Shown here: positions 1-26,283 of the stretch, in pieces
How positions within the stretch are numbered: the stretch's first letter is position 1
Layout of the letters: each line of letters opens with the position of its first letter
Source of the DNA: a virus
Reading direction: 5' to 3' (one strand)
Length of the DNA: 26,283 bases
Virus record (IMG/VR): IMGVR_UViG_3300007770_000078
Location: 1 to 26,283 of that record
The notes under the pieces: model-generated
The model's input: the letters and a program-made list of their open reading frames with translations, nothing else
What the model was told of the DNA's origin: nothing
Database searches by the model: none
Translations under genes and position numbers: made by a program

Positions 1-2
1 CG

Positions 3-176
3 ACCTTTGTTCTCTACGTCAATGAAGATTTGACCACGTCAAGTCTCGTGATCGCAAAGACGCGCAAAGACCGCGAGCAAGCCTGTTTGGTCTGGTCAGG
101 CAAGTCAGACGGCCTCAGTTATTCCACTAACCCCGCCCCTGATTGGCCCGAGCCACAAGAAGGAACGGAAATGTGA
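3..176 (+). CDS. 3' end of an unidentified gene (5' end outside window)
   Basis: An open frame runs from the window edge for 57 codons to TGA at 174-176. The visible C-terminus begins TFVLYVNEDLTTSSLV and ends in a Pro/Glu-rich tail (PAPDWPEPQEGTEM). The next gene's GTG at 173 overlaps the stop in a GTGA arrangement, which supports this frame as coding. I do not recognise a family; the fragment has no membrane segment and no cysteine pairs. Its place in front of small lysis-type genes suggests a small accessory or virion-end gene, but no function can be assigned. Confidence 0.55.
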   Translation, partial: TFVLYVNEDLTTSSLVIAKTRKDREQACLVWSGKSDGLSYSTNPAPDWPEPQEGTEM

Positions 177-322
177 CGCCGATTAAAACTGATGCCGACT
201 ACCGCGCGGCATTAAAAGAAATTGAAAGCCTTATGATGGCTGGGCCAGACTCCCCGGAAGGCGAAAAACTGGATGTCATGGTCACGCTTGTTGAGGCTTA
301 CGAAAAAGGAAAAGAAATGTGA
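173..322 (+). CDS. 49-aa protein resembling the N-terminal domain of HigA-type antitoxins
   Basis: It starts at GTG 173, overlapping the upstream stop, and ends at TGA 320-322, overlapping the next ATG (TGATG). The product (MTPIKTDADYRAALKEIESL, then a P-(D/E)-SPEG turn and LDVMVTLVEAYEKGKEM) fits the conserved N-terminal block I know from HigA antitoxins of COG5499: 'IKT-x-x-DY-x-x-AL-x-x-I', an acidic-Gly loop, then 'LE-x-x-x-x-LV-x-x-YE'. In HigA this block precedes a DNA-binding HTH domain. Here the protein stops exactly where the HTH would begin, and no HigB-like toxin is recognisable next to it. It could be an antitoxin-mimic that binds a host toxin, or a relic. Family resemblance is from memory of the motif, not from a search. 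Confidence 0.7.
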   Translation: MTPIKTDADYRAALKEIESLMMAGPDSPEGEKLDVMVTLVEAYEKGKEM

Positions 323-552
323 TGGAAGGAACTTTGATCGATATGCTGTTTGGGGTCGTGGTGATCCTGGGGGGCGGGGTGCTGAAACGCATATTTTTTT
401 TGCTCGATCGACTGCAGCAAGAGGACAAGATTATCCACGGTCGCCTGACCGAGCTCGCGACTGATGCCGTGTCGCGCCAGGAGCTGCAAGGGGCGATAGA
501 CCGCGTGCTTCAGCGCATAGACAAAATGGAAGAAAGGTTAATGTCTAAATGA
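322..552 (+). CDS. Small membrane protein with C-terminal coiled coil (possible holin or lysis accessory)
   Basis: ATG 322 follows the upstream TGA by overlap, with a purine-rich AAAGGAAAAG upstream; the frame also has a GTG one codon earlier. The 76-residue product has one hydrophobic segment at about residues 5-27 (IDMLFGVVVILGGGVLKRIFFLL), then a charged helix with heptad-like spacing (LDRLQQEDKIIHGRLTEL, then IDRVLQRIDKMEERL). One TM helix plus a coiled coil is typical of small phage proteins in lysis cassettes, such as the XhlA-like topology. The next two genes also encode membrane proteins, so a role in membrane permeabilisation is plausible. No sequence signature proves holin activity. 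Confidence 0.75.
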   Translation: MEGTLIDMLFGVVVILGGGVLKRIFFLLDRLQQEDKIIHGRLTELATDAVSRQELQGAIDRVLQRIDKMEERLMSK

Positions 553-737
553 AAGTATTTGATTATGCCCATGCCAGGGGCAAATACTGGCAACACCTCA
601 TACGGGCCAGCTTCATTGCTGGCCTTTTCATTTGTAGCGGGTTGATCGGACTGACACACGCTATCCTACCTTTCTGGATGCCAGAATTTCTGACGCTCGC
701 TAACAAGCGGATCGCGAAAGAACTTGAATGTGATTGA
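549..737 (+). CDS. DUF6356-like membrane protein
   Basis: ATG 549 overlaps the upstream stop (ATGA). The 62-residue product starts MKVFDYAHARGKYWQHLIRA and has a hydrophobic stretch (FIAGLFICSGLIGLTHAILPFW, about residues 22-43). The pattern 'F-x-x-H-x-x-x-x-x-Y-x-x-H...A', a TM segment and 'HA-x-LPF' matches what I remember of DUF6356, a small inner-membrane family common in alphaproteobacterial genomes and marine phages. In phages it often lies in lysis regions, and its neighbours here fit that. Biochemical function is unknown; a pinholin-like role is inference. Confidence 0.7.
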   Translation: MKVFDYAHARGKYWQHLIRASFIAGLFICSGLIGLTHAILPFWMPEFLTLANKRIAKELECD

Positions 738-1155
738 TCCCTTCAAAGGGCTCGATCAGTACGTCGAGCACCTGATTAAGACAAGACGTCGCAGCCTGGT
801 TCTCCTTACCATGACCCTCCTCCTGGTCGTGGTTGCTCTCCCAGGCTGCGCGTCGCTAAAAGAAGCTGGCTGGGTGACCGGAACTGCGCTGGTGACTGGT
901 GGAGCGGCCAGCCTGGTCGCTGGACCACTGCCAGCAGTAGCGGCCGCAAGCGCGGCCGGCGGACTTACTGCTGCAGTGATCCCTGACGCTTCGATGCCGA
1001 GTGCGCCGGAACAGGCGACAAGCGGTTGGGGAGCACTGGCAGTGCTGTTTGCGTCATCCGCGAAGTGGATAGGGCTATGCGCTCTTGCGTTCATCGTGCT
1101 CGGTTGGCTGATGCCCAGCCCGTTCAAGCTGAACCGACGTGAAAAAGCTCGTTGA
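730..1155 (+). CDS. Predicted lipoprotein with additional hydrophobic segments
   Basis: The likely start is GTG 730 (MIDPFKGLDQYVEHL), overlapping the previous stop; TTG 724 is also possible. Residues around 20-25 are KTRRR, followed by a hydrophobic signal (LVLLTMTLLLVVVALPGC) with a clear lipobox LPGC and Ala at +2. Beyond the lipobox there is a Gly/Ala-rich stretch and a strong TM segment near the C-terminus (KWIGLCALAFIVLGWLM), then a basic tail (FKLNRREKAR). A lipobox combined with a C-terminal TM is unusual. It might belong to the lysis set as a spanin-like or scaffold lipoprotein, or modify the envelope. It overlaps the next gene by 17 bases, so the cluster is translated as a unit. Confidence 0.7.
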   Translation: MIDPFKGLDQYVEHLIKTRRRSLVLLTMTLLLVVVALPGCASLKEAGWVTGTALVTGGAASLVAGPLPAVAAASAAGGLTAAVIPDASMPSAPEQATSGWGALAVLFASSAKWIGLCALAFIVLGWLMPSPFKLNRREKAR

Positions 1156-1441
1156 GGTTATCTGGATAGATGCTTTCATTGAGGGCGAGTGGAAAGAATT
1201 CGAGAAAACAAAAAAAGAAGACTGCCTGGTTAGTACCTACGGGTTACTGGTTGAGAAGTCTCGGGAGTGGGTCGTCCTGGCGATGACCTTTGTTCCTGGT
1301 AAATCCCCGTATTGGGGATCATTGTGGCACATCCCTCGCGGCATGGTTGTGCAGATTAATGAGTTGGCCGAAGTGCCGGACAAGCCGCGCAAACGTGAGG
1401 TGTTAGATGAACACCGAGAACCACCCAAAAACAATCTTTGA
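1139..1441 (+). CDS. Conserved small phage protein, function unknown
   Basis: GTG 1139 lies inside the end of the lipoprotein gene and the frame runs 100 codons. The product starts MKKLVEVIWIDAFIEGEWKE and has a beta-rich core (YGLLVEKSREWVVLAMTFVPG, then HIPRGMVVQINELAE). I recognise this layout from short phage proteins of the 'W-D-x-x...G-x-L-x-x-E-x-x-x-x-V-x-LA...IP-x-x-x-V-x-x-I-x-x-L' type, which recur near lysis and late genes with unknown function. It is soluble, with no signal peptide. The C-terminal 12 residues overlap the next gene. Confidence 0.7.
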   Translation: MKKLVEVIWIDAFIEGEWKEFEKTKKEDCLVSTYGLLVEKSREWVVLAMTFVPGKSPYWGSLWHIPRGMVVQINELAEVPDKPRKREVLDEHREPPKNNL

Positions 1442-1661
1442 AACCCCTGGACTTTGTTGCGAGATAGATATGAAGCTACCTGCGAACCCGATAACTCCTG
1501 GCGCCAATTTTCATTCTGAGCTGCTCGAGGCGAGGAATAAGGCGCAGGTGATCGACATATTATGTCGCAGGGGTTCACAGCAGGGCTGGTTCTCAGACAT
1601 GCCGGACGGGCTTTACGACAAGCTCCAGGGAATGCGCTCATCCTCCCCGCCAAAACAATAG
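1407..1661 (+). CDS. Hypothetical 84-aa protein
   Basis: ATG 1407 is preceded by GTGAGG at a workable distance. The product (MNTENHPKTIFETPGLCCEI...) has no recognised domain. Its middle (FHSELLEARNKAQVIDILCR) is probably helical, and the C-terminus is Ser/Pro-rich (MRSSSPPKQ). The gene overlaps the upstream gene by 35 bases and the downstream nuclease by 100 bases. That is long even for this compact cluster, so either this frame or the 5' part of the nuclease frame may be non-coding. A fused ancestral protein split by a frameshift is another possibility. Confidence 0.5.
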   Translation: MNTENHPKTIFETPGLCCEIDMKLPANPITPGANFHSELLEARNKAQVIDILCRRGSQQGWFSDMPDGLYDKLQGMRSSSPPKQ

Positions 1662-2029
1662 GCGCTGCCGGCGAGCAGCTCTTCTACTCCCGCGCTCTGC
1701 GGCGCGGCTTCAACGTCTCGGTACCGATAGGCGACAATTCGCGTTACGATTGTCTGATTGACACGAGCACCAAAATCCACCGAATACAGATCAAGACATC
1801 AAGCAAGCCAGACGGTCACTCAGGGCGCTACGGTTTCTCCTTAATGCATGGTTCAGTGGGGCACACCTACGACGGAGAGGACTTCGACTTTTTCGCGCTG
1901 GTCTGTCTCGATGTCGATGTACTATATATAGTACCTATAGCGGAGCTCGAGGGACGGACCACAGCGAAGGTGCGAAGGGGTGTCGAAACCCGTTTGGAAC
2001 AGTATCGTGAAGCCTGGTCTCAGCTCTGA
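1562..2029 (+). CDS. Stand-alone PD-(D/E)XK family nuclease
   Basis: The 155-residue product contains the core motif of PD-(D/E)XK enzymes: Glu38 in GEQLFYSRALRRGF, Asp63 in SRYDCLID, and a Q-I-K triad at 76-78 in RIQIKTSS. The order and spacing resemble the PDDEXK_5 or homing-endonuclease-like group, where Gln replaces the usual Glu of E-x-K. The 30 residues before the core look unrelated to the family. The start at ATG 1562 is nevertheless supported by AGGTGATC at 1546-1553, an extended Shine-Dalgarno match 8 bases upstream. It is the last gene of the cluster, ending two bases before a TTTGGTATACA repeat. The role is unknown; host DNA degradation, junction cleavage or exclusion are possible. 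Confidence 0.75.
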   Translation: MSQGFTAGLVLRHAGRALRQAPGNALILPAKTIGAAGEQLFYSRALRRGFNVSVPIGDNSRYDCLIDTSTKIHRIQIKTSSKPDGHSGRYGFSLMHGSVGHTYDGEDFDFFALVCLDVDVLYIVPIAELEGRTTAKVRRGVETRLEQYREAWSQL

Positions 2030-2052
2030 TTTGGTATACATTTTGGTATACT
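2030..2052 (+). repeat. Tandem TTTGGTATACW pair with embedded extended -10
   Basis: Two 11-mers, TTTGGTATACA and TTTGGTATACT, lie 12 bases apart immediately after the nuclease stop codon. The second contains TGGTATACT, a good extended -10 (TGn followed by TATACT, 5 of 6 to consensus). It could therefore serve as a promoter for the 28-codon ORF at 2073, with the repeats as an overlapping operator. There is no convincing -35. Each unit contains the self-complementary core GTATAC. Confidence 0.55.
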
Positions 2053-2072
2053 TTTAGAACTGGAGAAGGTAA

Positions 2073-2159
2073 GTGACTGATTTTAAAGAAGAAAATATGC
2101 CTATTGGTACCGAGGAGAGGAACCCGACGCACTTTTTTCCCTCGTTTCAGAATCACTAA
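2073..2159 (+). CDS. Candidate 28-aa leader peptide
   Basis: GTG 2073 is preceded by GGAGAAGG at 2062-2069, a strong ribosome-binding site with short spacing. The frame encodes MTDFKEENMPIGTEERNPTH followed by FFPSFQNH and stops at TAA 2157-2159, exactly at the edge of the palindrome at 2159-2180. No family is recognisable. A short translated ORF ending on a hairpin suggests a leader peptide or a degraded gene start. It may be only a chance frame, so confidence is limited. Confidence 0.35.
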   Translation: MTDFKEENMPIGTEERNPTHFFPSFQNH

Positions 2160-2180
2160 AACACTGTATATATAGTGTTT
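2159..2180. repeat. 22-bp near-perfect palindrome
   Basis: AAACACT and AGTGTTT arms flank an AT-rich centre (GTATATAT). No T-tract follows, so this is unlikely to be a simple terminator. It may be an operator or an easily melted site. Confidence 0.55.
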
Positions 2181-2183
2181 CCG

Positions 2184-2220
2184 TCCCAGTTAGTCCCAGT
2201 TAGTCCCAGCTCTTCCCAGT
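2184..2220. repeat. Four phased TCCCAG(T/C) direct repeats, 10-bp period
   Basis: TCCCAGTTAG occurs twice (2184, 2194), followed by TCCCAGCTCT (2204) and TCCCAGTGAT (2214). The exact 10-base period aligns the copies on one helix face. AGTCCCA also occurs in the non-coding region before the terminase genes. Likely binding sites for one protein; which protein is not evident. Confidence 0.65.
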
Positions 2221-2222
2221 GA

Positions 2223-2244
2223 TTTGGTATACATTTGGTGTACT
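2223..2244. repeat. Second tandem TTTGGTRTACW pair
   Basis: TTTGGTATACA (2223-2233) is joined without a gap to TTTGGTGTACT (2234-2244), then an 8-base T run. The pair lies just upstream of the -35 of the promoter at 2262, a position suited to activation or repression. Confidence 0.6.
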
Positions 2245-2261
2245 TTTTTTTGCCTATAGCC

Positions 2262-2290
2262 TTGTACAAAGTACACTGTTTTGATATTCT
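2262..2290 (+). promoter_or_regulatory. Predicted sigma70-type promoter for the small-gene/integrase operon
   Basis: TTGTAC (2262-2267), a 17-base spacer and TATTCT (2285-2290). The same -10 hexamer is used in the predicted promoter of the leftward recombination operon. GTAC-AAA-GTAC dyad symmetry overlaps the -35. Transcripts would carry a leader of about 150 bases before the gene at 2443. Confidence 0.5.
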
Positions 2291-2442
2291 TAAGTCTGCG
2301 GGGGGGATCGATGGACAAGAAACCCTGACACCGAGTGGGAAGCCAGCTCTCACAAAACGCCGAAAGGCAACAGACAGCTGAAGTTGATAGCGACAAGCCA
2401 AAACGGTTTGTCAGTGTCAACACAGCAACACAGGAGAACGAG

Positions 2443-2808
2443 ATGAAACTTTTTCAGAACCAAGTGATCTTCAAAAACTTCCGAGCGATCAACCGAGCCG
2501 GATCAGAAGCCGAGGATAAGTTCCCGGCGCTGCGGGTGCATCGCGACCTGATGACCTACGGCTCAAAAAGCTGGGAACCGGAGTTCTTCGCTCATTACGA
2601 TCACGTCGCCGACATCGACGCCGACGATCCCGAGGATGCGTACCTGGTACACAACCGCTACGGGGTATTCGGTGACGAAGAGGACGAAGACCGAATCCAC
2701 AAGATTGCGGAGAACGTCAGCTCACTGAGCATCGGCGACCTGGTCGAACAGGATGGCAAGTACTTCATTTGCGACCTGGTCGGCTTCTCGGAAATCGAGA
2801 TTGCTTAA
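2443..2808 (+). CDS. Acidic hypothetical protein, early operon
   Basis: ATG 2443 has CAGGAGAACGAG upstream, a clear ribosome-binding site. The frame is open upstream to GTG 2335, but that start lacks such a signal. The 121-residue product begins MKLFQNQVIFKNFRAINRAG and has a strongly acidic middle (DIDADDPEDAYL, GDEEDEDR) and a beta-rich end (IGDLVEQDGKYFICDLVGF). The C-terminal 'GDL-x...-G-x-Y-F-x-C' pattern recurs in small plasmid and phage proteins of unknown function. The acidity could suit a DNA-mimic or protein-binding role, but nothing supports this directly. First gene after the promoter at 2262. Confidence 0.7.
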   Translation: MKLFQNQVIFKNFRAINRAGSEAEDKFPALRVHRDLMTYGSKSWEPEFFAHYDHVADIDADDPEDAYLVHNRYGVFGDEEDEDRIHKIAENVSSLSIGDLVEQDGKYFICDLVGFSEIEIA

Positions 2809-2818
2809 ACAAACTAAC

Positions 2819-2838
2819 GCCGCCCCTTCGGGGGCGGC
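2819..2838. repeat. GC-rich cUUCGg tetraloop hairpin, copy 1
   Basis: GCCGCCCC-TTCG-GGGGCGGC, perfect 8-bp stem, with no T-tract after it; CACAGGAGG follows 6 bases later. It is repeated almost identically, with flanks, at 3070-3089. The lack of a U run argues against a strong intrinsic terminator. It more likely stabilises mRNA ends or separates cistrons. Confidence 0.7.
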
Positions 2839-2855
2839 ACAGCACAGGAGGCCAC

Positions 2856-3059
2856 ATGGCACACAACCTCGAAGATAAGTTTTTTGACCTCGATGGAGGC
2901 ACCTGGAGAATTCTTACTTCAGGTGTGACCGACGAACGCGGAACTTTAGTTCACGCTGTTCACACGACCGAAGGTCGCCAGCAAAGCAATGGCTGGTACC
3001 CGAGGCAGACCCAGGTCTTTATCGATCCCGCGATTGTGCGGGACGATGTCGCGGCCTAA
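2856..3059 (+). CDS. Hypothetical 67-aa protein
   Basis: ATG 2856 lies 4 bases after AGGAGG (2846-2851), a near-perfect ribosome-binding site. The product begins MAHNLEDKFFDLDGGTWRIL and ends in FIDPAIVRDDVAA. It is small, soluble and probably beta-rich (TWRILTSGV, LVHAVHTTEG). I do not recognise a family. The gene sits between two copies of the same GC hairpin, which suggests this stretch arose as separately exchanged gene cassettes. Confidence 0.65.
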   Translation: MAHNLEDKFFDLDGGTWRILTSGVTDERGTLVHAVHTTEGRQQSNGWYPRQTQVFIDPAIVRDDVAA

Positions 3060-3069
3060 CACAAACAAC

Positions 3070-3089
3070 GCCGCCCCTTCGGGGGCGGC
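3070..3089. repeat. GC-rich cUUCGg tetraloop hairpin, copy 2
   Basis: Same stem-loop as at 2819-2838, again preceded by ACAAAC and followed shortly by CACAGGAGAG. The conserved hairpin-plus-SD unit is used twice in one operon. Confidence 0.7.
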
Positions 3090-3105
3090 TCACAGGAGAG
3101 AAAAG

Positions 3106-3339
3106 ATGAAACACAGCAGACAAACGACCTTCAGCGTAAAAGGTGAGAAGGTTTCCGTTAAAGCGCGGCGCATTACACCCGGCGGAGGCAACATCCGCTA
3201 CTCGGTCAATGTAAACGGATCAATCTACAAAGTTGGCATACCCATTGTTGATCTCCCCTCGGGTCTAAACATGGATTACAACGCTCTGGGTATGGCGATG
3301 GAAAAGGGATTCGCCAAGTGGCTCAACGAAACACACTAG
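3106..3339 (+). CDS. Hypothetical 77-aa basic protein
   Basis: ATG 3106 follows CACAGGAGAG. The product starts MKHSRQTTFSVKGEKVSVKA and is basic in its first half and beta-rich (YSVNVNGSIYKVGIPIV), then ends in a helix (MAMEKGFAKWLNETH). No family recognised. The basic N-terminus could contact nucleic acid, but this is only a composition argument. It is followed by a hairpin (ACACGGG...CCCGTGT, 3345-3368). Confidence 0.65.
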   Translation: MKHSRQTTFSVKGEKVSVKARRITPGGGNIRYSVNVNGSIYKVGIPIVDLPSGLNMDYNALGMAMEKGFAKWLNETH

Positions 3340-3344
3340 TCGAA

Positions 3345-3368
3345 ACACGGGGCGGCAACGTCCCGTGT
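3345..3368. repeat. Intercistronic hairpin
   Basis: ACACGGG (3345-3351) pairs with CCCGTGT (3362-3368) around a 10-base loop; no T-tract. Another cistron-separating stem of the small-gene operon. Confidence 0.5.
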
Positions 3369-3412
3369 CTGCGTCATGTAGGCGCACTGATGAGACTTCA
3401 AGGAGAACTAAC

Positions 3413-3661
3413 ATGAATGCGATAGGCGATTATGAATTCAGCGATTTTGCGATCGAAGTTTTGGCGCTGTCCGTTGATCAACCGGCTGAAGACAATATCG
3501 AGAGAGCGTCGGACGTACTCTACTTATTGGCAAAGGCGTTAGAGAGCGCAGCTGTGAGCCCTGAGTATGAGCATGAGCCACATCCTCTTGCGAAGGAATT
3601 TCGTGACGTGTCGGAAGCCCTTAACGAGCTTAGGGATCACGTTTTTCGTTTGGAGATTTGA
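3413..3661 (+). CDS. Hypothetical 82-aa acidic helical protein
   Basis: ATG 3413 is preceded by AAGGAG (3400-3405). The product starts MNAIGDYEFSDFAIEVLALS and reads as a mostly helical, acidic protein (ERASDVLYLLAKALESAA, then LAKEFRDVSEALNELRDHVF). No catalytic motif or membrane segment is visible. It might be a small helical-bundle regulator or anti-host protein typical of early regions; function cannot be assigned. Confidence 0.65.
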   Translation: MNAIGDYEFSDFAIEVLALSVDQPAEDNIERASDVLYLLAKALESAAVSPEYEHEPHPLAKEFRDVSEALNELRDHVFRLEI

Positions 3662-3662
3662 C

Positions 3663-3785
3663 ATGAATATCATTTTGCAAGCACTGCTCCTGGGCTTCGG
3701 CCTGGGTGCTATAGTCATTGTTGCTTACCTTATCGACGAAGCTCGATACCAGTTAGCGATTCGAAAGCTCGATGACAACTTCTAA
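3663..3785 (+). CDS. Single-pass membrane peptide, 40 aa
   Basis: ATG 3663 lies one base after the upstream stop, with GGAG in TTTGGAGATTTGAC. The product has one hydrophobic helix (about residues 3-24, IILQALLLGFGLGAIVIVAYLI) followed by a charged tail (DEARYQLAIRKLDDNF). Such short membrane peptides are common in phage early regions. The last 14 bases overlap the next gene. Confidence 0.65.
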   Translation: MNIILQALLLGFGLGAIVIVAYLIDEARYQLAIRKLDDNF

Positions 3786-3972
3786 CCAGCAGCTCATTGC
3801 ACTGATGAGCAAACATCGACTCACCAGCTCGGAGGTTGCGGAGCTGACGCATGTGTCGATCGATACGGTGCGAGCCTGGAGGTGTTCCCCGAACACTTCC
3901 AGGCATCGCGTGATGCCGAAAGGCTTACTGGAGCTTCTGGAAATCAAACTCGATAAAGGAGAGTTAAGATGA
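3772..3972 (+). CDS. Small helix-turn-helix DNA-binding protein, candidate integrase regulator or Xis
   Basis: ATG 3772 overlaps the upstream stop, and the stop overlaps the integrase start (ATGA at 3969-3972), so the two are probably translationally coupled. The 66-residue product has an HTH at about residues 13-37 (KHRLTSSEVAELTHVSIDTV, then RAWRCSP), the pattern of Cro/C1- or MerR-like DNA-binding domains, and a C-terminal helix (LLELLEIKL). Coupling to the integrase suggests control of integration or excision, or repression of this operon. The TTTGGTRTACW repeats are possible targets, but that is inference. Confidence 0.7.
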   Translation: MTTSNQQLIALMSKHRLTSSEVAELTHVSIDTVRAWRCSPNTSRHRVMPKGLLELLEIKLDKGELR

Positions 3973-5339
3973 CAGTCAACATATTAGAAGAGAAGGACGT
4001 CGCCAAAGCGACTCGATCCGTCAGTGACGGTGGTCAGTGGAAAGGGCTGATGCTTCTTGTGAAGGACGGTCGCAAGTATTGGCAAGGGCGTTACCACTAC
4101 AACGGCAAGCGCGACACGATGCGCCTCGGCGTTTACGGTGAAGAACGCGGCCTGGAGTGGGCGCGTGGTCAGTACACCGAGCGTGTTCTGAATCCGCTTT
4201 CGAAAGGCAGGAACCCGAAAGCCAAAGAGCTTTCGTTCAAAGCGGCTGCAAACGTCAGCGGTGTGCGTACTTTCGAGTCGTATGCCGAAGACTGGTACGC
4301 GCTGCGCTCAACCGAGTGGACCAGCGAGAAGTACAAGAGGGCAGTACGCGGTCGCCTCGAGAACCATCTGTATCCGGCTTTTCGTTCGTTGCCCGTGGAT
4401 CAGATTTCGACTCCGATGATTAAGGAGCTGCTGAAAAAGTTTCACGGCAAGGACAAGAAGTCGGCCAAGCTCGAGACTCGCGACAAGTGCAAAGAGCACC
4501 TGGTCGGCATCTTCGCGTTGGCGATGGACGATACCGACGTGAATGATCAGCCGGTGCTCGTGAAGAACCCAGCGTCGTTTGATCTTAAGAATACCCAGCT
4601 GCAGAAAAAGAAGGGTACGCTTAAGGTCTCGCACCGTCGCATGCTTGCCCCCGATGACGAGGGCTTTCTCGCGACCTGGTCTGCGCTGCCTGGGTTCTGG
4701 GCTGAGATCGACAGCTACCGGGGCAATAGCGGTAACAGTCTCGCAAGCTCGTCAGGTCAGTCCGGTCATAACGCTCTGACCAAGCTGGGCCTGAAGCTCT
4801 TAATCCTGACGATGGTGCGTCCGGTGGAGCTGCGTGAGGCCAAGTGGAGTGAGTTCGACTTCGACAAGAAGCTCTGGGTGATCCCAGCGCGTCGGATGAA
4901 GATGGACACACCGCACCTGGTGCCGTTGTCACGTCAGGTAATCCAGCTGCTCAACGAGCTCCGTCAAATCTCGGGTGAGTGCAAGCACCTGTTTCCCAGG
5001 CTGATCAAAAAGGGCGGCGCCCTGGACGACTCTGGGTGCCAGGGTGAATCGACACTGCAGAAGGCGATCTACGCGATGGGTTACGAAGCGAACCCGCACG
5101 GGTTTCGCCGGATGGCGTCGAGCTTCTTACACTCCCAGGAGATTGGCGAAGAGGGCGAAGAGCGAGCGATGTTCGACTCGCTCTGGGTGGAGTTCCAGCT
5201 TGCCCACGTCGATCCCAACAAGGTCCGAAAGAGCTACAACGAGGCGGATTACCTCAAGGCGCGTCGGAGGATGCTTCAGTACTACGCGGACGCAGTTGTC
5301 CCGAGCCCAGCATTGAAGCTCGTTTCGAGGTCTGCTTAA
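3969..5339 (+). CDS. int: P4-type tyrosine recombinase (phage integrase)
   Basis: The 456-residue product has the full tyrosine-recombinase layout. An N-terminal arm-binding region is seen around residues 20-70 (KGLMLLVKDGRKYWQGRYHY, then RLGVYGEE). A SAM-like core-binding domain lies at about 101-215 (TFESYAEDWYALRS, HLYPAFRSLPVDQIS). The catalytic domain shows Arg284 (MVRPVELREAKW), Lys311 (RRMKMDTPHLVPLS), His377-x-x-Arg380 (NPHGFRRMASS), His413 (QLAHVDPN) and the nucleophile Tyr423 (VRKSYNEADYL). 'QLAH...VRKSYN-x-ADYL-x-x-R-R-x-M' is characteristic of P4-like integrases. The enzyme would join phage attP to a host attB. All catalytic residues are present. The 3' end overlaps the oppositely oriented AlpA-like gene by 86 bases. 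Confidence 0.95.
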   Translation: MTVNILEEKDVAKATRSVSDGGQWKGLMLLVKDGRKYWQGRYHYNGKRDTMRLGVYGEERGLEWARGQYTERVLNPLSKGRNPKAKELSFKAAANVSGVRTFESYAEDWYALRSTEWTSEKYKRAVRGRLENHLYPAFRSLPVDQISTPMIKELLKKFHGKDKKSAKLETRDKCKEHLVGIFALAMDDTDVNDQPVLVKNPASFDLKNTQLQKKKGTLKVSHRRMLAPDDEGFLATWSALPGFWAEIDSYRGNSGNSLASSSGQSGHNALTKLGLKLLILTMVRPVELREAKWSEFDFDKKLWVIPARRMKMDTPHLVPLSRQVIQLLNELRQISGECKHLFPRLIKKGGALDDSGCQGESTLQKAIYAMGYEANPHGFRRMASSFLHSQEIGEEGEERAMFDSLWVEFQLAHVDPNKVRKSYNEADYLKARRRMLQYYADAVVPSPALKLVSRSA

Positions 5340-5499
5340 TCCACTCCTGGATGTCGTCCGACTTCCACCGAGATGTTTTCGGTAGGAGTCGGACGGGTTC
5401 AGGGAATGTCCCTTCCTTAATCAGGCGATAAATCGCCGATTTCCCTATGCCGGTGATGTGTTCCACATCGGCAATCCTCAAATATCGAATTTCAATCAT
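5254..5499 (-). CDS. AlpA-family transcriptional regulator / candidate excisionase
   Basis: The 81-residue product starts MIEIRYLRIADVEHITGIGK and continues SAIYRLIKEGTFPEPVRL, then RWKSDDIQEWI. This is the winged HTH signature of AlpA/Vis proteins ('R-x-x-x-V-x-x-x-T-G-x-S-x-x-x-I-Y-x-x-I-x-x-G-x-FP-x-P-x-x-L...W-x-x-x-D-x-x-x-W'). Relatives act as recombination directionality factors or activators of P4-type integrases. Its ATG overlaps the stop of the upstream nuclease (ATGA), so it is the last gene of the leftward operon. The usual domain ends near residue 62; the extra C-terminal tail (SMLGSGQLRPRSTEASSDAP) lies entirely inside the integrase 3' end on the other strand. Confidence 0.9.
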   Translation of the reverse strand: MIEIRYLRIADVEHITGIGKSAIYRLIKEGTFPEPVRLLPKTSRWKSDDIQEWIKQTSKRASMLGSGQLRPRSTEASSDAP

Positions 5500-6665
5500 A
5501 TGGGTGGTATTGGGTCGTCGAATGGGTCGGCTGGGTCTACGGATTTCAGCGTCGCTGTCTCAAACTTCCCGAACGCGGCCAGCATCTCGCTCTCTGACGT
5601 CAGCAGACGCTCGTCCAGCAGCGCCAAGTCCTTGCTGCGGAACACGGGCGGATCAGCTGACCAGTCGTTACGGCTGGCGTTAGCGAATGCCTTGTGGGTG
5701 TTCCTGGTGACGTACACGGCACGGTTCTCTTCAGGGTCGAACTTCACGACCTCGGCGAAGGGGATCAGGGCCGGGATGAATATGTGATCCCCGCAGCCTT
5801 CCTTCTGGCGTTTGACGGTGATCAGCTTGGAATGGAGCTCACACTTCCAGGCGCCGCGTCTAGGGGGCTTACCAGGGGCGCCGGCATTCTGGTCCTCTAC
5901 GGGCGTTGAGTGAGCGCAGGTGCGGCAATTGACCTGGGCAACCTTCTCCCCGTGGCAGGTCTCAGAGAAGTTGCACCAGCGGCAGAGGTAGTAATCGGGC
6001 TTCTTTGATATGCGTGGCAGCGGCTCGGTTGCCTCGAATACGCGGCGAGCCTTGGCTATCAGCGCCTCAAATGCCCCAGAATCGAAGTCAGTGCGGCAGC
6101 TGGTGATGTCCCTACCCCCAGGGGTCGTAACGGTCAGATAGTGGCGTTTAAGGCCCGTGAGACCCATATAGAGCTGCGCCTGACCGTAGTAGGTGCCATT
6201 CCAGAGCTCGAGACTCTCCTTCTCCCCGCGCTCCCGCTTGAGCTTGTCGAGCTTCCTGAAGCTCTTGTCCTGGACGCACTTGTGCTCCCAGACGTGCATG
6301 GTCTTGGGCGCTGCTGCGACTCCCTCAATAACCCCGTCCAGGTGTCCCTGTACGTGTCCGGCGAAGTCCTCGACTTCGAACTGTGAGCCGTCGTCGTATG
6401 CGGTTTGCAGCTTAACCCCAGGCACCATCCGAATCCTCTTCGCCATCTGATCCTCAGAGAGGTGACCATCCTCAAAGCGGCGAAGGGTCGCCGCATCAAA
6501 GATCGCCGGCAGTACCCAGCGCCAGCTGTACCAGGTTTGCCGTTCGCAGTCCTGGCCGAGGTTGTTACATTGCAGGTAGGTTCTGACGCTCGGCGGATTA
6601 GCCGCGACGATCGCCTGGTCGAGTGCCTTAAGCGTTAGATCGGGCGGCGGAATGTTTAATTCCAT
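5496..6665 (-). CDS. RecB/Cas4-like PD-(D/E)XK exonuclease with probable Fe-S cluster
   Basis: The start is taken at ATG 6665 (MELNIPPPDLTLKAL) because AAGGAG lies 6-7 bases upstream; the frame is open 52 codons further but without signal. The 389-residue product has the nuclease core: Asp110 (GHLDGVIEG), Glu127-x-Lys129 (VWEHKCV) and the RecB-family Q-x-x-x-Y motif (Q162 to Y166, GQAQLY). Cys40 (LGQDCERQTWY) plus C228-x2-C231-x5-C237 (LCRWCNFSETC) matches the four-cysteine Fe-S arrangement known from Cas4 and AddB. A second cysteine set (C247, C250, C275, C291) may bind zinc. In a phage this enzyme would resect DNA ends for recombination, together with the Sak4-like protein upstream. Confidence 0.85.
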   Translation of the reverse strand: MELNIPPPDLTLKALDQAIVAANPPSVRTYLQCNNLGQDCERQTWYSWRWVLPAIFDAATLRRFEDGHLSEDQMAKRIRMVPGVKLQTAYDDGSQFEVEDFAGHVQGHLDGVIEGVAAAPKTMHVWEHKCVQDKSFRKLDKLKRERGEKESLELWNGTYYGQAQLYMGLTGLKRHYLTVTTPGGRDITSCRTDFDSGAFEALIAKARRVFEATEPLPRISKKPDYYLCRWCNFSETCHGEKVAQVNCRTCAHSTPVEDQNAGAPGKPPRRGAWKCELHSKLITVKRQKEGCGDHIFIPALIPFAEVVKFDPEENRAVYVTRNTHKAFANASRNDWSADPPVFRSKDLALLDERLLTSESEMLAAFGKFETATLKSVDPADPFDDPIPPI

Positions 6666-7020
6666 GCTTGCTCCTTTTCCACCAGGTGTCGTCCTCGCCC
6701 TTGATGGTTTTGGTATTGAAGAATTTTCCGTACTCAGGGTGCTCGAACATGAATAGCCTGGAGTAATAGGCGATGTGTTCGTTAGGTATCTTGTATTCGC
6801 TGCCCACTGTTTTGAGGGCAACTTCCCACCTGATGCGATTCACGATCAGCCAGGGTGAGCTCTTCAGCACACCCTTGCTGATCATCTCGAGGGCGTAGCG
6901 TTTGAAGAGGGCGTAGACGCCAGGGTTATCGTGATGAAAGTCCCACCAAAGCTCACGCTGATCCCGCCGCCCACCAAGGTGACCAGACCTTTCCGAATGG
7001 GTTTCAGGCGACGGGACCAA
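6628..7020 (-). CDS. Conserved phage protein of the recombination/replication region
   Basis: The product contains a block I recognise from many phages: ELWWDFHHDNPGVYALFKRY, a helix with MISKG, IVNRIRWEVALKTVG, then EHIAYYSRLFMFEHPEYGKF. It resembles 'FW-x-FH-x-x-NP-x-V-x-x-LF...RIRWE...Y-x-R-x-F-x-x-x-x-P-x-x-x-x-F', usually found beside recombination or resolvase genes, function unknown. The only start codon in frame is TTG 7020, one codon after the in-frame stop of the upstream lipoprotein, so translation probably depends on reinitiation. The first 22 residues lie outside the conserved block. The 3' end overlaps the nuclease gene by 38 bases. Confidence 0.75.
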   Translation of the reverse strand: MVPSPETHSERSGHLGGRRDQRELWWDFHHDNPGVYALFKRYALEMISKGVLKSSPWLIVNRIRWEVALKTVGSEYKIPNEHIAYYSRLFMFEHPEYGKFFNTKTIKGEDDTWWKRSKHGIKHSAARSNA

Positions 7021-7023
7021 CGC

Positions 7024-7209
7024 TTACTCAGCCGGCGTCTGCTCTTGCGTTTGCGTACTCGAGCCGCCGGTCGCGTCAGCGTCGCTGGTTGCACCACCGC
7101 TGGTGCTGCCAACCTCAACGCAGCCAACCAGAAACACCTGCGCCAGAATGATGGCGACCGCGCCCGTCATGTAGGTCCAGGTCCAGAATTTTTTGCCTAG
7201 TTCAGTCAT
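7024..7209 (-). CDS. Small lipoprotein with Ser/Thr/Gly-rich tail
   Basis: The start is ATG 7209, inside the end of the preceding lipoprotein gene (8-base overlap). The 61-residue product has a charged N-terminus (MTELGKKFW), a hydrophobic segment (YMTGAVAIILAQVFLVGC) and lipobox LVGC with Val at +2. The mature part is a low-complexity acidic/Ser/Thr/Gly linker (EVGSTSGGATSDADATGGSS and so on). It should be lipidated at the cell envelope of a Gram-negative host. Surface lipoproteins in early phage operons can mediate superinfection exclusion, as T5 Llp does. That role here is inference only. Confidence 0.7.
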   Translation of the reverse strand: MTELGKKFWTWTYMTGAVAIILAQVFLVGCVEVGSTSGGATSDADATGGSSTQTQEQTPAE

Positions 7210-7363
7210 CTGTCTTTGCCTCGTGTGTGAGATGGAATCCGCTGCGGACGGTGTGATCACCGACCGTTGCGGAAATGTGGCTCGCGCAGCCGGTCATCAG
7301 GAAAGACGCGGCCAGCACGATCCAGAAAATCAAAATAAATTCCCAAGTCAAAATCTTGTTCAT
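7202..7363 (-). CDS. Small lipoprotein, 53 aa
   Basis: ATG 7363 has AGGAG 7 bases upstream, so the longer upstream open frame is discarded. The product is MNKILTWEFILIFWIVLAAS followed by FLMTGCASHIS: a hydrophobic signal with lipobox MTGC and Ala-Ser at +2/+3, which favours outer-membrane sorting in enterobacterial-type rules. The mature peptide is only about 24 residues (ASHISATVGDHTVRSGFHLT...). It pairs with a second lipoprotein that overlaps it by 8 bases. Two adjacent tiny lipoproteins in a recombination operon are not part of the standard recombination machinery. Confidence 0.75.
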   Translation of the reverse strand: MNKILTWEFILIFWIVLAASFLMTGCASHISATVGDHTVRSGFHLTHEAKTDD

Positions 7364-7376
7364 CACTTTTCTCCTG

Positions 7377-7640
7377 TTATCTCGGAATCGTTGCTTTAAC
7401 TTCATCGTCTTCGATTGCAAAAGCCTTGATAGAGAGACCATTCAGCTCGTTCGCTAGGTCGTTCAGCGTCTGGAGCGACAAGTGAAAGCACATCGCGTAG
7501 TCGGACCAGAGGTCAGGGCTCGGCACCATCTCGCTGCTCTCAATCGCGTTATCGAGCAAACTCGCGAGCTCGGCTCGGATGTCCTTGAAGACCTGGTCCG
7601 CCTCGCGCCCGAGCTCACGTTTCGGTTCCTTCCGTGTCAT
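7377..7640 (-). CDS. Hypothetical 87-aa helical protein
   Basis: ATG 7640 is preceded by GGTGGA, a weak ribosome-binding site; the upstream membrane-peptide gene overlaps its start by 26 bases, suggesting translational coupling. The product starts MTRKEPKRELGREADQVFKD and is predicted mostly helical and acidic (IRAELASLLDNAIESSEM, LSLQTLNDLANELNGL). No motif or family is recognised. It lies 13 bases upstream of the 53-residue lipoprotein gene. Confidence 0.65.
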   Translation of the reverse strand: MTRKEPKRELGREADQVFKDIRAELASLLDNAIESSEMVPSPDLWSDYAMCFHLSLQTLNDLANELNGLSIKAFAIEDDEVKATIPR

Positions 7641-7737
7641 GTGTCCACCATTCGATGATTGCGGCCGGGACGCAGAGTGCTACGCCCCAGCCAATGAAAA
7701 GAATCAGCAACCAGATGAGCTCGTCGATCAGTCCCAC
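7615..7737 (-). CDS. 40-aa single-pass membrane protein
   Basis: GTG 7737 overlaps the last codons of the DUF669 gene (stop at 7728), and the frame stops at TGA 7617-7615 inside the next gene. The product is VGLIDELIWLLILFIGWGVA (with M for the first V) followed by LCVPAAIIEWWTHDTEGTET: an N-terminal acidic residue, one strong TM helix of about 24 residues and an acidic tail. The AAGAGAAAG upstream is a modest ribosome-binding site. The overlap pattern on both sides matches the rest of the operon, which supports a real gene. Together with the two lipoproteins it gives three envelope proteins in this operon. Confidence 0.55.
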   Translation of the reverse strand: MGLIDELIWLLILFIGWGVALCVPAAIIEWWTHDTEGTET

Positions 7738-8150
7738 GGGTTCTTTCTCTTGGCACCATTAGCACCGTTGCTTGCCGGCGGAGCTGAGCGGGGCAGGGCG
7801 CGGTAGCCTTTGACACGGTTATAGCTACCGTCGATCTCAAGCCTGATCTCGCATTTGCGGCCAATCAGCTCAGATGACGGGCCGACAGACACGAGACCAC
7901 AGGCTTCTGCGAGACGCGCCAGCTCCTTGTAGGCGATCTCCTTGACGTTGTCCTTGGGGTGTCCGGTGTTGTACCAGGCATTGACGCGGCGACCGTTATC
8001 GTCGATCGAAAAGGCCAGCTTCAGCTGTTGGTTTCCCGCCTGGGATACCTCATCTGATTCGGTTTCGACCGTTGCCCCGTACCATCCTTCTGGCAGTGGG
8101 TCGAAGGAATCAGTGGTGTTGAAGTCATCGACTTTTAGGTTAAGTTCCAT
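7728..8150 (-). CDS. DUF669 family protein, probable partner of the Sak4-like ATPase
   Basis: The start is ATG 8150 (MELNLKVDDFNTTDSFDPLP) with AGGAGC 6 bases upstream. The pattern 'SF-x-PLP-x-GWY-x-x-x-V', then GNQQLKLAFSI, then GRRVNAWYNTGHP, then ELARLAEACGL matches DUF669 as I remember it. This is a phage family regularly next to AAA_24/Sak4-type ATPases and RecB-like nucleases. A role in ssDNA binding or recombinase loading has been proposed for such neighbours, but I cannot show it from sequence. The C-terminus (KRKNPWD) is the 'acidic/aromatic tip' kind of tail seen in some ssDNA-binding proteins. It begins 8 bases after the ATPase gene. Confidence 0.8.
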   Translation of the reverse strand: MELNLKVDDFNTTDSFDPLPEGWYGATVETESDEVSQAGNQQLKLAFSIDDNGRRVNAWYNTGHPKDNVKEIAYKELARLAEACGLVSVGPSSELIGRKCEIRLEIDGSYNRVKGYRALPRSAPPASNGANGAKRKNPWD

Positions 8151-8158
8151 AAGTGCTC

Positions 8159-8854
8159 CTATGCCGCTTTGGCTTTTTTGGTTGTGCCTTCGATCTTGGA
8201 TTTGATCGAGGCAAGGTTGGGTGTTTCGAAAAGGTCCAGGCGACCGGATCGATCCTTTGCTTCGTACTGTTCGTCCCGGTTGCACTGCATCCAGTGCTGC
8301 AGTTCGTCGTCGTGTTTGAATACCCGCATCGCTGAGACGATGTCGAAGTAATGCGGGAGTGCGGCCGAGAGCTTCTGCCCCGGCATGCCGGGTTCGTAAA
8401 GCATCTGTCCTCGCGAGTCGTCCTTGGACCTGGCTTGCTTGCAAGTCATCACGACGTGGCAGGGCAGATCGCGGAATGATTTGACGAGGGCAGTGACGAC
8501 GATGCCGAGCTCTCCGTAGGCTTGCATCTTCATCTTGGTTTTCTCCATCTCTTCGGCGAGCACGATCTCGGCGATCTCGCTGATACTGTCGATGCATACC
8601 CAGGGCGGCGGACCCTCTGTCTCGAGGTACTTGAGGACTTCCTCAAACTCAGCCCGAGAATGAATCTCTGCGACGGTGATGTTTTTGGGTGCGTCCTTGA
8701 TGGACAGCAGCCCACCTTCAGCTGAGATGATTAGGGTCGGTTCGCCGGTGGTCGCACACGTCCGTGTCTTTCCCGAGCCGGCTGGCCCGTAGAGGATGAC
8801 CTTGAGACCGGTCTTCTTGACCGCGTCGGCGACGTTGATGAATTCGAATGCCAT
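8159..8854 (-). CDS. Sak4-like RecA-fold ATPase (AAA_24), single-strand annealing/recombination
   Basis: ATG 8854 has AGGAG 8 bases upstream. The 231-residue product shows a P-loop GPAGSGKT at residues 23-30, an aspartate-ending Walker B strand WVCIDS at 85-90, and a RecA-core layout without extra domains. The size and motifs fit the phage nucleotide-binding family AAA_24, which includes Sak4 recombinases. These promote annealing and homologous recombination with a phage SSB. It is the first gene of the leftward operon, directly followed by DUF669 and later by an Fe-S nuclease: a complete end-resection and annealing module. The C-terminus is Lys/Ala-rich (GTTKKAKAA). Confidence 0.88.
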   Translation of the reverse strand: MAFEFINVADAVKKTGLKVILYGPAGSGKTRTCATTGEPTLIISAEGGLLSIKDAPKNITVAEIHSRAEFEEVLKYLETEGPPPWVCIDSISEIAEIVLAEEMEKTKMKMQAYGELGIVVTALVKSFRDLPCHVVMTCKQARSKDDSRGQMLYEPGMPGQKLSAALPHYFDIVSAMRVFKHDDELQHWMQCNRDEQYEAKDRSGRLDLFETPNLASIKSKIEGTTKKAKAA

Positions 8855-8890
8855 AGTGTTCTCCTAGTCCGTATACACAGTAGTGGAATG

Positions 8891-8920
8891 AGAATACAAC
8901 ACGGTGTAATCTCAAGTCAA
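8891..8920 (-). promoter_or_regulatory. Predicted leftward early promoter of the recombination operon
   Basis: On the minus strand: TTGACT (8920-8915), an 18-base spacer and TATTCT (8896-8891), about 37 bases before the Sak4-like start. It lies just downstream of the repressor gene. A CTCAC-AAC-GTGAG dyad at 8944-8956 may be an operator or transcript hairpin. Confidence 0.55.
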
Positions 8921-8968
8921 GAGAACTGTAACGCCGCGACAGACTCACAACGTGAGCCTGGGGTAGGT

Positions 8969-9586
8969 TTATCGGAAGTTGGAGATGCGGGAGACCACGA
9001 CACCGGACACGGTGGCATCTCCCTGGACTTCAATAATCTGAGTAGGCCAGCGGGGATTGACGGCTTTTAAGTAAACGCGACTACCCTCAACAACCAACCG
9101 CTTAAAGGTGCATTCGTTGTTATTGTGAACCCGCACAATGACGTTATCACCGTGCCTGGCGTCTACTTTGGGATCAACGATAATGATGTCGCCATCACGG
9201 AAGTCGGGTTCCATCGACTCACCAGACACCGTCAGTGCGTAACTCAGTTTTGAGCAGCCATTAGGGCAGGGAACCCATGTTTCTGCGTCCCCTAACTCGT
9301 AAGGGTCTTCAGCAGCGGCCCATTCACCGGCCTGGACCCATGAGATCAGCGGCACCTCGATCACCTGATTCGGCTTACGGATATTCATATTGCCAGTGCC
9401 GGTCGCGAGCCAGTTAGGATCGACTCCGAGGCAACCGGCCATTTCCAGGACATGGGTACTGCGCCCAAGGTCTCGGGTTTCAAGGTTCGATATTGCTGCG
9501 GTTGTAATTCCTGCACAGTCAGCCAGCTCCCCCTGAGTCAGGGAGGCCGCTGTTCGTGCTGTGCGTATTCGTTGCCCTAGTCCCAT
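8969..9586 (-). CDS. cI: LexA/CI-type repressor with S24 self-cleavage domain
   Basis: The 205-residue product has an N-terminal HTH (about residues 16-38, LTQGELADCAGITTAAISNL) and a C-terminal S24 peptidase domain. The Ala86-Gly87 pair in SWVQAGEW is the expected autocleavage site. Ser124 in SGESMEPDFRDGD is the nucleophile and Lys162 in CTFKRL the general base. It should maintain lysogeny and be inactivated through RecA after DNA damage. It is divergent from the Cro-like gene and has TGAGGT just upstream of ATG 9586. The intergenic dyads (9604-9613 and 9617-9643) are the likely operators. Confidence 0.93.
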   Translation of the reverse strand: MGLGQRIRTARTAASLTQGELADCAGITTAAISNLETRDLGRSTHVLEMAGCLGVDPNWLATGTGNMNIRKPNQVIEVPLISWVQAGEWAAAEDPYELGDAETWVPCPNGCSKLSYALTVSGESMEPDFRDGDIIIVDPKVDARHGDNVIVRVHNNNECTFKRLVVEGSRVYLKAVNPRWPTQIIEVQGDATVSGVVVSRISNFR

Positions 9587-9667
9587 ACCTCATATTTTAC
9601 ATCCACATATGTGTTTTTTGGTTACACTGTGATTGACACCAAATAAACTAGAACTTAAAGTTAGTGT
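9587..9667. promoter_or_regulatory. cI-cro operator/promoter region
   Basis: These 81 bases between divergent cI and cro contain a perfect CACATATGTG palindrome (9604-9613) and a dyad with TTTGGT (9617-9622) and ACCAAA arms around 9638-9643. They also contain a rightward promoter, TTGACA (9633-9638), 17-base spacer, TAAAGT (9656-9661). The left arm reads TTTGGTTACAC, similar to the TTTGGTRTACW repeats elsewhere. With this promoter, transcription would start at or very near the cro ATG. A leftward -10 (TAAAAT on the minus strand) is visible for cI, but no good -35. Confidence 0.65.
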
Positions 9668-9889
9668 ATGAAACATCTAAAACGCGCAATCGCGATTTCC
9701 GGCTCGCAGACGGCACTCGCAAAAAATATCGGCGTCAGTCAGCAACGGCTCAACAACTGGCTGCACCGTGACAAACGGATACCTGCGGAGTTGGTGCTCC
9801 CGATTGAGCGAGCGACTGGGGTCTCGCGGCATGACCTCCGACCCGACCTCTACCCCTTCGAGGCCACCCATGACTCAACAGATGGCTGA
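9668..9889 (+). CDS. cro: Cro-like (YdaS-type) repressor
   Basis: The 73-residue product starts MKHLKRAIAISGSQTALAKN and continues IGVSQQRLNNWLHRDKRIPA, the HTH layout of Cro/YdaS proteins in which 'Q-x-x-LA-x-x-x-G-x-S-Q-x-x-x-x-x-W' forms the recognition motif (about residues 12-34). The segment AELVLPIERATGVSRHDLRPDLYP is the standard C-terminal half of this family. It is divergent from cI and first in the rightward early operon, so it should switch off cI transcription in lytic growth. No ribosome-binding site is visible before ATG 9668. Confidence 0.9.
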   Translation: MKHLKRAIAISGSQTALAKNIGVSQQRLNNWLHRDKRIPAELVLPIERATGVSRHDLRPDLYPFEATHDSTDG

Positions 9890-10010
9890 ATGCCCCAGGT
9901 TGGGACACCGCAGCGATGAGTGTGCGTTCAAGACGATGCACTGGCCCGAGAAGAACATCACGCCTCCCGAGGGCGTTAATACTCGGGCATATCTCCTCCT
10001 CCAACATTAA
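9870..10010 (+). CDS. 46-aa hypothetical protein between cro and terminator
   Basis: ATG 9870 overlaps the end of cro and has GAGG 6 bases upstream. The product (MTQQMAECPRLGHRSDECAF, then KTMHWPEKNITPPEGVNTRA) has two cysteines and two histidines that could form a small metal site, but spacing does not match a known finger. The stop is immediately followed by an intrinsic terminator. A tiny gene between cro and a terminator is where an antiterminator or early regulator could sit. Function is unknown and the gene may be spurious. Confidence 0.45.
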   Translation: MTQQMAECPRLGHRSDECAFKTMHWPEKNITPPEGVNTRAYLLLQH

Positions 10011-10034
10011 GCCCCCCTCGGGGGGCATTTTTTT
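10011..10034 (+). terminator. Strong intrinsic terminator between cro and replication genes
   Basis: GCCCCCC-TC-GGGGGGC stem, one A, then seven T. It ends only 5 bases before the primase ATG at 10040, so replication-gene transcription from the cro promoter must pass it. Confidence 0.85.
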
Positions 10035-10039
10035 ATGCC

Positions 10040-10462
10040 ATGAACCTGCCGCTACAGAAGCTGTTACCAAAACTGGAGATGGTGACCGGGGGCAGGGGGA
10101 AATTCAAAGCACGATGCCCAGCCCATGACGATCGCGGTCCGTCGCTATCGATCACTGAGACAGACCACGGGCAGCTGCTGATCCACTGCTTCGCCGGCTG
10201 CGGAGCAGCCGACATCGTCGAAGCTGTGGGTCTGACGATGAGTGATCTCTTCCCGAAGGATGACTACATCAACACCGTGCGTCGCGGTGACCGCAAGGTC
10301 GAGAACTACAGATTACTGATTGAACGCGGCCGGCATGCCGCGATCCTGGTAAGCGTTGTCGCGGCGAAGCTGCGCAACGAAGGAGAGCTGGCGCTGACCG
10401 ATGACGAGAAGGTCATCTTCGAGGGCGCTTGTGAGGACTTAAGGAGATTGATTGATGCCTGA
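10040..10462 (+). CDS. CHC2 zinc-finger primase-like protein
   Basis: The 140-residue product begins MNLPLQKLLPKLEMVTGGRG and carries a CHC2 zinc motif: C26-x2-H29 in ARCPAHDDRGPSLSI and C50-x3-C54 in IHCFAGCGAADIVEAVG. The downstream 'MSDLFP' is also typical of phage primase N-termini. CHC2 domains read template for primer synthesis. Here the TOPRIM catalytic domain is absent, so this is a zinc-binding half, perhaps acting with the helicase that follows. Translation is coupled to the helicase gene by an 8-base overlap. No ribosome-binding site is visible; the start abuts a terminator U-tract. Confidence 0.88.
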   Translation: MNLPLQKLLPKLEMVTGGRGKFKARCPAHDDRGPSLSITETDHGQLLIHCFAGCGAADIVEAVGLTMSDLFPKDDYINTVRRGDRKVENYRLLIERGRHAAILVSVVAAKLRNEGELALTDDEKVIFEGACEDLRRLIDA

Positions 10463-11651
10463 ATACGAGCGTCAGCTTAACGAACTCGACGACTACTACG
10501 CCTCGTTGCTCAAGCGGGAAGTGTTACCGGCTGAGCTGATACACGACTACTCGAAGTGGGGTATCGAGCGTTATGAGGGCTGGGCGCCAGAGATCGAGTG
10601 GATCATCAAGGACGTGCTGCCCGTGACGCCAGGACTGATCGCCAGTATGGGCGGAGTCGGGAAAAGCTTTCTCATGCTCGACGCAGCGGTCCGTATCGCG
10701 GCCGGCCCCGGTGCCTTCGGTCAGTGGGCGATGGGCGGCAAGGTGATGCAGCAGGGCAAGGTCTTGATGGTGACCGCTGAAGACAGTAAGAACGCGATAC
10801 ACCGTCGTCTTAACAGCATCATGTCGCCGGATCAGCACAAGAAGCTAAAGGGCAATCTCTTCATTGTGCCGTTACCGGACGCCGGCGGCACGAGGCCATT
10901 GCTCGAGTGCGTCGGCGGCCAGTACGTGATGACCGCAGCCTGGGACGACTTCTGCAACAACGTCATCAAGATGGGGATTCTGTGCAGCTTAATGGACCCC
11001 TGGCAAGCCGTGGCAGCGGTTGACGCGAATGACCCCGCTGCGGGTCAGTGTTACTGGTCATCCATCTCACAGCTGTGTGCTGAGACCAAGTCAGCTCACC
11101 TGACGTCGCACCATATGCGCAAGCAGGAGAACATCGACAGCATCACGTCCGCCAGGGCGGCGATCCGTGGCAGCTCGGCCCTGGTAGACGGCTCACGGCT
11201 CAGTTACGCGCTCTGGCCGGCAACGCATGACGATCGCCTGATGACTGAGCAGCTGCTGGGTACGCCGCTCGGACCGCTGGACCTGGTCCAGGGCGCAGTG
11301 GTTAAGAGTAACGACTTCGGTATGAGTGCCGTCGCTACGTACGTGAGAGACCGCGTCAGCGGTCTCCTCATCGACTGTAGCGAGCAGCTGGCGGAGCAGT
11401 TCCAGGAGGCGAACACGTTACCGTCTAGTGCGATGCATGAGACAGCACTGGAAGCGACCGTGCGATGGGATAGGGGGCAACCGTTCTCGAAGGCGCCGCA
11501 GTCAGATCGATGGATAGGTGCCTGGGTGATGCATCAGTTCAAGTGTCCCAGACCCGTTGCGGTTAAGTACGTAAGGGAATGGGTGATGCGTGGAGAGCTC
11601 GTCCAGGAGTGGTGTAAGGAGATCAGGAGTAACGGGCTCAGGGGTCGCTGA
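10455..11651 (+). CDS. RepA-like hexameric replicative helicase (AAA_25)
   Basis: The start is ATG 10455, with AAGGAG at 10441-10446; a TTG lies one codon earlier. The 398-residue product has a P-loop at residues 64-71 (SMGGVGKS, with Ser in place of the first Gly) and an acidic Walker B strand (ILCSLMDPWQAV). A His-rich sensor (LTSHHMRK) and a helical C-terminus complete the layout of phage/plasmid RepA-type helicases. It should unwind DNA at the phage origin, using primers from the CHC2 protein encoded just upstream. Iteron-like repeats follow directly after its stop codon. Confidence 0.85.
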   Translation: MPEYERQLNELDDYYASLLKREVLPAELIHDYSKWGIERYEGWAPEIEWIIKDVLPVTPGLIASMGGVGKSFLMLDAAVRIAAGPGAFGQWAMGGKVMQQGKVLMVTAEDSKNAIHRRLNSIMSPDQHKKLKGNLFIVPLPDAGGTRPLLECVGGQYVMTAAWDDFCNNVIKMGILCSLMDPWQAVAAVDANDPAAGQCYWSSISQLCAETKSAHLTSHHMRKQENIDSITSARAAIRGSSALVDGSRLSYALWPATHDDRLMTEQLLGTPLGPLDLVQGAVVKSNDFGMSAVATYVRDRVSGLLIDCSEQLAEQFQEANTLPSSAMHETALEATVRWDRGQPFSKAPQSDRWIGAWVMHQFKCPRPVAVKYVREWVMRGELVQEWCKEIRSNGLRGR

Positions 11652-11773
11652 GACCATGCAGAGACCATGCAGAGACCATGAATAAGAACGTCGGTATAGA
11701 GAGCCGTGGGGGTGTTGGCAGTATGGTCTCTCTTAGAGAGAGAGACCATGCACTGCCACCATTCAGCCCCCAC
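11650..11773. other. Candidate replication origin: iterons and large imperfect palindrome
   Basis: GAGACCATGCA is repeated with an exact 11-base period at 11650-11660 and 11661-11671; a third unit, GAGACCATGAA, follows at 11672-11682. A fourth exact copy lies at 11742-11752. Between 11706 and 11773 lies a large interrupted inverted repeat: GTGGGGG/CCCCCAC, TTGGCAGT/ACTGCCA and an inner ATGGTCTCTCT/AGAGAGACCAT around a 5-base loop. The iteron unit forms part of the inner stem. Position just after a RepA-like helicase gene fits an origin. The gap 11652-11808 has no credible gene. Confidence 0.55.
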
Positions 11774-11808
11774 GAGACAAACCATGCACGAAACCACGCA
11801 CAACCATC

Positions 11809-12207
11809 ATGCCACGCGGACTGATTTGGGAAGAGGGCAACGTCTACGGCAAGCTCACGGTGTGGCAGCTGGCCGGCAGATCACATCAGGGAGCGTTATG
11901 GCATTGTCAGTGCGAGTGTGGAAAGCTCTGTGTCGTCCCAGGACGCCTTCTAAGGGCCGGTAAGAAGGATAGCTGTGGTAGGTGCTACACTGGAGAGGAA
12001 TCGCTTTACGGGACAGTACAGGAGCTCTCAGCGCCATGTGACCAAGAATGTCATTTTCGTGGTCATTGTATGACAGATAAATTGGCATGTTGGCCTTTCC
12101 AGGTTTGGGTCGATTCAGGTGTTACGTCAAAACCTGATCCCGAGAGTTATCCGCCTAATCAGGCAATCTACAAGAGGCTATTCAAGAATGACAAACAGTC
12201 GCACTAA
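11809..12207 (+). CDS. Zinc-ribbon phage protein of the 'GKLTV' type
   Basis: ATG 11809 starts MPRGLIWEEGNVYGKLTVWQ. The 'YGKLTV...W-x-C-x-C-x-CG...L-x-x-G...SCG-x-C' layout (WHCQCECGK at about residues 31-39 and SCGRC at about 55-59) is a zinc-binding repeat I know from many phage proteins, often beside HNH or AP2 domains. Here no nuclease domain follows; the C-terminal part has further Cys/His residues (CDQECHFRGHC) and a Pro-rich end. It may bind nucleic acid. The 3' end overlaps the nuclease gene by 20 bases. Confidence 0.75.
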   Translation: MPRGLIWEEGNVYGKLTVWQLAGRSHQGALWHCQCECGKLCVVPGRLLRAGKKDSCGRCYTGEESLYGTVQELSAPCDQECHFRGHCMTDKLACWPFQVWVDSGVTSKPDPESYPPNQAIYKRLFKNDKQSH

Positions 12208-12571
12208 GGGTAAGGCTGGCGAGCTCGAGCTGGCTAACATTCTCAAGGAAGAGCTCAGACTCGATGTGAGGCGCAACTGGATGGCGCAGAGCGCCGAAGC
12301 AGGGCATGCTGATCTCACGGGTGTTCCTGGCTGGGCGATCGAGTGCAAGCGAGCTAAGAGTCCCAGGATCAAAGACTGGTGGGCGCAAGCAGTGCGCCAG
12401 GGAATGCAAGCAAGTCTCAAGCCGGTACTGATCTGGCGTCTCGATCGTAGTGACTGGCAAGCGATGTGCTCGATCCGCGAGCTGCGCGATGACCTCGGAC
12501 ACTCTCAGGTGATCCTTACACTTTCCACCTGGTGCGCACTCGTGCGTCGTGATCTCGATGTTGAGTCTTGA
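12188..12571 (+). CDS. Hjc/VRR-like PD-(D/E)XK endonuclease (probable Holliday-junction resolvase)
   Basis: ATG 12188 (MTNSRTKGKAGELELANILK) lies inside the preceding gene; an upstream extension of the frame has no support. The 127-residue product has the resolvase layout: basic N-terminus, Glu12/Glu14 in KAGELELA, Asp42 in HADLTGVPG and Glu52-x-Lys54 in IECKRAK, followed by an alpha/beta tail (VLIWRLDRSDW). It resembles archaeal-type Hjc and phage resolvases that cut branched DNA before packaging. It sits between replication and late genes, which fits that task. Confidence 0.85.
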   Translation: MTNSRTKGKAGELELANILKEELRLDVRRNWMAQSAEAGHADLTGVPGWAIECKRAKSPRIKDWWAQAVRQGMQASLKPVLIWRLDRSDWQAMCSIRELRDDLGHSQVILTLSTWCALVRRDLDVES

Positions 12572-13022
12572 GCACTTCAAGCTGTTGAGTGCGAAGGCCG
12601 CGAAGGTTCAACGTGGAACCGGCGGCACTCCAGACATCACACTCGCCGAAGTCAGTGACGTCCTGGCTGGTGTTGAGCATGAGGTCGCGCTGTATGCTCG
12701 ATTCATTTACGGACTGCAGCGTCAGGTCTGGGCTCAGCTCGTGCGTCACATCGCGCTGACGGTGCGCGATAAGAGTGACGTCGAGGCTGGTGTGGTTCGT
12801 GACATTGACATACAGATTGCTGAGCTCGCGTTACGTTGCGTTCGTGACGATACGTTGTTGACGCCAGGCCAGAAAGCTTTCGCGTTGGGTATTCCATGGT
12901 GGAAGAAGAAGCACGAGGATAAGTTCCGAATCGCTGAGTCCACGATCGATTCTTACGACTACGAGATCAGGCATGCGGTCAATCGTTGGAACGAAGCTGC
13001 TGAATGGTTTGACAGCACCTAG
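12558..13022 (+). CDS. Possible late-gene regulator (antiterminator-like), uncertain
   Basis: It begins at ATG 12558 or GTG 12549, within the end of the nuclease gene. The product is about 155 residues and mostly helical, with a central region LIRHIALTV-like (QLVRHIALTVRDKSDVEAGV) and a C-terminal segment TPGQKAFALGIPWWKKKHED followed by KFRIAESTIDSYDYEI. The 'ALGI...W' segment looks like a non-canonical HTH. Genes at this site, last before the terminase, are often Q-, ArpU- or RinA-like late regulators. I cannot match it to one, so this is a position-based suggestion. Confidence 0.6.
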   Translation: MLSLEHFKLLSAKAAKVQRGTGGTPDITLAEVSDVLAGVEHEVALYARFIYGLQRQVWAQLVRHIALTVRDKSDVEAGVVRDIDIQIAELALRCVRDDTLLTPGQKAFALGIPWWKKKHEDKFRIAESTIDSYDYEIRHAVNRWNEAAEWFDST

Positions 13023-13115
13023 AAGTTATCTGTACAAAGGTAACATTGGCGACAGCTGACGTCTTAGATCAATGTAGTCTGCCCCCACTCTCTCACGCTC
13101 CTGATGTCCAGGATT

Positions 13116-13269
13116 TGGGCCAGAGTCCCACAAAATCGACGTTTGGTACACATCGAGCTCGAATTTGGTGTACATTCAGGACAATAGCGTAATAAAAACA
13201 ACGACTTAGCGTTGATCGGGTACCTTACCCAAGACCCAGCTGCCCTGGAATGGGCCGAAGTCCCACAAA
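13116..13269. repeat. Direct repeats TGGGCCRRAGTCCCACAAA flanking two TTTGGTRTACA units
   Basis: The outer 19-mers differ at two adjacent positions only and are 135 bases apart. The inner 11-mers are spaced by about two helical turns. The symmetrical outer/inner arrangement suggests a nucleoprotein complex, as at operators or recombinase arm sites. Confidence 0.6.
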
Positions 13270-13361
13270 TGCGCTGAAAATCGGCGGATTCTGGGCGCCC
13301 CCCCCACCCCCTTTTATTTTTTTGCAAACGTAAACGATATTGTCTCTGCAAATTAGGGGGG

Positions 13362-13418
13362 GGAAATTTGGTCCAAAACTGAATTTGGGGAAATTCAGAA
13401 AGATAAACGGAAATTCCG
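13362..13418. repeat. Three GGAAATTY units within adjacent dyads upstream of terS
   Basis: GGAAATTT (13362-13369), GGAAATTC (13389-13396) and GGAAATTC (13409-13416). The second lies in a perfect stem CTGAATTT-GGGG-AAATTCAG (13379-13398) and the third in CGGAAATTCCG (13408-13418). Their location 26 bases before the terminase small subunit suggests a TerS-binding or regulatory site. Confidence 0.5.
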
Positions 13419-13443
13419 AATTAGATGACCTTATGAGAAAACA

Positions 13444-13875
13444 ATGAAACTTGTCCTAACGCCCCAGCAAGAAAAGTTTATCGAAGTCTACGTCGCGACT
13501 GGTAACGCTACCCAGAGCGCGATCAAGGCTGGCTACAGCGAGAATGGCGCCAGCCGTCGAGGCTACGAGCTCAAGAACCGCTACCAGGCGGAGATCGACA
13601 AACGGACTCGAGCCGCGATCAAGAACCTGGTGCCTGAAGCCTTGCATCAGCTCAAAAGCCTTGCTTTGCAAAGCGAGTCGGAACAAGTGAGGTTTCAGGC
13701 TACCAGGGACATCCTGGACCGCGCCGGTCTTAAGCCCACGGAAAAGGTCGAAACCGTTACGGTGGAAAAATCCACCGACGAACTCCGCACAGAGCTGGAG
13801 GAGCTGCGAGCTGAAGGCACTGCCACTGTCGAAGCTCACTTTGACGAGCCGAACAAAAGCGAATTTGTGAACTAA
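13444..13875 (+). CDS. terS: Terminase small subunit
   Basis: The 143-residue product starts MKLVLTPQQEKFIEVYVATG and continues NATQSAIKAGYSENGASRRG, the N-terminal HTH of the terminase_2-type small subunits ('LT-x-x-Q-x-x-F-x-x-x-Y-x-x-x-G-N-A-T-x-A-A-x-x-AGYS'). A central helical oligomerisation segment (LVPEALHQLKSLALQSESEQ) and an acidic coiled-coil end (TDELRTELEELRAE) follow. It recognises the packaging site on phage DNA and delivers it to the large subunit encoded 5 bases downstream. The nearby dyads are possible targets. Confidence 0.9.
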   Translation: MKLVLTPQQEKFIEVYVATGNATQSAIKAGYSENGASRRGYELKNRYQAEIDKRTRAAIKNLVPEALHQLKSLALQSESEQVRFQATRDILDRAGLKPTEKVETVTVEKSTDELRTELEELRAEGTATVEAHFDEPNKSEFVN

Positions 13876-13880
13876 CCGCA

Positions 13881-15359
13881 ATGGCGCTTGCAGTCGAGCG
13901 GATGTCTCCGGAGGACATCGCTCGTGAAATCGAACTGATCAGGACGATCCAGGAACGGGAAAAGTTTAACCAGATCGAGCTCTACGATCCGTACCCGTTC
14001 CAAAAGCAGTTCATCGAAGCAACGGCCGAATCATCTCAAGCGGTACTGTGTGCCGGCAACCGTGTCGGCAAGACCCGAACGGGGGCATTTATTGCCGCCG
14101 CAGCAGCTACCGGCCGCTACCCAGAATGGTATTCAGGGGTCCGCTTCGACGGACCCGTAACAGTCTGGTGTGGCGGCGTCTCGACGGAAACGGTGCGGGA
14201 CATCGTCCAGGCAGAGCTCCTGGGAACACCAGGAGACCCGAACGCGCTCGGTACGGGAATGATCCCGAAGAGCTGCATTGTTGAAACTCAGAGAAAACCA
14301 GGGGTACCGAATGCGGTCGCAATGGCGATCATCCGTCACGTTTCCGGTGGCACGAGTTATCTGTACTTTAAGGCGTATCTCACCGGTAACGAAATCTGGA
14401 TGGGTCGCAGCTGTGATCTGATATGGCTCGACGAGGAACCCCCACGAGAAATCTACACCCAGGCGGTAACCAGAACACTCGACCGCAAGGGAACGGTCTT
14501 CATGACATATACGCCCGAATCGGGTATGTCAGAAACCACAGCGCAGTTCTTCACGAACCTGCGCCCAGGTCAGGCGCTTTGCCACGGCAGCTGGGACGAC
14601 GCCAGCGAAGAAGTGCAGTCGACCCTGAAGAAGAACCCAGGACACCTGACCGAAGCAGCAATGTCGCAAATTCTCGAGGCGTATCCGCCGATGGAACGAG
14701 AGATGCGCAAGTACGGGAGACCGAGCCTGGGCTCGGGCCTGGTGTTCCCCGTACCTGAAGACAAGCTGATCTGCGAACCGTTCGTCATACCGGAACACTT
14801 CCTACGTATAGCCGGCCTGGACTTCGGATGGCAGCATCCGACTGCTTACTGTGCAGTCGCCTGGGACGAAGAGGACGACATCGTCTACGTCTACGACACG
14901 TACCGCGAGTCGCAACGGACACCGGAACAGCATGCGTCTGCGATCAACACGCGCCCGAACTGGGTGCCGTGTGCATGGCCGCATGACGGCAACCGTCGCG
15001 ATTCAATGGGTAACCCTGGTCTCGCTGAGCAATACCGGGTGCATGGTGTGAACCTGCTCGCAGAGCACTTTACGAATCCACCGGCGACCGGCGAGAAGAA
15101 AGGCGGCAACAGCATCGAGGTCGGTGTGATGGACATGCTGCAGCGAATGCAGTCAGACCGCTTTAAGGTGTTTTCAACACAAGCAGATTTTTTTGAAGAG
15201 TTACGCATGTATCACCGGAAGGACGGGAAAATTCAACCGCTTAAGGACGACCTGCTCAGCGCATGCCGTTACGCGGTGATGTCGCTGCGGTACGCAGTGC
15301 CTGAAGGCGACTCCCCCTGGAAAGGTGAGATTCAGTACCCGTACTTAGGGGTGGTGTAG
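13881..15359 (+). CDS. terL: Terminase large subunit (ATPase/nuclease)
   Basis: The 492-residue product contains the packaging-motor ATPase with Walker A AGNRVGKT (58-65), Walker B LIWLDEE (180-186) and the coupling segment FMTYTPESG (about 207-215). A C-terminal RNase H-like nuclease follows, with Asp314 (AGLDFGWQHPTA), Asp339 (VYVYDTYRE) and acidic residues near 455 (KDDLLSACRYAVMS). It pumps DNA into the prohead through the portal and cuts the concatemer. Length and motif order are normal. Its stop overlaps the next GTG by one base. Confidence 0.95.
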   Translation: MALAVERMSPEDIAREIELIRTIQEREKFNQIELYDPYPFQKQFIEATAESSQAVLCAGNRVGKTRTGAFIAAAAATGRYPEWYSGVRFDGPVTVWCGGVSTETVRDIVQAELLGTPGDPNALGTGMIPKSCIVETQRKPGVPNAVAMAIIRHVSGGTSYLYFKAYLTGNEIWMGRSCDLIWLDEEPPREIYTQAVTRTLDRKGTVFMTYTPESGMSETTAQFFTNLRPGQALCHGSWDDASEEVQSTLKKNPGHLTEAAMSQILEAYPPMEREMRKYGRPSLGSGLVFPVPEDKLICEPFVIPEHFLRIAGLDFGWQHPTAYCAVAWDEEDDIVYVYDTYRESQRTPEQHASAINTRPNWVPCAWPHDGNRRDSMGNPGLAEQYRVHGVNLLAEHFTNPPATGEKKGGNSIEVGVMDMLQRMQSDRFKVFSTQADFFEELRMYHRKDGKIQPLKDDLLSACRYAVMSLRYAVPEGDSPWKGEIQYPYLGVV

Positions 15360-17515
15360 TGGCTGATCCGCTTCTAGCGCAACGTCTAGGACCGTTCTTG
15401 GCTCCGTCCAAGTCGCTCTGGGAGAACCTACTCCAGCGGTTTAAGAACATTGGTCCGAGGACGATGGAGAACATCGCGGCGAGTGCCGAGATGCTGGGCG
15501 CTGCTCCGCAACGCTCTGTAATGTATCAATCGAAGGTTCCAAAGCCAGCGTTTTATGACTCCGCACGAACTGTCGGACGGAACATAGCCGGTCTATTGGG
15601 TATTGGTTCTGCTGTGCCGGCAGGGCTCCTGCGGGCGCTGGTAGAGGACCCCATCTCTGAACAACTCCAGCTAGAGGCTGACCTCAGTGAGGGTCAGGCG
15701 GAGATGGCTGCGATGGCGGCGACTGGTCTGATCCCCCTCGGGGCGACAACCAAGGCCGGCAAGTTAAGTAAACTCAAGCGAGTAAAGTCTGGAGAGAGCA
15801 AAGGTCAGTACGTTGGTGGTCCTAGAGGTTTAGACAGTCCACAAAAGCTCGGTGCAATGCTGGAGGACTACAAGCAACTTGTCCAACTTGGGATAGAGGG
15901 TCGTTACTTTTACGATGACAGTAGTAACTTCTTCCTGGCGGCAACCGGGGGTAATGTTCCGGAAGCGACAAAGCTGGCGAGGAGTTCGGCCGTCTATTCA
16001 CAACGAATGGGTGTTGATCCGAACCTGGGGCACGCTATAAAGGCTCATTACGAGGCTGCGTTGGGAAACAAGATTACTGCTGGTGGGTTCCCCGCTACAC
16101 AGCGGCCGACTGTTCAGGCTATTTATCGGGGGGAAAATCCCGATTTAGGGCCAAAGCGTGGGCCTTATTCACAAAATCTTCAGGTGGCCTGGGAACCAGG
16201 CTTGTCTGATCGCCCCGTAAACGATATTTGGCAGGGGAGGGCGATGGGGTACACAGACCCAGAGGGTAATCCGTGGTCGTCTGGGTTCAGTCCTACTCAG
16301 CATGAGTTTATGACGACCGTAACCAACGACCGGATAACCCCGAAGTTAAACGAGGAGAAACTTGGCGGCTATGATGATTGGGATAACCTAAAAACTCAGG
16401 CATCGTCATGGTCTGGTGAGCAACTGCGTACTGGATACATTCAACCTGGAGAGGAGGGATACAACTACGCTACTTTTGAGCCGAAGTATCGCGGTCTGCT
16501 GACGCGGGAGACTATGCCGGGATCAACGACCGGCCACCTACAGGAGCTTCTGTCAAATCCAGCGGCGAGGCGGGATTACCATGACGAGATGATGAGTATC
16601 TTGATTGATCCCAAGACCGGCAAAGACCAGATCGCACGGGCGTTTCATTTGTTGACGCCTGAAGACCCGTTTCTTGCTAGGGGGTTTTATGTCAACCCAG
16701 CGGGTGAGGTCGAAATGAATCCCGCCTATCATGTGCCGTTCTTATCTGGGCGTAAGAAGATAGATCGGAAGTACGGCAAGATGACAACAATGGACCCAGC
16801 CACCAGGACTCTGGTCAACGCCGCCGAAAGCGCCTACTCACAACTTTCTGCCCAAAATGCATACGGGTGGAATTACGTCATGGCGAGTGACAAGACGACA
16901 TTACCAAGAGTTACTGCGGTAAGTGTTGATATGGGGAGAGCACTGACTGACGATGAGTTAACAAATCTCTATAAGAAGATGGACAAGGTATGGGGGTATG
17001 AGGCAATGCCGTCGCCGAATGACAGAGGATTTAACATTCTCTACTTCGGTCCTCCAAGGCATGCAAAAAAAGATAAAAAAGGGCGCTATGTAGGGTCGAA
17101 ATTTGCAGACGACGCGAGTAAAATAACAGACTCATTTCTAAAAGAGGTCGGCGAAACTGCCGAAATCAAGTATGCCCAAGCAACCACAGGCTACAAAGAG
17201 AACAACTGGGCTACCGAAAGATACGGAGAGACTTTCACACAGTCTGCTAACATCAGCGGACGACCCAGCCTACGCGCGGCTTATGATGACGTCGTCCCTG
17301 AGATCGCTGCCAAAATCAACGCACTCGAAACCCGCTTTGCGCCGAAGCACGGACTGACTGTCAATAAAGACATTCAGAAAATGCGCGAAGCCTTGGCGCG
17401 TGGGGGTTTGAAGGGTCTCGAAAAACTAATTAAGACAGGAGTGCTTCCAACGACGCTAGTGGCGACCCTCCTGTACGAGTTGCGTTTCGGAACTTCTGAG
17501 CCAGAACAGAGTTAG
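15359..17515 (+). CDS. Large 718-aa protein of unknown function between terminase and portal
   Basis: It starts at GTG 15359, overlapping the terL stop. The N-terminal third has a hydrophobic Gly/Ala-rich part (GRNIAGLLGIGSAVPAGLLR and MAAMAATGLIPLGA) resembling proteins that contact membranes or DNA-packaging cavities. A middle domain (about residues 170-290) reads DDSSNFFLAATGG, GVDPNLGHAIKAHYE and NLQVAWEPGLSDRPVNDIWQ; I recall similar blocks in uncharacterised large phage proteins, possibly DUF7178, but cannot verify this. The C-terminus ends in a hydrophobic helix (VLPTTLVATLLYEL). It may be an injected internal virion protein. Sample base composition (about 45-48% GC) is lower than terL's (about 60%). 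An intrinsic terminator follows. Confidence 0.75.
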   Translation: MADPLLAQRLGPFLAPSKSLWENLLQRFKNIGPRTMENIAASAEMLGAAPQRSVMYQSKVPKPAFYDSARTVGRNIAGLLGIGSAVPAGLLRALVEDPISEQLQLEADLSEGQAEMAAMAATGLIPLGATTKAGKLSKLKRVKSGESKGQYVGGPRGLDSPQKLGAMLEDYKQLVQLGIEGRYFYDDSSNFFLAATGGNVPEATKLARSSAVYSQRMGVDPNLGHAIKAHYEAALGNKITAGGFPATQRPTVQAIYRGENPDLGPKRGPYSQNLQVAWEPGLSDRPVNDIWQGRAMGYTDPEGNPWSSGFSPTQHEFMTTVTNDRITPKLNEEKLGGYDDWDNLKTQASSWSGEQLRTGYIQPGEEGYNYATFEPKYRGLLTRETMPGSTTGHLQELLSNPAARRDYHDEMMSILIDPKTGKDQIARAFHLLTPEDPFLARGFYVNPAGEVEMNPAYHVPFLSGRKKIDRKYGKMTTMDPATRTLVNAAESAYSQLSAQNAYGWNYVMASDKTTLPRVTAVSVDMGRALTDDELTNLYKKMDKVWGYEAMPSPNDRGFNILYFGPPRHAKKDKKGRYVGSKFADDASKITDSFLKEVGETAEIKYAQATTGYKENNWATERYGETFTQSANISGRPSLRAAYDDVVPEIAAKINALETRFAPKHGLTVNKDIQKMREALARGGLKGLEKLIKTGVLPTTLVATLLYELRFGTSEPEQS

Positions 17516-17532
17516 GAAAATAGGTCACCGAG

Positions 17533-17558
17533 AACCGGGCTTTAGGCCCGGTTTTTTT
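17533..17558 (+). terminator. Intrinsic terminator before the portal gene
   Basis: AACCGGGC-TTTA-GGCCCGGTT type stem followed by seven T. It separates the terminase/718-aa unit from the portal unit and would reduce read-through unless late antitermination occurs. Confidence 0.85.
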
Positions 17559-17570
17559 ATGGGAATTTAA

Positions 17571-19547
17571 ATGTCACAACCTACCGACGAAGAACTGTTA
17601 GCGAGAATCGGACAAGAGGTAAACGTCGCGCTCGGTAACGACGACGAACTGTCTGATCAACGTCGCGAGGCGATGGACCGCTACTGGGGTTTACCTTACG
17701 GCAACGAAATCGAAGGTCGCAGCCAGGTCTGTACCACTGACACTCAGGATGTGATCGAGTGGATCAAGCCTTCGCTGGTTCGCGTCTTTGCGAGCTCTGA
17801 TCAGATCGTTAAGTTTCATCCTGAAGGTCCAGAGGATATTCCCTACGCGGAACAGGCAACGGCCTATGTGAATTTCATTCTCACTCGGGACAATAACTGG
17901 TTCGACATCTTTACGTCCTGGATTACCGACGCGCTGCTACAAAAGCTCGGCGTCGTCAAAGTCTGGTGGGACGAAACCGACTACGTCGATCGTGAGGAGT
18001 ATCACGACCTCGATGACCTGGAGCTCGAGGCACTGCTCGCAGATGAAGAGGTCGAAGTCCTGGAGCACACCGAAAAAGAAGGTGAGCCGATTCTTGATGA
18101 GATGACCGGCATGCAGCAGCTGCCCCAGCTGACTCACGACGTCGCCATCACGCGCAACACGAAAAAGGGCAGGGTCAAAATTGAAAACGTACCACCCGAC
18201 GAATTCCTCATCGACCGCGAAGCCAAGAGCATCAGTGACGCCAGGTTTGTCTGTCACCGCGTCCGCCGCACGCTTTCAGAGATGCGCGAAATGGGTTACG
18301 ACGTGGACCCCGAGCGTCTGGGTAATGCCAGCGGTGATATTGCTGCCTTTAGTGCTGAACGAAACAGCCGTTATGAGTTTGATAACAGCTCTCCCTATGG
18401 ATTCGACGGTCACTCCGAGGATTCTCTAAAAGACTTCTGGCTTTATGAGAGTTACTTAAGAACCGACTATGACGGTGACGGTATCGCCGAGCGTCGTCGT
18501 ATCTTAAGTGTCGGAGATCAGATACTCGAAAACGAGCCGGTCGATCGTTTCCCGTTCTGCAGTATTACGCCGATCAAAATTCCGCATCGCTTGTTTGGCA
18601 TGTCGGTTGCCGACCAGGTCGGCGACATACAGCTCGTCAAAACAACGCTGATGCGTAACCTGCTCGATTCAGCCTACCTGCAGAACAGCGGCCGCATGAT
18701 GGCAGTCGAAGGTCAAGTGAATCTCGATGACCTCGTCACATCTCGCCCAGGCGGCATAGTACGCACTCGAGCTCCTGGTGCGGTCACACCATTACCGACG
18801 CCCCCGCTGCAGCCTTACGTCTTCGACATGCTGCAGTACATGGACCAGATACGAGAGGAGCGCAGCGGCTCGTCGCGTATGAGCCAGGGTCTCGATGAAA
18901 ACGCCTTAACGTCCCATACGTCCGCGACTCAGGTCGCGCAGGTGATGACGGCAGCTGCACAACGTGTCGAGCTCATCGCACGTCAATTTGCAGAGACCGG
19001 CGTAAAGGACTTAATGCATGCGGTCTACGAGCTGGTACAAAAGCACCAGGACAAGGAGCGCGTTATTCAGCTCCGCAACCAGTGGATTCCGGTGCGCCCA
19101 GATCATTGGCGCGAAAAGATGGATTGCGTGGTCGCGGTCGGCCTGGGACATGGCAACCGGGATCAGCAGCTGATGCATCTGTCTAACCTCATGCAGTTCG
19201 CGTCGCAAGCGATGTCCGGTGGTCTGTCGATCGTCAACGAGCAGAACCTGTACAACCTGGGCGCCGAGCTTGTTAAGAACATGGGATTCAAGGACGTCGA
19301 TTCTTTCCTGACGGACCCGAGCCAGCAACCGCAGCAGCAGGGTCAGCCTTCGCCTGAAGAGCAGATGGCACAAGCCGAGCTACAGCTTAAGCAGGGTGAG
19401 CTCGAGGTCAAGATCGCTGAGACGCAGATCAAACAGCAGAAGCTGCAGCTCGAGGCAGCACAAGGTCAACAAGAGATGCAGCTCAAGGCCGCTGAGCTGA
19501 AACTCGAATCTGAACAGGCGCGGCCCGTAGCAATCGGAGACACATGA
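17571..19547 (+). CDS. Portal protein (P22/SU10-type podovirus portal)
   Basis: The 658-residue product starts MSQPTDEELLARIGQEVNVA and contains the portal core blocks EGRSQVCTTDTQDVIEWIKP, SLVRVFASSDQIVKFHP, then VPPDEFLIDREAKSISDARF and the stem-like KIPHRLFGMSVADQVGDIQL. The long C-terminal coiled coil (QAELQLKQGELEVKIAETQI...) is typical of this portal group. It forms the dodecameric ring through which DNA passes and to which adaptor proteins bind. Its place before a scaffold/capsid pair fits. ATG 17571 has only a weak purine signal (GGGAA). Confidence 0.93.
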   Translation: MSQPTDEELLARIGQEVNVALGNDDELSDQRREAMDRYWGLPYGNEIEGRSQVCTTDTQDVIEWIKPSLVRVFASSDQIVKFHPEGPEDIPYAEQATAYVNFILTRDNNWFDIFTSWITDALLQKLGVVKVWWDETDYVDREEYHDLDDLELEALLADEEVEVLEHTEKEGEPILDEMTGMQQLPQLTHDVAITRNTKKGRVKIENVPPDEFLIDREAKSISDARFVCHRVRRTLSEMREMGYDVDPERLGNASGDIAAFSAERNSRYEFDNSSPYGFDGHSEDSLKDFWLYESYLRTDYDGDGIAERRRILSVGDQILENEPVDRFPFCSITPIKIPHRLFGMSVADQVGDIQLVKTTLMRNLLDSAYLQNSGRMMAVEGQVNLDDLVTSRPGGIVRTRAPGAVTPLPTPPLQPYVFDMLQYMDQIREERSGSSRMSQGLDENALTSHTSATQVAQVMTAAAQRVELIARQFAETGVKDLMHAVYELVQKHQDKERVIQLRNQWIPVRPDHWREKMDCVVAVGLGHGNRDQQLMHLSNLMQFASQAMSGGLSIVNEQNLYNLGAELVKNMGFKDVDSFLTDPSQQPQQQGQPSPEEQMAQAELQLKQGELEVKIAETQIKQQKLQLEAAQGQQEMQLKAAELKLESEQARPVAIGDT

Positions 19548-19735
19548 TGCCGAAAGTGAAAGGGAAAGAATTTCCGTATACCGAAGCAGGGATGCGAGCT
19601 GCTGAGCTTGCTCGAAAGACAAAGGGATCAATCAGCGACAGAGAGCTCCAGATATTTTTGGATATGGGGAGACAGCTTGCTAAAGGTAAGCGTAACAAAC
19701 CGAAGTGGACAGATCGCTCCGGTTATCGCAAATAA
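19547..19735 (+). CDS. Small basic protein next to portal
   Basis: ATG 19547 overlaps the portal stop by one base (TGATG) and has GGAG 7 bases upstream; ATG 19544 is the alternative. The 62-residue basic product (MPKVKGKEFPYTEAGMRAAE, then LARKTKG and KWTDRSGYRK) resembles short phage proteins with 'G-K-x-F-x-Y-T-x-x-G' found near portal and capsid genes. Function unknown, perhaps a virion DNA-contact protein. Its stop overlaps the next ATG (TAATG). Confidence 0.75.
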   Translation: MPKVKGKEFPYTEAGMRAAELARKTKGSISDRELQIFLDMGRQLAKGKRNKPKWTDRSGYRK

Positions 19736-19986
19736 TGAGTAACGAAGAACAACGCGGGGAGCATGCAAAGACGCTCCTCGAGGATTACATGATCGACGAG
19801 GCGTTTGAGTCGATTCGTCAGGAAATCTTATCAGCGTGGGAACACTCTGATAACACTGATGTAACTGCCAGGGAGACAGCTTACATCAGTTTGAAACTGC
19901 TTTCCCGACTGCGCACTTACTTCGAGTCTGTTGTTACGACCGGAGAATTTTCGAAGTCGGAAAAACGGGAAGCTCGGTACAACTGA
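19735..19986 (+). CDS. Conserved small head-region protein
   Basis: ATG 19735 overlaps the preceding stop. The 83-residue helical product (MSNEEQRGEHAKTLLEDYMI, then EAFESIRQEILSAWEHSDNT and AYISLKLLSRLRTYFESVV) follows the pattern of short phage proteins between portal and scaffold that read 'A-x-x-LL-x-D...W-x-x-x...D-x-x-x-RE-x-x-x...L'. No function is known to me. Two hairpins, the second with a T-tract, follow its stop. Confidence 0.75.
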   Translation: MSNEEQRGEHAKTLLEDYMIDEAFESIRQEILSAWEHSDNTDVTARETAYISLKLLSRLRTYFESVVTTGEFSKSEKREARYN

Positions 19987-20002
19987 GCTAAATCGAAACT
20001 AG

Positions 20003-20042
20003 CCCACAAGGATGTGGGGTGCCGCCTTCGGGCGGCGTTTTT
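20003..20042 (+). terminator. Double hairpin terminator before scaffold gene
   Basis: CCCACA-AGGA-TGTGGG (20003-20018) followed by GCCGCC-TTCG-GGCGGC (20021-20036) and GTTTTT. The scaffold ribosome-binding site AAGGAG begins at 20044. Confidence 0.75.
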
Positions 20043-20056
20043 CAAGGAGTAACACA

Positions 20057-21109
20057 ATGGCGGACACGCAAGAAGCACCCGTCCAGGATGCAGCTGAGCC
20101 TGGTTCTATTCAACAGGCACAACAGGCTTTCATGGGCCTTCTGGACTCGCAAGAAAACCCGGAACCCCAGGCGGAAGCCGAACCGACCGAAGAATTAGAG
20201 TCCACGGATGAAATTCCAGACGAAGATTCCGAGGCGGATTCTGAAGACGAAACCGAAGAGTTAATCGAAAACGATCCTGAAGAAGAGGACACCGAGGACG
20301 ATGAGCTCGAGGAAGAGTCAGCGAGTGAAGAAGAAGACGACGATGCCGTCTATGCCGTAAAGGTCGGCGAAGACGAGCTCGAAGTCTCCATCGATGAACT
20401 CATAAAGGGCTATTCACGGCAGTCGGATTACACCAAGAAAGCCCAAGCACTTTCTGAACAACGAAGGGAAATCGATACCCTCAAGCAACAGCACGAGGCC
20501 GAAATCCAACAGATTCAGGCAGAGCGTCAGCAGTACATGGAATCGCTCACGCAGGTCATTGAAAACTCAAACCTCGATCAATTCAATATTGATTGGGACC
20601 GTTTGAAAGCTGAAGACCCGCTCGAGTACATAACCAAGAAGCAAGAGTTTCAGGACGCTAAAGACAAAGTCGCGCAGCTGCAGCAACAGCAGCACAGAAC
20701 TGCGCAGCTTCAACAGCAGCAACACCAGGAACAATTGCAGCAGCAAATGGCTTACGAGCATGAGCAGCTGGTCCAGAAGCTTCCCGATTGGGGAGAACCT
20801 GAAAAGCAAACCACGCTCGCCGGCGAATTGCGGTCCTACTTATCGGACCAGGGTTATGTGCCTGACGAGATCGACAGCTTAATCGATCACCGATCTTTTA
20901 TCGTGGCTCACAAGGCCATGATGTACGACCGACTACGCAAGGCTGATCCTAAAGCTAAAAAGCTGAAGAACAAGCCTAAAGTTGTTCGTGGCGGAAAGGG
21001 AACGACAAAGGCCAAAGCAGCGCGGGACCGTGTGCAACAAAACAGAAACCGTCTAAAACAAACGGGCCACGTCAGAGACGCAGCTCGTGCGTTGGAAGAC
21101 TTTTTATAG
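20057..21109 (+). CDS. Capsid scaffolding / assembly protein
   Basis: ATG 20057 is preceded by AAGGAG (20044-20049). The 350-residue product has an extremely acidic first third (EELESTDEIPDEDSEADSED and so on), then a conserved block VKVGEDELEVSIDELIKGYS followed by RQSDYTKKAQAL. This is typical of phage scaffolds before DUF5309 or N4/P22-like capsids. A Gln-rich coiled coil follows (about residues 140-240, with repeated QLQQQQH), and then a basic C-terminus (KADPKAKKLKNKPKVVRGGK). The basic end probably binds the capsid inner face. It lies directly upstream of the capsid gene. Confidence 0.9.
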   Translation: MADTQEAPVQDAAEPGSIQQAQQAFMGLLDSQENPEPQAEAEPTEELESTDEIPDEDSEADSEDETEELIENDPEEEDTEDDELEEESASEEEDDDAVYAVKVGEDELEVSIDELIKGYSRQSDYTKKAQALSEQRREIDTLKQQHEAEIQQIQAERQQYMESLTQVIENSNLDQFNIDWDRLKAEDPLEYITKKQEFQDAKDKVAQLQQQQHRTAQLQQQQHQEQLQQQMAYEHEQLVQKLPDWGEPEKQTTLAGELRSYLSDQGYVPDEIDSLIDHRSFIVAHKAMMYDRLRKADPKAKKLKNKPKVVRGGKGTTKAKAARDRVQQNRNRLKQTGHVRDAARALEDFL

Positions 21110-21121
21110 GAAAAACATCTC

Positions 21122-22093
21122 ATGGCAGTTCCAAGCAATACGCGCATGACTCATAGCGCGATAGGCATGCGGGAAGATTTGTCGGGTGTCATTTATGACA
21201 TCTCACCGACAGATACCCCAATGCTTTCAAATATGGGCAAGGAATCGTGTGATCACACGAAGTTTGAGTGGCAAACTGATTCGCTCGCCGCTGCGGCCAC
21301 GAATACGAACCTAGAGGGAGACGATTCGACCGCGACCGCAGTGACAGAGACGACTCGCCTGAATAACTACACTTCCATAGCGAAGAAAGTAGTGCAGGTG
21401 AGTGGAACCTCTCAAGCGGTGGACTTTGCTGGTAAAGCAAACAAAGGCGAGCTTGCCTATCACATGTCACGTCGCGCTCAGGAATTGAAACGCGACATGG
21501 AAAAAATGATCACGGACAACGTGGCGTACAACGCTGGCGCATCCGGCACCGCTCGTGTCTCCGCTGGTCTTCCGGCATGGGTTGCAAGCAACTATCACAC
21601 TCTCGGCACCGGCGCGACGTCGGGTGCGGCAAGTACCGGTAACGGTTCTGACACCGCAACCAACGCCTCGACCGCAAACGCGATCACTGAGGCCGGCATC
21701 AAGCAGGTCTTGCGTGAGTGCTTTGACAATGGTGGTTCGCCCGACACGCTCGTCGTCGGTGCTTTCAACAAACAGGCAATCTCTGCTCTCACGCAGAGCG
21801 TAGCTCCGTTGCGTGGTGACGCTGGTGGTAAACCAGCAACGGTGACTGCAGCGGTCGATATTTACGTTTCCGATTTTGGAAGCGTACGAGTTATAACCGA
21901 CCGATTCTCTCGCGCTCGCGATGCCTGGTTCATGGACTTCGATTACTGGTGTATCTCTTACCTGCGTCCGTTCAAGCAAGAAACCCTTGCGAAAACTGGC
22001 GACTCTGAGAAACGCCACATCGTTGTCGAGTGGGGTCTCAAGTCGAAGAACGAAAAGTCCAGCGGATTCCTCGCGGACCTCTCATCTTCGTAA
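21122..22093 (+). CDS. Major capsid protein (SU10-type, DUF5309)
   Basis: The 323-residue product begins MAVPSNTRMTHSAIGMREDL and has the family blocks DISPTDTPMLSNMGK, EWQTDSLAAAATNTNLEGDD, IAKKVVQVSGTSQAVDFAGK and ELAYHMSRRAQELKRDMEKM. The C-terminal part includes SDFGSVRVITDRF and LAKTGDSEKRHIVVEWGLK. These match the HK97-fold DUF5309/SU10 major capsid family as I know it. It builds the head shell with the scaffold encoded upstream. Length is normal for the group, and an intrinsic terminator follows immediately, as expected for a very highly expressed gene. Confidence 0.93.
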   Translation: MAVPSNTRMTHSAIGMREDLSGVIYDISPTDTPMLSNMGKESCDHTKFEWQTDSLAAAATNTNLEGDDSTATAVTETTRLNNYTSIAKKVVQVSGTSQAVDFAGKANKGELAYHMSRRAQELKRDMEKMITDNVAYNAGASGTARVSAGLPAWVASNYHTLGTGATSGAASTGNGSDTATNASTANAITEAGIKQVLRECFDNGGSPDTLVVGAFNKQAISALTQSVAPLRGDAGGKPATVTAAVDIYVSDFGSVRVITDRFSRARDAWFMDFDYWCISYLRPFKQETLAKTGDSEKRHIVVEWGLKSKNEKSSGFLADLSSS

Positions 22094-22112
22094 CCACGCT
22101 GTAACCACGAAA

Positions 22113-22139
22113 AGCGCCCCTTCGGGGGCGCTTTTTTTT
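22113..22139 (+). terminator. Intrinsic terminator after the capsid gene
   Basis: AGCGCCCC-TTCG-GGGGCGCT perfect stem followed by seven T. The cUUCGg loop matches the other hairpins in the window. Confidence 0.9.
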
Positions 22140-22150
22140 GGAATTTTTTC

Positions 22151-22474
22151 ATGGCAAGAACTCGTTTTTTTGATCAGACGCCTTCGACCAAAACCTATTG
22201 GCATGACGAGCCTGACGGCACGATCACGCTGAACACGGTCCAGGACGTTGAGCCTGTAATTGAAGCCAACAAACGCATCTTTAACGAGTACGGTGACAAA
22301 CGTACTCAGGGCAAGATGGGTGAGTGGCACCTGGCGGCATCGATCCCGCAGAACGTCTGGGATCAGTGGTGCCTGGAGACGGGCGGCGCCATCAAGAAAG
22401 ACAAAAAACTCCTCGCGAAATATTTGAACTCGCCAGAGTTTAAGTACTTCCGAACTTCACCAATGGACATTTAA
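22151..22474 (+). CDS. Conserved virion-region protein
   Basis: The 107-residue product (MARTRFFDQTPSTKTYWHDE, with TITLNTVQDVEPVIEANKRI and EWHLAASIPQNVW, ending in YLNSPEFKYFRTSPMDI) resembles a family common in marine podoviruses just after the capsid gene: 'N-x-x-x...Q-DV-x-P-I-x-x-x-N-K-x-x-x-N...YLN-x-x-x-x-x-x-FRT'. It is thought to be a small structural or head-completion protein. No domain with known activity is seen. The next ATG follows the stop directly. Confidence 0.8.
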   Translation: MARTRFFDQTPSTKTYWHDEPDGTITLNTVQDVEPVIEANKRIFNEYGDKRTQGKMGEWHLAASIPQNVWDQWCLETGGAIKKDKKLLAKYLNSPEFKYFRTSPMDI

Positions 22475-22759
22475 ATGTACAGACCAGTAAAAACCCATCG
22501 GGTATCTCTAAGCACGACCAGTGCGGCGATGAGTGATGGCGTCGGCGGAACCGATACCGGTTCAGTCTGGGGCATCATGGTGACAGCAGACTCGAACTGC
22601 TTTATTGAAATCGCTGCCTCGCCGACTGCCACAACGACCAGCATGTACGTGCCGGCAAACGTCAATCCGATTTTCTTGAAAATCAATAACGGTGAAAAGG
22701 TCGCTGGCATCATGGCATCCGGCACCGGTTACTTGTACGTGACGGAGCTCAGCAGATAG
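22475..22759 (+). CDS. Small beta-rich structural protein, possible head decoration
   Basis: ATG 22475 follows the stop of the previous gene without a gap. The 94-residue product (MYRPVKTHRVSLSTTSAAMS, with SVWGIMVTADSNCFIEIA and MYVPANVNPIFLKINNGEKV, ending IMASGTGYLYVTELSR) alternates hydrophobic residues like a beta sandwich. The late part resembles the 107-residue protein at 24718 in its 'VPA...L...G-x-KV-x-I-x-AS' sequence, so the two may be distant paralogues. A decoration or fibre-base role is inference. Confidence 0.65.
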   Translation: MYRPVKTHRVSLSTTSAAMSDGVGGTDTGSVWGIMVTADSNCFIEIAASPTATTTSMYVPANVNPIFLKINNGEKVAGIMASGTGYLYVTELSR

Positions 22760-23385
22760 TGGCCTTATCCTCGTTCACCGAGCTAAAGGCCGACATCGCG
22801 AACTGGCTCGACCGGTCCGATCTCACGTCTCAAATCCCGAGCTTCATCAAGCTGGCCGAGGCCAGGTTTTCGCGTGAGCTCAAGATACGTGCGATGGAGA
22901 CCAGGTCTACCGCATCGACGACAGCGAGCGACCGCACTCTCGGCTTGCCGACCGGTTACCTCGAGATGCGGAACATCCAGATCAACACCGATCCGATCAC
23001 GTCGCTCGAGTATTTGTCTCCTGAAATGATGGACCGGTTATGGGGCGGCAGCACCAGCGGTACCCCGAAGACGTATACGCTTATCGGTGACGAGCTCTTC
23101 CTGGGGCCGGCGCCCGATTCGGTGATGACGATCGAGATGGCGTACTACAAAAAATTCGACGCGCTATCGAGCAGCACCGCGACTAACTGGCTACTCACTA
23201 ACGCGCCGGACATTTACCTTTACGGGTCACTTCTCGAAGCGGCGCCTTATCTCCAGGACACCGAAAACCTGCAGGTGTGGCAAGCGTTCTACAAAGAAGC
23301 CATCGAACGGTTGCAGCTGGCAGACGATCGCGATCGCTACTCGGGGTCAGTGCTTCGCATTACGACCACGAGCGGTAATCCGTGA
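22759..23385 (+). CDS. Head-tail adaptor protein (phage adaptor / P22 gp4-like)
   Basis: It starts at GTG 22759, overlapping the upstream stop. The 208-residue product begins MALSSFTELKADIANWLDRS and includes IPSFIKLAEARFSRELKIRA, MEYLSPEMMDRLW-type text (LEYLSPEMMDRLWGG), DELFLGPAPDSVMTIEMAYY and a C-terminal helix with LQVWQAFYKEAIERLQ. This is the layout of the 'phage adaptor protein' family that forms the ring under the portal in P22/SU10-like virions. It connects portal and tail hub. Length and order are typical. Confidence 0.88.
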   Translation: MALSSFTELKADIANWLDRSDLTSQIPSFIKLAEARFSRELKIRAMETRSTASTTASDRTLGLPTGYLEMRNIQINTDPITSLEYLSPEMMDRLWGGSTSGTPKTYTLIGDELFLGPAPDSVMTIEMAYYKKFDALSSSTATNWLLTNAPDIYLYGSLLEAAPYLQDTENLQVWQAFYKEAIERLQLADDRDRYSGSVLRITTTSGNP

Positions 23386-23924
23386 GCACGTATTGGGACG
23401 GAGATTCTCTGTCCTGGGATTCGGACGGTACGACCTGGGACGCGGCGGCAATAGCTGGCGCAGCTGCCCTTGCTATCTCTGGTGGCATGACCGACTTAGT
23501 GTCGGTGACGTTATCAGGTTCTAGTACGTTTGCTGCGCAACTCAGTGGGACACACAGCTCTACTGCAACCTTTCCAGCTAGCGTATCGTTTGCGGTTCAG
23601 CAGTCGCAATCGGAGACCGCAGCACTGACTGCGCCAGGTACTGCGACCATCGCAGTTTCAGTCGGCAACACATTAAGCAATGCACTTACTGCTGCTGCGT
23701 CGATCTCAATGGGTGTTTCCCAGGATAGCGCAGCCACAGTAGTTGCGACCTTGCCCAACTCCGCAACGATCGCAGCGAACATGGGCTATTCAGGCATCTC
23801 TGCGTTTTTGTGGACTACATCAAGCGAAGGCACGGACACCTGGACGGATCAGACTGAGTCTAGCGACACCTGGACGGATCAAACGGAATCAACAACGACA
23901 TGGACAATTCAGTATCCCTCGTAG
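23382..23924 (+). CDS. Low-complexity Ala/Ser/Thr-rich virion protein with Trp repeats
   Basis: GTG 23382 overlaps the adaptor stop (GTGA). The 180-residue product has an N-terminal Trp/Asp stretch (YWDGDSLSWDSDGTTWDAAA), then a repetitive Ala/Thr/Ser region of short beta-like units, and ends with DTWTDQTES repeated twice (23835-23894, exact 30-base period) and a related TTTWTIQYPS. I do not recognise a family. The repeats suggest a fibrous or spike accessory protein; the C-terminal tandem repeats may vary in number between strains. Confidence 0.6.
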   Translation: MSTYWDGDSLSWDSDGTTWDAAAIAGAAALAISGGMTDLVSVTLSGSSTFAAQLSGTHSSTATFPASVSFAVQQSQSETAALTAPGTATIAVSVGNTLSNALTAAASISMGVSQDSAATVVATLPNSATIAANMGYSGISAFLWTTSSEGTDTWTDQTESSDTWTDQTESTTTWTIQYPS

Positions 23925-23941
23925 CCACGGGCGGAATCAAC

Positions 23942-24448
23942 ATGAAAGAGGATAAAACTTTGGAATTAAAACTCGAGAATACCTGGACGGTTATCTGCAA
24001 GGATGCCAAAGGCCGAGAGAAGTGGCGCGAGGTCAACGACAACCTAGTCACCAACGCCGGCCTGGATGACATCCTGGACAAGTACCTAAAGGGCAGCAGC
24101 TACACTGCAGCCTGGTATGTTGGCCTCAAGGGCGCTGGCACCGCAGTCGCGGCTGACACAATGTCATCGCACTCATCCTGGAGCGAAATCACCGACTACT
24201 CACAATCTGTGCGACCAACGCTCACGCTGGGTACGGTCTCATCGCAATCAGTCGATAACAGTGCGAGCGTTGAAACATTCTCAATCAATGGCACTGCAAC
24301 TGTCGCTGGTGCTTTTTTAAACACGGACAGCACGAAATCCGGCACGTCGGGAACGCTTTACGGTGTGGTCGATTTCACGACCTCACGTTCAGTGATCTCA
24401 GGCGACACGCTCGAGGTCACAGTCACGCTGACATCTGCGAGTGCCTAA
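23942..24448 (+). CDS. Tail/fibre-region beta-rich protein
   Basis: I take ATG 23942 (MKEDKTLELKLENTWTVICK); ATG 23900 lies inside the preceding gene and adds 14 unlikely residues. The 168-residue product has EVNDNLVTNAGLDDILDKYL, AAWYVGLKGAGTAVAADTMS, SEITDYSQSVRPTLTLG, and a C-terminal stretch FSINGTATVAGAFLNTDSTK. The 'N-x-LV-T-x-x-G-x-x-x-I-x-D-x-Y...Y-x-G-L' pattern is familiar from phage tail-region proteins whose function is unknown. Probably a virion component at the tail tip. Confidence 0.75.
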   Translation: MKEDKTLELKLENTWTVICKDAKGREKWREVNDNLVTNAGLDDILDKYLKGSSYTAAWYVGLKGAGTAVAADTMSSHSSWSEITDYSQSVRPTLTLGTVSSQSVDNSASVETFSINGTATVAGAFLNTDSTKSGTSGTLYGVVDFTTSRSVISGDTLEVTVTLTSASA

Positions 24449-24450
24449 TC

Positions 24451-24717
24451 ATGGGCGTTGAAGCGAGCTACTCAAACATAAGCGATCTGAACACGTCCTG
24501 GCCGCTTGGCACGGACGTGAAGTCAGAAGGCGACCAACACCTGCGCGGCGTCAAGACGGCAATCACTGGCACCTTCGCTAACGTAGCCGGTGCCGTGACG
24601 CCGACACACACCGAACTTAATTATGTTGATGGCGTCACCAGTGCGATACAGACGCAGCTCGACAGTAAAGAGGCGTCTGGTGCAGCGGTTGCGCTCGCGA
24701 TCGCCCTGGGAGGCTAA
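24451..24717 (+). CDS. Short tail-fibre-like protein (stub of a fibre shaft)
   Basis: The 88-residue product (MGVEASYSNISDLNTSWPLG, with EGDQHLRGVKTAITGTFANV and AVTPTHTELNYVDGVTSAIQ, then TQLDSK) contains the common fibre motif 'DLN...G...EGD-x-H-x-RG-x-K-x-A...F-N-x-x-G-AVT-x-THTELN-x-x-x-GVTS-x-IQTQLD-x-K'. In other phages this begins a much longer fibre. Here it ends soon after in AVALAIALGG, so it is either a shortened separate subunit or the remnant of a fibre replaced by the genes that follow. The next ATG follows the stop without a gap. Confidence 0.75.
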   Translation: MGVEASYSNISDLNTSWPLGTDVKSEGDQHLRGVKTAITGTFANVAGAVTPTHTELNYVDGVTSAIQTQLDSKEASGAAVALAIALGG

Positions 24718-25041
24718 ATGGCAAATACCTTTAAAAACGCTGCCGCTGCAATTGGCACGAGTCGGACTGACGTTTACACCGCGCCAGCTGCGACTGCCAG
24801 TGTCATACACGCAGTCTATCTATCCAACATCGATGGCACGAGCTCAGTAGACGCGACCATCGAGGTCTACGACTCTTCCGCGACTACTTATTACCACGTC
24901 GGGAAGACCCTACCAGTGCCGGCCGACTCTACGTTAGTTCTGGATAAGCCCCTCAACCTCGAGACCGGCGACAAGGTGACCATCACCGCGTCAGCTGCAA
25001 GCGATCTCGAGGCATTTCTTTCAGTTCTTGAAATCACATGA
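24718..25041 (+). CDS. Small beta-rich fibre-region protein
   Basis: The 107-residue product begins MANTFKNAAAAIGTSRTDVY and has a regular beta pattern (VIHAVYLSNIDGTSSVDATI, then TLPVPADSTLVLDKPLNLET and GDKVTITASAASDLEAFLSV). The 'T-x-x-VYTAP-x-x-x-x-A-x-V-x-x-x-x-x-S-N' opening is common in small marine-phage virion proteins. Likely a structural component near the fibre. The stop overlaps the next ATG (ATGA). Confidence 0.7.
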   Translation: MANTFKNAAAAIGTSRTDVYTAPAATASVIHAVYLSNIDGTSSVDATIEVYDSSATTYYHVGKTLPVPADSTLVLDKPLNLETGDKVTITASAASDLEAFLSVLEIT

Positions 25042-26009
25042 GTTACTTAGGTAAATACGAGCAAAGGGCGACGAACATAAAGAGGTTTGATGCAACAGGC
25101 TCAACGTCTGCTACTCATACCTTAACGTGGGTTCCCACAAACGAACAAAGCATCATTGTTACCATAAATGGTATCAAACAGCACGAAGATGCTTACTCTG
25201 TTTCTGGGGCTGTTCTGACCCTAACTTCCGCCCTCGTATCTACCGACAAATTAGAAGTAATCGGTATTCAAGATATTGGAGTAGGCATAGTCCCGGCTGA
25301 TGGCGTTGTTAAGAATGTCCATATAGATGATTCAGCCGCAATAGCCAAAACCAAACTAGCCTCTCTTGATATCGTTAATGCAGACGTTAATGCTTCAGCG
25401 GCGATTGCAACCTCAAAGATCAGCGGTCTTGCGACATCAGCCACGACTGACACGACTGACGCCTCTAATATCTCTACAGGAACTTTAGGTACTGCACGTT
25501 TAGGTTCTGGAACAGCAGACGCTACGACATTCTTGAGGGGGGATCAGAGTTGGGCGGCGGCTGGTGGAAATAATACGCCAGCATTCCATGCTAACTATTC
25601 TAGTTACACAAATTCATGGTCAGCGGGAACTTGGACTAAAGTTCCTTTCGATACAGAAACTTTTGACACTGACAGCGACTTTGATCTTACAACAGAAAGA
25701 TTCACACCCACAACAACCGGAAAATATTATGTATATGGGCAAGTTTGCGGGAGTGCCAACAGTGGCAACTTAACATCGACTGGAGTGAGTATTTATAAAA
25801 ATGGTTCTGAGGTATTAACCAGTCGTGAAGAATTCCGTTCCGGGTCTTCATCAGCAGATGTGGAGTACAGGTTTGTAGCCGGAATCATTGATATGAATGG
25901 GAGTACCGATTATCTTGAGTTGTGGGGCAAAATAAACGCGGCCTCTGGCACTTATAGTTTATCTGGCGAGACAACCAGAGTCTTTTTTGGAGCATTTAGA
26001 TTGCTATGA
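25038..26009 (+). CDS. Tail fibre / receptor-binding protein with C1q-like C-terminal domain
   Basis: The 323-residue product has three parts. The N-terminal fold is at about 1-85 (RFDATGSTSATHTLTWVP, VTINGIKQHEDAYSVSGAVL). The shaft is at about 90-175 (HIDDSAAIAKTKLASL, ASAAIATSKISGLA, GTARLGSGTADATTFLRGDQ). The globular end is at about 180-323. This last part (PAFHANYSSY, TWTKVPFDTETFDTDSDFDL, RFTPTTTGKYYVYGQVCGSA, ending TTRVFFGAFRLL) resembles C1q/TNF-like jelly-roll trimers that bind host receptors. Base composition is clearly more AT-rich than upstream genes (sampled 37-48% versus about 58% GC), suggesting recent exchange. Confidence 0.8.
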   Translation: MSYLGKYEQRATNIKRFDATGSTSATHTLTWVPTNEQSIIVTINGIKQHEDAYSVSGAVLTLTSALVSTDKLEVIGIQDIGVGIVPADGVVKNVHIDDSAAIAKTKLASLDIVNADVNASAAIATSKISGLATSATTDTTDASNISTGTLGTARLGSGTADATTFLRGDQSWAAAGGNNTPAFHANYSSYTNSWSAGTWTKVPFDTETFDTDSDFDLTTERFTPTTTGKYYVYGQVCGSANSGNLTSTGVSIYKNGSEVLTSREEFRSGSSSADVEYRFVAGIIDMNGSTDYLELWGKINAASGTYSLSGETTRVFFGAFRLL

Positions 26010-26283
26010 TTACTTATAACGGATTAATACAACTTGGCTTCAGGCCGGAAATAGATTTTTCTCTAAAGAATGGAGCAAACGGGCCATTTATTACATTTTG
26101 GAATAGCGAATCTCCTCAACCAACAGAGTCTGAGATTGAGTCTGCTCAAGCAGAATACGACTCACAAGAATACGCCAGAAACCGCAAAGCAGAATATCCA
26201 ACCACTGACGAATTAGTGGTAGCACTATGGGAGGCAGTCATAGAAGAACGCATGGCATCGTCTATTGACCTACAGGGTAAGAG
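26006..26283 (+). CDS. Tail-fibre chaperone-like protein (3' end outside window)
   Basis: ATG 26006 overlaps the fibre stop (ATGA) and the frame is open to the window end. The 92 visible residues begin MITYNGLIQLGFRPEIDFSL and continue FITFWNSESPQPTESEIESA; the rest (QEYARNRKAEYPTTDELVVA, then LWEAVIEERMASSIDLQGK) matches the small fibre-assembly proteins that follow fibre genes in marine podoviruses ('R-x-x-EYP-x-x-x-E-L-x-x-ALW-E-x-x-x-E-x-R'). It probably helps fold or attach the fibre. It shares the fibre's AT-rich composition (about 38% GC in one sampled line), so the pair likely moved together. Confidence 0.7.
   Translation, partial: MITYNGLIQLGFRPEIDFSLKNGANGPFITFWNSESPQPTESEIESAQAEYDSQEYARNRKAEYPTTDELVVALWEAVIEERMASSIDLQGK

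Follow-up and report, generated by a model that had tools for sequence, protein, structure and literature searches.

We propose that the gene X, which lies between the genes of the terminase large subunit (terL) and the portal protein in the window (the whole viral stretch analysed here, 26,283 nucleotides, positions 1 to 26,283 of IMG/VR record IMGVR_UViG_3300007770_000078), encodes a glycosylase-like protein that is swapped between phages, is probably packaged and injected, and would excise bases by means of Lys266 and Asp289. We put the probability of this reading at about one half. Two of its elements are well supported: the terL-portal junction is a cargo slot whose occupant is exchanged between related phages, and the conserved core of X is predicted to adopt the HhH-GPD DNA-glycosylase fold. 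The features under discussion are collected in Table 1.

Table 1. Features of the slot, of gene X and of its borders (window positions)
Feature	Position	Strand	Basis or remark
Terminase large subunit, upstream slot border	13881..15359	+	Terminase_6N 3.9e-20, Terminase_6C 6.4e-20
Slot gene X	15359..17515	+	718 aa, GTG start; open frame, same-slot homologues, purifying selection
Hydrophobic segment, X residues 76-94	15584..15640	+	Kyte-Doolittle 1.63
Conserved core, X residues 136-398, predicted HhH-GPD DNA-glycosylase fold	15764..16552	+	37-member alignment, AlphaFold2, VIA-align
Lys266 codon, presumed counterpart of glycosylase catalytic Lys	16154..16156	+	invariant 37/37
Asp289 codon, presumed counterpart of glycosylase catalytic Asp	16223..16225	+	invariant 37/37
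Hydrophobic C-terminal segment, X residues 690-708	17426..17482	+	Kyte-Doolittle 1.26
Hairpin and T-run, intrinsic-terminator-like	17535..17558	+	CCGGGC 17535-17540 / GCCCGG 17546-17551
Portal protein, SU10/LUZ24 type, downstream slot border	17571..19547	+	SU10_portal 4.8e-220

Gene X and its transcription

The open reading frame X is a genuine gene. Its length, its GTG start and the single base that it has in common with the terL stop are confirmed in the sequence, as originally predicted, and the start is credible because the homologue L002 has an ATG at the same place. Purifying selection acts on X: compared with L002, dN/dS is 0.16 overall and 0.07 in the core, while the value of 2.1 for residues 1-135 means little because the DNA of the two is nearly identical there. 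The protein finds no domain match in Pfam, recognised polyvalent domains included; its best match in PHROGs (E = 0.39) is a family of unknown function, and a sequence search of the PDB gives no match. Searches of INPHARED by tblastn with X or four of its relatives find no isolate phage. LUZ24-like phages occur among the tblastn matches of the window portal.

A low GC content (45-48%) had been suggested for X from sampled lines. Counted over the whole gene, GC is 52.6% against 54.1% for the window; 23% of the window stretches of equal length have a lower value, and 4 of the 35 lines of 60 nt in X fall under 48%. At third codon positions (GC3), X (0.548) is below terL (0.665) and portal (0.645) and near scaffold (0.560) and capsid (0.586). 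Composition as a mark of recent acquisition is thus ruled out, the whole-gene GC being ordinary. The hydrophobic segments expected at both ends of the protein are present, but they are weak for membrane spans; each of the nine relatives measured also has a hydrophobic segment close to its C-terminus.

Of the terminator that was thought to bound X, a hairpin with a T-run can be seen in the window, and likewise in L002, L003, L005, L010 and L014, the X carriers for which the junction was read, but the site is absent from the list of a consensus terminator scan, and a covariation count over 7 sequences, not all of which align correctly at this place, is not significant. This terminator-like hairpin 3' of X would suit an accessory gene of the moron type, with expression in the lysogen or late in infection, whose product acts in the cytoplasm (in DNA repair, superinfection exclusion or defence) and is never packaged. 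The phage also encodes an integrase and a CI-like repressor, and bacterial DNA glycosylases can be antiviral, as PMC11078745 describes for Brig1. However, no sigma-70-like promoter comes up in the consensus scan of the + strand between 13000 and X, and because of this and the one-base overlap with terL, X reads as part of a late operon. The fusions of the core to polyvalent-protein domains in relatives (see below) also speak against an accessory of this kind, which we regard as unlikely.

Exchange of genes at the terL-portal junction

The expectation that terminase and portal are usually adjacent holds in 35 of the 45 viral contigs that show both, as well as in LUZ24, Lyrsu01 and MW202481. The other 10 contigs carry an insert, and the survey of this position that had been proposed finds that the occupants differ, the inserts falling into four families without sequence relation to each other. 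In close relatives the occupants switch at gene boundaries. For the closest pair, where L010 carries X and L019 an unrelated gene, an identity of 95.7% extends through terL and 6 nt into the slot gene, no match exists within the slot, and the two sequences are 92.5% identical from the portal ATG onward. The same pattern is seen between the window and L065, with flanks that are 79-82% identical. The window and L002 are 44-69% identical per 100 bases in terL, 98-100% identical over 15381-16080, and 57-89% identical after that.

On a tree of 41 portals, the distribution of X needs at least 5 changes, 5 being forced by well-supported branches, and the window's own clade (four rows, of which one is filled in only 39% of the columns) has four different occupants. 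This tree holds 40 loci and the window, drawn from 64 loci; left out are the loci whose contig does not cover the slot, repeat copies of the same contig, 17 of the 35 loci with an empty junction, the divergent L062, L068 and L072, and, among the X-bearing loci, L002 (a portal fragment) and the near-copies of L005. For the occupant of the slot in L012, a C-terminal motif suggested an ADP-ribosyltransferase; as neither Pfam nor a blastp comparison with the ART region of L109 supports this, the idea was dropped.

Relatives and predicted fold of the core

Relatives of the core are confirmed in 84 viral stretches; among bacterial genome contigs, two scans confirmed none. They were found via short peptide patterns, including PVNDIW / VNDIW and N-G-K around residue 222-228, so that conservation at these places, and with it the invariance of Asp289, is partly by construction; no search pattern takes in Lys266. 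The core alignment (A6) retains 37 sequences after 60 listed cores were filtered at 93% identity, the listing having omitted second copies and some near-copies. Ten of the 37 match the Pfam family DUF7178 (PF23802) at E <= 1, the best at 1.9e-9, and L075, with 36.5 bits, exceeds the curated cut-off over residues 142-263, inside its core. X itself has no match to DUF7178, whose model has 193 positions against the about 260 residues of the aligned core; in the body of literature searched, no paper names the family. Two relatives have the core in one polypeptide with a domain of the polyvalent proteins, ART-PolyVal in L109 (1.7e-10) and LPD23 in L092 (3.2e-8).

TerL or portal lies within 3 kb in 45 of 74 X-like loci and tblastn finds neither in 28, of which 23 are more than 7 kb long; the queries came partly from the same loci, and the count leaves out second copies of a contig, L090 and, as near-copies of other loci, L003, L004, L119 and the near-copies of L075 and L077. 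The genes upstream of X-like L107, L117, L127 and L160 look by eye like internal virion proteins; their PHROGs matches, where there are any, are to families of unknown function, and the one tblastn match of the L107 gene is annotated 'hypothetical protein'. A BFVD fold match (E 7.4e-3) was seen in Synechococcus phage S-CBP42, and a search of the first 30 kb of that record with the core profile gave no hit.

The glycosylase-fold hypothesis was written down before the search results were collected. The AlphaFold2 model of the core has a pLDDT of 88.2 and a pTM of 0.83. With this model, the best 28 rows of VIA-align span Z 10.7-4.4; of these, 27 are named as DNA glycosylases, and the remaining one, 1xg7, is titled 'conserved hypothetical' and taken by us to be an AGOG; the next row, of unrelated folds, is at Z 2.9. 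The best match of the full-length model is the 8-oxoguanine glycosylase 3n0u (Z 9.8). Where an ADP-ribosyltransferase, protease or pore fold had been suggested, the predicted structure of the core resembles an HhH-GPD DNA glycosylase instead. Residues 515-611 of X resemble ferredoxin-like folds in VIA-align, with Z up to 7.3, a range that the tool calls common.

The assignment of the fold depends on VIA-align, and this tool only re-ranks the best 1000 chains of Foldseek. Foldseek itself gives no match at E <= 0.001 against the PDB for the full-length and core models; the glycosylase 7ou3 is found at rank 7 (E 0.65). Among sequence methods, the Pfam scan of the 37 cores lists no HhH-GPD model, hhalign against E. 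coli Nth and MutY returns a probability of 0.1, and hmmsearch of the PDB finds no glycosylase. The Foldseek E-values that are not significant, together with the aligner's own warning that chance alone can bring helical models to such Z values, would fit an ordinary structural accessory protein whose resemblance to glycosylases is a chance arrangement of helices. Against chance, the best 28 rows all come from a single superfamily (27 according to their titles, and 1xg7 as a presumed AGOG) with the rest at Z <= 2.9, and two predictions from different alignments share the same best match; we consider this explanation highly improbable.

In the core model, Lys266 sits near the N-terminus of helix 129-138 and Asp289 is the residue before helix 155-160; we presume that they form the catalytic pair. 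Alternatively, X may be an ejection (pilot) or head-interior protein, in which the HhH-GPD fold only binds DNA for packaging or delivery and has no enzyme activity. X is encoded in the head module, the X-like gene L155 follows, on its upstream side, a gene that matches the 'DNA ejection protein' family phrog_4287 (3.2e-17), the hydrophobic C-terminus recurs in relatives, and T7/P22 ejection proteins are described in PMC8954989 as mosaic, with varying domain content. The invariance of Lys266, for which no search pattern asks, argues for more than DNA binding, and the many junctions without insert mean that X is no obligatory pilot protein at this site. A purely DNA-binding role is rather unlikely.

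Proposed role and likeness to known systems

X, as the current occupant of the exchangeable slot, would be packaged in the virion and enter the cell along with the phage DNA, like polyvalent or ejected proteins. In the cell, its central HhH-GPD-fold domain may bind DNA and excise particular bases, damaged or modified, via Lys266 and Asp289, either for the repair of the incoming genome or in an attack on modified or host DNA. Since the core is predicted to fold like base-excision repair enzymes, the phage may deliver a DNA-acting enzyme with its genome. The original prediction of an acquired effector or ejected protein fits the slot exchange, the proximity to TerL and portal and the polyvalent fusions, but its argument from composition fails. 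The position of L155 behind an ejection-protein gene also speaks for delivery.

We offer one wider reading tentatively, as something that could well be wrong: that the DUF7178 superfamily consists of injected HhH-GPD base-excision enzymes in a dedicated terL-portal slot, acting on entry. They would either remove damaged bases from the phage DNA that has just come in, or attack modified bases in the DNA of the host, a prophage or a competitor, as a phage-side counterpart of bacterial antiviral glycosylases. A Pfam family that has dozens of members in viruses but no assigned function gains a predicted fold and a testable activity, and the terL-portal junction becomes a precise address where related phages swap whole cargo genes. 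If X is injected, base excision would be a further activity beside those already known for injected polyvalent proteins, and more effectors should come to light when the slot is mined.

The core of X has the predicted all-helical fold in common with HhH-GPD glycosylases over about 175 residues, most closely with TmOGG/MjOGG and then with endonuclease III, AGOG, MagIII, OGG1, MutY and AlkA. These enzymes have a catalytic Asp, and the bifunctional ones also a Lys, behind the helix-hairpin-helix; the invariant Asp289 and Lys266 of the core, each at a helix start, may correspond to them. It differs in having no sequence-profile match to them and in being part of a larger phage head-module protein. 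The EndoIII/MutY clade carries a 4Fe-4S cluster with a cysteine motif; X has no cysteine in its 718 residues (0-1 in each of the 19 rows of alignment A4), and therefore no such cluster.

The delivery route that we propose is that of the T7/P22 ejection proteins and T4 Alt, which are packaged and delivered with the DNA (PMC8954989, PMC5512222); X has no sequence relation to them in Pfam or PHROGs, and its slot is without insert in most relatives. For polyvalent proteins, packaging was inferred from the portal/terminase gene context (Iyer et al. 2017, PMC5512222), and X is likewise encoded among such genes; the word 'glycosylase' occurs 0 times in the main text of that article. While polyvalent proteins have two or more recognised effector or LPD domains and X has none, L109 and L092, with the core fused to ART-PolyVal or LPD23, come closer to them.

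The gene between terL and portal

The window, a single viral record of 26,283 bases, carries a gene (X, listed in the table) with the reading frame, GTG start and one-base overlap originally claimed. It lies, as also stated, between two genes that we identify as the terminase large subunit (TerL) and an SU10/LUZ24-type portal, with scaffold and then major capsid genes after the portal. X is under purifying selection. Because an integrase and a CI-like repressor are encoded upstream, the phage is probably temperate. The original prediction gave X a low GC content, whereas full counts are 52.6% for the whole gene and 54.1% for the window; this argument is dropped. The composition outlier of the window is the tail-fibre-like gene, lowest among 13 genes measured. 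The terminator said to bound X stands in part: a hairpin with a T-run is present before the portal and recurs in five X-bearing relatives, but a consensus terminator scan does not list it and a covariation count over seven sequences is not significant.

Coordinates of the features, by window or viral locus (L handles)
Locus	Positions	Feature
Window	15359-17515	X; 718 residues, GTG start, one base common with terL stop
Window	15381-16080	700 bases, first third of X, 98-100% identical to L002
Window	25038-26009	tail-fibre-like gene; GC 44.4%, GC3 0.37
L016	47-2380	second slot family
L019	618-2849	second slot family
L065	3001-5178	second slot family
L020	3554-4774	glycine/proline-rich slot protein
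L022	1071-2234	glycine/proline-rich slot protein
L092	4467-8414	LPD23/X fusion
L092	8623-11136	837-residue protein directly 3' of the fusion
L149	3580-5435	portal match split among two successive ORFs plus one further piece, as in a broken gene or one with sequencing errors

A cargo slot and the exchange of its occupants

A survey of this position in relatives had been proposed, with TerL-portal adjacency expected as the usual state. Among 64 loci gathered with the portal as query, both genes are visible in 45 contigs; they are adjacent in 35 of these, while in 10 roughly 1.2 to 2.2 kb of inserted sequence separates them, and they are adjacent also in LUZ24, Lyrsu01 and MW202481. The expectation is thus borne out, and the inserts include several unrelated occupants: the site is a cargo slot. 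All-against-all blastp of the slot proteins (n=23, those cut by contig ends included) gives X, a second family (L015-L019, L065), a glycine/proline-rich group (L020-L022), a third family (L028, L031, L032, L064, L067, weakly linked to L037) and the singletons L011, L012 and L035. All 10 inserts with two borders fall in X or the other three groups, and the profile of the conserved X core (residues 136-398) matches 0 of eleven alternative occupants.

Full copies of the second family have 725-777 residues, with very variable internal segments between conserved blocks. L019 and L065 weakly match phrog_7348, a 2,564-position 'endolysin' profile, and L019 also weakly matches proteins of Dolichospermum phage Dfl-JY45 and Pseudoalteromonas phage PH1. 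The glycine/proline-rich proteins share their first 41 residues (95% identical), followed by the stretch that names them; their middles differ despite near-identical portals, and at their ends L020 and L021 share 41% identity across 80 residues.

The exchange is precise at the gene boundaries. Between L010, which carries X, and L019, terL is 95.7% identical up to six bases into the slot gene, nothing matches inside the slot, and identity resumes, at 92.5%, with the portal's first base. Comparing the window with L065 gives a similar picture: matches of 79% and 82% end at 15365 and resume at 17552. In a tree of 41 portals, the X label has to change five times, and well-supported branches force all five changes; the window's portal clade has four rows with four different occupants. 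In this tree L065 fills only 39% of the columns, and the branches of L003 and L005 are long. Against L002, an otherwise diverged phage, the window's terL is 44-69% identical per 100 bases, and a near-identical block begins at the start of the slot gene. Beyond the block the two sequences diverge once more, and we read this pattern as a recent transfer inside the slot gene.

Relatives and predicted fold of the core

Close relatives of X in the same slot are 84, 74, 60 and 57% identical; wider searches add proteins 33% and 22% identical, then 27 distinct loci. The core alone finds 84 confirmed stretches (80 kept, 79 loci), every one in viral contigs, and 84,980 prokaryotic genomes, scanned twice and non-exhaustively by way of short peptide patterns, give no confirmed relative. 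Pfam DUF7178 is matched by 10 of 37 core members at E <= 1 (best 1.9e-9) and not by the window protein itself; L075 scores above the curated cut-off, and a literature search for DUF7178 returned no mention.

The full-length model of X is poor overall (pLDDT 59.6, pTM 0.43); within residues 141-370 its block means are 61-91. Membership of the HhH-GPD superfamily of DNA glycosylases was set down as a hypothesis before the structure-search results were collected, on the basis of how the helices are arranged and of two invariant residues, Lys266 and Asp289, which we take to match the motif of this superfamily. VIA-align places T. maritima 8-oxoguanine glycosylase first for the full-length model (Z 9.8, 3.9 A over 174 residues). 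For the core modelled alone from 37 sequences (pLDDT 88.2, pTM 0.83), the best 28 entries, several representing one protein, run from Z 10.7 down to 4.4, the next being at 2.9; 27 of the 28 are named DNA glycosylases (TmOGG, MjOGG, endonuclease III, AGOG, MagIII, OGG1, MutY, AlkA and the like). The other, 1xg7, titled conserved hypothetical protein, is presumably AGOG. Foldseek alone gives no significant match for either model, profile comparison of the core with Nth and MutY fails, a Pfam scan of the cores gives no HhH-GPD model, and the structure aligner itself cautions that a helical model may reach such scores by chance. Because the match list is so specific, the predicted DNA-glycosylase fold persuades us, and it replaces the ADP-ribosyltransferase, protease or pore folds first suggested.

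Strictly invariant positions number 19 in 37 sequences, including Lys266, Asp289, His315, Gln347 and Trp351; the invariance of Asp289 is partly by construction, because its motif served as a search pattern, while Lys266 lies in none. Some HhH-GPD clades hold an iron-sulphur cluster and others do not; X contains no cysteines, which fits the latter side.

Genomic company and proposed role

TerL or portal is present in 46 of 74 X-like loci, at <=3 kb from the core in 45 of those 46. The link is common, not universal, since 28 of the 74 show neither with the queries used, 23 of these being >7 kb long. Gene order varies (core between TerL and portal, after TerL, or before both), and in L082 the core gene lies 3' of a P22-type portal. 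In L155 a gene for a DNA-ejection protein lies just upstream of the X-like gene. In L109 the core is within a 2,042-residue ART-PolyVal protein directly upstream of the portal, and in L092 it ends a 1,315-residue protein carrying LPD23. Against a viral structure library the core model matches phage proteins, seven at E <= 0.001 and without a telling name except one helicase/UvrB label; a further match, at 2.8e-3, takes its name from an LPD domain, and no match with an ART-PolyVal name has an E below 0.06.

The effector idea of the original prediction holds in part, together with the position: X is probably a phage polyvalent or ejected cargo protein, for which we infer packaging, catalysis and target. 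Most likely, X would be expressed together with the late genes, packaged in the virion and delivered with the DNA, and its core would then scan DNA in the newly entered cell and take out certain bases. This could serve to repair lesions that the virion gathered outside the cell, or alternatively to attack modified or host DNA. Less probably, X may be a DNA-binding ejection protein without catalysis, or a moron acting in the cytoplasm.

Packaging of polyvalent proteins was inferred by Iyer et al. 2017 from closeness to virion genes, in a paper whose main text does not contain 'glycosylase' (PMC5512222). The L092-type fusions (relatives L089, L091, L093, L094) have LPD23, scanned in L092 only, in their N-terminal part, together with an HELQH motif (Peptidase_M78 match below cut-off, E 0.016) that resembles metallopeptidases of polyvalent proteins. 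The neighbouring 837-residue protein comprises several tandem copies of a ~100-residue unit and is partly like an adaptor-like gene of L084. As for base excision, its use in phage-host conflict is known from bacterial antiviral glycosylases such as Brig1 (PMC11078745).
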